Assembly: GCA_002724395.1 (NCBI GenBank)
Contig: PBOR01000035.1
Coordinates: 1 to 64,000, forward strand
DNA length: 64,000 bases
Reading direction: 5' to 3'
From: Rhodospirillaceae bacterium
GTDB lineage: Bacteria; Pseudomonadota; Alphaproteobacteria; UBA8366
The notes below the pieces were generated by a model, which had not been told where the DNA came from, did not search any database, and was given only the letters and a program-made list of their open reading frames with translations. Below, piece after piece: positions 1 through 64,000 of this stretch. How positions within the stretch are numbered: the stretch's first letter is position 1; each line of letters opens with the position of its first letter. The translations under genes were made by a program, and so were the position numbers.

Positions 1-622
1 TTACTGGTCGAATTTCTATTCCATCGGTGTTTTTAAGGTCGACGAGGAATTGCGACAGGCCCGAATGCTTCTCTGCTTTCGGATCGGTACGAAATAGGCC
101 AATCATGAAATGAACCATATGCGCCTGAGAGGTCCAAATTTTAGAACCATTAACTAGGTAACCGCCATCCACTTTTTCTGCTTTGGTTCGAACTGCAGCG
201 AGGTCGGAACCCGTATCGGGTTCGCTCATGCCAATACAAAAGTAACATTCGCCTTTAGTAACACGTGGTAGAATATTGAGACATTGAGCTTTACTGCCAA
301 AACGCATCAGTAATGGTCCGCTTTGACGATCGGCTATGTGGTGGAGTGCAATTGGCGCTCCGGCCGCAAGCAGTTCTTCCTGCACGACATAGCGTTCCAG
401 TATACTTCGTTCGTGTCCGCCATATTTTTTGGGCCATGTCATCCCAATCCAACCGCGGGCACCAATTTTTTTGCTGAATTCCGCATCGCCGTCGCTCCAA
501 CTATTTGCGCGGTCCGACGGAGGACTGTCTGCGAATTCCCTATTAAGAAATTCACGAACTTCAGTGCGTAATGCGTTAGCGTTTGGCGGTAGTTCGCATG
601 GCTGATAACGAATTCGGTCCAT
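1..622 (-). CDS. Acyl-CoA dehydrogenase, N-terminal part (runs off left edge)
   Basis: The first 207 residues of an acyl-CoA dehydrogenase-like flavoenzyme, which oxidises an acyl-CoA at C2-C3 and passes electrons to ETF. The frame opens with ATG at 620-622 and is still open at base 1, so the C-terminal half is outside the window. Visible family marks are WPKKYGG near residue 65, the MSEPDTGSD loop near residue 137 that contacts FAD and substrate, and the following NGSKIWTSQA segment. This is the usual order of the N-terminal helical domain and start of the beta domain. The catalytic Glu lies in the missing part, so chain-length specificity cannot be judged. No neighbouring ETF or thiolase gene is visible. 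Confidence 0.88.
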   Translation of the reverse strand, partial: MDRIRYQPCELPPNANALRTEVREFLNREFADSPPSDRANSWSDGDAEFSKKIGARGWIGMTWPKKYGGHERSILERYVVQEELLAAGAPIALHHIADRQSGPLLMRFGSKAQCLNILPRVTKGECYFCIGMSEPDTGSDLAAVRTKAEKVDGGYLVNGSKIWTSQAHMVHFMIGLFRTDPKAEKHSGLSQFLVDLKNTDGIEIRPV

Positions 623-667
623 AATTACTTTCCCAATTGGGGTTTCAGATATTCTAACAAATCATTC

Positions 668-1429
668 TCATAAGTTTATTGGAGTAAACTGGTGTTGCCT
701 TGCTGGACCTGAAGCGAAGAGCCACTTATCGGGACTTTCTCGCCCACTTCGTTTCTCTGGCCTAGCAATAGCAACTAGGCTGCTAGATACGGTTCCATAA
801 TCACCATACCCGTCAATACACATGGCGCTTGTAGGATCGTTTACATCGCCAAGTGCTCTATTCCCTAGAATATCGCACCAGCCCTGCCAGTTGTTTTTAT
901 CGGGATCGGGTATCATTGCGTTCTCGAACTGCGGTAAATAATGCGCTATGCGTGCGCTTTTGGTGTCATTTATATCATAGCTGGTGAACATCGAAATTCC
1001 ATCTGGGATGGGGGTTACCTTTACTTTGGCCGTACCCCCTGGATTAGAAATCCACCAAGCCTCTCTATTATCAGCAATAATTAAGTTGAAACTTCGATAG
1101 GCGGCCGTGTTCAATTCGCACAATGCCTCGGCTGCATCGCTAGCATTCGCATGTTCAAGCGCATCGAGAACTAATTCGCCACGGCTGCGTTTATCGTTTG
1201 CAGGACCAAGGGTGCCGTGGCGATTTAAGATTGCCGCTACTATTCCATGATCATTGTGCCCAAGCCAGCTGCCACCTGCGAGGCGATCGCGGCCGGCCAC
1301 CGTATCGGGCCGATCAGGCCAATGCCGAGCTGGTGGGTCCCACAATCGAGATTTCATTTCGTCACGATTAGCCGCGATTAGAACTGGCCAATCTTTTTTA
1401 GGTCGACGTAAAATTATAAGTGTACACAT
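668..1429 (-). CDS. NRDE (TANGO2-like) family protein
   Basis: A 253-residue protein of the NRDE/TANGO2 family, named for the Asn-Arg-Asp-Glu motif, here at residues 21-24 after a start of MCTLIIL. Cys2 directly after the initiator Met suggests an Ntn-hydrolase-like N-terminal nucleophile, as proposed for the family. A second typical segment, GGSWLG, lies near residue 52. The biochemical role of bacterial members is not settled; the eukaryotic homologue is linked to haem and lipid handling. No signal peptide or membrane segment is seen, so a cytoplasmic location is inferred. It lies 45 nt downstream of the acyl-CoA dehydrogenase start and reads the same way, with no clear operon link. Confidence 0.85.
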   Translation of the reverse strand: MCTLIILRRPKKDWPVLIAANRDEMKSRLWDPPARHWPDRPDTVAGRDRLAGGSWLGHNDHGIVAAILNRHGTLGPANDKRSRGELVLDALEHANASDAAEALCELNTAAYRSFNLIIADNREAWWISNPGGTAKVKVTPIPDGISMFTSYDINDTKSARIAHYLPQFENAMIPDPDKNNWQGWCDILGNRALGDVNDPTSAMCIDGYGDYGTVSSSLVAIARPEKRSGRESPDKWLFASGPARQHQFTPINL

Positions 1430-1921
1430 CTGTGTGGGCTATAAAGGCTGGCATATGCGGATAATTTTTACTGGCGCCGCGGATATAATGTTTAGTTGCT
1501 GAAAGAGAACGGCGCAATACTGGAAAACTTGGTAGAGCAAGTTACCCTCAATTGTCATAAAAAAATATACCTGATTTTAACTGCTTCGGAGAACGGCAAT
1601 CATATCGCTAGATGATCGGTAAAAAGCTTTTGACGCCAAATTCCAACAACATCTAGAAATACAGTTTAAGGTTACGGTACGACGTAATAAATTATTAGGT
1701 TAGTGGGCTGCGGCGCAGAAGTTTACGCAAAACAGGTTGTGGTATCTGACTTTGATGAGCCAGGCGACGAAGATGTTTTGTGCAAGGTTTTGTTATTTGA
1801 AGGGTAAAGGCATTTACATTAGAAAAAATAGTGCAGATGGAAATGGATGCATTCCTGCATAAAGCCAGTTTCGTGGAGAGTAGTACTCACCAATTAATAC
1901 CAAGGTTGCTTGATCTCTTTT
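1430..1921. other. Intergenic stretch with no convincing gene
   Basis: About 490 bases between the NRDE gene start and the end of the repeat-protein gene. Both neighbours are on the minus strand, so the stretch should hold the NRDE promoter and the 3' end of the purB/repeat-protein transcript. I see no tRNA-like structure, strong hairpin with a T run, or long open frame. The only coding-like patch is a 34-codon plus-strand frame at 1703-1807, listed separately. The rest looks like ordinary AT-rich spacer and could be a decayed gene. Confidence 0.6.
1703..1807 (+). CDS. Possible 34-codon ORF or gene remnant
   Basis: A short GTG-initiated frame whose predicted product is acidic and protein-like, with a C-terminal run SDFDEPGDEDVLCKVLLFEG. 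A stop lies in frame five codons upstream of the GTG, so it is not simply the tail of a longer intact frame. There is only a weak AGG upstream and no recognisable family. It could be a tiny gene, the last exon-like fragment of a decayed gene, or chance. I list it because its residue composition is unlike the stop-rich spacer around it. Confidence 0.18.
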   Translation: MGCGAEVYAKQVVVSDFDEPGDEDVLCKVLLFEG

Positions 1922-3994
1922 CTACTTTGGCAGAGGGGCGGTCGCGTCCGGGGTGCCAGGTCTCGAAGAAGGGGGTTTTCTGGGAGTTTCTTTTCCATCT
2001 CTAACTTTGTTGTTTCCTTTAAATTTACTCTCGGTGCCTTTATTCGCTGTTGTTCCGAGTGTTTTGACCTTTTTGTCATCTTTCTGTTTCCTGACTAGTT
2101 CCTTGGTCTTTGCAGGGATTCTGGTCGGGAAAGCTTGGGCGATCGCTGAGTAAACCCGGGCACGCGCGCCAGAATTTCGAATGCGACGTACTGCACGGAG
2201 AGAGAGCCGCTGTTTCCCTTGTTGTGCTGCCGCTACGGCAACCCGTTGCAGGGCTTGATTACGCGCATTTAGGTTTGCCTCCAGTTGGCCGGTGGGCTTT
2301 TTCAGTGTAAGGCTCTCAGGTACCCGTGCTGCGGTGTCGAATGCTTGGAGTAATTCGCCTACCTCGATTTGCGCGCGCATCAGATTGGTCAAAATTTCCG
2401 GGTATTTTGGGTTCTCGCGATTCAGCCAAGAAATTCGCCATGCAGCTGCAAGTGATCGAAGAGCCGCTTCTTGACGATGGACCCTAGCATCGGCAATGGC
2501 TATACCAGTGAGAACTAGAATTCTGGCGGGATCATCCGGCAACTGATCAAGCTGTTTCTTAATGCGGTAAAATAAGGTCTCATTCATTGAAACTAACCCG
2601 GCCCGCGTCTGCACATCTATAATCATAGGAAGCGCTTTCGCGAGTTCTTGCGGTTTTGCATTAACCCTAGTCGGTTCCATTGCGCGCGCTAACAAAGCGC
2701 TTGCTTTTGCTCGGTCTCCTTTTTCCCCATAGAATAGCGCCACTGGCGCAAATATTTGAGTTCGTGTCCCCACGTGGGGAATATAATCTACGAGTTTAAT
2801 CGCCTCCTTCATCTTTTGTTTTTGGAGTAGCACCTTACCCATTTTAAGCAATGCGTCTGACTGACGACGACGGTCGCTAATAAAGCCAGCATTCCTAAAG
2901 GCATCCGCGAGGCGGCCTACTTTTGATTGTTCCGTGATTAGATGAGTGATTGCATCATATTTTTTATCATTGCTATTAATTGTTTCAGCTTCTTGAAATG
3001 CTAGTGCGAATAGAGAAACTGCGGCTTCTAGGTTACCGCTTTGAGCGGATGCGCGTGCGATAGACGCGATAGTTTTGGATTTGTGTGTGGAATCTGGCAT
3101 GCTGCGGAGGATTTCTTGAGCTGCGATGCGATCGTTTAGTAAAACCAGGGCAGCTGCCAAATCAGCTCGCAGTGTATGGCGCCCATCGAAGGTTGTTTTC
3201 TTTAAAATTTCTTCCGCAACAACCAATGTTTTGCGTGATCCCTTGCGATCACCGGCGCTTGCCTGAAACTCTGCGATGCGAATATGCGTATTTATAGTAT
3301 CCTTGGTATCGGGCTTAATCGATTTCGTAATGCGGAAGGTGAGAGCTAAAACCTTTTGTACATCTTTTCTTAGCGCTTTGGCGTTTGCATCCTGCATGGT
3401 TTTGGCAATTCGGAGGAGGGCGTCCACACGCTCAAAGCGATCGGGAATTAAAAGTGCTGTAGTTGTGGCATTCTCGTAGCTTTTTAGAGCCAGGTATCGG
3501 CCTGAGAGACGTTTTATAGTTTCACCACCGTCACGTTCAATTTGTTTTCCACTGGCCAATTTTAGTGCACGCTCCAGAGTAGCTTTTGAATTTTGCAGTC
3601 GTCCTTGTCTTTTTTCGTAGTCTGAAACGTGGAGCAGGGCTCGGGCGAGCCATAACTTATCCTCAATAGATTTTAGTTCAATCGCGGCATCGTCCGGTTT
3701 ATTGCGTTTGAGAAAAGCCGCTACTAAGCCGGTAAGCGCCTCGCCTTGTTCCGCAGGATCTTTCAATCCCAATGCAGCGATACGGATAAGCGTCAGTGGG
3801 TCACGCTCAACGGCGCGTCTCAAAGTCGGGTCAAGATTGGCTAGCGGGTCTTTTTCCTCTTCCCGTTGTTTTTGAGCATTCTGTTGCTCCTGGGAATAGG
3901 AAGATTGAACGCAAAATACGGCTGCGAAGGCCGCGTATGCGATAAGCCAATGTCTAGTTATCTTCGAGAACGCGGCTAAAAATCGTCTCCACAT
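1922..3994 (-). CDS. Secreted or periplasmic helical repeat (TPR-like) protein
   Basis: About 690 residues. I chose ATG at 3992-3994 because it starts MWRRFLAAF, followed by a hydrophobic stretch (WLIAYAAFAAVFCVQSSYS) that reads as a signal peptide; the longer frame to 4039 would put this sequence internal. The mature part is a long series of Ala/Leu-rich helical pairs with recurring patterns such as RLALGYA-like blocks, ALLRIAKTM and ASIARASAQSGN, as in TPR-type scaffolds. The C-terminal 60 residues are Lys/Pro/Thr-rich and probably disordered. The start lies inside the 3' end of purB (41-nt overlap), so the two are probably cotranscribed. Function unknown; a protein-interaction role is inferred from the repeats. 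Confidence 0.7.
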   Translation of the reverse strand: MWRRFLAAFSKITRHWLIAYAAFAAVFCVQSSYSQEQQNAQKQREEEKDPLANLDPTLRRAVERDPLTLIRIAALGLKDPAEQGEALTGLVAAFLKRNKPDDAAIELKSIEDKLWLARALLHVSDYEKRQGRLQNSKATLERALKLASGKQIERDGGETIKRLSGRYLALKSYENATTTALLIPDRFERVDALLRIAKTMQDANAKALRKDVQKVLALTFRITKSIKPDTKDTINTHIRIAEFQASAGDRKGSRKTLVVAEEILKKTTFDGRHTLRADLAAALVLLNDRIAAQEILRSMPDSTHKSKTIASIARASAQSGNLEAAVSLFALAFQEAETINSNDKKYDAITHLITEQSKVGRLADAFRNAGFISDRRRQSDALLKMGKVLLQKQKMKEAIKLVDYIPHVGTRTQIFAPVALFYGEKGDRAKASALLARAMEPTRVNAKPQELAKALPMIIDVQTRAGLVSMNETLFYRIKKQLDQLPDDPARILVLTGIAIADARVHRQEAALRSLAAAWRISWLNRENPKYPEILTNLMRAQIEVGELLQAFDTAARVPESLTLKKPTGQLEANLNARNQALQRVAVAAAQQGKQRLSLRAVRRIRNSGARARVYSAIAQAFPTRIPAKTKELVRKQKDDKKVKTLGTTANKGTESKFKGNNKVRDGKETPRKPPSSRPGTPDATAPLPK

Positions 3995-5267
3995 GTTTGG
4001 TGTGGTATCCAAGATCGAATAGCACCTCAAGTTCATCATTTGCGAGATAGTCTGCGATTTCCTTTTCGCCTTTAAGGAGATTTAGAAACGCGCCATTACC
4101 TTTCCAGACTTCCATTGCATTGCGTTGGACCAGCCGATAGGCGTCTTCGCGGCTCATGCCTTTTTGTGTTAAGGCTAACAATACCCTTTGCGAATTATGA
4201 AGGCCGCCCAGTTTTTCAAGATTCTGTCTCAAAGCGTCTTCATAGACTACAAGCTTTTCTATAACCCCTGCTAAACGTGAGATTGCGAAGTCGAGCCCAA
4301 CGGTAGCATCCGGTGCAATGACGCGTTCAACGGAAGAATGCGAAATATCCCGTTCGTGCCAAAGCACGACATTTTCAAGCGCCGGCGTAACCGTGCTACG
4401 GACTAGTCGAGCGAGACCGCAAAGGTTCTCTGTCAAAACTGGGTTGCGTTTATGCGGCATTGAAGATGAACCTTTTTGACCCGGTGAGAAATATTCCTCC
4501 GCTTCGCGCACTTCGGTTCTTTGCAAGTGACGAATTTCTGTTGCTAAGCGCTCAATAGCCGAGGCGACGATGCCGAGAGCCGCAAAGAAGGCCGCATGAC
4601 GGTCGCGCGGAATAATCTGGGTGGATACGGGTTCTATAGCTAGCCCTAGTTTGCCTGCGACGTGGGCTTCTACCGACGGATCGATATTAGCGAATGTACC
4701 AACCGGCCCGGAAATAGCGCAAGTTGCAATCTCAGTGCGTGCATTTTTCAGTCGTTGCCTGCACCGGACAAATTCCGCATAGTGGCCCAATAGTTTAAGG
4801 CCGAACGTCGTGGGCTCCGCATGAATACCGTGGCTTCGCCCCATACAAGCCGTGTGCTTAAATTCGTTGGCACGGGTTTTTAGAGCTACCAATAACTTAT
4901 CCAAACCTTTCAGTAATAAATCCGCAGCCTGCGTCATTTGTACGGAAAGACAAGTGTCGAGTACATCCGATGAGGTCATGCCCTGATGGACGAAGCGTGC
5001 CTCTTCTCCGACTTGCTCGGAAAGTTCTGTCAAGAAGGCGATGACGTCATGGCGAGTTTCTGCCTCTATTTCATCGATACGTGCTATGCGTTCGGGGGTA
5101 TAAGGCAGGTCGCCTTTTTCCCAAACTGCCTTGGCAGCTTCTTTGGGTATTACATCAAAATTTGCCAGCGCATCACACGCGTGGGCCTCTATTTCAAACC
5201 AAATACGAAAACGATTGGCCGGTTCCCAAATTGCAGTCATTTCCGGTCGACTATAGCGTGGAATCAT
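3954..5267 (-). CDS. purB: Adenylosuccinate lyase
   Basis: 437 residues, the normal length. The enzyme cleaves SAICAR to AICAR and adenylosuccinate to AMP, both releasing fumarate, in purine synthesis in the cytoplasm. The start MIPRYSRPEM is typical of the short bacterial form. The fumarase/aspartase superfamily signature GSSSMPHKRNP lies near residue 265 and carries the catalytic Ser loop. TSSDVLDT near residue 93 and the GRSHGIHAEPT segment near residue 145, with the acid/base His, are also present. No change at these motifs is seen. Its 3' end overlaps the secreted repeat-protein gene. A 251-bp divergent spacer separates it from the plus-strand aldolase-family gene. Confidence 0.97.
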   Translation of the reverse strand: MIPRYSRPEMTAIWEPANRFRIWFEIEAHACDALANFDVIPKEAAKAVWEKGDLPYTPERIARIDEIEAETRHDVIAFLTELSEQVGEEARFVHQGMTSSDVLDTCLSVQMTQAADLLLKGLDKLLVALKTRANEFKHTACMGRSHGIHAEPTTFGLKLLGHYAEFVRCRQRLKNARTEIATCAISGPVGTFANIDPSVEAHVAGKLGLAIEPVSTQIIPRDRHAAFFAALGIVASAIERLATEIRHLQRTEVREAEEYFSPGQKGSSSMPHKRNPVLTENLCGLARLVRSTVTPALENVVLWHERDISHSSVERVIAPDATVGLDFAISRLAGVIEKLVVYEDALRQNLEKLGGLHNSQRVLLALTQKGMSREDAYRLVQRNAMEVWKGNGAFLNLLKGEKEIADYLANDELEVLFDLGYHTKHVETIFSRVLEDN

Positions 5268-5455
5268 GCGAGAGCTACCGTCTCATTAGTGAACAAATAA
5301 TTTTCTCAATTCATAAGCGCTTGGATAGAAGAATTCCATATCTCTTAGGCGAAACCGCTTCCCGTAAGGGATTGAGGTTAATATTTACAAGGGCCAGTAC
5401 GCAAAAAATTTTGATAATTAGCGAATCTAAGGCCTGGATTGGAGTACGGCTTCTC

Positions 5456-5483
5456 TTGCGGGTTAGGCTAGGACAAGTACAAT
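5456..5483 (+). promoter_or_regulatory. Possible sigma70-type promoter for the aldolase-family operon
   Basis: TTGCGG at 5456-5461 and TACAAT at 5478-5483 are separated by 16 bases in the purB/aldolase divergent spacer, about 35 bases before the ATG at 5519. A GGGGA ribosome-binding site at about 5506-5510 follows. The -35 box is imperfect, so this is a pattern match only. Confidence 0.3.
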
Positions 5484-5518
5484 CCACGCTAGTTTGAAAA
5501 GGGTGGGGAAAATGATTC

Positions 5519-6253
5519 ATGGCAATGCTTGATAAGCATAAACGACAGCAGGTACGAATCGATATGGCATCGTCGTTTCGTTGGGCGGTGCGCCATGGTT
5601 TACATGAAGGAATATGTAACCATTTCAGTTATGCAGTTGGCGATAATAAGTTTCTGATTAATCGTTGGGGTTTGCATTGGTCAGAAATTACAGCGTCAAA
5701 CATTTTACTGGCTGATTATGACGGTAACGTATTGGAAGGCGAGGGGCATGTAGAGCCGACCGCGTTCTATATTCACAGCCGTGTCCATTTGGCCTGCCCT
5801 CAAGCGGTTTGCGCCATGCATACACATCAGCCCTATACGACAGCTATTACGTTGCTAGAAAAGGGTAGATTAGAACCGTGTGAACAAAAGGCAGTTCGGT
5901 TTCACGGTCGGCTTGCTTATGACGATGAATATAATGGTGTTGCCTTGAGCGTGAAGGAGGGCGACCGGCTTGCCGCAAAGCTTGGCAATAAAAGCGCACT
6001 TATGATGGGTAGTCATGGGGTGATAGTGACAGGGGTTAGTGTCGCTCACACTTATGACGACCTTTATTATCTGGAACGTGCTTGCGAAGTCCAAGTATTG
6101 GCACTCTCGACCGGCAAGCCATTGGTCAGGCTCAGTGAAGAGGTAATTTCCTCCACAGCGGAGCAAACAAAAGGCGAGCGTGCGAGCGCGCCAGATCATT
6201 TTGAGGCGCTTAAACGTGTGCTTGATCGCGATGAGCCTGATTACAAAGATTAA
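5519..6253 (+). CDS. Class II aldolase/adducin family protein (first copy)
   Basis: 244 residues, single-domain class II aldolase/adducin fold. The metal-binding HxH is in MHTHQPY near residue 100 and a third His is in GSHGVIVTG near residue 164, which fits a zinc site. The position where fuculose/rhamnulose aldolases carry their catalytic Glu (four residues before the His of FYIHSRVH) is Ala, so it is closer to the adducin-like branch than to classical phosphate aldolases. The next gene, an isocitrate/isopropylmalate dehydrogenase-family enzyme, starts 22 nt downstream, and a second aldolase-family gene follows. The trio probably handles a small hydroxy or sugar acid; the substrate cannot be read from the sequence. 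Confident for family, not for reaction. Confidence 0.85.
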   Translation: MAMLDKHKRQQVRIDMASSFRWAVRHGLHEGICNHFSYAVGDNKFLINRWGLHWSEITASNILLADYDGNVLEGEGHVEPTAFYIHSRVHLACPQAVCAMHTHQPYTTAITLLEKGRLEPCEQKAVRFHGRLAYDDEYNGVALSVKEGDRLAAKLGNKSALMMGSHGVIVTGVSVAHTYDDLYYLERACEVQVLALSTGKPLVRLSEEVISSTAEQTKGERASAPDHFEALKRVLDRDEPDYKD

Positions 6254-6275
6254 TTAGACGGAAAGTAAAATAATC

Positions 6276-7331
6276 ATGAGGATACTGGTTGTAAAAGGTG
6301 ATGGGATTGGTCCGGAAATTGTACCAGAGGGGCAGCGGTGTCTCGAAGCTGCTAGTGAGGCTTTTGGCCTCGGGCTTACTTTTCAAGAGGACTTTATAGG
6401 CTTCGATGGTATAAAAAAATATGGCCATGCCTGTCCCGAAGAAGTCATTGAGCGAATTCGAGATGCTGATGGTGCGTTATTTGGGCCACACAATAATGTG
6501 GACTATCCTCCTGAGCATCAAGCCTATGCTAATCCATCAGGAATTATAAGGCGCGGACTTCACCTGCACGCCAACCTACGTCCTTCGAAGACACGCCAGG
6601 GAGTACCCGCCCATGTGCCTAAAATGGATATAGTGATAGCTCGGGAAAATATGGAAGGCTTTTATGCTGATCGCAACATGCATGCGGGCGGTGGAGAATT
6701 TATGGCCAACCCAGATTTAGCGCAGTCAATACGCAATATTAGTCGTACCGCTTCAACAAATATCGCAGTAGCTGGTTGCGACTTCGCCATGCAGCGGCGG
6801 AAAAAAGTTACTATTATCCACAAAGCTAACGTAATGAAGCTCACCGATGGCCTTTGGCGCGAGGCCTGCCTCGATGTGACGAGTAAATATCCTGAACTTG
6901 AAGTGGAGGAGGTGATATTGGACGCCTTCGCGGCTCACATTGTTCGCCGGCCACAGGATTTTGATGTGGTTATTTGTTCTAATATGTATGGTGATATATT
7001 CTCCGACTTGGCGTCTGAACTAGCTGGCGGTCTTGGCCTAGGCGGTTCGATCAATGCCAGCCATACTGACTGCATTGCCCAGTGTGCGCATGGCTCGGCT
7101 CCAGATATTGCGGGGAAAAATATCGCGAATCCGACTGCAATGATTGTGTCTGCCGCAATGATGCTGACATGGCTAGCAGTTAAACATGAAAAGCCCGCGT
7201 TTAACCTCGCAGCTAATGCGATTGAAATAGCGCTGTCTACGCAGTTGGCTAAGGGGCGTACCCGTGACTTGGGTGGTGACATGGATTGTGATGAATTTGG
7301 GGCGGCTGTTGCGGTACGAATTAAAGCTTGA
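6276..7331 (+). CDS. Isocitrate/isopropylmalate dehydrogenase family enzyme
   Basis: 351 residues, the length of NAD-dependent beta-decarboxylating dehydrogenases such as isopropylmalate, tartrate and homoisocitrate dehydrogenases. The N-terminal GDGIGPEIV, the ENMEGFYAD segment near residue 127, the catalytic Lys region IIHKANVMKLTDG near residue 187, and the metal-binding CSNMYGDIFSDLASELAGG near residue 233 are all intact. The usual leuB neighbours (leuC, leuD) are absent and the gene lies between two class II aldolase/adducin genes. A catabolic role on a hydroxy-acid such as tartrate or malate analogues is therefore more likely than leucine synthesis. This is inferred from context only. 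Confidence 0.85.
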   Translation: MRILVVKGDGIGPEIVPEGQRCLEAASEAFGLGLTFQEDFIGFDGIKKYGHACPEEVIERIRDADGALFGPHNNVDYPPEHQAYANPSGIIRRGLHLHANLRPSKTRQGVPAHVPKMDIVIARENMEGFYADRNMHAGGGEFMANPDLAQSIRNISRTASTNIAVAGCDFAMQRRKKVTIIHKANVMKLTDGLWREACLDVTSKYPELEVEEVILDAFAAHIVRRPQDFDVVICSNMYGDIFSDLASELAGGLGLGGSINASHTDCIAQCAHGSAPDIAGKNIANPTAMIVSAAMMLTWLAVKHEKPAFNLAANAIEIALSTQLAKGRTRDLGGDMDCDEFGAAVAVRIKA

Positions 7332-7486
7332 TTATATAAAAGGAATGGTTCCGCAGGATTGAGGTCTTGTTAAAGTATTGTGGGCCTGTGATTTTTTGGA
7401 GAGGTTTTGGGTATCAACAATTTAACTAGGCGATCGATTGCAATTATCTGTATTTCCTTCAACCTCCAGTAATCTTAGTGTAAATT

Positions 7487-7495
7487 GAGGGAGGG
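7487..7495 (+). promoter_or_regulatory. Ribosome-binding site that favours the GTG start at 7500
   Basis: GAGGGAGGG lies four bases before GTG at 7500. The upstream TTG at 7485 overlaps this purine run and has no site of its own, so the second aldolase-family protein most likely starts at 7500. Confidence 0.6.
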
Positions 7496-7499
7496 CGTC

Positions 7500-8288
7500 G
7501 TGGTCCGAATTTTAGAATTTAGCCGCTCAGATGACTGTTCAGATGCGGAATGGGAAACCCGAATTGAATTGGCGGCCTGTTACCGGCTCGTCGAAAAGTT
7601 TGGTTGGACCGATCTATTAGCAAACCATATATCAGCGCGAGTGCCGGGGTCCGAAGATCATTTTTTAATAAATCCCTATGGTATCCGCTATGACGAAATT
7701 ACTGCATCCGCGTTACTTAAGGTGGATGTGGACGGTAATATTATTGGTCCAAATCATGGGTTTACTTTTAACCCTGCTGGATTTGTCATCCATTCGGCCG
7801 TGCATATGGCGCGTCCCGAGCTGATGTGCGCTCTGCATACTCATACGTATGCTGGCGTTGCAGTTTCATGCCAAAGTAATGGTCTTTTACCCTTATCTCA
7901 GATGCAGCTCTCTGTTTTAGGTGAAGTGGTGTATCATGACTATGAAGGTATCGCCGCGCCGGAGAACCTTGATGAGCGGCAACGGATCGTGATGGACCTA
8001 GGTTCGTCTCATTGCTTGATCATGCGTAATCACGGCTTGATGACGGTTGGTGAGAGCGTTGGGGCGGCCTGGTGTTATATGTATCGATTGGAACGAGCCT
8101 GCCGAATGCAAATAGAGTTTCAGAAAACTGGCGCTGAGTGGGCGGAACTCAGTCAGGCAACTATCGGACAAACGATTGAGAAATCTCAGAGTCTTTATGC
8201 AAAAGATAGTTTTAGGCCAGTGGGTACTGTTGAATGGGAAGCGGTGAAACGCATGTTAAACAGTGACGATATAGATTACCGAAACTGA
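7500..8288 (+). CDS. Class II aldolase/adducin family protein (second copy)
   Basis: About 262 residues from the GTG at 7500. Same fold as the protein at 5519 but clearly a different subgroup: LANHISARVPGS near residue 42, then FNPAGFVIHSAVH, the metal-site LHTHTYAGVA and RNHGLMTVG. HxH and the third His are kept, while the classical catalytic Glu position before the first His is Gly. The phrase NPAGFVIHSAVH is typical of adducin-head-like members. It follows the dehydrogenase gene after a 168-bp spacer, so it may be in the same transcript or have its own promoter. The 3' end is 23 nt from the convergent PpiC gene. Reaction unknown. Confidence 0.85.
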   Translation: MVRILEFSRSDDCSDAEWETRIELAACYRLVEKFGWTDLLANHISARVPGSEDHFLINPYGIRYDEITASALLKVDVDGNIIGPNHGFTFNPAGFVIHSAVHMARPELMCALHTHTYAGVAVSCQSNGLLPLSQMQLSVLGEVVYHDYEGIAAPENLDERQRIVMDLGSSHCLIMRNHGLMTVGESVGAAWCYMYRLERACRMQIEFQKTGAEWAELSQATIGQTIEKSQSLYAKDSFRPVGTVEWEAVKRMLNSDDIDYRN

Positions 8289-8311
8289 CGGCTTGCATTA
8301 TCTTTAGCAAT

Positions 8312-9154
8312 TTATTCGCCGGAGATAGCAAAGCGAGGGTCTTTGATTTCGATTTTTGCGGCAGCCTGCAATTTTTTAATATAGTTTTCGAGCTTTTGGC
8401 CAATCAATGTCTGGCGAATTTGAGGTATCACCTTGTCAATTGGCACTGGCTCTTTTCCAGTGCGTTCCGTTACTTCTATGATATGATAGCCAAATTGCGT
8501 TCTTACGGGCCCCCCAACTTCCCCTTTTTTTAATGCAAAGGCAGTTTTTTCAAATTCCGGTACCATCTGACCACGGCTAAAACTGCCAAGATCTCCGCCC
8601 TTCGGTCCACTAGGGCCAATAGATTTGCTAGCGGCTAATTTTGCAAAATCGCCGCCAGCTTTAATTTCTTTTAATACCGCTTTGGCCTCTTTCTTTGATT
8701 TAAGAAGTATGTGGCGCGCACTAATTTTCTCATCAATAAATTTTGTTTTGTTATTCTTATAAAAGTCTCGAACCTCCTTTTCAGTGACTTTTCCCTCACC
8801 TTCCAGATAACTTTCGACGGTGGCACGAGCGAGTGCGGTGAGCATAAATGCACGTCGTTGAGCTTTAAACCGAGGCGTTTGGTCGACCTTTTTTTTCTGT
8901 CCTTCACGCGCTAACAGACGCTTTGAGATTAGATCTCGCATAAGCTGTGCTCTTTTTTGCGGGGGCAAAGTCCGAAAGTCTGTGCTATATTGCGGAAGCA
9001 TCAGGCGGATATCCCGTTCAGTCACCGTTTTACCGTTGATCGTCGCTATCACGTGATCGTCAGCAGTCATTGGCTTGGGCATTTGAGCAAATGCCGTTGC
9101 GCCTGCAACAACGATGAGAGTTGTCAATAAAACAAGGTTTAGAGGCCGGAACAT
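8312..9154 (-). CDS. Exported PpiC-type (parvulin) peptidyl-prolyl isomerase
   Basis: About 280 residues from ATG at 9152-9154, chosen because the protein then starts MFRPLNLVLLTTLIVVAGATAFAQ-like, a clear signal peptide, with an AAGGA site nine bases upstream. The SurA/PrsA-like N-terminal helical domain (IATINGKTVTERDI onward) is followed by a parvulin domain at roughly 140-240. Its marks are ISARHILL, the GGDLGSFSRGQMVPEFEKTAF stretch (split here as GGDLGSF and MVPEFE) and FGYHIIEV. It should act in the periplasm as a folding helper for exported or outer-membrane proteins. It follows parE on the same strand after 140 bp. Which client proteins it serves is not visible. Confidence 0.9.
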   Translation of the reverse strand: MFRPLNLVLLTTLIVVAGATAFAQMPKPMTADDHVIATINGKTVTERDIRLMLPQYSTDFRTLPPQKRAQLMRDLISKRLLAREGQKKKVDQTPRFKAQRRAFMLTALARATVESYLEGEGKVTEKEVRDFYKNNKTKFIDEKISARHILLKSKKEAKAVLKEIKAGGDFAKLAASKSIGPSGPKGGDLGSFSRGQMVPEFEKTAFALKKGEVGGPVRTQFGYHIIEVTERTGKEPVPIDKVIPQIRQTLIGQKLENYIKKLQAAAKIEIKDPRFAISGE

Positions 9155-9294
9155 ATTTTTTCCTTTATGGGATTGTTTATCTTCTGTTAAAGGGTCTGTT
9201 TTGCCGGCATAACCTTTCGGCAAAACGTGTTGCCCTCGCCTGCGCTATAGCGGCTTTTTTTTCTGCAGGATCTTTCCCGTGCGCACGGTATTGG

Positions 9295-11289
9295 CTAAAC
9301 ATCCAACTCTTCAACAAATTCCGCATTATTCTGAATAAATTGGTAACGCTTCTCGGGTTTTCGCCCCATTAGGCTCTCCACAAGGGCGGCCGTTTTCCTA
9401 CTGGCAGATTTATCCTTACGATTTGGCACCGAGACCTGCAGAAGTACACGGCTTTTCGGATCCATAGTGGTTTTTTTTAACTGTGTAGGTGGCATTTCGC
9501 CAAGTCCTTTGAAACGGCTAACGTCGACTTTCGCATTGCTCTTGAAACGTTTTCGCATCAGTTCATCTTTGTGGGCATCATCGCGGGCATAGTAGGTTTT
9601 GTTTGCTTGAGTAAGCCGATAGAGTGGCGGTAGTGCTAAGAACAATCGGCCCTCCTCAACCAACCCTGGCATTTCGCGATAAAAAAACGTCATTAAAAGC
9701 GAGGCAATATGCGCGCCATCTACATCCGCATCAGTCATGATGATAACGCGTTCGTAGCGAAGCTTTTCAACATCAAAATCTGCCCGAGTTCCGCAGCCCA
9801 GCGCCTGAATAAGATCCGTTAGCTCTTGATTTTGACTTAGCTTATTAGCAGTGGCACTGGCGACATTTAGGATTTTGCCACGCAGCGGCAGTACTGCTTG
9901 GGTAGTACGATTACGTGCCTGTTTGGCTGAACCGCCGGCGGAGTCTCCCTCCACCATAAACAATTCTGTACCTTCGGATGTGCTTTGTGTGCAATCTGCG
10001 AGTTTACCAGGCAGACGCAGTTTCCGTGTAGCAGTCTTCCGTGCCAAATTTTTTGATGTTCGTCGTCGCTGACGGTCTTCAGAACGCTCTAGGGCGCGCT
10101 CGATTAAATCCTTAACTCCCTCCGGGTCAGCAGAAAGCCAAATCTCAAAATGATCTCGTATAATCCCTTCTACAAGTCTGGTCGCGTCCGGCGAGGATAG
10201 TTTATCTTTAGTTTGACCTTGGAATTGTGGGTCCTTGATAAAAACCGACAGCATGATACATGCACCGCCGAGCAAGTCGTCAGCGATAACTTGGCTAGTT
10301 TTTTTAATGCCGGTCAAATTACCATAATTTTTTAGCCCGCGCGTCAGCGCCGTGCGAAGGCCGCTTTCATGACTGCCACCTTGCAGTGTTGGAATGGTAT
10401 TGCAGTAGGAATTTACAAAACCATCTTCATCATCAGGCCAACATATAGCCCATTCTACTTTGCTTGCTTCATCGCCACTACTAGCGCGGCCTGAAAAGGC
10501 TTTGGCCGTGAGTGTTCTCCGCCCATCGAGGGTTGCTTCAAGAAAATCCTCCAGACCGCCCGGGAAATGGAGTGTTTCTTTTGCCGGTGACGTGTCTTTT
10601 CCGCTCAATAGAATTTCATCGCAGCTCCAACGGATTTCAACACCTCGAAACAGATAGGCCTTGGAGCGCGCCATCCGGTAAAGGTGTGCCGGGTTAAAGC
10701 GGGCTTCGTCGCCAAAAATTTCTTTGTCCGGTCTAAATGTCAATTTCGTACTGCTTCGTTTGGCGGGCGCAGTAGCCTCCGTGAGTTTTGATTTGGGTTT
10801 GCCACGGGAATAGGTTTGCGTGAACAATTTGCGGTCACGTATGACTTCGACGGTAAGGGTTTCCGAAAGTGCATTCACTACAGAAATACCGACCCCATGC
10901 AAGCCACCGGAGGTAGCGTAAACTTTATCATTGAACTTCCCGCCCGAATGAAGCGTTGTGAGAATAACTTCGAGCGCGGATTTGTTTTTAAATTTGGGGT
11001 GTGGGTCGACAGGGATACCACGACCATTATCCTTGATGGTCACCGAGCCGTCGCGATGTAACTCCATTTCGATCCGACTAGCATGACCTGCAACTGCTTC
11101 GTCCATGGAATTATCAAGTACTTCGGCTACGAGATGATGGAGCGCTTTCTCATCGGTACCGCCTATATACATCCCCGGCCGTCGGCGCACCGGCTCTAAA
11201 CCCTCGAGGACCTCGATATCCTCAGCCGAATAGCTGCTGTTACTCTTTTTTTGTTTTTTTGATGTGGCTGCCTGGAAAAGGTCGGCCAT
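9295..11289 (-). CDS. parE: DNA topoisomerase IV subunit B
   Basis: 664 residues. ATPase subunit of the type II topoisomerase that decatenates daughter chromosomes. The GHKL ATPase domain shows DNSMDEA near residue 59, NGRGIPVD near 88 and GGLHGVG near 124. The TOPRIM domain shows VEGDSAGGSAKQ near 446 and DADVDGAHI near 523. The phrase FQGQTKDKL near residue 358 and the compact length favour ParE over GyrB, which is usually about 800 residues in this group. The N-terminus has a short Ser/Lys-rich extension before YSAEDIEVLEGLEPVR. parC is not in the window. A promoter-like pair lies about 150 nt upstream. Confidence 0.95.
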   Translation of the reverse strand: MADLFQAATSKKQKKSNSSYSAEDIEVLEGLEPVRRRPGMYIGGTDEKALHHLVAEVLDNSMDEAVAGHASRIEMELHRDGSVTIKDNGRGIPVDPHPKFKNKSALEVILTTLHSGGKFNDKVYATSGGLHGVGISVVNALSETLTVEVIRDRKLFTQTYSRGKPKSKLTEATAPAKRSSTKLTFRPDKEIFGDEARFNPAHLYRMARSKAYLFRGVEIRWSCDEILLSGKDTSPAKETLHFPGGLEDFLEATLDGRRTLTAKAFSGRASSGDEASKVEWAICWPDDEDGFVNSYCNTIPTLQGGSHESGLRTALTRGLKNYGNLTGIKKTSQVIADDLLGGACIMLSVFIKDPQFQGQTKDKLSSPDATRLVEGIIRDHFEIWLSADPEGVKDLIERALERSEDRQRRRTSKNLARKTATRKLRLPGKLADCTQSTSEGTELFMVEGDSAGGSAKQARNRTTQAVLPLRGKILNVASATANKLSQNQELTDLIQALGCGTRADFDVEKLRYERVIIMTDADVDGAHIASLLMTFFYREMPGLVEEGRLFLALPPLYRLTQANKTYYARDDAHKDELMRKRFKSNAKVDVSRFKGLGEMPPTQLKKTTMDPKSRVLLQVSVPNRKDKSASRKTAALVESLMGRKPEKRYQFIQNNAEFVEELDV

Positions 11290-11437
11290 TTTAGCACCTA
11301 CTTTTTTTGAGCGTTGTTTAACTTATTTACCCTTGCGAGGCTTAGATTAGGTGGTGATAGGTTTTACGTTTTTAGTGCCTTTTTTTGCTTTCCGAGTGCC
11401 TTATTTGACCGTGGCGGCATATATCACTCATATTTGG

Positions 11438-11465
11438 ATTATAAAGTCCAAATTCGTGCAATCAA
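11438..11465 (-). promoter_or_regulatory. Putative parE promoter overlapped by an inverted repeat
   Basis: On the minus strand TTGATT (11460-11465) and TATAAT (11438-11443) are 16 bases apart, a good sigma70-like pair about 150 bases before the parE ATG. A perfect 7-bp inverted repeat, ATTTGGA (11432-11438) and TCCAAAT (11447-11453), flanks the -10 box and could be an operator. Neither is tested. Confidence 0.45.
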
Positions 11466-11514
11466 GCCGGATCCTGTGGTTTTAGCGCGAATTAACACAA
11501 TATATTGATATTAA

Positions 11515-11552
11515 TCAAAAATAGTTAATGCGCTATACATAGCATTAACTAT
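11515..11552 (-). terminator. Intrinsic terminator of the carbonic anhydrase-like gene
   Basis: Read on the minus strand, ATAGTTAATGC and GCATTAACTAT form a perfect 11-bp stem around a 10-base loop, followed at once by TTTTT-rich sequence (complement of the A run at 11516-11520). The gene's TAA stop at 11545-11547 lies inside the first stem arm. This is the clearest intrinsic terminator in the window. Confidence 0.8.
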
Positions 11553-12069
11553 CTAATTTGAGGTTTTCTTTGTAATAGCGCCAGCGTTTTGCATAATTCG
11601 AAGAGGTGCGCGCAATCATAGCACGATGCTCGTCACCAGCCTCCTTTACGACTTTACCCGGTGAACCGAAAACAACCGAATTATCAGGAATTTCCTTGCC
11701 TGGTGGGATAAAGGAGTTAGCGCCGATAACACAATTACTACCGATTTTTGCTCGGTTCAGGATCACACTGCCGATACCGATCAGTGTGTTATCAGCGATT
11801 TCGCAACCATGAAGCATAACCATGTGACCGATACTGACATTATCGCCGAGAGTGCAAGGAACGCCCGGATCTGCATGAATAACAGTACCATCTTGTACTT
11901 GGCTGTTTTCGCCGATGGTAATGGGATCATTGTCACCGCGCAGTACACAATTATACCAAACGCTGGCATTTTTTTTCAGCACTACGTCGCCGATAACGAC
12001 GGCATTATCTGCAATCCAAAAATCCTCGCCATCTGTTTTGATGCGTTTATCGCCAAGCGAATAAATCAT
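11545..12069 (-). CDS. Gamma-class carbonic anhydrase-like (left-handed beta-helix) protein
   Basis: 174 residues, the size of the YrdA/PaaY/gamma-CA family, built of hexapeptide repeats (for example IGDVVL, IGENSQ, LGDNVS, IGSNCV) forming a left-handed beta-helix trimer. Three His that could bind zinc are in place: VIHADPG near residue 69, and GHMVMLHG near residues 86-91. Arg and Gln/Asp residues of the family site (LRGDND, QDGTVIH) are also present. Members either hydrate CO2 or have unknown acyl/transferase-like roles, so catalysis is not certain. It is transcribed alone, ends in an intrinsic terminator, and diverges from the Fe-S protein gene with a 106-bp spacer. Confidence 0.9.
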   Translation of the reverse strand: MIYSLGDKRIKTDGEDFWIADNAVVIGDVVLKKNASVWYNCVLRGDNDPITIGENSQVQDGTVIHADPGVPCTLGDNVSIGHMVMLHGCEIADNTLIGIGSVILNRAKIGSNCVIGANSFIPPGKEIPDNSVVFGSPGKVVKEAGDEHRAMIARTSSNYAKRWRYYKENLKLDS

Positions 12070-12175
12070 GTCTGGTTCCTTCTGTTGGTAATCAGCCGCA
12101 AATGGCCTAATCTTTTCTCCAGATAAGTGTTACTGTGGGAAAGCAGGGCTATCAAGTCTCAAGGATGGGGGTGGT

Positions 12176-13531
12176 ATGGCTAAATACAGCATTACCGCAT
12201 CATTGGATGCAAGGGTAGCTCAGACGATTGATGCATGCACGGCCTGTGGCAAATGTCTTGAAATTTGTCCGATGACACTACCCGGCGAAATCGACGTTTC
12301 CAAAGCCGAACCAATCACTTCAAGCGTTCTGGACATTTTAGAAGGTGGGGTAGGCTCCGCCGTTGCAGAGAAATGGGCCAGTTTATGCAGCCTAACCGGC
12401 AAATGCATTGACGTTTGCGAATATGGAGTAAACCCGCGGTTTATGCTGGGAATGGCGCGGCGCGCTATGAAACTAAAAAATGTGGCACCTTCCGAAAGGA
12501 AAGCAAATGGTAAGACGAACTTTGCCAAAATGGTGAAAGGTTCGCGCACGATGTCGCACATGCAATTAGCGAAAAACGAGATCAATAATTTCCACCGCCC
12601 CGCTGAAGAGGGGAAGAGGCCGGAACTTGTTTTTTGGACTGGCTGTAATGTCTGGCGGACGCCACATATTGTGATGCATTGTCTCGATATTTTGGATGGG
12701 ATTGGCACGCCGTACGAAGTATTGGGTGGGCCAGGTAATTGCTGTGGCATCATTCAACTTCGTTCGGGGGATGACGAAAATTCAGTGCGCCAAGCGAGCA
12801 CAAGTAATGATCGGTTTGCCGCGACTGGCGCAAAAGAGGTAGTGTCGTGGTGTCCCACCTGTCATATGCAGTTTGATGAAACTATATTCCATGATGGGCA
12901 CGAAGAACGTCCTTACGGCACGTCAATTTTCGCTAGTTTCCTTGCGAGCCGGCTCGAAGAGCTCAAAAAAGCATTTATTCATCCAGTGTCGCGCAAAGTA
13001 GGGTTACATCTTCATGGAGATATGGCGAGTGTTAATCAAGGTGTTAGGGAGGTTCTCTCGTCCATTGATGGTTTAGAGATCATCGATTTTGGCCACGAAA
13101 TGGTGGGTTACCAGTGCAACTCGATTAGTATTGCAGATTATAAGCGAGATGCTCAGAAGGCTCAGTTTGATGCCGCTGTTGAAGCGGGCATTGATACGCT
13201 GGCTGTGGTTTATCATGGTTGCTATCGTACTCTGTGTGCAGCGACCGAAGAGTACCCGTTTGAAGTGGTGAACTATGTGGAGCTGATCGGCGCAGCGATG
13301 GGCATTGAGCATCCGAGTAGCTTCAAGCATTTAAAGCTGCTCGGCGACGGAGATAAAGTTCTTGAAGAAGTCAGTCAAATGATCGCGCAAAATGCTATGG
13401 ATCCAGACGAAGTGAGAGCTGTGGTTGAGACAGAAATGTTAGGGGTATATGAATCTCAGAGCCTGAAACTGGGTCAGGAGTTTATAGAAAAAATTGGCGC
13501 TAAACCCGGGGCGGCTGCCGAAAAATTTTGA
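12176..13531 (+). CDS. Fe-S oxidoreductase with CCG domains (HdrD/GlcF-like)
   Basis: 451 residues. The N-terminal ferredoxin-like part has one complete 4Fe-4S motif, C21-C24-C27-C31 in CTACGKCLEICP. A second motif has C71, C77 and C81 but Thr at position 74, where a fourth Cys is expected. Two cysteine-rich (CCG) domains follow: the first has GPGNCCG near residue 187 and SWCPTCH near residue 223. The second is degenerate, with GYQCNS and YHGCYRTLC. This layout is that of heterodisulfide reductase HdrD, glycolate oxidase GlcF and related electron-transfer subunits; no flavoprotein partner is adjacent. It converges on the molybdoenzyme gene with a 32-nt overlap. A redox-partner role with that enzyme is possible but only inferred. 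Confidence 0.8.
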   Translation: MAKYSITASLDARVAQTIDACTACGKCLEICPMTLPGEIDVSKAEPITSSVLDILEGGVGSAVAEKWASLCSLTGKCIDVCEYGVNPRFMLGMARRAMKLKNVAPSERKANGKTNFAKMVKGSRTMSHMQLAKNEINNFHRPAEEGKRPELVFWTGCNVWRTPHIVMHCLDILDGIGTPYEVLGGPGNCCGIIQLRSGDDENSVRQASTSNDRFAATGAKEVVSWCPTCHMQFDETIFHDGHEERPYGTSIFASFLASRLEELKKAFIHPVSRKVGLHLHGDMASVNQGVREVLSSIDGLEIIDFGHEMVGYQCNSISIADYKRDAQKAQFDAAVEAGIDTLAVVYHGCYRTLCAATEEYPFEVVNYVELIGAAMGIEHPSSFKHLKLLGDGDKVLEEVSQMIAQNAMDPDEVRAVVETEMLGVYESQSLKLGQEFIEKIGAKPGAAAEKF

Positions 13532-15803
13532 TCTCTGGTAGCTCACCTTTAAACTTCTCAACCTCAACCAATGTAGAATGTGCACTTGGCCCTTGGCCGA
13601 GTTTTGATGTGCCGTGGTCCGGCGTTAATACATTTGGATTGCCGTGCACGTCGAGGGCCCCAATTTGGCCGGGCTCCAACGGATCATACCAAGCCCCCGT
13701 CGAAAGTTCGATTACACCAGGCCGCATACTATCCACGATGACCGCGCCCGCCAACAGTGCACCACGGTCATTATAAACTTTCACCACGTCACCATCGGCT
13801 ATACAGCGCGCGCGCGCGTCTACTTCATTTAACCGAACTGGCTCGCGGCCTTGAATTTTGCTTTCCCGGCTGATCTTCGAGTGATCCATTTGCGCGTGTA
13901 AACGCGTTCGCGGCTGATTCGAGATCAAATGCAGGGGGAATCTTTCGGCGACTCTGCTGCCCAGCCATTCTTTCGGTTCCAACCAGGTGGGATGCCCAGG
14001 ACAGTCGTCATAGCCGAAGCTATCTATTTTTTCGGAAAATATCTCGATTTTACCAGAGGGTGTATTTAGTTTGTATCTTTCCGGGTCCATCCGAAATTCA
14101 CTCAGCATTACAAAGGGTTCGTCCGGCTCTGGCGTTTCCACATAACCGTTCTCCCAAAACTGTTCAAAGGCAGGAAGTTCGACTTTTTTCTTTGCCGCTT
14201 GCTTCCGTGCGACATCGTAAATATGGCGGATCCATTCGCGCTCGTTGCGTCCTTCTGTAAAAGTTTTCCTGAAGCCGAGGTGCGCGGCAAGACCACTGAA
14301 AATATCGAAATCGTTACGAGCTTGATGAAGAGGCTCAATAGCTTTTTCCATGACCATCCAGAAACGGTCGCGGCCGCTGGCGCCGACATCGTTTCTTTCC
14401 ATGGTTGTAGTGGCTGGTAGAACAATATCAGCATGGCGTGCTGTCGCTGTCCACCAAGGCTCATGGACAATGATTGTGTCCGGTTTGCGCCAGGCTTCTA
14501 CAAGTCGATTTAGGTCTTGATGATGATGGAAGGGATTGCCGCCGCACCAATAGATCAGATGCGTGTCCGGATAATATCGGTCCATACCGTTGAACTGGTA
14601 AGGTTCGCCGGGTTTTAGCAGGAGGTCTGCAATGCGGGCAACTGGGATGAAACTACGCGCGGGGTTCTCACCAGCAATCATATTAGGTGGCGACACGTCG
14701 AGGCGCGGATTGCCGTAACCGTTCATGCTTCCGTATCCGCAGCCGAAGCCGTTACCTGGCGTGCCAATGCGGCCCAGCATGGCTGATAACGTAATGGTCA
14801 TCCAATAAGTTTGTTCGCCATGGTCGGCCCGTTGCAGCGAATAGGCGCAGCCAATAACGGTATTCTTTTTGGCCATCTCAAGGGCAAGGTTCCGAATATC
14901 TTCTGCTGGTACTTCGGACAGTTTCGCAGCCCATTCAGGGGTCTTTGCTTGACCGTCTGTCTTGCCCAAGAGATACGGTAGAAACTTATCAAAGCCGACG
15001 CAATATTTGCTTAGGAACTGTATATCGTGGAGATCATTCTTCACTAATGTGTGAGCGAGGCCAAGCATTATGGCGACATCGGAATTTGGTCGTGCCGCCC
15101 ACCATTCTGCATCTAAATAGTCGGCGGTATCATCTATACAGGGCGAGATATTAATGAATCGAATGCCCTTTCCCTTTAAGATTGGAAGCCATTTGTGGGT
15201 GGCATGTTCACCGGCGCCACCAGGTTCCACTTGGGTATTCTTAAGGCCTATACCACCGAAAGCGACGAACAACTCTCCATGCTCGGCAATGCCGTCCCAG
15301 GAACTAAAGGGGCCATAACCCCCATGTCCCACCACATGGGGTAAGATAGCGTGACCGGCGGCATTTGAATAACTATAGACCTGATCAGTGAAGCCACCAA
15401 AAAGATTGAGAAAACGTTTGAGTTGGGTTTTCGCATGATGAAACCGCCCTGCGCTCGACCAACCATAGGAACCGCCGAAAATGGCTTCGTTGCCGTAAGT
15501 GTTTTTCACACGCTGCAATTCGTCAGCAACCAGTTTTAAAGCATCGTCCCAGGAGACAGGGACGAACGGTTCTGCCCCACGTCTTTCGGTGGTACTTCCC
15601 GGCCCACCGTCAAGCCAGTTTTTGCGGACCATAGGTTGTTGAACCCTGCTTTCCGCATAGAGTGCTTCAGGCATCGATTCGACGATCGCAGATGGGTGCT
15701 CGTCTTTCGCAAATGGCCTCACGCCGATAACTTTTCCGTCTTTCATTTCGGCTTCAAAGGCGCCCCAATGGGCAGAATGTTTTTTGTAAACGCTTGCGGT
15801 CAT
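13500..15803 (-). CDS. Molybdopterin oxidoreductase, BisC/DMSO-reductase type
   Basis: 767 residues, the length of single-subunit biotin sulfoxide, TMAO or DMSO reductases. There is no N-terminal Cys cluster for 4Fe-4S and no Tat leader, so it resembles the cytoplasmic BisC branch. The SYGWSSAGRFHH segment near residues 112-122 matches the loop that supplies the Ser ligand to Mo in this family. YSYSNAAGH, the long Mo-bis-PGD segments (GCGYGSMNGYGNPR near 345, GGNPFHHHQDLN near 409) and a C-terminal beta-barrel domain (LNTPSGKIEIFS near 575) follow. It should reduce an S- or N-oxide or act in reverse; the substrate is unknown. A perfect palindrome lies about 40 bp upstream of the start. The 3' end overlaps the convergent Fe-S protein gene by 32 nt. 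Confidence 0.88.
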   Translation of the reverse strand: MTASVYKKHSAHWGAFEAEMKDGKVIGVRPFAKDEHPSAIVESMPEALYAESRVQQPMVRKNWLDGGPGSTTERRGAEPFVPVSWDDALKLVADELQRVKNTYGNEAIFGGSYGWSSAGRFHHAKTQLKRFLNLFGGFTDQVYSYSNAAGHAILPHVVGHGGYGPFSSWDGIAEHGELFVAFGGIGLKNTQVEPGGAGEHATHKWLPILKGKGIRFINISPCIDDTADYLDAEWWAARPNSDVAIMLGLAHTLVKNDLHDIQFLSKYCVGFDKFLPYLLGKTDGQAKTPEWAAKLSEVPAEDIRNLALEMAKKNTVIGCAYSLQRADHGEQTYWMTITLSAMLGRIGTPGNGFGCGYGSMNGYGNPRLDVSPPNMIAGENPARSFIPVARIADLLLKPGEPYQFNGMDRYYPDTHLIYWCGGNPFHHHQDLNRLVEAWRKPDTIIVHEPWWTATARHADIVLPATTTMERNDVGASGRDRFWMVMEKAIEPLHQARNDFDIFSGLAAHLGFRKTFTEGRNEREWIRHIYDVARKQAAKKKVELPAFEQFWENGYVETPEPDEPFVMLSEFRMDPERYKLNTPSGKIEIFSEKIDSFGYDDCPGHPTWLEPKEWLGSRVAERFPLHLISNQPRTRLHAQMDHSKISRESKIQGREPVRLNEVDARARCIADGDVVKVYNDRGALLAGAVIVDSMRPGVIELSTGAWYDPLEPGQIGALDVHGNPNVLTPDHGTSKLGQGPSAHSTLVEVEKFKGELPEIKIFRQPPRV

Positions 15804-15842
15804 TATGGGTTCCTTGTTGCCATTATCATACTACAACAAGCT

Positions 15843-15861
15843 TAGTAGTTTAAAACTACTA
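15843..15861. promoter_or_regulatory. Perfect 19-bp palindrome upstream of the molybdoenzyme gene
   Basis: TAGTAGTTT and AAACTACTA are exact inverted copies around a single A. The site is 40-58 bases before the ATG of the molybdoenzyme, next to a TATGAT-like -10 sequence on the minus strand. Its size and place suit an operator for a dimeric regulator. A hairpin role is less likely because there is no T run. Confidence 0.5.
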
Positions 15862-15952
15862 TATGGCCCGCCGGACATATAAAACCCGTCTATAATTTCC
15901 AGTCTCTGAGTTTAAAGATGATAAGCGCTAAATAAATTTTAGAGGGCTGAGC

Positions 15953-16774
15953 CTAAAGATAAGGTGGCTGGAGCCAGCCTTTAGGGCTTTGGGTAAAAAT
16001 TTCATAACCGTCTGCTGTCACAGCGAGGGTATGTTCGAACTGTGCAGATAGTTGGCGGTCTTTGGTGACCGCCGTCCAACCGTCTTGCAAAATTTTAACA
16101 TGAAATTTGCCCGCATTGATCATCGGCTCGATCGTGAAGAACATACCTTCTTTTAAAGCGATGCCCGCTCTCGGCTGGCCATAATGGAGTACTGATGGTG
16201 GAGCGTGGAAAGTTCGACCGATTCCGTGCCCGCAAAAATCACGTACTAATGAAAATCGATTTTTCTCGCCGTGTGTTTGGATAGCGTGCCCCACATCACC
16301 CAACGTGATACCAGGCTTGACCATCTCAATTCCCTTCATCATCGCTTCGTAGGTGACCTTGATGAGTTTTTTGGCACGCACGCCTACTTTGTCGCCCACA
16401 AAGAACATTCGACTAGTATCGCCATGCCAGCCTTCTAGAATCACCGTTATGTCGATATTCAGAGTATCGCCGTCCTTTAGAATTTTCTGAGGATCAGGAA
16501 TGCCATGGCAAACTACGTGATTGACCGATGTGCAGATGGATTTTGGGAAGCCACGATAATTGAGAGGTGCTGGGATCGCATTATGATCGAGAATGAAGTC
16601 GTGGCAGAGCTTGTCTAAGTCCTCAGTAGAGATACCTGGTTTTACATTGGGGGTGATGAAGTCGAGAACCTCCGCTGCGAGCCTGCCGGCTTTTCGCATT
16701 GGTTGATAGTCTTCCGGGCCGTGAAGTTGTACACCGATGGATTCGGGCTCCACTATCTGTTGGGCTTCATTCAT
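15953..16774 (-). CDS. map: Methionine aminopeptidase, type I
   Basis: 273 residues. Removes the initiator Met from new proteins in the cytoplasm. All five metal ligands of the family can be placed: Asp in LNIDIT, Asp in HGDTSRMF, His in CGHGIGRTFH, Glu in TIEPM and Glu in QFEHT. CHGIPD near residue 108 carries the family's conserved substrate-pocket His. It has no long N-terminal zinc-finger extension, as expected for bacteria, but about 20 residues precede the first helix. It lies 61 nt downstream of sfsA on the same strand and probably shares its transcript. Confidence 0.96.
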   Translation of the reverse strand: MNEAQQIVEPESIGVQLHGPEDYQPMRKAGRLAAEVLDFITPNVKPGISTEDLDKLCHDFILDHNAIPAPLNYRGFPKSICTSVNHVVCHGIPDPQKILKDGDTLNIDITVILEGWHGDTSRMFFVGDKVGVRAKKLIKVTYEAMMKGIEMVKPGITLGDVGHAIQTHGEKNRFSLVRDFCGHGIGRTFHAPPSVLHYGQPRAGIALKEGMFFTIEPMINAGKFHVKILQDGWTAVTKDRQLSAQFEHTLAVTADGYEIFTQSPKGWLQPPYL

Positions 16775-16835
16775 GGTCTCGTCATTTCATTGCTCACGTC
16801 GGTCTATCGCATAGCAGTGCATATATGGCAAACCG

Positions 16836-17534
16836 TTAACGTAAAATGGGGATCTGTCCGCTGATTTCAATTCCATCAATGGACATATTGCAGTCATAGC
16901 AGATCGCTTCTACTCCGTTTGCGGTTGCCTGCGCGAAGCTTTGTGCATAGGCGGGATCGATATCGTCTGCAATACTGAAACTTGCACAATCTCCGCGTTG
17001 GACAATGTAAAGCATGACGGCGCGATTGCCATGGGCCACCATATTTGTCATCTCAACAAGATGTTTTACGCCGCGTTTAGTGACTGAATCGGGAAATTCG
17101 GCGCAATCAGTGCGGCGGAGTGTGACGCTCTTAATTTCCACATAACAGTCAGGTTTGGCGCTATCTTGGAGTAGCAGGTCAATACGGCTGTTTTCTCCGT
17201 ATTTAACTTCTCTACGGGTTATATCATACCCCGTCAGTTGGGAAATTTTCTCGGCATTCAGTGCTTCTTCGGCGATTTTATTTGTATGACTGGTATTGAT
17301 ACCGACCAGATGCTCTTCAACACGAATCATTTCCCAGCGCCAATCTAGCTTTGCTTTTGGGTTGGTATTTGGCGATATCCAGATTTCCGAGCCAGGCTTC
17401 GCCAAACCCATCATGGAGCCCGGATTAGCGCAATGGGCTATGACTTCGCTACCGTTCGGCAATTTGGCATTAATCAAAAATCGTTTATAGCGTTTGAGCA
17501 GTGTCGCTTGTTGCAACGGGGCTGAAAATTTCAT
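16836..17534 (-). CDS. sfsA: SfsA family protein (sugar fermentation stimulation protein)
   Basis: 232 residues, the usual length. Shows the family pattern: RYKRFLINAKLPNG, then AHCANPGSMMGL near residue 37, and SRIDLLLQD and CYVEIKSVTL in the second half. The latter pair, an Asp and Glu-x-Lys arrangement, resembles a PD-(D/E)xK nuclease core, and family members have been described as nucleic-acid-binding or nuclease-like. The classical name comes from an E. coli maltose phenotype; the true role is unclear. Upstream of map on the same strand. Confidence 0.93.
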   Translation of the reverse strand: MKFSAPLQQATLLKRYKRFLINAKLPNGSEVIAHCANPGSMMGLAKPGSEIWISPNTNPKAKLDWRWEMIRVEEHLVGINTSHTNKIAEEALNAEKISQLTGYDITRREVKYGENSRIDLLLQDSAKPDCYVEIKSVTLRRTDCAEFPDSVTKRGVKHLVEMTNMVAHGNRAVMLYIVQRGDCASFSIADDIDPAYAQSFAQATANGVEAICYDCNMSIDGIEISGQIPILR

Positions 17535-17600
17535 TTATTTGCCGGGTGTTTTTGGATCTTTTAGATCATGTCATAATATAGAGATTTGAGTTGGGAAACA

Positions 17601-17606
17601 AAGGAG
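17601..17606 (+). promoter_or_regulatory. Strong ribosome-binding site before a 52-codon ORF
   Basis: AAGGAG lies six bases before ATG at 17613. It overlaps the longer TTG-initiated reading and directly precedes another ATG at 17607, so 17613 is the best-spaced start. Confidence 0.45.
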
Positions 17607-17612
17607 ATGGTC

Positions 17613-17771
17613 ATGACACGGTTTCCAGACTCAAATCCGGACGGTCGTAAGTTGAGATATCTCGTAAACGGAGTTCGAGATGATATTTTGCGGCGCCGTG
17701 CCAGAATATCCAAGAATAATACGGCTGAGCCTAAATACGTCCTAAACGAGAATACAAATATCTTTTGGTAA
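17613..17771 (+). CDS. Small basic hypothetical protein
   Basis: 52 residues from ATG at 17613, with an AAGGAG site six bases upstream. The product is rich in Arg, Asn and Lys (for example DDILRRRARISKNN) with no Cys, no hydrophobic segment and no family I recognise. It stands alone in the spacer between sfsA and the CoA-transferase gene, both on the other strand, so it must have its own promoter. The good ribosome-binding site is the main reason to believe it is translated. It could be a small nucleic-acid-binding protein or a chance frame. Confidence 0.45.
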   Translation: MTRFPDSNPDGRKLRYLVNGVRDDILRRRARISKNNTAEPKYVLNENTNIFW

Positions 17772-17875
17772 TTGAGGTAGTCATTGAACGAGATGAGTAA
17801 CAGGTATACGTGCTAAATAACTCGCGAGGATGCGTTAGCGATTCAGGCGGATAAGGCATCTAGAAAGAGCAATAG

Positions 17876-19096
17876 CTAAATTACGTTTTTATCCTTAAGA
17901 TCTTGTAGCTCCTCATCGGTCAATTTTAAGAGCTCGCTATAAATTTCTTTATTATGATGCCCAAGCGATGGGCCGAGCCAATCCACGCTACCGGGCGTTG
18001 CAGATAATCGAGGAACCACATTCGGAACCGCGAGAGTTGCTGTGCGTTCTTCGTCCAGGTGAACAATGTTTTGGCGCGCGGCATATTGTGGATCCTCGAA
18101 GATTTCATCTATCGCGGCGACAATCCCACAGGGCACTTGTGCGCTCTCGCATAGTTCAATGACTTGTTTTTGTGAGTATTGTAGGGTCCAGTCGCTCACC
18201 ATACCGTCTACCCCGGCACGGTCAGCATCTCGTTGTTGGATTGTACCGTACTTTCCATCTGCCGCCACATCTCCATGACCCATCAATTCGGCCAAGCGCT
18301 TGAAAATCTTATCATTGGTACATGCGATAGCGACCCAGCGGTCGTCCTTAGTGGGATAGTGGCTATGGGGACATACATTCACAGTTGCAGCGCCCATACG
18401 CTGGCGGATCGTACCACACCGATCGTACGCGGGGGCCAATTCATCAAGAATTCGAAAGATCGGCTCGTAGAGACCTACATCGATATATTGTCCGACCCCG
18501 GTTGCCTCTGCATGGCGAAGGGCGGCGAGTACCCCAAAGCCACCGAATACGCCCGCTAGGTAGTCCGCTAATGTGGCGGACCCCGGCGTGGCAGGCGCAC
18601 TGTCGGGATCGCCGGCAAGAAAGGAAATGCCGCCAAATGCATTGCCAATGCGACCAAATCCAGGCTTATCCTTATAGGGGCCGGTCTGCCCATAGCCGGA
18701 AACTCGTAGCATGACCATCTGCTCGTTGATTCCATGTAATACATCCCAGCCAAGGCCCCAACGTTCCAAGGTACCTGGCTGAAAGTTTTCGGTGATCACG
18801 TCGCATGTGGTCACAAGCTGTTTGAACAGTGATGCGCCTTCCGGCTTACGGAGGTCCAAGGTGACACATTTCTTATTGCGGGCTTCTGATAGCCAAACGA
18901 GGGTATCACCGCAGTCGTCTACAGTGCCGAGCTTTCGGCAGCCGTCTCCCACATTGGGAAGTTCGACCTTAATAACATCAGCCCCAAATTCGCCCATCAT
19001 GGTGGCGCAAAAGGGCGAGGCGATGTAGGTGGCAATATCTAGCACGCGCAGCCCTTCAAGTGGCCGCTTGGGATTGGATGGCTTATTTACAGACAT
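17876..19096 (-). CDS. Class III (CaiB/BaiF family) CoA-transferase
   Basis: 406 residues, full length for formyl-CoA/carnitine-CoA transferase relatives, which move CoA between carboxylic acids through a covalent Asp intermediate. Family marks: GLRVLDIATYIASPFCATMMGEFGADVIKVE split over residues 15-45, then NKKCVTLDLRKPEG near 75, ITENFQPG near 101, SGYGQTGPYKDKPGF near 135 and LADYLAG near 170 with the probable catalytic Asp. The substrate cannot be told. It diverges from the ComA-like gene with a 131-bp spacer and may serve the same catabolic region. Confidence 0.9.
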   Translation of the reverse strand: MSVNKPSNPKRPLEGLRVLDIATYIASPFCATMMGEFGADVIKVELPNVGDGCRKLGTVDDCGDTLVWLSEARNKKCVTLDLRKPEGASLFKQLVTTCDVITENFQPGTLERWGLGWDVLHGINEQMVMLRVSGYGQTGPYKDKPGFGRIGNAFGGISFLAGDPDSAPATPGSATLADYLAGVFGGFGVLAALRHAEATGVGQYIDVGLYEPIFRILDELAPAYDRCGTIRQRMGAATVNVCPHSHYPTKDDRWVAIACTNDKIFKRLAELMGHGDVAADGKYGTIQQRDADRAGVDGMVSDWTLQYSQKQVIELCESAQVPCGIVAAIDEIFEDPQYAARQNIVHLDEERTATLAVPNVVPRLSATPGSVDWLGPSLGHHNKEIYSELLKLTDEELQDLKDKNVI

Positions 19097-19227
19097 GGAT
19101 GGCTCCGAAAGACGTCAGGTATGACCGTGTTCTATTAGATTGGCACATATTTTCAAAGCGACTCCCCTTGGCCGAACGACGTAAAGGCAATAGAAAGAAG
19201 TACAAATGAATTATCGGGAGAACGGAA

Positions 19228-20049
19228 ATGGCGGTCGAAGAAACCGACGAACGGGGTTATTACACATACGAACGACTTAAAGCACCGACGCGCCAAGGGA
19301 AGCCGCGAGAAACTGGTTTGACGGCTATGATTGATGTTGGGCCAAGCGATTTTGGTTGGATAGGTCCGCGTGGATTGAAAGATCTTCTTGATTTCGGTGC
19401 GGAGTTCATTGATTACGCTAAGATTTTTGCCATTAACGCGTTGGATTATCCGCCGCCGCTCATTCGGAAAATGGTGGGCATCTATAAAGATTATGGTGTG
19501 ACGCCTTTTGCTGGCGGAATTCTATTTGAAACTGCTTACCAACAAAATGCAGTCGATGAGATGATTACTCATTTAAAGCGGGTCGAAATTGATACGCTTG
19601 AACTATCCGAAAATTATGTTGAATTGGAACATGACGTGCGGATGCAACAGATTGATCTACTGCAGAAAGCCGAGCTAACTGTTATTTATGAGTTTGGGCG
19701 TAAGATTCCAACGGAGCCGTTAAGCATTGATTATATGGGCTCAATTGTCGAAGAGATGATGGGGGCCGGTGTCGATCACGTCATTCTCGAACAAAGTGAA
19801 ATCGATATGCTAGCTGAAGAAACGCCACAGGCTATGCAAGCGTTGCCGCAGCAGAAATGGTTTGAGCATTGCGTCCTTGAGCCGGATCCGTACTCCTTTC
19901 CGCATCAGCATATTCAGATGATCAAGGATTTCGGGCCGGAGGTAAGCCTGTGTAATGTAACGCCAGAACAAGTGTTGAAGCTGGAAGGCTTCCGGCGCGG
20001 TATTGGGCGGCCTGTCCATTACTCTTATCTCTTCGATGATTTGGAATAG
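19228..20049 (+). CDS. ComA-like protein, phosphosulfolactate synthase family
   Basis: 273 residues with the layout of the ComA/HSA32 family (PEP + sulfite to phosphosulfolactate, first step of coenzyme M synthesis in methanogens). The TIM-barrel pattern is clear: RETGLTAMIDVG near residue 27, FIDYAKIF near 63, YPPPLIRKM near 75, VTPFAGGILFETAYQQ near 91, LELSENYVELEHD near 124 and VIYEFGRKIP near 151. It departs from typical family wording at several sites (for example ELSEN instead of EISDG), so the reaction may differ. A GGGAG site precedes the ATG. The next gene, a ComC-like dehydrogenase, starts 3 nt after its stop, which fits a shared sulfonate-related step. Confidence 0.78.
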   Translation: MAVEETDERGYYTYERLKAPTRQGKPRETGLTAMIDVGPSDFGWIGPRGLKDLLDFGAEFIDYAKIFAINALDYPPPLIRKMVGIYKDYGVTPFAGGILFETAYQQNAVDEMITHLKRVEIDTLELSENYVELEHDVRMQQIDLLQKAELTVIYEFGRKIPTEPLSIDYMGSIVEEMMGAGVDHVILEQSEIDMLAEETPQAMQALPQQKWFEHCVLEPDPYSFPHQHIQMIKDFGPEVSLCNVTPEQVLKLEGFRRGIGRPVHYSYLFDDLE

Positions 20050-20052
20050 CCT

Positions 20053-21111
20053 ATGGCAGAAATGATTCGTGTGCCCGCAGAAGAATGTCGGTATTTATGC
20101 TCTCAGGCATTTGAGCGTAATGGTATGCTGCCGGAAAATGCTGATCGTGCCGTAGAGCAATTTATTCTATGCGATTTGCTCGGAATTCCAACGCATGGGG
20201 TTCTCCGGTTGAGCCACTATATTGGTCGTATTCAAGTCGGTGGGATTAATCCCAAGGGCGAGATAAAGGTTGATAGAAAGACATCCGCGCTTGCGATTGT
20301 CGACGGCGCCAATACGATTGGTACAGTCGTTGCGTCGCACGCCGTGGATGTAGGCATTGAAATGGCTCGTCAATCCGGTATTGCTTTTATCAGCGTGAAA
20401 AACAGCAATCACTTTGGTGCCAATGCCAGTTTTGCGTGGAAAGCGTGTAAAGCTGGTATGATTTCTATGTCTGGCACCAATGGCGGGCTTACAATGCCGG
20501 CGACCGGCGGCAAAGCGCAGGTCGTTGGTAACAATCCTATTGGATACGGGGCACCCAGAAAGAGCGGTAAACATTTCATTTTGGATTTTGCGCTCAGCGT
20601 ACAATCGCGGGGGAAAATTAGGCGCGCTGCTGAATTGGGCGAGCCGATTCCCGAGGGCTGGGGGCTCGGTCCGGATGGAAAAGATACGACAAATGCGGCC
20701 GACGTGTTGCAGGGGTTCGTCTTACCTGTAGGGGGGCATAAAGGATACGGCATGGCACTGGCGGTAGATATGTTAAGCGGCGTACTCAGCGGCGGTGCTT
20801 TTTCGCCACACACTAAATCCCAGTTTTTTGAAGCCAATGAACCGTCTGGCATTTGTCATTATTTTACTTTTATCGACCCCGAAAAAATGATTGGCTTAGA
20901 TGCTTTCCAGGACCGATTGGAAGAATATTGCGACTGGATTAAAGAACAGCCGGCCGTCGATCCTAATGTGCCGGTGCGTGTGCCGGGAGAACGGGCCGCG
21001 GACGCTTATGCGGAAAATCTAGAAAAAGGCATTCTTGTGGATGCTAATCACCATAAGCGTAACCAAGGTTTGGCTGATGGTTCCGTTAAAGGTGTCATTC
21101 CGAAAGGTTAG
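20053..21111 (+). CDS. Malate/L-lactate dehydrogenase family (Ldh_2) enzyme, ComC-like
   Basis: 352 residues, the length of NAD(P)H-dependent Ldh_2 enzymes such as malate, ureidoglycolate, 2,3-diketogulonate and L-sulfolactate (ComC) dehydrogenases. Marks: GIPTHGVLRL near residue 41 with the catalytic His, KNSNHFGANASFAWKA near 116, GNNPIGYGAP near 159 with the cofactor-binding fold, and PVGGHKGYGMALAVDM near 228. Being 3 nt downstream of the ComA-like gene makes sulfolactate a reasonable guess for the substrate, but other 2-hydroxy acids are equally allowed by the motifs. The stop overlaps the convergent gamma-glutamyltransferase gene by 4 nt. Confidence 0.86.
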   Translation: MAEMIRVPAEECRYLCSQAFERNGMLPENADRAVEQFILCDLLGIPTHGVLRLSHYIGRIQVGGINPKGEIKVDRKTSALAIVDGANTIGTVVASHAVDVGIEMARQSGIAFISVKNSNHFGANASFAWKACKAGMISMSGTNGGLTMPATGGKAQVVGNNPIGYGAPRKSGKHFILDFALSVQSRGKIRRAAELGEPIPEGWGLGPDGKDTTNAADVLQGFVLPVGGHKGYGMALAVDMLSGVLSGGAFSPHTKSQFFEANEPSGICHYFTFIDPEKMIGLDAFQDRLEEYCDWIKEQPAVDPNVPVRVPGERAADAYAENLEKGILVDANHHKRNQGLADGSVKGVIPKG

Positions 21112-22664
21112 GCGGCGACCGTCGCCGATGGTGGCGTCATTATGTGGGTAAAGCCTGCGAATTCACCTGACTTAGGATCGCGCAGAGCGATATTGGGGCA
21201 GGCATACAGGTGGGGGTACACCGTATTCTCACCAACGAAAACTGGCATCTGTTCGGCTATTGCATCGCGGACCTCGGAAGACAATTCCGGATCTACAGTG
21301 GCGCGTCCTTCGCCGCAGACATCGATGCGAGGTGCATGGGCGACCACATCCAGGTCCATACCTGAGACGCCGATCATGGAGAGCACTTGGAAGACTGCTG
21401 GCATAATCCGCCTGCCGCCAGAGGCGCCAATAGCGAACCACGGCTGTCCGTCTTTTTCGATAATTGCCGGACACATATTGGATAGCGCTTTTTTGTCTGG
21501 TGCGAGACTGTTGGGTTTGCCGCTACGGGGATCAAACCAATAAATGCCATTATTCATAAGTATACCGGTTTCTGGTAACGTTACCCGGCTACCGAATACG
21601 GATAATAATGTCTGCGTGAGGCTAACTAAATTACCGTCCTTATCCGCTACTGTAAGATGGCTAGTGCAGCCGTCGCCAATATCGCCCATTGTGTCGAACC
21701 TTTCTCGATAGGCTTGCTCGAGAGCGCACGCCCAATCCGCAAATGTCTTTGCTGTGGGGGGTCCTTTATCTGGGGTTGAGGGTCCAGCTAGTTCTATGAC
21801 CCGCGCCATTGTTGGCCCTGCCGTCATATCAGGGGCTGCGTGCACGGTTATGCCTTTGTAAGGAATCTGCAATGAGGCGGTTTCGGTGGCCTGGTAGGAG
21901 GAAAAATCCTCCAAGCATATTGTGCTACCACCTTTTCTGAGATCAGCGACCACGGCTTTTGCGAGATCACCGCGATAAAAATCACTCCAGCCAGCCTCCG
22001 CTAGTCTTTGCAATGTGTTGGGTAGATTACCAAGAGGTGATAGTGAAATCGGTTTTCCTTGAATTGGCTGTAGGGGCAGATTGTGTTCGTCCAGGTAGAT
22101 CCTAGCGGAGGTGGGGTAATCTTTTAGTTCCTTCGCTGCACCCAGGCACCGCAAGGACATATGCCAGGTGATTGGTAATCCCTCGTTAGCAAGCTGAATC
22201 GCAGGCTGTAGTAATTCGTTCCACGGTATTGTGCCGTGTCGTTCATGGGCTAGCGCAATGCCAGCAATCTGCCCTGGGACAGCGATAGCCGAATAGCCGA
22301 TAATGTTGCGATCACCCGCAACGCTCGGCCAAGCAAAAAGGTCGCCGCTTGTGTTGTCGCCTTCCGCGAGAGGATAATCGTTTGGGTTAAGGTAACGGGG
22401 AGAACGCATGCCCATGTGGATAGTTCGGTAATCGTTTTTTTCCGCAAAAGCGAGTTGCATATACCCGCCACCGCCAAGCCCGCTCATCCAAGGCTCCACG
22501 ACTGAAACTGCGAAGGATGTGGCGATGGCCGCATCTATAGCGTTGCCGCCCGCACGGAGGACTTCCGCGCCAATTTTGGATGCCAAATAGTGCTGGCTGG
22601 AAACCACTCCGTTTTTGCCTCGGACAACGGGCTTTTTAAGATCCCATATTTGATGGTAGTGCAT
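21108..22664 (-). CDS. Gamma-glutamyltransferase family protein
   Basis: About 518 residues from ATG at 22662-22664, chosen because the longer frame would run through the divergent MmgE/PrpD start and its extra residues look non-coding. Ntn-hydrolase that is cleaved into two chains before a Thr: the site is GDGCTSHLTVADKDGN near residue 342 of the protein, with the nucleophile Thr in CTSH. AGGNAIDAAIA and GLGGGGYM near the N-terminus, and GASGGRR near 425, are typical. No signal peptide is seen, unlike periplasmic E. coli GGT, so it is probably cytoplasmic. It may hydrolyse a gamma-glutamyl or related amide rather than glutathione. Confidence 0.9.
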   Translation of the reverse strand: MHYHQIWDLKKPVVRGKNGVVSSQHYLASKIGAEVLRAGGNAIDAAIATSFAVSVVEPWMSGLGGGGYMQLAFAEKNDYRTIHMGMRSPRYLNPNDYPLAEGDNTSGDLFAWPSVAGDRNIIGYSAIAVPGQIAGIALAHERHGTIPWNELLQPAIQLANEGLPITWHMSLRCLGAAKELKDYPTSARIYLDEHNLPLQPIQGKPISLSPLGNLPNTLQRLAEAGWSDFYRGDLAKAVVADLRKGGSTICLEDFSSYQATETASLQIPYKGITVHAAPDMTAGPTMARVIELAGPSTPDKGPPTAKTFADWACALEQAYRERFDTMGDIGDGCTSHLTVADKDGNLVSLTQTLLSVFGSRVTLPETGILMNNGIYWFDPRSGKPNSLAPDKKALSNMCPAIIEKDGQPWFAIGASGGRRIMPAVFQVLSMIGVSGMDLDVVAHAPRIDVCGEGRATVDPELSSEVRDAIAEQMPVFVGENTVYPHLYACPNIALRDPKSGEFAGFTHIMTPPSATVAA

Positions 22665-22732
22665 TATATGACTGAGCCCCTCGATTTTCCTGCAGGTCAA
22701 ACTATACTCCGCCGCAACGAAGGAGAAGACCA

Positions 22733-24133
22733 ATGCAACTTGTATCTACAGACACTGATGTTAATCAATCCCCGACTACAATTCTTGCCGAGTTCGCGAC
22801 CGGCTTGCGTTATGAGCACATTGATGCTGCTAGTTTGAACACCGCCCGCCGACATAGCATGGATACTTTAGGAGCTATCTTTGCAGGTGCGGGCCAGCAT
22901 GCGACAGTATGTGCGGCTAAAGCGTTGGATTCGCTTGGTATGACCGGTGACGTGCCGGTGCCGGGGCTGGCTCAACGTTATGATCCGATGTCTGCAGCCT
23001 ATATTACGGGTACAGCGGCGCATGGATTGGAATTGGACGATGGATATAGGGCGGGCTCCGTACATCCGGGTTGTGTTGTTTTGCCGGCGCTTTTTAGTTG
23101 TGCCCATAGTGGTGGATTTAGCGGGAAGCAGTGGATCACAGCTGTTGTGGTAGGGTACGAAATTGTTTGTAGGTTAGCTGCGGCTATGCATCCCCAAGCG
23201 CGTTACAAAGGCTTTCATAATACGCCGGTAATGGGTGTCATGGGCGCTGCTGCAGCGGTGGGCTCACTCCGGGGCTTTGATGAGAAGCAAATGGCCGATG
23301 CACTTGGCCTTGCGGCTAGCAGTGCGAGTGGTATCTTTGCTTTCTTGAGAGGCGGCGGTGAAGTGAAACGAACTCATCCAGGTCAGGCGGCCCGTGAAGG
23401 TATTCAATCAGCCTTCAATGCGGAACAAGGTATGGTAGGGCCAACCGACGTTCTTGAAATTGAAGAAGGTTACTTTGATACGTTTGCTGGTGACGTGGAC
23501 CTGGTAACAGTTATTGAAGGCCTTGAAAACGACGTTCAAAATTCAAAGCTGGTTATGGCTGGCTGTTACATCAAACCATATGCTGCTTGCCGTCATCTCC
23601 ATCCGGGCATTGACGCGATACTCGATATAAAACAAGCCGAACGAATTAAGCCTGAAGATGTCGAGCGTGTTGATATTGGCACTTATAAAATTGCCGTGGG
23701 TCATGCCAATCCAAGCTATGGGGATATGTTGTCAGCGCAAATGAGCTACCAGTTTTGCATAGCAACTGCATTGGAGCGTGACGGCGTCGACTTAGAACAT
23801 TTTGATGATAATTCACGCGCCGAAGGTGGCGTTATCCGCCATGTGCCGAAGATTTCAGCATCTGTGGATGATTACTGCCAAGAAAATTACCCGCGTTTGC
23901 GGGCGGCAAAAGTGACCGTGCACATGGCCGATGGCAGTAGCTACGAGCGCCTGGTTGAGGACCCTTATGGTAGTGCGGGTAATCCTGTCGAGGATGCGGC
24001 GCTATCTAATAAGTTTCAAGGATTGGCACGTCCTGTCGTCGGTGAGGCACGAGCGACGGAAATTGAGCGACTCATTCAGGCCGTTGAGAAGATTGATGAT
24101 ATGGTTGAATTAACCACAATGCTCGGTGGCTAG
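22733..24133 (+). CDS. MmgE/PrpD family protein
   Basis: 466 residues, the size of 2-methylcitrate dehydratase PrpD, cis-aconitate decarboxylase and iminodisuccinate epimerase relatives. Marks: RRHSMDTLGAIFAGA near residue 40, GTAAHGLELDDGYR near 93, HPGCVVLPAL near 110, NTPVMGVMGAAAA near 163, and the GCYIKPYAACRHLHPGIDA segment near 280 (partly GCYIKPYAAC). All-helical domain followed by a smaller alpha/beta domain. The reaction is not readable; dehydratase or isomerase on a small polycarboxylate is the family theme. No prpB/prpC lie nearby. Ends 3 nt from the convergent queC stop. Confidence 0.88.
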   Translation: MQLVSTDTDVNQSPTTILAEFATGLRYEHIDAASLNTARRHSMDTLGAIFAGAGQHATVCAAKALDSLGMTGDVPVPGLAQRYDPMSAAYITGTAAHGLELDDGYRAGSVHPGCVVLPALFSCAHSGGFSGKQWITAVVVGYEIVCRLAAAMHPQARYKGFHNTPVMGVMGAAAAVGSLRGFDEKQMADALGLAASSASGIFAFLRGGGEVKRTHPGQAAREGIQSAFNAEQGMVGPTDVLEIEEGYFDTFAGDVDLVTVIEGLENDVQNSKLVMAGCYIKPYAACRHLHPGIDAILDIKQAERIKPEDVERVDIGTYKIAVGHANPSYGDMLSAQMSYQFCIATALERDGVDLEHFDDNSRAEGGVIRHVPKISASVDDYCQENYPRLRAAKVTVHMADGSSYERLVEDPYGSAGNPVEDAALSNKFQGLARPVVGEARATEIERLIQAVEKIDDMVELTTMLGG

Positions 24134-24136
24134 CGC

Positions 24137-24868
24137 TTAGGGTAAGGCGGGGTCTGGCAAACCTGCCTGCGCAAATCCCTTGGCTCGCAATAGGCAACTA
24201 TCACATTCGCCGCAAGGAGTTTCACTACCGCGGTAACAGCTCCAACTGAGATGTATCGGAGCCGTTAATTCGCTGGCCATACGGACGATATCGGCTTTAC
24301 TCATTTCGATAAGCGGCGTGTCTATTTTGAACGGAATACCGTACTGGGTCCAAAGCTTGCTGCCTCGGTTCAGCGTTTCGACAGCGTTTTCATAGAACTC
24401 GGGTCGGCAATCTGGATAGCCGCTGTAATCTACCGCATTGGCTGCAATAAAAAGTGTCGCCTCAATGTCCTCAGGCGATATGGCATTCTGCTCGATCTCA
24501 CGCAGGGCGTGGCTTTCTAGCCGGGCGGCCGCTAACGTCAGGAAAAAGGTATTGCGGAGTGGTACGTAGGTGATGGGAATATCATCCGCCATATCAGCCT
24601 GACTGCGTCCGGTAGGCAAATCGTAAGTGTCTGCATTAGTCAGCGCGGAATGTTGCGCCAAATATTTGTAAAATGAGACGTCAGCGACGATTTGTTCGAT
24701 GCCGAGGGTCTTCGCAATTTCTGTTGCCGCCGTCAACTCACGCCGATGGGTCTGACCATAATCTAGGGTTAGGGCTGAAAGCTGGTAATCTCTCGATACC
24801 GCGAAGGTGGCGAGTGTAGTCGAATCAAGACCACCTGAAAGCAGCACTAGGCCAAGGCGTATAGGCAT
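24137..24868 (-). CDS. queC: 7-cyano-7-deazaguanine synthase
   Basis: About 243 residues from ATG at 24866-24868, which begins MPIRLGLVLLSGGLDSTT. The longer frame upstream lies inside the neighbouring acyltransferase gene and is rejected. QueC converts 7-carboxy-7-deazaguanine to preQ0 with ATP and ammonia, on the way to queuosine in tRNA. The PP-loop SGGLDSTT is at residues 11-18 and the zinc-binding Cys set is in CYRGSETPCGECDSC near residue 220. LDYGQTHRRE near 36 and VPLRNTFFLTLAAA near 115 are also typical. No queD or queE is visible. The start is 4 nt after the acyltransferase stop. Confidence 0.95.
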   Translation of the reverse strand: MPIRLGLVLLSGGLDSTTLATFAVSRDYQLSALTLDYGQTHRRELTAATEIAKTLGIEQIVADVSFYKYLAQHSALTNADTYDLPTGRSQADMADDIPITYVPLRNTFFLTLAAARLESHALREIEQNAISPEDIEATLFIAANAVDYSGYPDCRPEFYENAVETLNRGSKLWTQYGIPFKIDTPLIEMSKADIVRMASELTAPIHLSWSCYRGSETPCGECDSCLLRAKGFAQAGLPDPALP

Positions 24869-24872
24869 GGCC

Positions 24873-25799
24873 TTATCCTGCGAGGCCCGCATGGGCGGCA
24901 ATATTTGCAAGTGCGGCGGAAGCAATACGAGCTTCCGGAGGGTCGGCTCGGCTGGTGAGTATAACCGGTACCTTAGCGCCAAGGACAATTCCCGCCGCAC
25001 AGCTGTTCATAAAATAAACCATCATTTTAAAGAGTGAATTACCGGTTTCAATATTGGGTACCAACAAAATATCGGCATGGCCAGCGACCGGGTGGGTAAT
25101 TTTTTTTAATTTTGCGGCTTCTGCTGAAACAGCATTGTCGAAGGCGAGGGGGCCAAATACCTGTCCGCCGGTGATTTCAGTCGCCGCACGTTCGGTGATT
25201 TCAGCGGCCTCCATGCTACTAGGCATACTTTCGAGTTTTTCCTCTGTCCCGGACAGAACGGCGACTTTGGGATCTTTGTTCCCAAGCGCGTGAGCTAGGT
25301 CTATGGCGTTCTGGGCTGCCTGTAAGCGCGTATCAACATTGGGTGCGACGTTTACTGCGCCATCGGTGATCATAAGAGGACGGTCACTGCCGGGGATGGT
25401 CATATGAAAAATATGCGTGAGACGGCGACCCGTCCGAAGCCCAAATTCTTTTCTGAGAATGCCAAGCATAAAGTTATCGGTATGAATTTGTCCCTTCATT
25501 AAAGCGGTAACACAACCGTCACGCGCTAAAGCTGCTGCAGTATTCGACGTTTCTGTCTCTGAACTCGTGTCCACGACACGCAGTTTGCTTATATCCCAAT
25601 CAATCCTATTAGCTGTTTTACGAATGGTTACCTCTTCACCCACGAGGACGGGCGTTATTAACCCTTTTTCAAATCCGAGCTTGGCGCTTTCGAGGGGGAG
25701 AGAGGCGTGGGCGCCGACCAATGCGGTTGGCGTCGGGGGTAAGTCCGCTGCGAGTTGGAGAAGGTATTCTGGGCATTCATATGAATCTGTCTGGAGCAT
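24873..25799 (-). CDS. Phosphate acetyl/butyryltransferase family protein
   Basis: 308 residues, the size of Ptb and short Pta enzymes that swap acyl groups between CoA and phosphate. Marks: ALMKGQIHTDNFMLGI near residue 99, the LTHIFHMTIPGSDRPLMITDGAVNVAPN segment near 126 (here MTIPGSDRPLMITDGA), GPLAFDNAVSAEAA near 215 and DILLVPNIETGNSLFK near 242. No acetate or butyrate kinase follows; queC does, 4 nt away. Its position beside a TauE/SafE exporter and a class III aminotransferase recalls taurine/sulfonate gene groups, where Pta recycles acetyl phosphate, but Xsc is not present in the window. Confidence 0.87.
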   Translation of the reverse strand: MLQTDSYECPEYLLQLAADLPPTPTALVGAHASLPLESAKLGFEKGLITPVLVGEEVTIRKTANRIDWDISKLRVVDTSSETETSNTAAALARDGCVTALMKGQIHTDNFMLGILRKEFGLRTGRRLTHIFHMTIPGSDRPLMITDGAVNVAPNVDTRLQAAQNAIDLAHALGNKDPKVAVLSGTEEKLESMPSSMEAAEITERAATEITGGQVFGPLAFDNAVSAEAAKLKKITHPVAGHADILLVPNIETGNSLFKMMVYFMNSCAAGIVLGAKVPVILTSRADPPEARIASAALANIAAHAGLAG

Positions 25800-25887
25800 T
25801 ACTTCGCCTTAGTGATAGGTGTGAGTATCGAGTATAAGTATTAGTTTTAATGCCTTCTGTCCGAAGGTGCACTCGAAAGAAAATCCA

Positions 25888-26655
25888 ATGGTAGAACTCC
25901 TATATCAAGATTTGCAGCAGATCGGTTTTGAAACAGGGGCGTTTTGTTTGGTTGTTGTTTTCATAGCGGCGGTTATTCGAGGCTTTACGGGTTTTGGTTC
26001 TGCTTTATTGTGGGTGCCGACTTTATCACTCGTGCTGCCACCTGTGGTAGTCGTGCCTGTGGTTTTGATTTTGGAGGCGTCCGCTAGTGCCATTATGTTT
26101 GCAAAAGTTCGGCTCTCGGTTGATTGGGCCGGCCTGACTTGGATCTGGCTTGGGTCCGCGATTATTCTGCCTTTGGGAATTTGGTTATTGGCGAGATTGC
26201 CGGTCGATGTGACGCGAACTGCTATCGCAGTAACGGTTTTAGCGGCCGCTGTCTTGCTATGGCGTGGCGTCCGTTTACAATCGAAATTTGGAAGGCCGGG
26301 CTTGGTCGTTACTGGCGGACTAGGAGGGCTGCTTACAGGTCTCATTGGCATACCCGGGCCGCCGGTTTTTTTGTATTATTTGGCAGCTCCGGTTGAGATA
26401 GTCGTCGCAAGAGCTACGATTATGACGTATTTATTTGGACCAGCATGTGTTGCCTGCATCATCAACTACGCGTATGGGCTATTATTCCCATCGATGATTT
26501 TGTTGGGAGCGATGCTGATGCCTGTCGTGGCTTTCGGGAAGTGGGTGGGGCATTTAGGTTTTAAGTATGCTGACCCGGTCATTGCTCGTAAGGTTGCGTT
26601 AGGGCTTTTGTTTATCTCTGGTGTTAGCTTGCTCGTTAGGACATGTTTTTTCTAA
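25888..26655 (+). CDS. TauE/SafE family membrane transporter
   Basis: About 255 residues from ATG at 25888 (a GTG at 25867 would add seven). Strongly hydrophobic with about eight predicted membrane segments in two homologous halves, as in the TauE/SafE/TSUP family that exports sulfite, sulfoacetate or other anions. Family wording includes RGFTGFGSALLWVP near residue 34 and GGLLTGLIGIPGPPVFLYYLA near 150 (seen as GLLTGLIGIPGPP). The aminotransferase gene starts 61 nt downstream on the same strand and may be cotranscribed. Sulfite export would fit sulfonate breakdown, but substrate cannot be read from sequence. Confidence 0.85.
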   Translation: MVELLYQDLQQIGFETGAFCLVVVFIAAVIRGFTGFGSALLWVPTLSLVLPPVVVVPVVLILEASASAIMFAKVRLSVDWAGLTWIWLGSAIILPLGIWLLARLPVDVTRTAIAVTVLAAAVLLWRGVRLQSKFGRPGLVVTGGLGGLLTGLIGIPGPPVFLYYLAAPVEIVVARATIMTYLFGPACVACIINYAYGLLFPSMILLGAMLMPVVAFGKWVGHLGFKYADPVIARKVALGLLFISGVSLLVRTCFF

Positions 26656-26716
26656 CCATCGTTTTCTCCAAACTATTTGTTATCCGAAGATGCACGCTTA
26701 TTTGAGGAAATTTTGA

Positions 26717-28027
26717 ATGTCTGATCTCGCAAATGATTTTCGCCATCATTTTATGCCTTTTACCGCGAACCAGGATTTTGCTGAGGCGCCGCGTTTGGTG
26801 TCCGAAGGTAAGGGAATCAGGCTAAAGAAGGCCAATGGTGGTGAAGTAATTGATGCTGTGTCTGGTTTATTTTGCACGCCGGCAGGCCTCGGACGAACGG
26901 AAATAGCAGATGCAGTTTCTGAGCAATTACGAACACTCTCCTACGTCACCAGCTTCCAGCACGGACATGGTAAGTCTTTTGAACTAGCTAGTCGTATTGC
27001 GGCTTTGACAAGTGGTGATCTCGATCATTTGTTTTTTACAAATTCCGGATCAGAGGCGGTTGAGACGGCATTGAAGATCGCGCTCGCCTATCAAACCGCG
27101 AAAGGCGAGCCCGGTAGGACACGATTGATAGGGCGCGAGAGGGCCTATCATGGCGTTAACTTCGGCGGTTTATCGGTTGGCGGCATGGTACGCAACAAAC
27201 ACGGTTTCAGCTTATCGTTACCAGGTGTCGTGCATATGCGCCATACTTGGCTTGAGGAAAATCGATTTTCACGCGGTCAACCTGAAACCGGCGCTGAACT
27301 GGCAGATGATCTGCTACGATTTTGCGATACCTACGGTGCAAATGCAATTGCCGCTTGTATCGTAGAACCGGTTGCTGGATCTATAGGCTGTTTGCCGCCG
27401 CCGATTGGGTATTTGGAACGACTACGTGAAATTTGTACACAAAACGGCATATTGCTTATTTTTGACGAGGTTATTTGCGGATTTGGACGGCTGGGTACGA
27501 AGTTTGGAGCTGATCGATTTGGCGTTGTGCCAGATATGATTACAATGGCGAAAGCACTTACAAACGGTGCTGTGCCCATGGGGGCTGTGGCGGTTAATAT
27601 TGATATTTATGATACGCTGATGGAGGCCGCCCCGGATGGGGCAATCGAGCTTTTCCATGGCTATACATATACGGCTCATCCTGTCGCTTGCGCTGCGAGC
27701 CTTGCATCGCTAGATATTTATGCGGCGGACAACTTGTTCGGTCGAGCGGCGGAACTTGAAAAACCATTTTTAGATATTTTGTTCGACATGCAGGATTTAC
27801 CTGTTGTTAAAGATATTCGCGGTATCGGCCTCCTTGGTGCAGTCGATATGGCACCGGATGGGGCAGTTGGTAAACGAGGTTATAAAGCCTTAAAAGCTTT
27901 CTTTGACGAGGGTGTTCTTGTCAAAATGACCGGCGATTCGGTTATTCTTGCCCCCCCTTTCGTTGCAACAGAGGACGAAATCGCGGAGATGCTTCAAAAG
28001 GTCCGCGCTGTTATCGAGTCGTTTTAG
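26717..28027 (+). CDS. Class III PLP-dependent aminotransferase
   Basis: 436 residues, typical for omega-amino acid:pyruvate and related class III aminotransferases. Marks: SGLFCTPAGLGR near residue 49, NSGSEAVETALKIA near 111 for the phosphate of PLP, YHGVNFGGLSVGG near 142, IVEPVAGSIG near 219, IFDEVICGFGR near 253 with the Asp that holds the pyridine N, and MAKALTNG near 283 with the PLP Lys. HGYTYTAHPVACAA near 315 is the usual phosphate-binding end. Beta-alanine, taurine, GABA or a polyamine product could be the donor. The 3' end overlaps the convergent cyclophilin-like gene by 4 nt. Confidence 0.9.
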   Translation: MSDLANDFRHHFMPFTANQDFAEAPRLVSEGKGIRLKKANGGEVIDAVSGLFCTPAGLGRTEIADAVSEQLRTLSYVTSFQHGHGKSFELASRIAALTSGDLDHLFFTNSGSEAVETALKIALAYQTAKGEPGRTRLIGRERAYHGVNFGGLSVGGMVRNKHGFSLSLPGVVHMRHTWLEENRFSRGQPETGAELADDLLRFCDTYGANAIAACIVEPVAGSIGCLPPPIGYLERLREICTQNGILLIFDEVICGFGRLGTKFGADRFGVVPDMITMAKALTNGAVPMGAVAVNIDIYDTLMEAAPDGAIELFHGYTYTAHPVACAASLASLDIYAADNLFGRAAELEKPFLDILFDMQDLPVVKDIRGIGLLGAVDMAPDGAVGKRGYKALKAFFDEGVLVKMTGDSVILAPPFVATEDEIAEMLQKVRAVIESF

Positions 28028-28419
28028 TTAGCGTGAGAATCACTGCTATCAATCAATTCAACGGTGACAGGATCGCCGGGCGTAGCTGCTGCTAATTTTG
28101 TAACATTGTCAATGGCCTGAGCCCATATATTACAGGGACTGGCTAGACGAATTTCATCGCCTTGGGATATGGGAGTTGGGCCGAAGCCTATGGCTATAGC
28201 ATCACCGTCTGGCCAAAACGCTATTTCGCCAGCCTTGACCACGGTTTTGGCCTCGGCTTCGAGGTCTTCGGATACCGGTGTCGAAAAATAAATTTCATCA
28301 CCCCACGTCATTGCCGACCCAGTGAAGGGCAGTGCAGCCAAAATTTTATCGGCGGTTGCCGTTGGTAATGTTTTGGCAACAAGATCGATAACTCCCACGG
28401 AAATTCGGATAAGTGCCAT
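28024..28419 (-). CDS. Cyclophilin-like fold protein
   Basis: 131 residues with the pattern of the small cyclophilin-like (TM1367-type) family: LPFTGSAMTWGDEIYFSTP near residue 30 (read as WGDEIYFSTP), GEIAFWPDGDAIAIGFGPTPIS near 64 and a C-terminal LASPCNIWA. Proteins of this family share the cyclophilin barrel but not a proven isomerase activity. No signal peptide. The ATG overlaps or abuts the hpnM stop, so it is probably cotranscribed with hpnM, though a role in hopanoid transport is not known. Confidence 0.7.
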   Translation of the reverse strand: MALIRISVGVIDLVAKTLPTATADKILAALPFTGSAMTWGDEIYFSTPVSEDLEAEAKTVVKAGEIAFWPDGDAIAIGFGPTPISQGDEIRLASPCNIWAQAIDNVTKLAAATPGDPVTVELIDSSDSHAN

Positions 28420-29048
28420 TATTTTGACGAGCTTTGCGCTTGAATTATCGCTGTTTTGGCGTTGATCTTACTGACAAGACCTTCAAAGCCTTCACGCTTC
28501 ACTGTCATATTGTATTCGGAGCGTTTGGTTGCTAATTCGCTAATGCTGCCTTTGAGGAAAATATCCATGATTTGCCAGCCTTTACCCGTATTACGAAGCA
28601 AATAGTTCAATCGAATTGCTTTGCCATTTTGTTTGATAAGTTCGGTTTTAATAAGTCTTGTATTTCGGGGAGATTTTAACGTTTGTACAATTCTGAATGA
28701 TTCCCCAGAATAGCCGTTGAACCGGTCCGCATAGGTGGCTATCGTGAACCTTGAAAAAGCATTTACTAACTTCTTTTGTTGATCTTCATTAAAGGATTTC
28801 CATGGCCGACCGACTGCATATTCAATCATGAACGGAAAATCGAACGTTTTTATAAGTACAGGTTCTAATTTTGAGTTTCGTCCATGATAGCCAAGCACAG
28901 CCGCTTTTTGCATAACGCTTAATAATGTTGCGTTAAAGGTCTCGATGACGTCTTTTGCTGTGGTTTCTTCCTTGGCATGTGTTTGGGGAGCAAACAATAA
29001 GATACCAATGAATATAACGTGCAGAAATTTATAAATTTGCTTCATCAT
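28419..29048 (-). CDS. hpnM: Hopanoid-associated MlaC-like periplasmic protein HpnM
   Basis: About 209 residues from ATG at 29046-29048, chosen because the protein then opens with MMKQIYKFLHVIFIGILLF and a THA cleavage site, a clear signal peptide; an AAGG lies just upstream. The mature part has the MlaC/Ttg2D pattern: DVIETFNATLLSVM near residue 32, VGRPWKSFNEDQQKKLVNAF near 80 (seen as WKSFNEDQQKKLV), and GWQIMDIFLKGSISELATKRSE near 155. It probably carries lipids across the periplasm. Its gene diverges from hpnN with a 78-bp spacer, and the link to hopanoid genes supports the HpnM name. Confidence 0.87.
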   Translation of the reverse strand: MMKQIYKFLHVIFIGILLFAPQTHAKEETTAKDVIETFNATLLSVMQKAAVLGYHGRNSKLEPVLIKTFDFPFMIEYAVGRPWKSFNEDQQKKLVNAFSRFTIATYADRFNGYSGESFRIVQTLKSPRNTRLIKTELIKQNGKAIRLNYLLRNTGKGWQIMDIFLKGSISELATKRSEYNMTVKREGFEGLVSKINAKTAIIQAQSSSK

Positions 29049-29126
29049 TCCAACCTTGGTTTCAAATTCGTTATACCTGTAATCCGATACGGCGTAACGT
29101 TTCAACTCACTTTCAGGAAATAGACA

Positions 29127-31769
29127 GTGATTAAGGAAATTTTGCGTCAGTGGGATGGTATTTTTGTGCGGATCGTAAGATTTTGCGCCCGAAGAGCACT
29201 TTATGTGATTTTAACAGCAATTGTGCTGTCGACCGGTATCTGTCATTACGTAGTAAATAATGCAAAAATAAACTCCGATACCAGTGACATGTTGTCGCCG
29301 GCCCTGCAGTTTCGGCAGGATTATATTGATTATAAAAAGGCTATGCCAGCTTTTGGGCCTTCTTTGGTCATTGTCGTGGAAGCGCCAAATCCCGACCAGG
29401 CGGAGGATGCAGCACGTGAATTGGCCGAGCGTCTGCGTAAAACCAAGGATATCAAGGGTCCTATCAAGTATCTAGCAGCAGATCCGTTCTTTGCGAAAAA
29501 CGGCCTCTTATATCTCAATCCTCAGGACCTTGAGGAGTTGGCAAATAGGTTGGCCGATGCGCAGCCGTTGCTTGCAAGCCTCAGCGCAGACCCAAGCCTC
29601 CGCGGATTGTTTAATGTACTGACATTAGCATTAAACCAGATGGAGAAAGGCGGCGATGCACCGCCCGGCTTGCATCGTATTCTTGATCACCTTTCGGTTG
29701 TTGCGGAGGCGCGTGCTAAAGGTGGGGCGGATGAGCTCTCATGGAGACGCCTAATTTCCGGCAAAGCGAGCGACTCTAAGATTGCTCGTGAATTCATCCG
29801 CGTGGGTATTGAGTTGGATTTCTCCAGTCTTGGCCCTGCGAAACAATCAATGAAGATCGTTCGCAAAGTGGCTGAGGTCGCGGCGCTTACACCGGAACAT
29901 GGCATCCGTGTAAGGATCACCGGTGGTAATGCTATGGCCACGGAGGAATTAGGTAGTGTTACGACTGGAGCACAAAAAGCCGGCTGGATTTCATTAGTAC
30001 TTGTTGCGTTAATGCTTTTCATTGGCCTCGGCTCTTCAAGATTGGTGCTTGCAACACTGATTACTCTTGTCACTGGCCTAATTTGGACTGCTGGTTTTGC
30101 AATCGCTGCTGTTGGACATCTAAATCTAATTTCAGTTGCTTTTGCAGTGCTTTTTATTGGTCTTGGTGTTGATTTTGGAATTCATTTTGTGCTTCGTTTT
30201 CGCGAAGAAATTTCAGCGGGTAGAGTACAAGCAGAAGCATTGGATCAAGCTACAAAGGAGCTTGGCGGAGCATTGACACTTTGTGCAGCCGCTGCCGCGA
30301 TTGGTTTCTTTTCATTTTTACCCACCAATTATGTAGGGCTTGCGGAACTAGGATTAATTTCTGGGGTGGGTATGTTTTTGGCACTTGCCGCGAATTTTAC
30401 GTTGTTACCGGCGTTGTTGACGGTGATGCCGTTTAAGGTGAAACTGCGACAGCCGCTTTTTCGCGTTGTCATGCCTGATTTCGTCATAAAGCGTTTTGGA
30501 AGTGTCCTTGCTGTCGGCGCATTGATAATAGGAGTAGCAAGTACGTTTCTGATACCACAGGCGCGGTTCGACTTTAATCCTTTGCATTTAAAAGACCCGA
30601 CAACTGAGTCTGTACAAACTGCAATGGATTTAATGGCGGATCCAAAGGCGTCGCCGGAAACAATTTCGATACTAGTTAAAGAAAAAGCTACCGCCGTTAA
30701 ACTTGCGGAATCTTTGCCGGATTTGCCGGAAGTGAGCAGGGTCGTTTGGCTTAAAAACTTTGTGCCGGATCAGCAAAAGGAAAAAGCTGATATGATCCAG
30801 AATATCGCTTTTACGATGTTATCGGTTTTTGATACCTCCAATAGGAAAGACCCACCTGGCAAGGCAGATATCAAGGTTGCCACTGAAGAATTCCAAAAAC
30901 GCTTGTTGCAAGTGGTGGAAAATGGGAGTTTGGACACAGTGCTATCGGTGAGTGCACGGCGATTGGCCGATGCACTTTTACCATTTATTCTCAACACCTC
31001 AGATTCAAAGTTGTCGGTTACGGTATTGCAAGATTCGTTTTTGGACCGGTTTGAGGGGCGATTACTGCGTTTAAAGCAGTCATTGGAAGCTTCACCATTC
31101 GGAGAAAATGACATACCGGTAGCGCTTCATGGTCGATATGTTGCACGTGACGGCAGATATCGGGTTGAGATTTATCCTAGAGAGAATGTAACGAATAATG
31201 AAGCGATGCAACGGTTTGTCTCGACTGTGCGAGAGCATATTCCTTCTGTTACCGGGGTTCCCGTAGTTCTTGTGGAATCCGGCCGCGTTGTTTTAGAGGC
31301 TATTGCGCAAGCTTCTCTTACCGCTTTGGCCTTTATTTGCTTACTCTTGCTAGTCATTTTACGAAACATTTGGGATGCGTTGCTGGTTTTACTGCCATTA
31401 ATGCTGGCTGCAACGTGGACGGTGGCTGCATCAGTTATTTTTAATCTACCATTTAACTACGCTAATGTAATTGTCGTTCCGTTGCTGCTTGGACTTGGTG
31501 CTGCTAGTGGCATTCATCTAGTAATGCGCTCACGATTAGGGATGGATGAATCGGCGTTACTGCAAACCAGTACGCCAAGAGCCGTTGTGTTCAGCGCACT
31601 GACAACGATTGGATCGTTTGGAAGTCTTGCGGTTTCTAACCATCGTGGGACTGCCAGTATGGGCGAACTACTTATGGTTGCAATTGGCTTTACCTTAATG
31701 TCGACTCTTGTCATTTTGCCTGCCTTGATGAGATGGTTAGACCGTCGAGGGCTTCGGCAGGCAAGATAG
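29127..31769 (+). CDS. hpnN: Hopanoid transporter HpnN (RND/MMPL family)
   Basis: 880 residues. RND-type permease that moves hopanoids to the outer membrane. The GTG start has AGGA eight bases upstream. One N-terminal membrane segment (residues about 22-40) is followed by a large periplasmic domain, a block of five segments at about 285-435, a second periplasmic domain and a second block at about 730-875. That is the twofold RND/MMPL layout. GLGVDFGIHFVLRFREE near residue 344 and GLGAASGIHLVMRSR near 793 are the paired TM4/TM10 motifs; the first keeps an Asp, the second does not. hpnA follows 8 nt after the stop. Confidence 0.92.
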   Translation: MIKEILRQWDGIFVRIVRFCARRALYVILTAIVLSTGICHYVVNNAKINSDTSDMLSPALQFRQDYIDYKKAMPAFGPSLVIVVEAPNPDQAEDAARELAERLRKTKDIKGPIKYLAADPFFAKNGLLYLNPQDLEELANRLADAQPLLASLSADPSLRGLFNVLTLALNQMEKGGDAPPGLHRILDHLSVVAEARAKGGADELSWRRLISGKASDSKIAREFIRVGIELDFSSLGPAKQSMKIVRKVAEVAALTPEHGIRVRITGGNAMATEELGSVTTGAQKAGWISLVLVALMLFIGLGSSRLVLATLITLVTGLIWTAGFAIAAVGHLNLISVAFAVLFIGLGVDFGIHFVLRFREEISAGRVQAEALDQATKELGGALTLCAAAAAIGFFSFLPTNYVGLAELGLISGVGMFLALAANFTLLPALLTVMPFKVKLRQPLFRVVMPDFVIKRFGSVLAVGALIIGVASTFLIPQARFDFNPLHLKDPTTESVQTAMDLMADPKASPETISILVKEKATAVKLAESLPDLPEVSRVVWLKNFVPDQQKEKADMIQNIAFTMLSVFDTSNRKDPPGKADIKVATEEFQKRLLQVVENGSLDTVLSVSARRLADALLPFILNTSDSKLSVTVLQDSFLDRFEGRLLRLKQSLEASPFGENDIPVALHGRYVARDGRYRVEIYPRENVTNNEAMQRFVSTVREHIPSVTGVPVVLVESGRVVLEAIAQASLTALAFICLLLLVILRNIWDALLVLLPLMLAATWTVAASVIFNLPFNYANVIVVPLLLGLGAASGIHLVMRSRLGMDESALLQTSTPRAVVFSALTTIGSFGSLAVSNHRGTASMGELLMVAIGFTLMSTLVILPALMRWLDRRGLRQAR

Positions 31770-31777
31770 TAATTATT

Positions 31778-32773
31778 ATGACGGTATTTTTGACAGGCGC
31801 GACTGGTTTTGTCGGCTCAGCAGTATTACGACAATTATTGTTGGCGGGACATGAAGTGCGTGTGCTCGCACGCAAGGGTGGCGATCGCCGAAACATTGAA
31901 GGGGTTCCCTGCGAGGTTATCGAGGGAGACTTAAGCGACACCAATACCTATAAGGCGGCTCTTAAGGGCTGTAGTGGCCTTTTCCATGTTGCTGCGGATT
32001 ATCGTATATGGGCTCCAGATGCGTCAGCTATGAATCGGATCAATGTAGATGGAACACGCGCTCTCCTGCGGCTGTCAGCAGAATCCGGCATAGAACGAAT
32101 TGTTTATACCAGTAGCGTTGCAACTTTAGGTTTGAATAAGGATGGGACGCCATCGAATGAAAGCACGCCGTGCAGTTACACCGATATGATCGGTGTCTAT
32201 AAGCGATCAAAGTTCTTAGCCGAAGCTGAAGTTCAGCGTTTAGTGACTGAAGAGAGTATTCCCGTAGTAATCGTCAATCCATCAGCGCCCATTGGTCCTC
32301 GAGATATCAAACCGACGCCAACCGGGCGGATTGTACTTGATGCTGCTAGGGGGAAAATGCCGGCGTATGTAGATACAGGCTTAAACTTCGTCCATGTGGA
32401 AGACGTAGCAGATGGTCATATCTTGGCCTATAAAAACGGTGAAGTAGGTCAGCGGTACATTTTAGGCGGAGAGAATTATACGTTATTACAGATACTTACT
32501 GAAATTTGTGGGTTTGTTGATAGAAAGCCGCCATCTATAAAATTGCCACAAAATGTACTGTTACCGATTGCTTATCTCCTGGAGTCGGCATCGCGTCTTA
32601 CTGGGAATTGGGAGCCTTTCGTCACAGTTGATGGCGTGAAAATGTCCAAGAAGCTGATGTACTTTTCCTCTGATAAGGCTAAAAAGACACTTGGCTATAA
32701 AACGCGAGCGATACAAATAGCGGTAGCAGACGCTCTAGAGTGGTACCGCAAGAATGGCTACTTGCAGCCTTAG
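31778..32773 (+). CDS. hpnA: Hopanoid-associated sugar epimerase HpnA
   Basis: 331 residues from ATG at 31778; a longer frame from 31733 would overlap hpnN and is rejected because the Rossmann start MTVFLTGATGFVGSAVLRQL begins here (given as TGATGFVG). Extended short-chain dehydrogenase with the Tyr-x3-Lys pair in GVYKRSKFLAE near residue 146 and a YTSSVATLG strand near 109. NPSAPIGPRDIKPTPTG near 177 is strongly HpnA-like. It is thought to act on hopanoid side chains or sugars; the exact reaction is unproven. Directly downstream of hpnN in the same operon. Confidence 0.9.
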   Translation: MTVFLTGATGFVGSAVLRQLLLAGHEVRVLARKGGDRRNIEGVPCEVIEGDLSDTNTYKAALKGCSGLFHVAADYRIWAPDASAMNRINVDGTRALLRLSAESGIERIVYTSSVATLGLNKDGTPSNESTPCSYTDMIGVYKRSKFLAEAEVQRLVTEESIPVVIVNPSAPIGPRDIKPTPTGRIVLDAARGKMPAYVDTGLNFVHVEDVADGHILAYKNGEVGQRYILGGENYTLLQILTEICGFVDRKPPSIKLPQNVLLPIAYLLESASRLTGNWEPFVTVDGVKMSKKLMYFSSDKAKKTLGYKTRAIQIAVADALEWYRKNGYLQP

Positions 32774-32903
32774 AAATTCTCTCCTTTTCCTTATTTAGGT
32801 TTACTTGCTACGGTTGATGCGGCGATTTATCGGTACAGGTCATTAGGGGCAAATTGTTTACTTGCTGCATGGTGACTGGTATTAACACTGTTATACCGAA
32901 ACG

Positions 32904-32913
32904 GTTCTAGAAC
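32904..32913. promoter_or_regulatory. Perfect palindrome upstream of ispH
   Basis: GTTCTAGAAC, a perfect 10-bp palindrome, lies 31 bases before the ispH ATG in the 171-bp spacer after hpnA. It could be an operator half-site pair or chance. No clear -10/-35 pair is seen next to it. Confidence 0.25.
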
Positions 32914-32944
32914 GGGCCGAATAACTTATTTGAGGTGAATTCCC

Positions 32945-33877
32945 ATGCGCGTGATTTTGTCTAAACCCAGAGGGTTTTGCGCAGGCGTCGTTCGTGCGAT
33001 TGATATCGTTGAGTTGGCGCTTAAGAAATATGGGCCACCGGTCTATGTTCGTCATGAAATTGTTCATAACAAGCGGGTGGTTGAAGACCTCAAGGCAAAG
33101 GGTGCAGTTTTTGTCGAAGAATTAGATGAAGTACCAGAGGGTGCGCACACAGTTTTCAGCGCTCACGGTGTTTCCCAGAAAGTTGCCGATGTTGCAGAGA
33201 GTAGGAATTTGCCTGTCATTGATGCAACTTGCCCACTTGTTGCAAAAGTTCACAAAGAAGGGCAACGATATTCGGCGGATAATTTCGATATCATTCTAAT
33301 AGGTCATGAGGGACATCCTGAAGTTGTAGGCACTATGGGGCGGATACCTGGTCAGGTGTATCTCGTCTCCAGTGTAGATGATGTCGCCAAGCTTACAGTA
33401 AATGATCCGGCAAAGCTCGCTTATGTAACCCAAACTACTTTAAGTGTTGATGATACGCGTGATGTTATTGAAGCACTAAAATCACGCTTTCCTGAGGTGG
33501 TTGGTCCAGATGTTAAAGATATTTGCTATGCGACCCAGAACCGGCAAACAGCTGTTCGAGATCTCGTCGGTCAGGTTGATGTGTTATTAGTGGTAGGAGC
33601 ACAAAATAGTTCTAACTCTAACCGGCTGCGCGATCTTGGTGCGGAACTGGATGTGCCGAGTTACTTGATTGAAGATGCGACGGCGCTCGATAAATCCTGG
33701 CTCGATGGGGTAGATGCAGTTGGGATTTCTGCAGGTGCTTCAGCACCGGAAGCCTTGGTCCAAGAGCTTATTGAGCGGTTGAGTGAGATTGCGGAAATTG
33801 AGGTTGAAGAGTTCGATGGCATTAATGAAAACGTACAATTTAAGTTGCCGAACGAACTTCGAGATGTAGCTGCTTAG
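32945..33877 (+). CDS. ispH: 4-hydroxy-3-methylbut-2-enyl diphosphate reductase
   Basis: 310 residues. Last enzyme of the MEP pathway: reduces HMBPP to IPP and DMAPP with a [4Fe-4S] cluster. The three cluster Cys are visible: C12 in RGFCAGV, C96 in DATCPLV and one near residue 194 in [10 protein letters not shown]. The proton-relay Glu is in [11 protein letters not shown] near 122, and the substrate-binding His pairs in RHEIVHN near 38 and SAHGVS near 74 are kept. SSNSNRL near 220 and SAGASAPE near 263 complete the site. Lies between hpnA and hpnH and feeds the hopanoid genes with isoprene units. Confidence 0.97.
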
Positions 33878-33897
33878 GTGATATTAAGAAATAAGAG

Positions 33898-33922
33898 GGC
33901 GTCCTGAGTTTTTGATGACGCC
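33898..33922 (+). other. Hairpin between ispH and hpnH
   Basis: GGCGTC (33898-33903) and GACGCC (33917-33922) form a 6-bp stem with a 13-base loop that contains a T run. No T run follows the stem, so it is not a standard intrinsic terminator; it might stabilise or partly attenuate the transcript. Confidence 0.3.
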
Positions 33923-33958
33923 TATTTAGAATTCGATTTTGGGGAAGTTGAGGCAGAA

Positions 33959-35155
33959 ATGGCCGTACCTATCATTCAACAGTATCGTGTTGCGACATAT
34001 ATTATTAAGCAACGCTTTCTTCGAAATCATAAATACCCACTGGTATTGATGCTAGAGCCCTTATTCCGGTGCAATTTAGCGTGTCCTGGATGCGGTAAAA
34101 TCGACTATCCCAACCCGATTTTAAATCAAAGACTTTCATATGAAGATTGTATGAAGGCGGTAGATGAGTGTGGTGCGCCGATGGTATCGATTCCTGGTGG
34201 CGAGCCTCTGCTGCACAAGGAGATGAAAGAGATTGTTGAAGGCATCATCGAGCGCAAGAAATTTGTCTATCTCTGCACCAATGCACTTCTTCTTGAGAAG
34301 AAGATGGATCAATTTACGCCGTCTAAATATTTAACTTTTTCTATTCATTTAGATGGGTTGGAGGAGCACCATGATCGTGCGGTAAATCAAGATGGTGTAT
34401 TTCAGCGTGCGGTTAAAGCGATTAAGGAAGCAAAGCGGAGAGGCTTTCGGGTAAACGTTAATTGTACGCTTTTTGATCAAATGAATGCGCAAGAAGCATC
34501 CGAGTTCTTTGATTTTGCAACGGATGAATTGGGCGTTGATGCGATCACGATGTCGCCAGGCTACGAATATGAGCGTGCCCCTGATCAACACCATTTTTTG
34601 TCGCGTAAGAAAACGAAGAACTTGTTCCGTGACATTTTCCGCATTGGTAAGGAAAAAGGTCGTAAGTGGCCATTCAGTGCATCTTCTTTGTTTTTGAACT
34701 TTTTAGCTGGCAACGAAGATTACAAATGCACCCCCTGGGGGATGTCGACGCGCAATGTCTTCGGTTGGCAGCGACCCTGTTACCTCCTTGGTGAGGGGTA
34801 TGCTGAAACTTTCAAAGAATTGATTGAAGACACCGAATGGGAAAAATATGGTACGGGTAACTATGAAAAATGCGCAAATTGTATGGTACATTGCGGTTAT
34901 GAGGCTACGGCTGTTAATGATACATTTTCCAACCCCCTTAAGGCGCTAAGGGTTGCTATGCGCGCCATAAAAACTGACGGTGAAATGGCTCCTGAAATAG
35001 ACCTTACAAATCAGCGTCCTGCAGATTATGTCCATGATACACTAGTAGATGGATTCATGTCACGATTAGAATCTGAAGATTCTAAACATGGCGGCAGTTT
35101 TAAAAGTAGCAAGAAAAATAAGGTGGCGACTGAAACGAACGTTCAGGCTGCTTAG
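33959..35155 (+). CDS. hpnH: Hopanoid C35 side-chain radical SAM enzyme HpnH
   Basis: 398 residues. Adds the 5'-deoxyadenosyl group to diploptene to make adenosylhopane. The radical SAM cluster motif CxxxCxxC is C38-C42-C45 in CNLACPGC. SIPGGEPLLH near residue 80 is the GGE motif for SAM binding. YLCTNALLL near 103 and SIHLDGLEEHHD near 129 are typical. CTPWG near 256 and a C-terminal CANCMVHCGYE cluster-like stretch near 306 (three Cys) resemble SPASM-like ends of the HpnH family. The 3' end overlaps the convergent hpnG stop by 4 nt. Confidence 0.95.
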   Translation: MAVPIIQQYRVATYIIKQRFLRNHKYPLVLMLEPLFRCNLACPGCGKIDYPNPILNQRLSYEDCMKAVDECGAPMVSIPGGEPLLHKEMKEIVEGIIERKKFVYLCTNALLLEKKMDQFTPSKYLTFSIHLDGLEEHHDRAVNQDGVFQRAVKAIKEAKRRGFRVNVNCTLFDQMNAQEASEFFDFATDELGVDAITMSPGYEYERAPDQHHFLSRKKTKNLFRDIFRIGKEKGRKWPFSASSLFLNFLAGNEDYKCTPWGMSTRNVFGWQRPCYLLGEGYAETFKELIEDTEWEKYGTGNYEKCANCMVHCGYEATAVNDTFSNPLKALRVAMRAIKTDGEMAPEIDLTNQRPADYVHDTLVDGFMSRLESEDSKHGGSFKSSKKNKVATETNVQAA

Positions 35156-35856
35156 TCAACGAACTTTGTTCTGCAAAGTACTTCTATTGCTGTCCTCGGG
35201 ATAGTTTTTAGAGAATTTATCGCGGCTTTGCTATCTCGTACGAGTTGGAACAATGCTGGAATTTGTGTTGGATTAGATATCAGCTGCCGAATTACCTGAA
35301 ATGGCAGTATGCTGCCAGTATTACTTAAACCTGCCAACGCGGCCTTTGGAATGGCATCTTTTGCTGTGTCAGCGACAACTCGTATCAAAATAAAAGGTAG
35401 GCCTCTTTCTTTTGCGAATTTGCCAATAATATGACTTTCCATATCAACCGCATGCGCTTTGTACTCTTGGAAAAGCATCTCTTTTTCCGTCACATTGGTT
35501 ATCGCAGTATCAACTCCCATCTGGAGCGTAGTAGGAGGTTTAGAGGATAGTGCTGCGGCCAAATGGGCTTGCCATTTTGAATCAGTTTCTATCAATTGAT
35601 TTTGGTCGCTAATGACGGCTGAGGGTACGAGGATCGTTCCGGCCGCCAGTGCTGGATCAAGCCCACCTGCGAAACCAATACTGGCAATTCCACTTATAAA
35701 CCGTTTCTCAATATGCTCGCAGGCAATAGCAGCTCTCTCAGGACCGGGGCCGGCACACTGAATGTAAGGACGTTGATCGGCCGGCAAGTATCTGGTCAGT
35801 GCGTCGAGACATTGTGCCTCCCTCTGCATGCCAGTGATGAAAGCGACTGGTTTCAA
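35152..35856 (-). CDS. hpnG: Hopanoid-associated nucleosidase/phosphorylase HpnG
   Basis: 234 residues of the nucleoside phosphorylase (PNP/MTAN) fold. HpnG removes adenine from adenosylhopane to give ribosylhopane. Typical sites: QCAGPGPERA near residue 33, SIGFAGGLDPALAAG near 58, AVDMESHIIGKFAKE near 136 with the Met-Glu that binds the ribose, and RVVADTAKDAIP near 158 with the base-binding Asp. Start ATG overlaps the end of the shc reading frame by 4 nt, so translation is probably coupled. It follows shc on the minus strand. Confidence 0.88.
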   Translation of the reverse strand: MKPVAFITGMQREAQCLDALTRYLPADQRPYIQCAGPGPERAAIACEHIEKRFISGIASIGFAGGLDPALAAGTILVPSAVISDQNQLIETDSKWQAHLAAALSSKPPTTLQMGVDTAITNVTEKEMLFQEYKAHAVDMESHIIGKFAKERGLPFILIRVVADTAKDAIPKAALAGLSNTGSILPFQVIRQLISNPTQIPALFQLVRDSKAAINSLKTIPRTAIEVLCRTKFVD

Positions 35857-37845
35857 ATGCCGTAAGGTGTTGTTTTACTATTAGAATCGCGAAGATTCCT
35901 ATAGCGACTGAGGGCCCAGATCGGGAAGAACACGCTGTAACCATGATAGCGGAGGTAAAAGACCTTTGGAAAGCCGACCGCGTTATAATACTCTTCATCC
36001 CACTTAGGACCTGTGCGCGGTGCCTTAATTAAATATTCAACACCACGCTTAACTGAATCATCGTCCACATCACCTGTGGCCATTAGCCCAAGTAGCGCCC
36101 ATGATGTTTGAGAAGGTGTGCTCGCCTTGCAGAAATCTTTTTGATTATCCCAGTAGCTTGCGCCGTCTTCGCCCCAACCACCATCAAAGCGTTGCCGAGA
36201 TTTCAGCCATTCGACCGCTTTACGAATATAAGGTGCCTGCATATCTTCGCCGACAGCGTTTAATGCAGAAAGTGCTGACCAGGTTCCGTACACATAATTA
36301 GTCCCCCAGCGGTCAAACCAAGAGCCGTTGTCTTCTTTGCTCGCTTTTTATAAATTCTACGCCCCGGCGAATGGGTTCACTTTCGAGCCGATAGCCTAAC
36401 TGAGCTAGCATTCCAATACATCGCGCTGAAACATCTACGGTTGGCGGGTCGAGTAAAGCACCATGATCCGCAAACGGAATATGGTTTAGAGAATAATGCG
36501 TATTGTCTGCATCGAATGAACCCCAACCACCATTCTTACTCTGCATGCCAATGATCCATTCAGCGGCACGTTCTAGACATTCCTTAAACTCTGGGTTCTT
36601 CGCACGTTCGATTGACATGGCAGCAACTGCTGAGTCATCAACATCAGGGTAGTGGTTATTCCAAAATTGAAATGCCCAGCCACCGGGTCGCAGGTCTGGG
36701 CGGCTATCAGCCCAATCGCCAGCTACATCGAGGACCTGCCGATCTTTAAGCCATCTCAAAGAAGTATGCGCTGCACTAGTACATTTATTATCTCCGACTT
36801 CCAGCAATGCTTGCGCCGCTAGAGCTGTATCCCAGATAGGGGATAGGCATGGCTGGCAATATGCTTTGTTATCTTCAATGACCAATAATTTTTCAATTGC
36901 TGCCTTTGCAATAATAAAATCTTCATCGTCTTTAGGATATTTAAGAGTATGGAAAGCCATCACTGTATTGGCCATGGCTGGAAAAATACCACCTAGTCCA
37001 TCCTCACCATTTAGACGTTCTGAGATAAAGGCGAGTGCCTTCTTTATGGCTCTCGATCGTAGTCGTCGAGGCATAAAAGGTTCGATTAGTCGCAAGACTT
37101 TGTCAAAAAATAGGAAAAACTCACCGGCCCAGGTTCCCGTGGAATTCATGAGGTAGTGCTTCTCGTTTTCCGGAGGCGTTTCAAATAATTCCCCAATATT
37201 GATATTGCCTGAATTAACGGCCTTCGGTTTCAAGGTCATCAAAATTAGCAATGGTACTATGACTGTGCGTGACCAATAGGAGATTTTTGAAAGGTGAAAA
37301 AAGAACCATTTTGGCAGATGCATTACTTCGATTGGCATTACAGGTACTGCGCGCCAAGGGACCTGACCGAAAAGCGCAAGGGTTATACGGGTAAAGACAT
37401 TACATTTGGCGGCGCCGCCAGCAGCTAAAATAGCCGTTCTTGCTTTTTTCATATGGGGCGTATTTATATCATCACCCGCTAATTTTAGAGCAAAATAAGC
37501 TTTCACACTGGCACTTAGATTAAAATCCCCATCATGGAAAAGAGGCCATCCACCATGCTCGGCCTGACATTCTCGCAGGTAAACTGCAATTTTTTGTTCG
37601 AGTGTCGAATCGACCTCATCGATAAAGTGCTTGAGCAAGATATACTCGGATGGGATCGTCGCATCGGCTTCAAGTTCGAATACCCAATGACCATCCATAT
37701 TTTGCATCTCGCGCAGGCCGCGCGAAGACTCCTCGATCACAGCATTTAGCCGTTTATCGAAAACTTCCTCTTTAGCTTCCTCTTTCGTTTTAGCTTGGTC
37801 TTCTAAGAGAACGCCCGCGGGCACAGCGTCAGAAAATAAAGTCAT
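35853..37845 (-). pseudogene. shc: Squalene-hopene cyclase, frameshifted
   Basis: Would encode about 663 residues; squalene-hopene cyclases are 630-720. The upstream part (36313-37845, 510 residues) has the acid motif DVDD in NNHYPDVDDSAV near residue 400, several QW repeats, and the start MTLFSDAVPAG. The downstream part (35853-36293 and before) carries IYGTW-like YGTWSALSALNAVGED and the last QW repeat. One extra base in AAA (minus strand; 36336-36338) shifts the frame after EFIKSEQ. Removing it gives EDNGSWFDRWGTNYVYGTW, the normal QW sequence. No other damage is seen, so it is either a recent mutation or a sequencing error. hpnE is 154 nt upstream; hpnG overlaps downstream. Confidence 0.92.
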
Positions 37846-37999
37846 GAAGCCTAGTTAACTAAATTGTTGCAAGTGCGAAAAAAAATATGCGCCTTTATTT
37901 GATATTGGGCCATAGAATGTCAAGGATTACTGGGTCATTAAGCCATAATTGTTACGGTTTGTAACCCCGTGCTCACACCTATGTGGTTATGGGATGGTA

Positions 38000-39265
38000 T
38001 TAGCAAAATTCTCTCAAAACCGCCTTTGCAGCCGATTTTCCGGACCTAATAGCTCCTTCAATGGTCGCGGGTAACCCTGTGTTTGTCCAATCCCCGGCTA
38101 ATTTGAGGTTCTTTATAGCGGTGTCTGTGTTTGCGCGTAGCTGCAACGATTGAGGCGTTTGCGCAAAAGTAGCCCGTTTTTCTTTTACGACTCGGACTAA
38201 TTTGGGTAATGATTCGTTAAGTTTTAGTGCTTTAGAAATATCTAACCAAGTTAGTGCGGAAATCTCTGATGCGGGTTTTTCGGCTAGTTCTTTCGCGGCA
38301 CTCACGGTAACTGAGATAACATCACCTCTAATAAAAAGCCATTCTGCGGTTCCACCTACGATACCCATAAATTTTGTAGTTCCTATTGAAGTTGGGGGGG
38401 TGCCGAGACGGAAATGCACATTGACAATCGGATAATGTAATCGTGGCGGGGATATGTCCTTAAAGATATCTCCTAGCACCGGTGCTGGAAGCGCAAAAAT
38501 TACGGAGTCATTGTTTCCTAGTTCTACAATCCCATCACTGAAATTTAGAACTGATAAGGTGAATCCATCTTGAGATTTGAGAATGCCTCGCAGACGAGCA
38601 CCAAATCGAATTTTTGCGCCCGCATTCTCTAAATAAGTAAGCGCTGGGTCAACGAAGCTGTCTGATAGACCCTTTTTGGCAATCATTGGGCGGGAATATT
38701 TACCACCACGCCCAAATGTTTCTAATAGAACCGGCCACAATAATTGTGCTGCACCTTCATTGGCAGGGGTGTTTAATACGGAGACGGCTAGTGGTTCCCA
38801 ATAACGTTCAAAGAGTGAATCATGTGGATCAAATACGTCGGTCACAAGTGTATCTGGGGTCGCTTTAGCGAGTTTTATTGCTTTCAGGTAGTCTATGGCA
38901 TTACTGCCCGGAACACGGTGCTTATTAGAGAAAATCCACCAGGGGAACCGACCTAAATTAGGCTTTACACACCACCGTTCTGATGTGGTTACGTCGAAAA
39001 AATGGAAGGCTGGTTCTCGAGGCCCGACCAAACTATTTTCCGCTCCGATAATCCGCAGATAATCCATTACAGCCGTATTGCCACTCAACAATAAGTGGTT
39101 GCCATTATCGATCATACAGTCAAGGGTTGTATCGTGATAGGAACGGCATCGTCCGCCAGCATGTGTCGATGATTCATAAAGAAATATTCGATGCCCAACG
39201 TGAGCCAACGATACTGCTGCAGAAAGGCCAGCTATACCCGCACCTACAATGTGAATAGTTGCCAT
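38000..39265 (-). CDS. hpnE: Hydroxysqualene dehydroxylase HpnE
   Basis: 421 residues. FAD-dependent enzyme that converts hydroxysqualene to squalene. The N-terminal Rossmann motif IVGAGIAGLSAAVSLA is at residues 5-20, followed by GGRCRSY near 37. LLSGNTAVMDYL near 59 and PALTYLENAGAKI near 210 fit the HpnE/phytoene-desaturase-like group. The C-terminal GDWTNTGLPATIEGAIRSG (as GDWTNTGLPATIE) near 391 is the second FAD-binding end. It starts 6 nt after hpnD, so the two are cotranscribed with dxs. Confidence 0.93.
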   Translation of the reverse strand: MATIHIVGAGIAGLSAAVSLAHVGHRIFLYESSTHAGGRCRSYHDTTLDCMIDNGNHLLLSGNTAVMDYLRIIGAENSLVGPREPAFHFFDVTTSERWCVKPNLGRFPWWIFSNKHRVPGSNAIDYLKAIKLAKATPDTLVTDVFDPHDSLFERYWEPLAVSVLNTPANEGAAQLLWPVLLETFGRGGKYSRPMIAKKGLSDSFVDPALTYLENAGAKIRFGARLRGILKSQDGFTLSVLNFSDGIVELGNNDSVIFALPAPVLGDIFKDISPPRLHYPIVNVHFRLGTPPTSIGTTKFMGIVGGTAEWLFIRGDVISVTVSAAKELAEKPASEISALTWLDISKALKLNESLPKLVRVVKEKRATFAQTPQSLQLRANTDTAIKNLKLAGDWTNTGLPATIEGAIRSGKSAAKAVLREFC

Positions 39266-39271
39266 CTTGGA

Positions 39272-40138
39272 TTAAAAGAGGCCGTAGCGGGCGACTATCC
39301 AAATTTTCCGCATTTTAGATAATCTAACCGGTTCGTTTAATCGGTTCCAACCACGTGCGCGCAACTGATCCAGGATTGTTTGATAGACATGCAACATGAC
39401 GATAGCTGGGCGCATGGCTTTTTTAGAACAATCGGTCATCGCTAAAATCGTTTCGGTGAAACTTTGTTCGGCCATGTCTGCAAGTTCATCACACAGGGCA
39501 CCAAGATTGGGATGCGCCAAGACTGTTTCAGGGTCATCACTACCTATCTTATGCTTCTCCAACAAATCACTTGGGAGATAAAGCCTTCCCCGGCCAGCAT
39601 CTTCGTGCAAGTCTCTCAATATGTTTGTAAACTGCAAAGCCTGCCCGAGTGTTAACGCGACCATATCCCGAGTTGGGCTCGTTTCCCCGAAGACCCTGAC
39701 AGATAGAAGACCAACAGCGCCTGCAACCCGCGAGCAGTAAAGCTTTAGTTCGTCCATAGAAGGTGCGCGCAACTCATCTTGGGCATCCATATCCATACCG
39801 TCAATTAGAGCAATGAAGTCTTTCTTTTTTAAATCATAGTCTCGAACGGGACCTAAAAGCGCAAGGGTCGTCGGTTTGGTTGGTGTTCCTGCGTACAATA
39901 AATCGATTTCCTTCCGCCAATCCGCGAGACGCTTTTTTTTCTCTGCATAAGGCAAGGGATCATCGGCAATATCGTCAACTTCACGGCAAAATGCGTATAT
40001 AGCAAACATTGCCTTGCGGCGTGCTACCGGCAGCACCTTCATCCCACTGATAAATGATGAACCGGATGTTTCGACGACGCGGTGCACATGTTTCCAGGCG
40101 TCTGCCAAGTCGTCGGAAGGGAGAGTAGTGTCCGACAC
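39272..40138 (-). CDS. hpnD: Presqualene diphosphate synthase HpnD
   Basis: 288 residues of the squalene/phytoene synthase family. Condenses two farnesyl diphosphates to presqualene diphosphate. The two Asp-rich motifs are FCREVDDIADD near residue 51 and LRDLHEDAGRGRLYLP near 175. SSFISGMKVLP near 27 is the family N-terminal SF motif. Shares the fold with HpnC (42371-43225) but is the more canonical member. Thirty bases downstream of dxs, six upstream of hpnE, in a dxs-hpnD-hpnE run. Confidence 0.93.
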   Translation of the reverse strand: MSDTTLPSDDLADAWKHVHRVVETSGSSFISGMKVLPVARRKAMFAIYAFCREVDDIADDPLPYAEKKKRLADWRKEIDLLYAGTPTKPTTLALLGPVRDYDLKKKDFIALIDGMDMDAQDELRAPSMDELKLYCSRVAGAVGLLSVRVFGETSPTRDMVALTLGQALQFTNILRDLHEDAGRGRLYLPSDLLEKHKIGSDDPETVLAHPNLGALCDELADMAEQSFTETILAMTDCSKKAMRPAIVMLHVYQTILDQLRARGWNRLNEPVRLSKMRKIWIVARYGLF

Positions 40139-40168
40139 GATAATACCCTTTAAAGAACCTTTAAGGTG

Positions 40169-42088
40169 TTAAGCGCTTTTTGATTCTTCTAACACCGCGT
40201 TTATACCAAGAGCTTCAAGTGCAGTCGCCGTTATATGACGGGCGTTAAGCTCCGCTTCGTCATACATATCGAATGGGCTTGCCTGGTTTTGGAACTTATC
40301 AGGCAGCGTCATTGGTCGAATCTTTAGGCCGGGAACAATTTTATCATGACGGATAAGGTGATCCATCACACGAGCGGCAAACCCGCCTATTGAACCTTCT
40401 TCGATAGTAATAAGTACTTCATGTTCTTTAGCAAGGCGTTCTACTAGATCAGTATCTAACGGTTTTGCAAAGCGTGCATCAGCAATGGTTGCGGGCAGTC
40501 CTTTAGCAGCAAGTTCGTCTGCGGCTTTCAGAACCTCAACCATACGGCCTCCATAAGACAAGATTGCGACTTTGCTACCTTCCTGAATGATTCGACCTTT
40601 GCCGATCTCTAATATCTCGCCAATTTCCGGCATATCTACCCCGACGGATTCCCCGCGGGGAAAACGAAAAGCGCAAGGCCCTTCGTCATAGGCCACGGCA
40701 GTCGCCACCATGTGACAAAGCTCCGCTTCGTCGGCGCAGGCCATCAAAACGAAATTAGGCAAGCAACCAAGATAGGCAACGTCAAATGAGCCTGCATGAG
40801 TTTGGCCATCCGCTCCAACCAGTCCTGCTCGGTCAATCGCAAATCTCACCGGCAAATTCTGAATAGCAACATCATGAACAACTTGATCATAGGCTCGTTG
40901 TAAAAATGTTGAATAAATAGCAGCAAAAGGCTTGTAGCCTTCAGCAGCCATACCCGCAGCAAAAGTGACAGCATGCTGTTCGGCTATCCCCACATCGAAC
41001 ATGCGGTCCGGGTGAACTTTCTCGAATAAATCCATGCCGGTGCCATCGGGCATTGCCCCGGTTAGACCCACCACCTTCTCGTCAATATTTGCGTGTTTGA
41101 TTAGACTTTCGGCAAAAACTTTCGTGTAGGCAGGTGCGTTCGATGTACCTTTTTTCTGCTCGCCACTATTAACATCAAAACTAGCGACACCGTGATAACG
41201 GTGCGTACTCTTCTCTGCGGGTTCGTAGCCTTTGCCTTTGATGGTAACTGCGTGGAGTAAAACGGGCCCAGGCAACTCAGATTCTTTAAGATTCTTTAGG
41301 ACTGGGATGAGATGGTCGAGATTATGACCATCGATCGGTCCTACGTAATAGAATCCTAATTCTTCGAAAAGTGTGCCACCGGTAAACATTCCGCGTGCAT
41401 ATTCTTCGGCGCGCTTGGCTGCCATCTCAATGGGATGGGGAAGCTTTTCAGCAATATCACGACCGAGCTCGCGCAGACCACGATATTGTTTCGAGGACAA
41501 TAGGCGCGATAGATAGTTATTTAAGGCACCGACGGGAGGTGCGATAGACATTTCGTTATCGTTCAGCACAACAATCATTCGGTTGCCATTAGCGCCCGCA
41601 TTGTTCATGGCCTCATAGGCCATGCCAGCTGTCATGGAGCCGTCGCCGATTACAGCAACGACGTCGTTGTTCTTCCCGGAGAAGTCGCGAGCCTGAGCAA
41701 ATCCCAGCCCTGCCGAGATTGATGTTGAGGAATGTGCTGCGCCAAACGGGTCGTACTCGCTCTCAGATCGTTTTGTAAAGCCGGAAAGGCCGTTTTTTTG
41801 GCGAATTGTTCGAATTCGATCACGACGTCCAGTTAAAATTTTATGAGGGTAGCATTGGTGGCCGACATCCCAGATCAAAATATCATCGGGAGTATTAAAA
41901 ACATAGTGAATTGCAGTAGTCAGCTCTACCACCCCTAAGCTGGCACCCAAATGACCACCAGTCTGGGAAACCGCGTCGACTAATTCAGCGCGCACTTCAT
42001 CAGCAATTTGACGAAGATCATCTTCCGGAAATTCACGTAAATCCGACGGAAATTTAATACGATCCAGTAACGGCGTTTCTACGGCCAC
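40169..42088 (-). CDS. dxs: 1-deoxy-D-xylulose-5-phosphate synthase
   Basis: About 639 residues from GTG at 42086-42088, which has GGGAG eight bases upstream (42097-42101); a GTG at 42103 would add five residues without its own site. First enzyme of the MEP pathway: pyruvate plus glyceraldehyde 3-phosphate to DXP with ThDP. The ThDP motif [18 protein letters not shown] is near residue 146 (as [13 protein letters not shown]). [14 protein letters not shown] near 43, ATFAAGMA-like [10 protein letters not shown] and RFPRGE near 470 are typical. It is followed by hpnD and hpnE. A terminator-like hairpin lies 54 bases before the start. Confidence 0.97.
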
Positions 42089-42141
42089 AATATTTGCTCC
42101 CACGTTCGGGACATAACGTCCTCGAATTATGCCTTAGGCTC

Positions 42142-42168
42142 AAAAACAAACACAGGGTATCCGTGTTT
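42142..42168 (-). terminator. Terminator-like hairpin (possible attenuator) before dxs
   Basis: On the minus strand AAACACGG, loop ATAC, CCTGTGTTT (one bulged base) is followed by GTTTTTG. It is about 200 bases after the hpnC stop and only about 54 bases before the dxs start, leaving little room for a downstream promoter. It may end the hpnC transcript or attenuate read-through into dxs. Shape is read by eye. Confidence 0.5.
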
Positions 42169-42370
42169 ATTTACGCTTAAAGCGCGCATTTCCGGTCATT
42201 CTATCAGTTTAACACGGAAAATCACCTGCGGAGATAGCTGTTTCCGGGCTCGTGGGCAATAGTTTTAGGCCTTTAAAGATAGAAAAAATTAAGGTTAGGG
42301 GGGCTTGCATTCAAGTAATAGGTATATCAGTGCCGCTCTAGTTTGCGGTCTCGCCAGTTGCCAGGGGTCG

Positions 42371-43225
42371 TTAGTAGCGGGAAAGGCCTTGCCAGCATCC
42401 TCGGATACTGCACGTTAGAAACTGAAGTTTTGTTAGCTGAACTCGCCCGGAGATGGGGTCTCGTCGTCGCAGTTCAGCTGATAATTTATGGGCAATTTTT
42501 ATTATAGTCGCGGATTCCATGGCTAATCTTCGACTTTTAAGTTTGCCGGGCAATTGATCCGCGAGCAACAAGAGCTCATCAGTACTGTCTAGGCATTGCT
42601 CCATAACCTCACGAAGGCCCGCTGAAGCTGCTGGTTGTGCAAGTGCGTCTACGGTTTCATTCGCAGCTATCATCCAATCCTGGGGCAGGTAGACGCGGTT
42701 CATTTCTTGATAATCGTCTTGGCAATCTTGTAGATGATTTAAAACCTGCAGAGCATTGCAGAGTGCATCGCTGGCGGGATAATTGGTTGGGTTTTCGCCG
42801 TGAATGTCGAGCAAATAACGCCCGACTGGTGCGGCAGAATACATGCAGTAATTGATAAGATCGGGCCAATCGTCATAGCGCAGCTTTACCGCATCTTGTT
42901 TGAATGCAGTGATTAGATCCCGACAATGCTGAATGGTAACGTCACATTTGGAAAGGCTCATGCGAATTGCGTGAGCTTTTCCATACGCTGGGTCAGTATT
43001 TTTGCCGAGTATGGCCTGATCGAATCCGTCTAGGCGTTTGATCTTTTCTTCTGGTGTCAAGTCCGGATTATCAGCGATATCGTCGATCGCGCGCGCATAA
43101 GCATAAAATACCGCCACATGGGGGCGTAAGTCCGCCGGTAGGAATATGGATCCCACAGGAAAGTTTTCGTCCTTCGCGGCCTTGCCGGAGGGAGTTTCAG
43201 CAGTTGTTATTGTTGTATCAGTCAT
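42371..43225 (-). CDS. hpnC: Hydroxysqualene synthase HpnC
   Basis: 284 residues of the squalene/phytoene synthase family. HpnC converts presqualene diphosphate to hydroxysqualene. The first Asp-rich motif is AYARAIDDIADNPD near residue 43; the second is LNHLQDCQDDYQEMNRVYLPQDW near 164 (read as LQDCQDDY). It begins with a short Thr-rich tail, then ENFPVGSIFLPADLRPHVAVFYAYAR, HpnC-like (as ENFPVGS). Divergent from ispG with a 147-bp spacer, and separated from dxs by 267 bp that hold a terminator-like hairpin. Confidence 0.92.
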   Translation of the reverse strand: MTDTTITTAETPSGKAAKDENFPVGSIFLPADLRPHVAVFYAYARAIDDIADNPDLTPEEKIKRLDGFDQAILGKNTDPAYGKAHAIRMSLSKCDVTIQHCRDLITAFKQDAVKLRYDDWPDLINYCMYSAAPVGRYLLDIHGENPTNYPASDALCNALQVLNHLQDCQDDYQEMNRVYLPQDWMIAANETVDALAQPAASAGLREVMEQCLDSTDELLLLADQLPGKLKSRRLAMESATIIKIAHKLSAELRRRDPISGRVQLTKLQFLTCSIRGCWQGLSRY

Positions 43226-43372
43226 GGCACATCTACTAATTTACGATTGTGTAAGGTTTTACGCTATCTGATAGGATAGAAAAACGCTGAAACGAACTTT
43301 TAACTTTATAAATTGTTAGTCGGCGATTATCTCTAAGCCAGCCAGCAAACACGTTTAGATAGGACCAACTTT

Positions 43373-44626
43373 ATGTCCAATAATTCAGCAATCGCCTCGC
43401 GACGTAAAAGTGTCGCGGTTAAGGTCGGGAATGTTACCATAGGCGGTGACGCACCGGTGGTGGTACAATCCATGACTAACACGGATACTGCGGATGTGGA
43501 TGGGACCGCGCAGCAGGTAGCGGATCTATATCGTGCAGGGTCTGAGATCGTGCGTATCACGGTTGACCGAAAAGAAGCGGCCAAAGCGGTCCCTTACATT
43601 CGCGATAAACTTGATAAATGGGGTTTGGACGTTCCGCTCGTTGGCGATTTTCATTATATTGGCCATCAATTGCTGACCAGTTATCCTGATTGCGCCGAGG
43701 CGTTGGCGAAATATCGCATCAATCCGGGTAATGTTGGTTTTCGTAAAAAGAAAGATAGTCAGTTCTCTACTATGATTGAGACGGCCATGAAGTTTGATCG
43801 CCCAGTGCGCATAGGTGTCAATTGGGGTAGTCTCGACCAGGAGCTGGTCGTCCAAATGATGGATGAAAACGCTAAGTCAAATAGCCCAAAGCCTGCTGCC
43901 GAAGTCACCCATGAAGCTTTGGTAGTTTCTGCTTTGAGCAACGCCCAGCGTGCGGAAGATTTGGGATTGGCTAAGGATAAGATGGTCTTGTCGTGTAAGG
44001 TCAGCGAGGTACAGGGGATGGTAGCCGCTTATTTTAGCTTGGCTGAAAAGTGCGATTACGCCTTGCACTTGGGACTTACTGAGGCGGGAATGGGCTCAAA
44101 AGGCATTGTTGCCTCAACAGCGGCGTTAGCAGTTCTATTACAGCAAGGTATAGGCGATACAATCCGCGTTTCACTTACTCCAGAACCGGGCGGAGACCGC
44201 ACACAAGAAGTTATCGTTGCTCAAGAAGTTCTACAAACTATTGGTCTAAGGTCGTTCATGCCATTAGTGACAGCGTGCCCCGGCTGTGGCCGTACTACCA
44301 GCACAGTCTTTCAATCTTTGGCCGGCAAAATTCAAGGCTATGTGCGTGAACGGATGCCTGAGTGGCGAGATTCCTACCCTGGCGTCGAGGATTTAAATTT
44401 GGCGGTTATGGGCTGCATTGTAAATGGTCCTGGCGAAAGTAAACATGCAGACATCGGCATTAGCTTGCCGGGCACTGGTGAGCAACCAGCGGCACCGGTT
44501 TTCATAGATGGCGAAAAGAAATATACGCTTCGTGGTGCTAATATTGCCGAAGAGTTCCAGGATCTAGTCGAGGATTATGTCAAGAACCGCTATGGCAAAG
44601 CTAAAGATCGTTCGGTGACGGAGTAG
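43373..44626 (+). CDS. ispG: 4-hydroxy-3-methylbut-2-enyl diphosphate synthase
   Basis: 417 residues, the bacterial two-domain form without the plant insert. Converts MEcPP to HMBPP with a [4Fe-4S] cluster. TIM-barrel domain: [17 protein letters not shown] near residue 30 (as QSMTNTDT), VGDFHY near 90, INPGNVGF near 116. Cluster Cys: C302 and C305 in [10 protein letters not shown], and one near 348 in [10 protein letters not shown], with the Glu of GPGE as fourth ligand in the family. The AGGA site is about nine bases from the ATG. Its stop codon abuts the convergent MOSC gene stop with no gap. Confidence 0.97.
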
Positions 44627-45094
44627 CTAACTGAGCACCGAAATTTTATCATTCGGCTTGATATTACCATAAGTTAAAATTTCGCATTTCACACCGCCCT
44701 TATCCCAGAGCGCGTCTTTCAAACCAGGCTGCTTAAGCTTTTTCTCAAGATAGGTGCATGGTTGACACAACCGGTGGACCATCAGTTTCACCTCACCGAC
44801 CATAATTTTCTTGCCAACAAGGTTATTTAAGGAGATCCCGCGTGAGATAATATTGCGACGCGACTGGTTTGATGTGCAGTGAAGGCCAATTTTTATGAGT
44901 GCTTCCAATTCTTCACTCTCAATGATCGTGAGCTGCCGGCCTGGTTCGGGCTTCTTTGAGTAGGTGCCAGTACCGAGCATATATCGGTCGCCGTCGATTC
45001 CTTTCCCGGCAATGCACCTTAAGATCAAGGCCTCATTCATAACCTCAGCCATTTTTTTTGTTGTGTGTAATGTTAAAACCGTTCCTACGCTCAC
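44627..45094 (-). CDS. MOSC domain protein
   Basis: 155 residues, a stand-alone MOSC domain (the C-terminal domain of molybdenum cofactor sulfurase). Marks: GKGIDGDRYMLGTG near residue 31, RQLTIIESEELEAL near 53, SRRNIISRGISLNNLVGK near 78 (as SRRNIISRGISLN) and the Cys site LCQPCTYLE near 109, where a conserved Cys can carry sulfur. Such proteins are thought to transfer sulfur to metal centres or act with Moco. It is last in the minus-strand run that starts with the UbiD genes, and a Mo hydroxylase is encoded divergently upstream, so a role in its cofactor sulfuration is a fair inference. Confidence 0.88.
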   Translation of the reverse strand: MSVGTVLTLHTTKKMAEVMNEALILRCIAGKGIDGDRYMLGTGTYSKKPEPGRQLTIIESEELEALIKIGLHCTSNQSRRNIISRGISLNNLVGKKIMVGEVKLMVHRLCQPCTYLEKKLKQPGLKDALWDKGGVKCEILTYGNIKPNDKISVLS

Positions 45095-45119
45095 AATGGT
45101 GCTCCGAAGAAGTTAAAGC

Positions 45120-46355
45120 TTAACTAGTAGCGGACTTTAGGATGTCGCGCATGGATATTTTGTCGTTGGCGAGGTTGCCGATATTCACGGAGGTGTTCGC
45201 ATCCATAAGGCGCCGAGCGATCCGCATTTCCCGAGCGCGATTGACCGCAATTACCGCCTCAATTTTATCATGAGCGAATTGGAAGGCTATAAAATTACGA
45301 CCGGGAAGATCGCCACGAATAATCAGATCGTTCCAGCCGGCGGGTTGTCCCGCAATCTGGAGATTTACGTCGTATTGGTCGGACCACACCCACGGGGTTT
45401 CTGCATAGACCGTGTTGCCACCGCACATATTATTTGCTGCAGCTACTGTTTGGTTCTGCGCATTCTGCCAGGTCTCAAGCCGGACATGTCTATTTAGCAA
45501 TGGATTGAAGTGGTTGGTATTATCACCGGCCGCAAATATGTTTATATCCGACGTGCGGGCAAATTCATCGACTATAATGCCATTGTCAATATCTAGGCAC
45601 GCCGATTTCGCGAGTATGGTTTCAGGAATGATACCTACACCTACCAAGACTAGGTCGGCGGGGATGCTTCTTCCTGACATTGCTTCAACACTAGCCACGT
45701 TATTTGTTCCGCTAAAAGCTTTGAGGCCATCATTGAGGTGCACTGTGACATTATTTTCCTCATGGAGATCCAAAAACACGGCAGCGATGTCAGGAGGAAG
45801 TGCACGTCCCATCAATTGAGGGGCTGCTTCAAGGACGGTTACATTAACACCGCACGATCGCGCGCTAGCTGCAACTTCTAAACCGATGAAGCCACCGCCT
45901 ATTACAACAAGTTTACTGCCTTTTCTTAGCGATTTCTTGAGCGAGCGGCTGTCATCAATAGTTCTTAAATAGTGAATACCGTTGAGATTAGCGCCAGGAA
46001 CATCGACTTTCCGAACGGTGCCACCGGTTGTTAGTAGTAATTTATCGTACGGGATATCACTGCCGTCCGACATTGAAATTCTTTGATGTGAAGCCTCTAT
46101 GCTAAGCGCCGTAACTCCGAGTTTTAGAATGACGTTATTCTCTTCGTAGTATGCTTCATCACGTATCAAACGAAAGCTAACTCCGTTATCCAACTGAAGT
46201 AACTCTTTGGAGAGAGGGGGGCGCTCATAGGGGGGGTGGGGTTCATTTCCAATGAGCGTTATTGGACCTTTATGACCAGCCCTTCGAAGAGCTTGCACAG
46301 CTACGCCGCCTGCGTGTCCTGCACCGATGATGACGAAGTAATCATTAGCCGCCAT
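45120..46355 (-). CDS. FAD-dependent ferredoxin reductase
   Basis: 411 residues of the BphA4/CamA/rubredoxin-reductase type that moves electrons from NAD(P)H to a ferredoxin. First Rossmann motif VIIGAGHAGGVAVQALRRAG at residues 8-27 (as IGAGHAGG), then PPYERPPLSKELL near 41 with the FAD-contact sequence. Second NAD-binding motif VVIGGGFIGLEVAASA near 152 and FAAGDNTNHFN near 281. C-terminal dimer/reductase domain with WSDQYDVNLQIAG near 324. It is 13 nt after the Rieske ferredoxin gene, its probable electron acceptor. The terminal oxygenase they would feed is not in the window. Confidence 0.92.
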   Translation of the reverse strand: MAANDYFVIIGAGHAGGVAVQALRRAGHKGPITLIGNEPHPPYERPPLSKELLQLDNGVSFRLIRDEAYYEENNVILKLGVTALSIEASHQRISMSDGSDIPYDKLLLTTGGTVRKVDVPGANLNGIHYLRTIDDSRSLKKSLRKGSKLVVIGGGFIGLEVAASARSCGVNVTVLEAAPQLMGRALPPDIAAVFLDLHEENNVTVHLNDGLKAFSGTNNVASVEAMSGRSIPADLVLVGVGIIPETILAKSACLDIDNGIIVDEFARTSDINIFAAGDNTNHFNPLLNRHVRLETWQNAQNQTVAAANNMCGGNTVYAETPWVWSDQYDVNLQIAGQPAGWNDLIIRGDLPGRNFIAFQFAHDKIEAVIAVNRAREMRIARRLMDANTSVNIGNLANDKISMRDILKSATS

Positions 46356-46368
46356 AGTGCAGAAATTC

Positions 46369-46677
46369 CTATACTTTAATGAAAACGGTGCCGTCTTCGA
46401 CTTTCGTTTGGTAGATCTTCAGGTCTTGCTCTACAGGTGGGCAGAGTGCTTTGCCGGTTTTGATGTTGAAACGACCATCATGCAGTGGGCACTCGATTAT
46501 ATCACCCTCTTGGAAACCGTCAGCCATAGATGCAAACGCATGAGTGCAAATATTAGCGGTAGCAAATATCTCACTATCTACATTGTAAAGTGCAATATCG
46601 TCATCGCCGATTTGTACTTTTATGGGTTCATCCGGCTTAATATCGGCTGCGGATGCTACCTGGTGCCACTCACTCAC
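46369..46677 (-). CDS. Rieske [2Fe-2S] ferredoxin
   Basis: 102 residues from GTG at 46675-46677, supported by an AGGAG eight bases upstream; the longer frame has a non-coding-like head. The Rieske cluster ligands are C44-H46 in NICTHAF and C63-H66 in ECPLHDG, followed by FNIKTGKALCPPVEQDLKIY, typical of small soluble NirD/BphA3-like ferredoxins. Soluble, cytoplasmic. It should shuttle electrons from the next gene product (ferredoxin reductase, 13 nt downstream) to an oxygenase or another acceptor. The preceding ThDP enzyme gene is 73 nt upstream. Confidence 0.93.
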   Translation of the reverse strand: MSEWHQVASAADIKPDEPIKVQIGDDDIALYNVDSEIFATANICTHAFASMADGFQEGDIIECPLHDGRFNIKTGKALCPPVEQDLKIYQTKVEDGTVFIKV

Positions 46678-46750
46678 GATCCAATCTCCTCGAAAAGAAT
46701 GTCGACAAACCACATATAAGGTCTTTTAGGTTTATAAGGTTGTCGTTGGG

Positions 46751-48574
46751 TTAGTTCAACGCTGTGCGAATATCTACTAAGGCAACTCCGCCGGCTTCCA
46801 CATCTGCGACCGCTTTCTTTAGGTTCGCTGCAATTTCATTAGGATTATCGATCGGGCCATAGCCGGTTGCGCCGAAAGACCGAGCCGTACTGGCGAAATC
46901 TATATCGGGTCCAATCATTTTTTGGCCAATCCAGGCATTTTCCGGTGGTCGTCCGCGATACTTGGCAAGCTTGGATTGATGTTCCTCGTCATTGCCGAAC
47001 GAATTATTGTTATGGAGTACAATTAAGACTGGGATTTTATAATGGGCCGCGCTCCAAAGCGCTGCGGGGTTCATGCTAAAATCACCGTCGCCCATAATAC
47101 AGACAGTAAAGCGACCCATATCGCGTGCTGCTAAAGCAGAACCAACTACGCCACCGGGCCCATAGCCAACGCCTCCACCGGCGTTATTGCCAAGATATTG
47201 ATTGCAACCCTCAAATTTCCAAATACCTTCGTACCAGCTGCGGTAATTTCGGTTAGCGACAACATAGGGTTTGTCCTTAACCGCCTCCCACACTTCATGG
47301 ATAAGGCGAGGAACCGAAATGGGGTCATTATCAAAATTCTTTTCCAAAACATCCTTTTGTATCTTCCGAAGAGCGTCGTGACGTTTTGCAATAGCTTTAG
47401 CATTCGCTTGCGCCTTCTTCTGCCATTCAGGATTTTTCTCGGCTCGGTTCTTCAGCTCAACAAGAAGCTGTTTCATCCCGTAAAGTGGGTCGGCGAATAG
47501 GTGCAGGTCAACCGGCGGAAGGGAACCGCCAATTGCTGCCCAATTATCGATGGAAAGGTCGTTAAGTGACAGATCAATAACTATTTTTGGGTTATCGCCT
47601 TCGACGATATAACCGTAACCGCCACCACGTGCTTTGCCATATTCACCTGTCAGATCCGCCACATCTTGATTATCGATAATCAGGATTAAGTCCGCCTCGC
47701 CGCGAATTTTGCTTTCTTTCGTGGGACCGAAGCCACCGGTGAGATTTTGTGGGTGGTCGGTCGGCATGCAGACCACGTCTTTACCCTCTTGATAAGCGGC
47801 GCCGGTGAGCTCAACTAGTTCCTGAAGATACTTGGTTGTGCCAGCGATACGGCCAAATCGACCGCCAATAATAAGCGGTAATTTGGCTTCCATAATCATA
47901 TTGGCCGCCGCTTCAATGGTCTCCTGCGTGGCAGCGACTGGGGGGGAAATTTTGTAACGAGGTAGAGACATGTCAGGGATGGTAACTGCCTCATCGAGTT
48001 CTTCCTCTTGGACAGTTGCATCAATAGATACGTAAGTAATACCTTTGGGCGCATTACCCGCAATACGGTACGCTTTTGCTAGTGAATTCAATGTGCCTTG
48101 CTGAGTTGGAGGCTCATCCGTCCATTTTGTATAGGGGCGCATTAGTTCAGATTGATTATTAGCTGCATGTAGCCAATCGATTAGACGCCGCTCTGCTGGG
48201 TCTAAAGGGCCGGAGCCACCAATGACCAGCATTGGCGCTCGATCAGCAAACGCATTCCAAAATGACATCATCGCATGCTGAAGACCAACCAAATTATGCA
48301 GTATTACGCAGGCAGGTTTGTTGGTCATTTTTGCATAACCATGGGCCATTGAAACGGCTATCTCCTCATGTGCACAAAGAATCATTTCCGGCTTGTGGTT
48401 GCGACCATAGTTGACCAATGAATCATGAAGCCCGCGAAAGGTCGAGCCTGGCGTGAGCGTAACATAGTCGAATCCCATTTCACGGATCATATCGACCATG
48501 ATATCCGACCCGTATTTAGGGTCTTCTTGGTTGGCGGGGAGATTTACTGGTACCTCGGTTGTAGTGTCCTTCAT
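46751..48574 (-). CDS. Thiamine diphosphate-dependent enzyme, acetolactate-synthase-like
   Basis: 607 residues with the three-domain layout of the acetolactate synthase/benzoylformate decarboxylase superfamily. Catalytic Glu is in CAHEEIAVSMAHGYAK near residue 68; the central domain has LIIGGRFGRIAG near 234; the ThDP-binding motif is GDGDFSMNPAALWSAAHYKIPVLIVLHNNNSFGN near 496 (GDG to NN). The N-terminus has an extra 20 residues before GSDIMVDMIREMG. It is not obviously sulfopyruvate decarboxylase or IlvB, since no small regulatory subunit is beside it. The ATG overlaps the stop of a small upstream ORF. Decarboxylation or carboligation of a 2-oxo acid is inferred. Confidence 0.86.
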   Translation of the reverse strand: MKDTTTEVPVNLPANQEDPKYGSDIMVDMIREMGFDYVTLTPGSTFRGLHDSLVNYGRNHKPEMILCAHEEIAVSMAHGYAKMTNKPACVILHNLVGLQHAMMSFWNAFADRAPMLVIGGSGPLDPAERRLIDWLHAANNQSELMRPYTKWTDEPPTQQGTLNSLAKAYRIAGNAPKGITYVSIDATVQEEELDEAVTIPDMSLPRYKISPPVAATQETIEAAANMIMEAKLPLIIGGRFGRIAGTTKYLQELVELTGAAYQEGKDVVCMPTDHPQNLTGGFGPTKESKIRGEADLILIIDNQDVADLTGEYGKARGGGYGYIVEGDNPKIVIDLSLNDLSIDNWAAIGGSLPPVDLHLFADPLYGMKQLLVELKNRAEKNPEWQKKAQANAKAIAKRHDALRKIQKDVLEKNFDNDPISVPRLIHEVWEAVKDKPYVVANRNYRSWYEGIWKFEGCNQYLGNNAGGGVGYGPGGVVGSALAARDMGRFTVCIMGDGDFSMNPAALWSAAHYKIPVLIVLHNNNSFGNDEEHQSKLAKYRGRPPENAWIGQKMIGPDIDFASTARSFGATGYGPIDNPNEIAANLKKAVADVEAGGVALVDIRTALN

Positions 48575-48816
48575 AATAGTTCGTCCGGTTTAAGTGTGGG
48601 AAAGAAAGGTGCGCCATCTAAACCGCGGCGCCGCGCAACTTTTTTTAATTCGATCTGATTAGAAGCAAGGCTTGAGTAAGGTTCCTTTGATAATAAAGTC
48701 GATAAATTAAGTGAATTTTTGCATTGAATGATTGGCGCTATATTCGCAGCAGCTCCGACAGGGCTAGCGACAGGACCAGCCGGTACCGCAAAAGTTCTCT
48801 TCAAGGAGTAATCCAA
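48571..48816 (-). CDS. Small hypothetical protein, coupled to the ThDP enzyme
   Basis: 81 residues from TTG at 48814-48816, with AGGA six bases upstream (48823-48826). The stop overlaps the ThDP-enzyme ATG in an ATGA arrangement, which suggests translational coupling; the ThDP gene has no obvious ribosome site of its own. No family is recognised. The second half is rich in charged and aromatic residues (ELKKVARRRGLDGAPFFPTL) and looks coding, while the first half is less convincing. Its place between the UbiD genes and the ThDP enzyme makes an accessory role plausible. Confidence 0.5.
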   Translation of the reverse strand: MDYSLKRTFAVPAGPVASPVGAAANIAPIIQCKNSLNLSTLLSKEPYSSLASNQIELKKVARRRGLDGAPFFPTLKPDELL

Positions 48817-48921
48817 TAATTTTCCTATCTATTAAAAAATCAAATTTTTATCGTGCAAAAGCTATGCGAAATGTTGATTTAACGCAACTGCTAGGCCAAA
48901 TTTATATGTAATTTCCGTTGC

Positions 48922-50562
48922 TTATACGTTTTTATTGCGTGCCTCAGGCCGAATAGGTGTTTCTGGTCGAATATCCTTTTTTATTTTTTGTTTTGAGATT
49001 TCACCGTTCCTCAAATAATGCCCATCTGTCGCCCGTTTTGCTGCTTCATCCCATTCATCAGACCAGTCACCAAGGGTATATCCGTGCCACGGGCTTTCGG
49101 GTTTCAGTGGCGGTAAACCTAATTTTTCCCAGAGGTCTTTGGCGTGTTCCATATACTCTTTTCTCGGTAGGGCGAGCGGGGGCATGGGTCCCTTCATTGT
49201 GGCATCAATGAGGAGGGTTGAGTCATGCTCAATGGACCGCTTAATACGGGGGCCTTGGCCATGGCCGCGATGTTCCAAAATATGGCAATCTAGGATCGGA
49301 TTGCAACGATAGGACATCGCCCAAAAAACCGCGTCTCCGTTATCCGGGTCAATATCGTCATTAATGGCAATAATAAATTTACCCACATTACTTTGTAGCG
49401 CAGTGCAGCCATAGAGCGCGCGCCAAACTTCGGTAGATGGAGCGTCGCGCTCCATTTGCACGAATATTACTTTGCGGAGGTTTGTTAGTGGCTCGTGAAG
49501 TGAAACCTTGATCACCCCTTGTATACCCAAGTTATCGCGTAAATGGGTCAGGTAGAGCGGCTCATACGCAAGGCGTTTGATGACCGAAGATTCACTCGGT
49601 GTGACTTGGCTGATTATGGATGGAATTACCGCTTTTTTGCGCCGCGTGATAGCGGTGACCTGGAATATCATATTGTAGGACTCCAGAGCCACGTAGCCAG
49701 CGGATTCGCCGAATGGGGCCTCTGGTTCGACATGCTCCGTTGAGATCAACCCCTCAATTACTAGCTCAGATTCGGCAGGCACATCTAAATCGATCGTTTT
49801 AGCTTTGGTAACGTTAATGGGTTCACCTACAAGACCGCCAGCGACATCGATTTCGTCATAGCCCATTTTGAGCTTTTGCGGTGACATGTAGTTGAATGCT
49901 GGTGGACAGCCGATAACGATGGCGCACGGCATAGGTTCTCCGCGTTCTTTCCATTTTTTCCAATGTATATATCCCTCTGCACCGCCAGGTCGAATAACCA
50001 TTCGGACGGCCATACGGTTGGAGGCTTTCAAGCCAGCACGATAGGTGCCGGAATTTTGGATGCCCGTCTCCGGGTCCTTAGTTATTACGTTGGTTGCGGT
50101 AAGGTAAGGGGCAGAATCGAAACCTGGAGTAGAGATAGGAATTGGCAGAGCGTCTAAGCCCTTGCCTTCGCCAATTAGGTCCTCACCGGTCTCAATCACT
50201 TCATGGCAAGGTGCGTTATCCACATGGTTGGGTTTAATTGGATTAGAGATCGCGTGGTTCCAAGTCTCTCCAATTTTATTGGGCTCGCAGCCAATGCCGA
50301 TTTTATAGATTTCTGGATTGGTTGCGAGCGCGCCAATTACTACTGGGATATCATATTTTCGGCCTAAGCTGTCCGTAATATTGTTAAATAGGAACGCCTT
50401 ACGATCGGCTTCGTTGATACCGCCGCGGAATTGCCACCGCACCAGGGGGTGCATCTCGGTATCTTTATTAATTGGCTCATCGATTTCGACCAAGAGCCCT
50501 GCCTTTCGGAGGGCTTCGATATGATCGTGGAGGTCGGGATATCCTCTTTTTGGTGGTGGCAT
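48922..50562 (-). CDS. UbiD-type decarboxylase, copy 1
   Basis: 546 residues from ATG at 50560-50562 (AAGGA upstream). UbiD enzymes reversibly decarboxylate aromatic or alpha,beta-unsaturated acids using prenylated FMN. The catalytic pair E-x4-E is in EPEAPFGESAGY near residue 279; the Arg is in QNSGTYRAG near 170, and Asn of the same segment plus Glu in YDEIDVAGG are expected metal/cofactor ligands. The His that in Fdc1/UbiD lies after a V-I-x-P-type segment is replaced by Gly in RPGGAEGY. It is the last of four tandem homologues, 19 nt after copy 2. Substrate unknown. Confidence 0.9.
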   Translation of the reverse strand: MPPPKRGYPDLHDHIEALRKAGLLVEIDEPINKDTEMHPLVRWQFRGGINEADRKAFLFNNITDSLGRKYDIPVVIGALATNPEIYKIGIGCEPNKIGETWNHAISNPIKPNHVDNAPCHEVIETGEDLIGEGKGLDALPIPISTPGFDSAPYLTATNVITKDPETGIQNSGTYRAGLKASNRMAVRMVIRPGGAEGYIHWKKWKERGEPMPCAIVIGCPPAFNYMSPQKLKMGYDEIDVAGGLVGEPINVTKAKTIDLDVPAESELVIEGLISTEHVEPEAPFGESAGYVALESYNMIFQVTAITRRKKAVIPSIISQVTPSESSVIKRLAYEPLYLTHLRDNLGIQGVIKVSLHEPLTNLRKVIFVQMERDAPSTEVWRALYGCTALQSNVGKFIIAINDDIDPDNGDAVFWAMSYRCNPILDCHILEHRGHGQGPRIKRSIEHDSTLLIDATMKGPMPPLALPRKEYMEHAKDLWEKLGLPPLKPESPWHGYTLGDWSDEWDEAAKRATDGHYLRNGEISKQKIKKDIRPETPIRPEARNKNV

Positions 50563-50581
50563 GAGGGCAGTTCCTTTTTTT

Positions 50582-52216
50582 TTATCTGTCGTCCGCCACC
50601 TGATCAGTAGGTGTTTCAGGAATGAGTCCTTTGCGAACACGCTGTGCGGTCAGCGAGCCATTCTCCGCATAAAGCCCTTTTGCAGCACGCTCGGCCATCT
50701 TATCCCAGTACTCAGTCCAATTACCAAGTTCATAGCCGTGCCAGGGGGTTTCAGGGCGTAGGGTTGGGAGCCCAAGCTCCTCCCAAATCTTGGCTGCATT
50801 TTCCATATATTTTTTTTTGGGTAAGGCAAGTGGCGGCATTACAGATTCCATTGTCGCGTTAATCAGTAATGTGGAGTCTGGATCAGGGCGTGTATCGGCA
50901 TCAGGGCCGTGGCCCGGAGCTCGGAAGGGAAGAATTGCAGAATCTTCTGCAGGATTGGAACGGTAAGCCATAGCCCAGAAGATGGAGTCTGGATTATCCG
51001 GATCGATATCATCGTTAACTGCAATGACAAACTTTGCACAGTCTGCCCGATAATTAGCCGCACCATAAAGGGCTCGCCAAATTTCGGTCTTGGCTGCGCC
51101 CTGATCCATGATCACTATAATAAAGCGTAACACCGACGTGAGTGGCTCATGCATTACAAGCCCTTTAATACCTTGGATGCCGAGATTGTCTCGAAGATGG
51201 CTCAGGAATACCGATTGCTGTGCTGTACGTCGGATAACCGAAGATTCGCTTGGTGTTACCTGGCTGATAATAGATGGTAGTACGGCTTTCGTTTTGCGGG
51301 TGATGGCTGTGACCTCAAAAGCCATATTATAGGCTTCAAGCGCAACATAGCCGTGGCTTTCGCCGAAGGGTCCTTCCGGTTCGAGATGATCAGTGGCAAT
51401 TAATCCCTCAATAACGATCTCGGCTTCCGCAGGCACCATCAGATCAACGGTTTGGGCTTTTACTACATTGATGGGTCCGCCTGCGAGGCCACCTGCAATG
51501 GCAAGTTCATCCATTCCATGTTGAAATTTAGCGGGGGAACAATAATTCACCAGAGGAGGGCAACCGACCACAATAGCGCAGGGCATTTTTTCCTCCCGTT
51601 CCTTGTATTTTAGCCAGTGCTGATAGCCATCCGCTCCGCCAATACGCGAGGACATGCGTACTCCGAGGCGGTGAGAATCTTTTAGTCCAGCGCGATATGT
51701 ACCCATATTTTGAGTGCCGTCGTCCGGATCTCTAGTGATACAATTGGTGTTGGTGAAATAAGGGGCGGAGTCGAACCCGGGAGTTGATATGGGGACGGGA
51801 AAGGCGTCTAGTCCGTTGCCGTCGCCCAACAGTTCTTTACCCGTAATAACTATTTCTTGGCACGGGGCTTCTTGCACTTCTGCTGGCGGAATAGGGTTGG
51901 CAACCGCATCTTGCCAGGCCTTATTGATCTTATCGAGCGGTTGACCCATGCCGACGCCATAAATTTCCGGCGTGGCGGCAAGTGAGCCTACCGCAACCGG
52001 CATATCATATGCGCGACCTTTACTGTCGATGATATTGGTAAATAAAAAAGCCTTACGGTCTTTAACGGGAATTCCCCCCCTGAACTGCCATCGCACTAAT
52101 GGATGTAATTCGGTATCTTTATTGACCGGCTCGTCGATGCGCTGCAATAGGCCCGCTTTTTCGAGCGCCTGTAGATGCTCCGGTAGGTCGGCATAGGTAC
52201 GTTTAGGACTGGGCAT
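50582..52216 (-). CDS. UbiD-type decarboxylase, copy 2
   Basis: 544 residues. Similar to copies 1 and 3 across its length but distinct throughout. Catalytic set: QNMGTYRAGLKDSHRLGVR near residue 168 (Asn and Arg as in QNMGTYR), MDELAIAGG near 230 and EPEGPFGESHGYVALE near 279 (E-x4-E). In place of the metal His there is SSRIGGADGYQHW. Starts with ATG five bases after the stop of a 29-codon ORF and has no clear ribosome site of its own, so it may be translated by coupling. Its exact acid substrate is unknown; the family needs prFMN from UbiX, encoded at 61406-61987. Confidence 0.9.
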   Translation of the reverse strand: MPSPKRTYADLPEHLQALEKAGLLQRIDEPVNKDTELHPLVRWQFRGGIPVKDRKAFLFTNIIDSKGRAYDMPVAVGSLAATPEIYGVGMGQPLDKINKAWQDAVANPIPPAEVQEAPCQEIVITGKELLGDGNGLDAFPVPISTPGFDSAPYFTNTNCITRDPDDGTQNMGTYRAGLKDSHRLGVRMSSRIGGADGYQHWLKYKEREEKMPCAIVVGCPPLVNYCSPAKFQHGMDELAIAGGLAGGPINVVKAQTVDLMVPAEAEIVIEGLIATDHLEPEGPFGESHGYVALEAYNMAFEVTAITRKTKAVLPSIISQVTPSESSVIRRTAQQSVFLSHLRDNLGIQGIKGLVMHEPLTSVLRFIIVIMDQGAAKTEIWRALYGAANYRADCAKFVIAVNDDIDPDNPDSIFWAMAYRSNPAEDSAILPFRAPGHGPDADTRPDPDSTLLINATMESVMPPLALPKKKYMENAAKIWEELGLPTLRPETPWHGYELGNWTEYWDKMAERAAKGLYAENGSLTAQRVRKGLIPETPTDQVADDR

Positions 52217-52221
52217 GGTGA

Positions 52222-52311
52222 CTAATTATTCCTGCTGACTAGCCAACGGACAAAAATACCAACACCGGCACCGATGATGATGAGGACGACGATTTCTAAA
52301 TTCTGATACAA
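52222..52311 (-). CDS. 29-residue single-span membrane peptide
   Basis: A TTG-initiated frame of 29 codons with a strong GGAGG site nine bases upstream (52321-52325, inside the end of UbiD copy 3). The product has one hydrophobic span, LEIVVLIIIGAGVGIFVRWL, flanked by an N-terminal YQN and a C-terminal SRNN, so it reads as a one-pass membrane peptide. It starts 4 nt after the UbiD copy 3 stop and ends 5 nt before the UbiD copy 2 ATG, occupying almost the whole spacer. No family is recognised. It may act as a leader that couples translation of copy 2, or as a small membrane subunit. Confidence 0.6.
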   Translation of the reverse strand: MYQNLEIVVLIIIGAGVGIFVRWLVSRNN

Positions 52312-52315
52312 TCTC

Positions 52316-53953
52316 TTATTCCTCCGTCGGTTTGCCAGGTGTCATCTCGATGTCCGTAACGAGGGTTTCCGGTTTGACACCTTGGACAAGGCGTTTTTCG
52401 GTGAGCTCTCCGTTCGTTTTGTAATCGCCCGCGGCTGCACGTTTTGCCATTTCGTCCCAATATGAATTCCAATCGCCTAATTCGTAGCCATGCCAAGGTG
52501 TTTCTGGTTTTAGCTCGGGTAGGCCCAACCGTTCCCAAAGTGCTTTGGCGTTTTCCATATATTCGCGCTTGGGCAACGCAACCGGCGGCATGTCTGCCTT
52601 GATTGTAGCATTGATCAACATGGTAGCGTCATTTCCATGTCCTTTGGGACCGTGCCCACCGCTGCGGTGCGGTAAAACGTGAACATCAAGAGCTGGATTC
52701 GAGCGGTAGGTTATGGACCATAAAATGGCATCTCCGTTCAGTGGATCAATGTCTTCACTCACGGCTATGACATATTTACCGCAGTCAGCGCGAAAATTCG
52801 AAATCCCGTAGAGCGCGCGCCATACTTCGGTGGGCGCAGCCTCGCGGTCCATGACGAGAAAGGTAACCTTACGAAGGTTTGTGAGTGGCTCATGAAGAGC
52901 GATACTCTTGATACCTTGGATACCCAGATTATCTCGTAAATGCGCCATAAACATGGGCTCGTAAGCAACCCGCTTAATAACTGACGATTCGCTTGGTGTG
53001 ACTTGACTAATAATGGAGGGAATAACCGGTTTTTCTTTCATACAAATCGCTGTAATTTCCATCTGCATGTTGAAACCTTCAAGCGCGATATGGCCATGGC
53101 TTTCGCCGAATGGGCCTTCGGGTTCAAGGTACTCTGTATCAACCAAACCCTCGATCACTAATTCCGATTGTGAAGGCACAAGTAGATCACTGGTTTTGCA
53201 TTTCACGATTTGGATGGGTTCGCCAGCTAGGCCGCCCGCTACATCGATTTCATCAATAGTACGGGGTAGTTTTTGCGGGCCCATAAACGCAACGTGCGGT
53301 GGACATCCTATAACGAATGCTACCGGCATTTTTTCGCCGCGCTTCTGATACTTCACCCAATGGGCATAGCCGCCTGCACCGCCGGTCCGGCTCGACATCC
53401 GGACCCCCAGTCTATTGGAAGATTTTAGGCCAGCTCTATACGTGCCGATATTTTGAATGCCGGTTTCTGGATCTTTTGTTACGCAGTTGGTCGCGGTGAA
53501 GTAGGGTGCGGCATCGTAGCCAGGCGTAGATATAGGGATTGGCAAGGTATCTAGGCCCTTACCTTCGCCGATCAATTCGTTGCCTGTAATAACTACTTCG
53601 TGACAAGGTGCATCGGATACTTCAAGGGGTTTGATGGGGTTTGAGATTGCTTGTTCCCAATGGGAGCCGATCTTATCCATCGGTACATTCATGCCGATGC
53701 GGTAGATTTCCGGCGTGGTGGCCAGAGCGCCAACTACAACTGGGTAATCGTATTTGCGGCCCCTACTATCCGTGATGTTGGTAAACATCCATGCCTTGCG
53801 ATTGTATTCTGGAATGCCCCCTCGAAATTGCCATCGCACCAACGGGTGCATTTCCGTATCTTTGTTTATTGCGCGGTCGACGGTTCGGAGTAGGCCAGAT
53901 TTTTCCAGCTCGGCTAGGTGTTCCTGATAGTCTCTATATCCGCGTTTAGCCAC
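52316..53953 (-). CDS. UbiD-type decarboxylase, copy 3
   Basis: 545 residues. Catalytic set: QNIGTYRAG near residue 167, IDEIDVAGG near 229, and EPEGPFGESHGHIALE near 278 with the E-x4-E pair. The metal-His position reads SSRTGGAGGYAHW, as in copies 1 and 2. A typical C-terminal end, PETPWHGYELGDWNSYWDEM (shared wording in all four copies as PWHGYELGDW), is a local family feature. It lies 21 nt after copy 4 and is followed by the tiny membrane-peptide ORF. Substrate unknown. Confidence 0.9.
   Translation of the reverse strand: MAKRGYRDYQEHLAELEKSGLLRTVDRAINKDTEMHPLVRWQFRGGIPEYNRKAWMFTNITDSRGRKYDYPVVVGALATTPEIYRIGMNVPMDKIGSHWEQAISNPIKPLEVSDAPCHEVVITGNELIGEGKGLDTLPIPISTPGYDAAPYFTATNCVTKDPETGIQNIGTYRAGLKSSNRLGVRMSSRTGGAGGYAHWVKYQKRGEKMPVAFVIGCPPHVAFMGPQKLPRTIDEIDVAGGLAGEPIQIVKCKTSDLLVPSQSELVIEGLVDTEYLEPEGPFGESHGHIALEGFNMQMEITAICMKEKPVIPSIISQVTPSESSVIKRVAYEPMFMAHLRDNLGIQGIKSIALHEPLTNLRKVTFLVMDREAAPTEVWRALYGISNFRADCGKYVIAVSEDIDPLNGDAILWSITYRSNPALDVHVLPHRSGGHGPKGHGNDATMLINATIKADMPPVALPKREYMENAKALWERLGLPELKPETPWHGYELGDWNSYWDEMAKRAAAGDYKTNGELTEKRLVQGVKPETLVTDIEMTPGKPTEE
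52321..52325 (-). promoter_or_regulatory. Ribosome-binding site for the 29-codon ORF
   Basis: GGAGG on the minus strand, nine bases before the TTG at 52309-52311. It is one of the best sites in the UbiD cluster although no longer gene uses it, which is the main reason to think the tiny ORF is translated. Confidence 0.55.
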
Positions 53954-53974
53954 GAGCCGTATCTCCGAGTGCTA

Positions 53975-55669
53975 TTACTTGTTAGATTCCGGAATGCCGT
54001 CCCAAGTCACTTCTTCGTTAGGTTCTTCCTCTCCGACGCCTGGGTTACCGATATCGAGGGTACGGACTTCGGTGTTCATTTCTACATCGTTGCGGCGATA
54101 GCCGGCGATGGTTTTACCGGTTTCCCAATAGTCGCTCCGAACAGCACGGCGTGCCATAATGTCGAGGTCCGCATTCCATTCGCCAAGGTCGTAGCCATAC
54201 CAGGGCCGCTCCGGTTTGATTTCCGGCAAGCCTAATTCGTCCCATATCTTTGCCGCATTTTCCATATACTCGCGCTTTGGTAGGGCAACAGGAGGTAAAT
54301 CCTCCTTAAGCGTGGCATCTACCAAGACTGCAGAATCTTCGGAATCGAGCACACTGCGGGGGCCGTGTCCTTCATGCTTGTGGGGCAGCATATGAGTGTC
54401 GCGATGAGGTTTGCAGCGATACGACATTGCCCAGAAAATCGCATTGGCATCGTCAGGATCTATGTCTTCGTTAATAGCGACCACCCACTTACCTTCTGCC
54501 ATGCGGTGGGCAGCTGTCGCGTAAAGTGCACGCCAGACTTCGGTGCTAGCTGCATTACGGTCCATAGTGATTAGAATGAGCTTATGGAGCGACGTTAAGG
54601 GTTCGTGCATAGATACGCCGACGAAGCCTTGAATGCCTACCGTATCGCGTAAATGTGCGAGCAGTTTAGCTTCATAAGCAGGTCGTTTTATGGTCGCCGA
54701 TTCACTTGGTGTCACTTGGCTCACCCAAGATGTAATGACCGCATCTTTACGCCGGGTAATCGCGGTCACATCCATATAACCATTATATTCCTGTAAATTA
54801 ACGTGGCCGTGGGATTCGCCAAATGGGGCTTCAGGCTCTAGCCATTCGGTACTGATATATCCTTCAACAACGACTTCAGCTTCCGCCGGTACCAACATAT
54901 CAAGAGTTTTTGCTTTCACCATATTCAGTGGTGCATTTACTAGGCCGCCTGAGACGTGGTGTTCATCAAGCCCATGAGGCAATTTCTGTACTGATGTAAA
55001 GGAGACGATCGGCGGGCAGCCAAGCACTATACAACAAGGCATGGGTTCGCCACGCTCTTTCCATTCAAGCCAATGGAGGTAACCGCCAGTGTGATGTTCG
55101 ATTGATGGATTAAAGCCAATACGATCCGGTGCTTTAATTTGGGCACGGTAGTTGCCATTGTTATAGGACCCGTCTACCGGACTTTGAGTGATAAAGTGAG
55201 ACGATGACATGTAAGGTGCGTTGTCCCAGCCAGGCGTCGAAATTGGAACAGGAATGGCGTCTAAGCCATTTCCATTGAGAAGATCTTTGCCTTCGAAAAC
55301 CAGATCGTGGCATGGTGCGTCGTTAGTATCCATGATATTCGGCGCGATCGGGTTATTCATCGCTTTGATCCAAGTATCACCAATTTCTTCGATTTCACAG
55401 CCCATTCCTGTCTTGTAAATCTCGCGGCTACCAGCGAGCCCGCAAACCAAAACAGGGATATCAAATTTACGGCCTTTACTGTCAACAACGTTAGTAAACA
55501 GCCATGCTTTGCGGTTTTTCTCTTGAACGCCACCACGGAATTGCCACCGTACCAGTGGATGCATTTCCGTATCTTTATTGATTTCGCGGTCAACCTCGAT
55601 CAGCAAATCAGCTTGACGTAGAGCTTCAATATGATCATGCAGATCGGAATAATTGCGTTTGGCGCTCAT
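53975..55669 (-). CDS. UbiD-type decarboxylase, copy 4 (most divergent, first in operon)
   Basis: 564 residues, the longest copy, with an extra acidic tail (GIPESNK end). Has AGGGGAGG five bases before the ATG. Catalytic set: YNNGNYRAQ near residue 171, LDEHHVSGG near 234 and EPEAPFGESHGHVNLQ near 282. Unlike the other three it has EHHTGGYLHW where they have a Gly-rich stretch, so it may keep the metal-binding His. Its wording around the active site (QIKAPDRIGFNPS) also differs, hinting at another substrate. It is the first gene of the minus-strand run, divergent from the molybdenum hydroxylase genes with a 175-bp spacer. Confidence 0.9.
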   Translation of the reverse strand: MSAKRNYSDLHDHIEALRQADLLIEVDREINKDTEMHPLVRWQFRGGVQEKNRKAWLFTNVVDSKGRKFDIPVLVCGLAGSREIYKTGMGCEIEEIGDTWIKAMNNPIAPNIMDTNDAPCHDLVFEGKDLLNGNGLDAIPVPISTPGWDNAPYMSSSHFITQSPVDGSYNNGNYRAQIKAPDRIGFNPSIEHHTGGYLHWLEWKERGEPMPCCIVLGCPPIVSFTSVQKLPHGLDEHHVSGGLVNAPLNMVKAKTLDMLVPAEAEVVVEGYISTEWLEPEAPFGESHGHVNLQEYNGYMDVTAITRRKDAVITSWVSQVTPSESATIKRPAYEAKLLAHLRDTVGIQGFVGVSMHEPLTSLHKLILITMDRNAASTEVWRALYATAAHRMAEGKWVVAINEDIDPDDANAIFWAMSYRCKPHRDTHMLPHKHEGHGPRSVLDSEDSAVLVDATLKEDLPPVALPKREYMENAAKIWDELGLPEIKPERPWYGYDLGEWNADLDIMARRAVRSDYWETGKTIAGYRRNDVEMNTEVRTLDIGNPGVGEEEPNEEVTWDGIPESNK

Positions 55670-55844
55670 CGGAGCCTCCCCTTAAAACTCGAATTTTGTG
55701 ATCATTCCCGGGAGCAGAACTGGTACATGATCGGAGGAAAGGGTTCAACGAAGATTTTTTTTCACTTCCATTCTTGATGATTGACTGATGAGACTTCAGT
55801 TGCCACTCTTTGCTACCTGAAATTTTAGCACATGGAAGATCTTT

Positions 55845-56717
55845 ATGAAGGCTGCTGCCTTTGATTATAAAAGGCCTGACACTCTTGAGGCCGTACTTGC
55901 TGAACTCGCAGAAGTTGGTGATGAAGGGCTCATCATTGCCGGTGGGCAAACCTTAGTTCCCTTGATGGCCATGCGCTTAGTTCGGCCTTCTTTGTTAATT
56001 GACATTAACCACGTGAGTGAGCTGTCGGGTATTAAAATCGACGGCGATATGCTCGTTATAAAAGCGTGTACTCGGCAGGTTTTGTCGGAGCAATCGCATG
56101 ATATTAGCGAGGCAATGCCATTGCTCGCCAAAGGAATTCGCCATGTAGGACACACGCAGACCCGCAATCGCGGTACCGTTGGCGGCAGTCTTGCGAATGC
56201 AGACCCGTCAGCTGAAATTCCCATAGTCGCGCAAAATTTAGATGCAATTCTAGTATCTGAATCGGCTAAAGGCGAAAGAAACATTGATGCTAGTGACTTC
56301 TTTTTCTCGGCAATGGATACCGCGCTTGAAGATGATGAGTGCTTGAAGGAAGTGCGATTTCCTATTTGGCGAGACCAGAAAGTGGGAACTGGCTTTCAAG
56401 AAGTCAGTATTCGCGCAAGCGATTATGCTATTGTGGCAGCGGCGGCTCAACTTGGAACCGATAGCAAGGGAATTTGTTCGCGTGCGGCAGTAACTGTTGG
56501 CGGATGCGCTCCGGTCGCTAAGAAGATTAAGGCAGTTAGCGATGTCCTTGTTGGCAGTGATTTGTCTGATGCAGTACTAAAGGAAGCAGCGCATTCAGTG
56601 ATCGGTAAACTTGAACCAGAATCTGATGTTCATGCGACAGCGGCCTATCGAAAGCGCGTCGCCGGGCAAATCGTGGAGCGCTCGCTGTTTGAAGCGCGTG
56701 CGGAGGTGTTTGGTTAG
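55845..56717 (+). CDS. Molybdenum hydroxylase, FAD-binding medium subunit (CoxM-like)
   Basis: 290 residues, medium subunit of xanthine dehydrogenase/CO dehydrogenase-type hydroxylases. FAD-binding motifs: IIAGGQTLVPLMAMR near residue 30, HTQTRNRGTVGGSLANADPSAEIP near 103 (as TVGGSLANADP), and the family C-terminal domain. Carries electrons between the Mo/Fe-S subunits and an acceptor. The 2Fe-2S subunit gene follows 3 nt later. A GGAAG site precedes the ATG. The operon diverges from the UbiD genes, and the shared spacer probably holds both promoters. Confidence 0.92.
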   Translation: MKAAAFDYKRPDTLEAVLAELAEVGDEGLIIAGGQTLVPLMAMRLVRPSLLIDINHVSELSGIKIDGDMLVIKACTRQVLSEQSHDISEAMPLLAKGIRHVGHTQTRNRGTVGGSLANADPSAEIPIVAQNLDAILVSESAKGERNIDASDFFFSAMDTALEDDECLKEVRFPIWRDQKVGTGFQEVSIRASDYAIVAAAAQLGTDSKGICSRAAVTVGGCAPVAKKIKAVSDVLVGSDLSDAVLKEAAHSVIGKLEPESDVHATAAYRKRVAGQIVERSLFEARAEVFG

Positions 56718-56720
56718 GCT

Positions 56721-57212
56721 ATGGTGGATAATTTTGAGAAAAAAGTTTCTATAACCGTTAACGGTAAGGCCTATCAGGCATCCATTGAGCCGCGTATGAC
56801 TTTACTAGATTTTTTGCGCGATGAAGCAGGGCTGACTGGGACACATGCGGGTTGTGAACATGGGGTGTGTGGCGCTTGTTCGGTTTTTCACGACGGTGCG
56901 CCCGTGCGGTCTTGTCTTATGTTTGCGGTGCAAGCAGATGGTTATGAGGTGACGACCGTTGAGGGTCTCGCTCAGGTGGATGGTACGCTTAGCGTTCTTC
57001 AAGATTGTTTTTGGGAAACCCACGCGATGCAATGTGGCTATTGCACTTCCGGCATGTTGATAGCTGGGCAGGCTCTATTGCAGGACAATGCAAATCCGTC
57101 GGAAGAGGATATTGTTGAAGCAATCGGCGGAAATCTGTGCCGGTGCACCGGTTATCGTCAAATTATAGATGCCATCTCATTAGCTGCTAAAAAGCTAAAG
57201 GAGGTAGTATGA
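56721..57212 (+). CDS. Molybdenum hydroxylase, [2Fe-2S] small subunit (CoxS-like)
   Basis: 163 residues with two [2Fe-2S] clusters. The plant-ferredoxin-like Cys set is in GCEHGVCGACSVF near residue 48 plus a further Cys in RSCLMF. The second cluster set is MQCGYCTSGMLIA near 103 and GGNLCRCTGYRQI near 140. All eight Cys can be placed. The start of the protein (VSITVNGKAYQA) is typical. Overlaps the large-subunit gene start by 4 nt, a sign of coupled translation. Confidence 0.95.
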   Translation: MVDNFEKKVSITVNGKAYQASIEPRMTLLDFLRDEAGLTGTHAGCEHGVCGACSVFHDGAPVRSCLMFAVQADGYEVTTVEGLAQVDGTLSVLQDCFWETHAMQCGYCTSGMLIAGQALLQDNANPSEEDIVEAIGGNLCRCTGYRQIIDAISLAAKKLKEVV

Positions 57213-59587
57213 CCGAGTTTAGTTATGTTTCTAAGCCGAGACGTACAAAAGAGGACCTGCGCTTTATCACTGGCCAAGGGAAATTTGTTGCCGACGTTAA
57301 ACTACCAAATATGAAGCATGTGGCGCTAATAACGAGCCCCTTTGCGGCTGCAGAAATAAAATCTATTGATATTTCAGAAGCCATTACACTAGACGGTGTG
57401 CTGTATGTGCTAACCGGAGAAGAACTAGCAGCAGCGACAGCGCCCCTGATGTCTGGGCTAGACTTGCCCGAGTACCATCGTTATCCGTTGGCCTCCAAAG
57501 TGACCCGCTATGCGGGCGAATGGGTTGCTGCGGTAGTGGCAGATAACCGCTATATCGCAGAGGACGCAGCCGAACTCGTTTACGTAGATTATGAGCCGCT
57601 TGATTTTGTTGTCGATCCTGAAGAGGCGATCAAACCCAATGCTCCGTTAGTTCATCCTGAGATAGGTAGTAATATTTTCTTCCAGCGGACGTTCGAATGG
57701 GGACCTGTCGATCAGGATTTTAAGTCTGCGGATCACTCGATTGCTTATCGAGCGCGCTGGAGCCGGAACTCTACAGTACCTATCGAGACTTTTGGTGTTG
57801 TGGCTAAGTGGAACCCTGCCGATGAGTTGCTGGAATATTGGGCCTCAATCCAAATGCCCAAATATCAAGAGCAATTGGGCAGTGCATTAAAAATGGCCGC
57901 CAACAATATTCGCGTTTATTACGATGTGGATGTGGGGGGGAGCTATGGCGTAAAGCGTGGGATTAAGCACTCGGTTCTGGTTGGTTATTTGGCTATGAAG
58001 CTTGGCTCTCCGGTTCGCCTTATTGAGGACCGGTTAGAAAATATGATCGGTGGCGATGCTCATGGGCCGGATAGAATTTTTGATGTGGAGATGGCATTTG
58101 GTAGTGACGGAATTGTCCAATCCATGCGCATGCGGGCGATAGATGATGCGGGCGCATCGCCGGGCCGGGCGCCTTTACAATTGGGTAAGCCGGTGACCGC
58201 AATTGTTGGGCCTTATCGTATTAAGAGCGTTCAGTATGAAGCTATTTCCGTTAGTACGCATAAAACCACCCAGGAGGCGGTGCGCGGCTTCGGTCAGTCG
58301 CCTACCAATTTCGCCATTGAGAGTGGGATAGACAAGATTGCCCGAACTTTGGGAATGGATCGATTTGAATTGCGCAGAAAGAATCTAATCCGGGCTGATG
58401 AATTTCCCTATCAAATTCCCAGCGGCACTGAATATGATAGCGGTGACTATCATACAGTTCTGCAAAAGACCGAGAATTTGGCTGGATTGGATGAATTATT
58501 CAAAAAGCGTGATGCCTTGCGTGCTGAAGGGAAGCTGGCGGGAGTCGGTGTTTCTACTTGCTTGGAACCATCGGGAGGTAATGCTGGCTTTGAGCCGTTG
58601 TTCAATCCTAAGAACCCGACCACAACTTGGATGGAATCTGCCCAAGTTAAAATTGATCTTGCTGGCACCATCACGGCGATTATGGCGACAACGTCGTCCG
58701 GGCAAGGCCATGAAACACTGGCATCGACAGTCGTTGGTGAGGTTTTACAACGCGATCCAGATTCTATTCGTGTCACGCGGACAGATTCTTTGGCTAGCCT
58801 CCCTAGTAATAGCCCGGTGGGGAGTCGGATGGCGATTATGCTGGGTGGTGCAATGCATGGTGCTGCGGAAAAGTTGAAGTCACGCCTTCTCGAGATAGCA
58901 GCGCATAACCTGCAACTGAGCATCGAGAAACTTGAATACCGAGAAGGCGATGTTGTGGCGAAAGATAATGCTGATATTAAGATTGAGTGGGGTGAGCTGG
59001 TTGAAATCGCACACCGCCGCTATCACGATATGCCTGATGATATGGAACCGGGTCTACAAGCGCGGCATGTATGGGAAGTGCCAACCGGAGGCATGATGCC
59101 AACCGCCGATGGGAGGGTGCAAATGTATCCTTGTTATTCATTCGAGGCACATATTCCTTTAGTAGAAATAGATCCAGTTACTGGCCAAGTTACGATACTT
59201 GATTATTTCATTGGTCATGATTGTGGCACGATGATCAATCCTCATATTGTTCATGGCATGACATATGGTGGGATCGCGCATGGAATTGGTGCAGCCCTGT
59301 ATGAAAAGTTCCAGTACAATGAAGATGGTCAACTTTTATCAGGGACTTTCATGGATTATTTGTTGCCGTCTGCTCACGAGGTGCCGGCTGTCAAAATGAT
59401 TGATCATTGTACACCGTCTCCTCATACGGCCATGGGACAAAAAGGTAGTGGCGAAGGCGGTTATTTGGGCGCACCTGCAGGTCTAGCGAGTGCTGTTAAC
59501 GATGCGTTGGCCCCGCTGGGTAAGGAAATTCTGAGGTTACCGATGCGCGTGCAGGATATTGAAGCGATTTTAAGCTCGGGCAGCTAA
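57209..59587 (+). CDS. Molybdenum hydroxylase, large catalytic subunit (xanthine dehydrogenase family)
   Basis: 792 residues, the size of CoxL-like catalytic subunits that hold Mo-molybdopterin cytosine dinucleotide. Start FSYVSKPRRTKEDLRFITGQGKFVADV is normal (as RRTKEDLRFITGQG). The active-site loop reads EAVRGFGQSPTNF near residue 353, not the AYxCSFR of form I CO dehydrogenase, so it should not be called CO dehydrogenase. The catalytic Glu is in KGSGEGGYLG near 751. TSSGQGHETLASTV near 495 is the family Gln/Mo loop. Probably hydroxylates an aromatic or heteroaromatic acid or its CoA ester, by analogy to furoyl-CoA dehydrogenase. Confidence 0.92.
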   Translation: MTEFSYVSKPRRTKEDLRFITGQGKFVADVKLPNMKHVALITSPFAAAEIKSIDISEAITLDGVLYVLTGEELAAATAPLMSGLDLPEYHRYPLASKVTRYAGEWVAAVVADNRYIAEDAAELVYVDYEPLDFVVDPEEAIKPNAPLVHPEIGSNIFFQRTFEWGPVDQDFKSADHSIAYRARWSRNSTVPIETFGVVAKWNPADELLEYWASIQMPKYQEQLGSALKMAANNIRVYYDVDVGGSYGVKRGIKHSVLVGYLAMKLGSPVRLIEDRLENMIGGDAHGPDRIFDVEMAFGSDGIVQSMRMRAIDDAGASPGRAPLQLGKPVTAIVGPYRIKSVQYEAISVSTHKTTQEAVRGFGQSPTNFAIESGIDKIARTLGMDRFELRRKNLIRADEFPYQIPSGTEYDSGDYHTVLQKTENLAGLDELFKKRDALRAEGKLAGVGVSTCLEPSGGNAGFEPLFNPKNPTTTWMESAQVKIDLAGTITAIMATTSSGQGHETLASTVVGEVLQRDPDSIRVTRTDSLASLPSNSPVGSRMAIMLGGAMHGAAEKLKSRLLEIAAHNLQLSIEKLEYREGDVVAKDNADIKIEWGELVEIAHRRYHDMPDDMEPGLQARHVWEVPTGGMMPTADGRVQMYPCYSFEAHIPLVEIDPVTGQVTILDYFIGHDCGTMINPHIVHGMTYGGIAHGIGAALYEKFQYNEDGQLLSGTFMDYLLPSAHEVPAVKMIDHCTPSPHTAMGQKGSGEGGYLGAPAGLASAVNDALAPLGKEILRLPMRVQDIEAILSSGS

Positions 59588-59772
59588 TAACCTGCTGTCT
59601 ATCACCCATTGATACCTTAACCAATTACAAATGTTCCAGAATTTAATTAAATGACGTTTCTGCTAGGCCGATTAGTATTTTATGAATTTGAAAATATTAC
59701 AATTGCAGATGAAAACTACTAACGTTTTAACTGAGTGCAGCAGTTGTTTGCCTAGCGCTTGTCGTGATAATC

Positions 59773-59794
59773 GGGTTGGCCATGGACCCAACCC
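59773..59794 (+). terminator. Hairpin after the molybdenum hydroxylase genes
   Basis: GGGTTGG and CCAACCC form a 7-bp stem around an 8-base loop in the 246-bp spacer between convergent genes. Only a mixed T-rich stretch follows, so it is a possible but not classic terminator; it could serve either strand. Confidence 0.35.
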
Positions 59795-59833
59795 TTGCTT
59801 TCACAGTCTTTTGTTTAAGCTCGCAGTAATCGG

Positions 59834-60754
59834 TTAAGCGATTTTCCGTTCTTCAATAATTTTACTGTAGACGCTGTCCACTTCAAGTAACCCCCAGTCT
59901 ACCATCCAATCTTGAATTTGGCCGTACTCTTCGGGTGTGTAGTAGCGCGGCACCTCGAGATATCGAAACCGTGGGAGATAGAAATCTTCTTCTGTAAGCT
60001 TGCAAATATCTTCGGGCACTTCGCTGATCATATATTTGAGATAAGGTTTTACACCGTCGCCAGTATTGAGTTTAGCGACTGCTTTATTTAGAGCCCTATT
60101 AACAGAATCAAACATATCCGAATCTACAGACGGGTCAGCAACTTCTGCGCCGTCATAGAAGGCTTCACTTATTATTCGGTAGCCGAGTTTGGTGGCAACT
60201 GTGATCCAAGGTTCCATAATCGCGATTGCATCCACTTTGCCGTCTTCAAGGAACTTCAATCTTTGCTTTGGCCCGCCTACATGGCCAACGCGAGTGTGCT
60301 CCTTACCCAAATAGCCACCAAGCATACTTAGGCTGATATAATGCGAGCCGGCATGCATATTTACGGCGACAAGCTTATCTTTCAAATCCATTGGGATTTG
60401 GTAGGTTGAGTCTGGGCGTACAACAATAGCTTGTGTGGCGACGGATGACCGTTTGCTGAGGACGCGTACATCTTGGCAGCTGTCTTGGGTGCGGCGAATT
60501 TGTCCCCATTCGCAAGCGCGATACAGCGCGAATTCACCTTTCTCAATACCCTCATGCCAGCCATAAGATGGCACTTGTGTGTGATCTTCGATTGGAACTT
60601 GCGGCACCTCTTTGTCTCGGTTGCGACCTGACCCAGCTCGTATCAATTTAACATCTAAGCCTTCGTCCTCGAAGAAACCTTCCTCCTTTGCCACATGATA
60701 AGGCATTGAAAATACAGCATTATTTACTTCGATCTTCATTTGTGTTAGCGTCAT
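59834..60754 (-). CDS. NMT1/THI5-like (ABC substrate-binding type) protein without signal peptide
   Basis: 306 residues from ATG at 60752-60754 (GGAAG seven bases upstream); a TTG 24 bases earlier is less likely. Two-lobe periplasmic-binding fold of the NMT1/THI5 group: FSMPYHVAKEEGFFEDEGLDV near residue 16 (as PYHVAKEEGFFEDEGL), KLVAVNMHAGSHY near 129, and VDAIAIMEPW near 172. There is no signal peptide or lipobox, so it is probably cytoplasmic, where relatives act as enzymes or sensors (THI5, 4,5-dihydroxyphthalate decarboxylase-like folds). No permease or ATPase genes are next to it. Its job in the UbiD/Mo hydroxylase neighbourhood is unknown. Confidence 0.75.
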   Translation of the reverse strand: MTLTQMKIEVNNAVFSMPYHVAKEEGFFEDEGLDVKLIRAGSGRNRDKEVPQVPIEDHTQVPSYGWHEGIEKGEFALYRACEWGQIRRTQDSCQDVRVLSKRSSVATQAIVVRPDSTYQIPMDLKDKLVAVNMHAGSHYISLSMLGGYLGKEHTRVGHVGGPKQRLKFLEDGKVDAIAIMEPWITVATKLGYRIISEAFYDGAEVADPSVDSDMFDSVNRALNKAVAKLNTGDGVKPYLKYMISEVPEDICKLTEEDFYLPRFRYLEVPRYYTPEEYGQIQDWMVDWGLLEVDSVYSKIIEERKIA

Positions 60755-60843
60755 GGTATTCTTCCGCTTGGTAACCAATAATTGAGCTACTATTTTATTT
60801 TACTCGTCATGTTACGGCAATTTCTTTTTGTTTATGGGATCAC

Positions 60844-61401
60844 ATGGTAAATCAAGACAATCATCCCTTTTGGCAGTTTTCGATCGACGTATATGCCCAA
60901 GACGGTGTGTCGGAAGCCTGTATCACGTTGCAAGAGGAGTATGAGATCGACGTAAATATTTTGCTATTTTGTTGCTGGAGTGCATCAATTGGTAATGGTG
61001 TTTTGACGTCGGTAGAACTTACTGTAGCGCGTAATGCGGTTATGTTTTGGAACAGGGAAATCGTGCAAGGACTTCGTGCGGTGCGTAATTCCTTGAAGGA
61101 CGGGTGCGACGGATTTGATGAAGCAGATACCGAGGCGTTACGTCAGCGGGTTTTGGGAATCGAAATTAACGCTGAACACAAAGAACAGATTCGATTAGCA
61201 TCAGCATTACCGGTTTCTGAGAACTTGTTAAGGCCAACCCCAGATAAATTAATGGATTGCGTTGATACGATCTCTCAATATTTTGGGTTAGTCCGAAAAA
61301 AAAATACCAGAAGCAGCCATGATGCTTTGGTTGCGTTATTAGTACAGGTTTTTCCTGAGGTGTCGTTGGAAGAGATTACCGAGGCTGTTGCTAGGTTATA
61401 G
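60844..61401 (+). CDS. TIGR02444 family protein
   Basis: 185 residues matching the pattern of the TIGR02444 (DUF2390) family: NHPFWQFSIDVYAQDGVSEACITLQEEYEIDVNILLFCCW over residues 6-45 (as FWQFSIDVYAQDGVSEACI). Such proteins occur mainly in Alpha- and Gammaproteobacteria; function unknown. All-helical, soluble, no signal peptide. It is separated from the convergent ubiX stop by 4 nt and from the divergent NMT1-like gene by about 90 nt. No link to the UbiD genes is evident beyond location. Confidence 0.82.
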   Translation: MVNQDNHPFWQFSIDVYAQDGVSEACITLQEEYEIDVNILLFCCWSASIGNGVLTSVELTVARNAVMFWNREIVQGLRAVRNSLKDGCDGFDEADTEALRQRVLGIEINAEHKEQIRLASALPVSENLLRPTPDKLMDCVDTISQYFGLVRKKNTRSSHDALVALLVQVFPEVSLEEITEAVARL

Positions 61402-61405
61402 TAAA

Positions 61406-61987
61406 CTAACTTGCTTCCTGTTCTTTCCAGCGATGAACAATATCCGTATCGATGCCAAATTGATCAAGCGCACGGCCGACTGTTTGATTTACAATATCGT
61501 TGATGGTTTGTGGCCGGTGATAAAAGGCGGGCATTGGAGGAATGATCATGCAGCCATACTGCGCTGCTTTGACCATTAGCTCTAAATGACCTTGATGTAA
61601 CGGCGTTTCACGAACCATGAGGCCGACTTTACGTCGTTCTTTCAAGCAAACATCCGCGGCTCGCGAGATTAAGTTATCGCTGAAACAATTGACCACGCCG
61701 GTTAATGTCTTGATTGAACAAGGGGCGATAACCATGCCTTCTGTTTTGTAGGAGCCCGATGAAATTGATGCTCCTATATCTTTAAAGCTATGGACTTCGT
61801 CTGCAAGCGAGCGGACATGCTCTAGAGAAAAATCGGTTTCAGCCGAAATGGTTTGTGCGGCTGAGGGTGACATAATCAAATGGCTTTCTATGTCTGGGAG
61901 ATCGCGCAACACTTCCAAGATGCGAATGCCATATACCGGACCCGAGGCCCCTGATATACCTACAATTAATCTTTTAGTAGTGCCCAA
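61406..61987 (-). CDS. ubiX: Flavin prenyltransferase UbiX
   Basis: 193 residues, the normal length. Joins dimethylallyl phosphate to FMN to make prenyl-FMN, the cofactor of UbiD decarboxylases. The N-terminal LIVGISGASGPVYGIRILE is at residues 7-25 (as ISGASGPVYG). SSGSYKTEGMVIAPCSIKTL near 76 (as EGMVIAPCSIKT) and RKVGLMVRETPLHQGHLELM near 118 (as LMVRETPLHQGHL) are the flavin and phosphate-binding segments, and IIPPMPAFYHRP near 147 the C-terminal one. It lies about 6 kb from the UbiD tandem, separated by the Mo hydroxylase genes, and can supply their cofactor. Confidence 0.95.
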   Translation of the reverse strand: MGTTKRLIVGISGASGPVYGIRILEVLRDLPDIESHLIMSPSAAQTISAETDFSLEHVRSLADEVHSFKDIGASISSGSYKTEGMVIAPCSIKTLTGVVNCFSDNLISRAADVCLKERRKVGLMVRETPLHQGHLELMVKAAQYGCMIIPPMPAFYHRPQTINDIVNQTVGRALDQFGIDTDIVHRWKEQEAS

Positions 61988-62088
61988 GCGTCTGCCCTTC
62001 TCATTTGTGCGGTTGATTTAGAGATAAGCCTACTAGGCTCGCGCAAAATTTCCGAGAATTTTTTTTAGATTTAATATCGTTCGTTTAG

Positions 62089-62364
62089 TCAAATATTATG
62101 CCTGGGACCTTCTTTGCTTTTTTCATCGGGGCGCGGCTTATGAGGGTTTTTTCGTCGTATAATTATATCGCCGTATTTATTGATAATAGGCGGCTCATAT
62201 TGGGGAATATTCATAATCATCAATTGTAGTGCCTGTATTAGTTTTTTCATGCCTTGATCTGCTAGATCTGAAGCCTGCTCCTGCGGTGTTTGAGGGTTAG
62301 CAAAAACAGGGGTGGTAATAGACTGGCCTATGAAAAGGACAAGGATTAGAAATGTTCGCTTCAT
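62089..62364 (-). CDS. Small exported hypothetical protein
   Basis: 91 residues. MKRTFLILVLFIGQSITTPVFA is a clear signal peptide with an AxA-like site (about residue 22). The mature part is short, with an amphipathic helix (ALQLMIMNIPQYEPPII) followed by NKYGDIIIRRKNP and a basic Pro-rich end. Similar wording (IPQYEPP...GDIIIRRK) recurs in small alphaproteobacterial proteins as far as I recall, but no function is known. It is monocistronic on the minus strand, downstream side facing ubiX. Confidence 0.65.
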   Translation of the reverse strand: MKRTFLILVLFIGQSITTPVFANPQTPQEQASDLADQGMKKLIQALQLMIMNIPQYEPPIINKYGDIIIRRKNPHKPRPDEKSKEGPRHNI

Positions 62365-62474
62365 GCCACACCTCGGCGATTACGGATGGTAAATCTACAT
62401 ATCGCTATATCGCCTTTATTATTCAAGCTAAGGCATTCATATTATGAAAGGGTAAACCAAGGGGAGAAGGATAA

Positions 62475-63290
62475 TTGCCGTCTGAAATCAAGAATGTGGC
62501 GATTGGCGGTCTTGGTGCAATTGGTTTACGGACCGCTGAAGCTATCGATGCAGGTATAGAAGGATTGAAATTAAGCGCCGTTTCGGCACGTAACGTTGAG
62601 GCTGCGGAGAAGCGTGTTTTAAATTTCCGAAATCCACCGCCGGTAATGGCAATCACGGATCTCGCTGAACATGCTGATATTATCGTAGAATGTGCACCAG
62701 CGGCCCATTTTGATGATATCGCCGTGCCTGCAATTGAGGCTGGCTGTATATTTATCCCTTGTTCCTGTGGTCAATTGATTGAACGTGGTGCACTGATAGA
62801 GCGGGCAAAAGAGACAGGTGCGCAAATTCTTGTGCCAACCGGCGCGTTAGTAGGTTTCGATGCAGTGCGCGCGGCTGCGGAGGGGACGATCCACGAAGTA
62901 CGGATGGTCACTCGTAAGCCACCGGGAGGTATACAGGGCGCACCATATATTCAGAGAAATAATATCAATTTAGACAATGTCCAGGAGCCGTTGAAGGTAT
63001 TTGAAGGCACAGTTCGTGAGGCTGCGGCAGGATTTCCTGCTAATTTGAATGTAGCGGCTGCCTTAAGTATGGCCGCATTGGGGCCGGACAAAACTATTAT
63101 CGAGTTGTGGGCAGATCCTACTAAAACACGAAATGAACACACAATTATTGTAGATTCTGATGCTACATATTTCGAGATTAAGATCGCGGGTATTCCGTCG
63201 CCTGATAATCCGGCAACAGGTTTATTAACGCCCTTGAGCGTTATCGCCACCCTTCGAGCTTTGGTTTCTGCATTTAAAGTGGGTAGCTAA
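62475..63290 (+). CDS. nadX: L-aspartate dehydrogenase (NadX type)
   Basis: 271 residues from TTG at 62475, with a strong GGGGAGAAGG site just upstream. NAD(P)-dependent enzyme that makes iminoaspartate for NAD synthesis or runs aspartate catabolism. The N-terminal Rossmann motif is IGGLGAIGLRTAEAI near residue 10. IIVECAPAAHF near 69, SCGQLIERGAL near 97 and GFPANLNVAAALSMAALGPDKT near 187 (as FPANLNVAAALSMA) are family marks, and RNEHTIIVDSD near 215 carries the catalytic His. nadA/nadC are not in the window, so the pathway is open. Its stop abuts the convergent MFS gene. Confidence 0.9.
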   Translation: MPSEIKNVAIGGLGAIGLRTAEAIDAGIEGLKLSAVSARNVEAAEKRVLNFRNPPPVMAITDLAEHADIIVECAPAAHFDDIAVPAIEAGCIFIPCSCGQLIERGALIERAKETGAQILVPTGALVGFDAVRAAAEGTIHEVRMVTRKPPGGIQGAPYIQRNNINLDNVQEPLKVFEGTVREAAAGFPANLNVAAALSMAALGPDKTIIELWADPTKTRNEHTIIVDSDATYFEIKIAGIPSPDNPATGLLTPLSVIATLRALVSAFKVGS

Positions 63291-64000
63291 TCAATATTTA
63301 ATAGAAAGAAACCGGAAGCCGGCAGCAAGGCCAAGTGCACCAATAATGGCAAGGCCTGTGGCATAGCTGCCAATTAATTCCACATACAAGGTGAAGAGTG
63401 GTGGAATAATAACGAAGGATCCAAAGGCGTAAATTTGGCTACCTGCAGTGGCAGCAGCTGCCTTGCCTTCGGGCGCCAGCTTCGATACTTCCGAAAAATA
63501 CAGACCGACCCAGCCAAGATTGGCGTTTCCGAGTATAATTCCAAGAATGCAGAGCAACCAATATGACCCTCCTGCTGGAAATAAAGCCAAAATAAGAAAG
63601 CAGATGCCGGTAACGATTCCGCTGTAGCCAAGTATCAGTTTTGTAAGAATGACCCTGTCAGCCAGGACACCAAGATAGACGCGTGCCAGGATACTGGTGC
63701 CGTGCGCGAGGCCAAAGATCAAGCCCGCCCATTGTAATTCTAAACCAATATCTTGAACCAAATAGATAACAAGAAATGCAACAATACAGGCTTGACAGCC
63801 AATGAGCATGAAGGCCGCAATAGAAATGGCGCGGATTGGACCTTTTTCAAACACCAATCGGATCGGCTCCATGATGTCATTTGGGCGCAATGGGTAGGTT
63901 GGATCTCGGTCTTCATCAGCTTGCGATCGGAAAGGTTGCGCTACAATGGCTGCGAGAAATATTGCGCCACCAATGAGGAGCATTGCCATTTGCCAACCTG
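63291..64000 (-). CDS. MFS transporter, C-terminal part (runs off right edge)
   Basis: At least 236 residues, cut by the right edge: the frame is open upstream of the first Met at 63987-63989 (reading GWQ before it), so that Met is not the true start. About six membrane segments are visible, for example IRAISIAAFMLIGCQACIVAFLV, YWLLCILGIILGNANLGWVGLY and YATGLAIIGALGLAAGFRF (shown in part), matching the second half of a 12-span major facilitator. A central loop, RSQADEDRDPTYPLRPND, is the usual cytoplasmic loop between the halves. Substrate unknown. The TGA stop directly abuts the aspartate dehydrogenase stop. Confidence 0.87.
   Translation of the reverse strand, partial: GWQMAMLLIGGAIFLAAIVAQPFRSQADEDRDPTYPLRPNDIMEPIRLVFEKGPIRAISIAAFMLIGCQACIVAFLVIYLVQDIGLELQWAGLIFGLAHGTSILARVYLGVLADRVILTKLILGYSGIVTGICFLILALFPAGGSYWLLCILGIILGNANLGWVGLYFSEVSKLAPEGKAAAATAGSQIYAFGSFVIIPPLFTLYVELIGSYATGLAIIGALGLAAGFRFLSIKY

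Follow-up and report, generated by a model that had tools for sequence, protein, structure and literature searches.

Between the second and third of four consecutive UbiD-family genes (A, B, C and D, all on the minus strand) in the window, i.e. the whole 64,000-nucleotide stretch of DNA from a marine alphaproteobacterium that was analyzed, lies a 29-codon minus-strand frame with a TTG start and a TAG stop (52311-52222; product MYQNLEIVVLIIIGAGVGIFVRWLVSRNN). Its sequence features suggest that it is a real, genus-restricted gene for a single-span membrane micropeptide that may also couple UbiD B to UbiD C, and we put the probability of this combined reading at roughly one in two. A 29-residue inner-membrane micropeptide would then be one of the translation products of the four-UbiD operon. 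Ribosomes reaching the end of UbiD B would start the peptide by means of a GGAGG site in the tail of B, across a 4-nt gap, and those arriving at the peptide's TAG, 5 nt from the UbiD C ATG, would reinitiate there, the frame relaying ribosomes over a spacer that post-termination ribosomes otherwise would not cross. We infer the translation, the membrane insertion and the coupling alike.

UbiD domains were identified by Pfam in all four genes of the array. UbiD A (564 aa, 53975-55669; PF01977, E 7.9e-44) comes first, followed by UbiD B (545 aa, 52316-53953; PF01977, E 6.5e-50, and PF20696), the upstream neighbor of the small frame; UbiD C (544 aa, 50582-52216; PF01977, E 5.1e-51), its downstream neighbor; and UbiD D (546 aa from the ATG at 50562, 48922-50562; PF01977, E 1.5e-50). 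Each of the four proteins shows the motifs NxGxYR and E-P-E-[GA]-P-F-G-E, the latter near residues 277-286; together they contain the E-R-E pattern that is the catalytic triad of UbiD enzymes. The junctions measure 21 nt between A and B, 99 nt between B and C and 19 nt between C and D; the first and last of these each have their own Shine-Dalgarno (SD) site and no relay frame. The B-C distance is a multiple of three, and UbiD B and UbiD C share a reading frame (52217-52315, minus strand). The same window carries a gene for a UbiX-type flavoprotein (61460-61975, minus strand; PF02441, E 1.1e-40), the likely supplier of the prFMN cofactor. Downstream of the array, at 45120-48574 on the minus strand, are genes for a thiamine-pyrophosphate enzyme, a Rieske ferredoxin and a ferredoxin reductase, which probably form an aromatic-acid degradation cluster. 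A search of the array against Rfam gave only a sub-threshold chance match to the fluoride riboswitch, inside UbiD C.

The spacer between UbiD B and UbiD C runs from 52315 to 52217 on the minus strand, and the TTG frame occupies 90 of its 99 nt, beginning TTG TAT CAG and ending AAT AAT TAG; it is separated from the TAA of UbiD B by 4 nt (GAGA) and from the ATG of UbiD C by 5 nt (TCACC). A GGAGG Shine-Dalgarno-like site (52321-52325, minus strand) is embedded in the closing codons of UbiD B and stands 9 nt 5' of the TTG. Its calculated energy is -9.5 kcal/mol; for the first-ATG starts of long ORFs the median is -3.9 and the strongest 10% begin at -8.5, so that the site outscores about 90% of the reference starts in the genome. 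The product has a single hydrophobic span (best 17-residue Kyte-Doolittle mean 2.75) that includes a GAGVG stretch, with E6 on its N-terminal side and R22 and R27 on its C-terminal side, and by the positive-inside rule these two arginines would place the C-terminus inside. It contains no cysteine, which excludes a zinc ribbon. The nearly filled spacer, the strong GGAGG site, the single span and the 4- and 5-base gaps had all been described in the initial annotation and are borne out here, whereas its statement that UbiD C, the second of the flanking copies, lacks a clear ribosome site is not: an AGGA lies 13 nt 5' of the UbiD C ATG, within the 3' end of the peptide frame. At -4.3 kcal/mol it is close to the above median of first-ATG starts in the genome (-3.9), and a quarter of random sites score -3.8 or better; the UbiD C site is weak to average and poorly spaced, not missing.

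Could the spacer be non-coding and the frame an accident? Some 1.2 Mb from this genome served as the reference. That a frame fills a gap says little by itself, because 12 of the 77 same-strand gaps of 70-140 nt are filled to at least 85% by some frame, and 1.3% of random 99-nt intergenic pieces hold an ORF of at least 85 nt inside them. An accidental origin is also in keeping with the restriction of the frame to one genus and with a congener too little diverged for conservation to be informative. Against it stands the combination of codon use, SD site and hydrophobicity. At 0.072 per codon, the frame's codon score is practically the mean of same-length segments of real genes (0.074) as opposed to that of off-frame segments (-0.131); off-frame segments attain it in 0.6% of cases and antisense segments in 2.2%. 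A score based on synonymous choice only also falls on the coding side, though it is reached by 4.5% of off-frame and 8.8% of antisense segments (about 4.5-9% of non-coding sequence), and among segments in non-coding frames that are both open and hydrophobic, 5-7% reach the frame's codon score. Only about 1% of the ORFs of this length in random intergenic pieces are equally hydrophobic, and such an ORF with comparable hydrophobicity was found in 0.015% of draws. Among the 12 filled gaps the TTG frame is the most hydrophobic. Inspection by eye found no evident SD site in most of the others, and an SD-like site together with a membrane-type sequence only in the TTG frame and in one lipoprotein-like frame. 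The latter (L180, 15272-15384, minus strand; 39 codons, beginning VKQIFLVMLLTILVSSCGVKNDPKSPGN) occupies the space between two genes and may resemble LptM/YifL. The spacer's predicted RNA fold is no better than that of shuffles (z 0.15); no duplicate of the spacer was found elsewhere in the roughly 1.2 Mb of the same genome, and the viral contigs contain no exact copy of its core. An accidental frame is unlikely, and a real, translated gene, as the initial annotation had proposed, appears about 75-80% likely; codon use, SD strength and the nearly full spacer point that way, and the frame survives in the congener. Counting against it are the TTG start and the occurrence of the frame in two genomes only, which are about 2-4% diverged. 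When 43 genomes from the order and 385 from the class were searched for homologs of the peptide, only the two congeners turned up, the remaining matches (E 0.02-0.7) being frames or portions of longer proteins; Pfam and NCBIfam contain no family for it.

The second of these genomes (L008, PAXN01000010.1, the G001 contig) is the only other member of the genus that was compared. It keeps the order A-B-peptide-C-D, and its frame is intact, with the start kept and a single difference in the 99 nt of the spacer, which produces a conservative V-to-I replacement. The GGAGG has become GAAGG, which still scores -6.2 kcal/mol as AAGGA. The four UbiD genes differ by 1.6-2.7% between the two genomes, and the adjoining non-coding DNA at 21 of 562 positions. 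Conservation of the frame, its start and its hydrophobic core had been suggested as a check, and frameshifts or stops in close relatives as grounds for rejection. There are none in this single congener, at a divergence (about 2-4%) where a frame would survive neutrally with a probability of 76% and at most one change would be expected in 99 nt with P ~0.12. At so small a divergence this conservation neither supports nor refutes a function; the sole relative is too close to decide.

With regard to coupling, reinitiation has been found to drop steeply with distance in both E. coli and Haloferax, with E. coli losing 80-100% at 38 nt (PMC10666635); on that basis, ribosomes that leave UbiD B could not get across 99 nt without help. 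Coupled genes overlap or have less than about 20 nt from stop to start (a distance limit taken from PMC10666635), and the peptide gaps of 4 and 5 nt fall within this range. With such gaps and a strong SD site within B, a relay is the simplest use of the frame. This invites the view that the frame is a translational relay and nothing else, its peptide a disposable by-product whose hydrophobicity is irrelevant; the two short gaps, a spacer far in excess of the reinitiation range and the bad spacing of the UbiD C site would all be accounted for. A relay has no need of a hydrophobic sequence, however, and leaves unexplained a property shared by so few random ORFs of this length, which is a reason to think that the peptide matters in its own right; moreover, 20 nt of spacer carrying an SD site would suffice, as at the other two junctions. 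We therefore regard a relay with a meaningless product as unlikely. The proposal that translation of the peptide couples that of UbiD C, made in the initial annotation, survives in part: the geometry is sound, but the site of UbiD C is average in its own right, so that coupling may not be needed, and the 21- and 19-nt junctions do with SD sites of their own.

The other role suggested there for the peptide, that of a membrane anchor or regulator of the decarboxylases, did not fare as well. It may be formulated as an anchor or allosteric small subunit of UbiD, with a role like that of VdcD, though membrane-embedded. The position of the frame between two UbiD genes makes this possible, and UbiD enzymes are known to use small accessory proteins, VdcD, PpcGamma and LpdD, that are unrelated to one another (PMC8379154). 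Beyond position and hydrophobicity nothing in our results speaks for it, and several speak against. Apart from lacking the cysteines of a zinc ribbon, the peptide has almost no soluble part with which to bind an enzyme. No small hydrophobic frame starting within 60 nt was found past 137 UbiD 3' ends (those with downstream sequence, not all of them independent loci) except that of the congener, and therefore there is no general partnership of UbiD with such a peptide. A search of the collected literature for UbiD with a small membrane protein found none. Relatives of the UbiD genes occur on plasmids in 11 records, all but two at less than 60% identity; the region in one of them, S. meliloti pA, carries no annotation.

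The sister genus likewise has no peptide in its array, which consists of A, a single fused protein of 686-687 aa, and D. In the fusion, residues 1-471 of UbiD B are joined in frame to residues 322-540 of UbiD C, giving a protein with two C-terminal domains from which the prFMN-binding part of C has been lost. It was found complete in L126 (5364-7424, minus strand), L127 (6143-8206, plus strand) and L021 (5639-7702, plus strand), with its 3' part in L014 (614-1969, plus strand); L021 and L127 seem to be one and the same contig, and the fusion is present in full in at least two genomes and in part in one. It is apparently stable there. With B and C fused, there is no B-C spacer, and these bacteria do without the peptide. 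An anchor or small subunit serving UbiD enzymes is thus quite improbable on the evidence at hand. A special case would be a newly arisen, genus-specific membrane subunit that tethers a mixed complex of UbiD B and UbiD C to the inner membrane, with the fusion in the sister genus as an alternative solution that keeps B and C together; we consider this slightly more doubtful still.

The frame might instead be a remnant of a longer membrane-protein gene that was dropped into the array, for example the initial helix of a crcB fluoride channel. The best phmmer matches of the peptide in a PDB search were to the N-termini of CrcB proteins (E 2-5, not significant), and against a CrcB profile built from seven family members, which do not include the genus's own L200 and L201 CrcB proteins, it scored 9.0 bits, above 99.9% of shuffles and 99.8% of genomic membrane segments. 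But CrcB was picked post hoc among thousands of membrane families, the DNA matches to the genome's own crcB extend over no more than 8-12 nt, and the frame has its own SD site, start and stop and no decayed flanks. With no Pfam match either, we rejected the similarity as a suggestive pattern that is not significant, and of all the possibilities discussed a CrcB remnant seems the most remote.

The preferred reading, then, is of a micropeptide gene that may also serve as a relay; the frame is probably a small gene of a known kind, confined to one genus, and its part in coupling is plausible. Should the frame be translated, it would be a further membrane micropeptide missing from the annotation of a catabolic operon, and a compact case in nature of a mini-gene that may ferry ribosomes over a distance at which reinitiation would fail. 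Service as a UbiD accessory, if true, would be of wider interest, since the UbiD accessory proteins known so far are mutually unrelated.

The closest counterparts are the small membrane proteins of less than 50 aa detected by Ribo-seq in Sinorhizobium meliloti (PMC10117765), which likewise are encoded by very short frames in the operons of an alphaproteobacterium, have a single hydrophobic span and are readily missed by gene callers. The present peptide differs from them in being limited to one genus and in its TTG start, such starts being rare in the S. meliloti set. In its 4-5 nt from stop to start on both sides it resembles the gene pairs coupled through termination-reinitiation (PMC10666635, PMC6728339), though these mostly overlap by 1 or 4 nt, while here two short positive gaps stand in series around a mini-gene. 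Like VdcD, PpcGamma and LpdD, it is a small gene beside UbiD genes; VdcD, however, is a zinc-ribbon allosteric activator with four cysteines (PMC8379154), whereas this peptide is a bare membrane helix with no cysteine and no homologs. With the first transmembrane helix of CrcB/Fluc it shares a helix rich in G, with R and L-V following at comparable positions, but those proteins have about 125 aa as against 29, their other helices have no equivalent in it, and the similarity is not significant.
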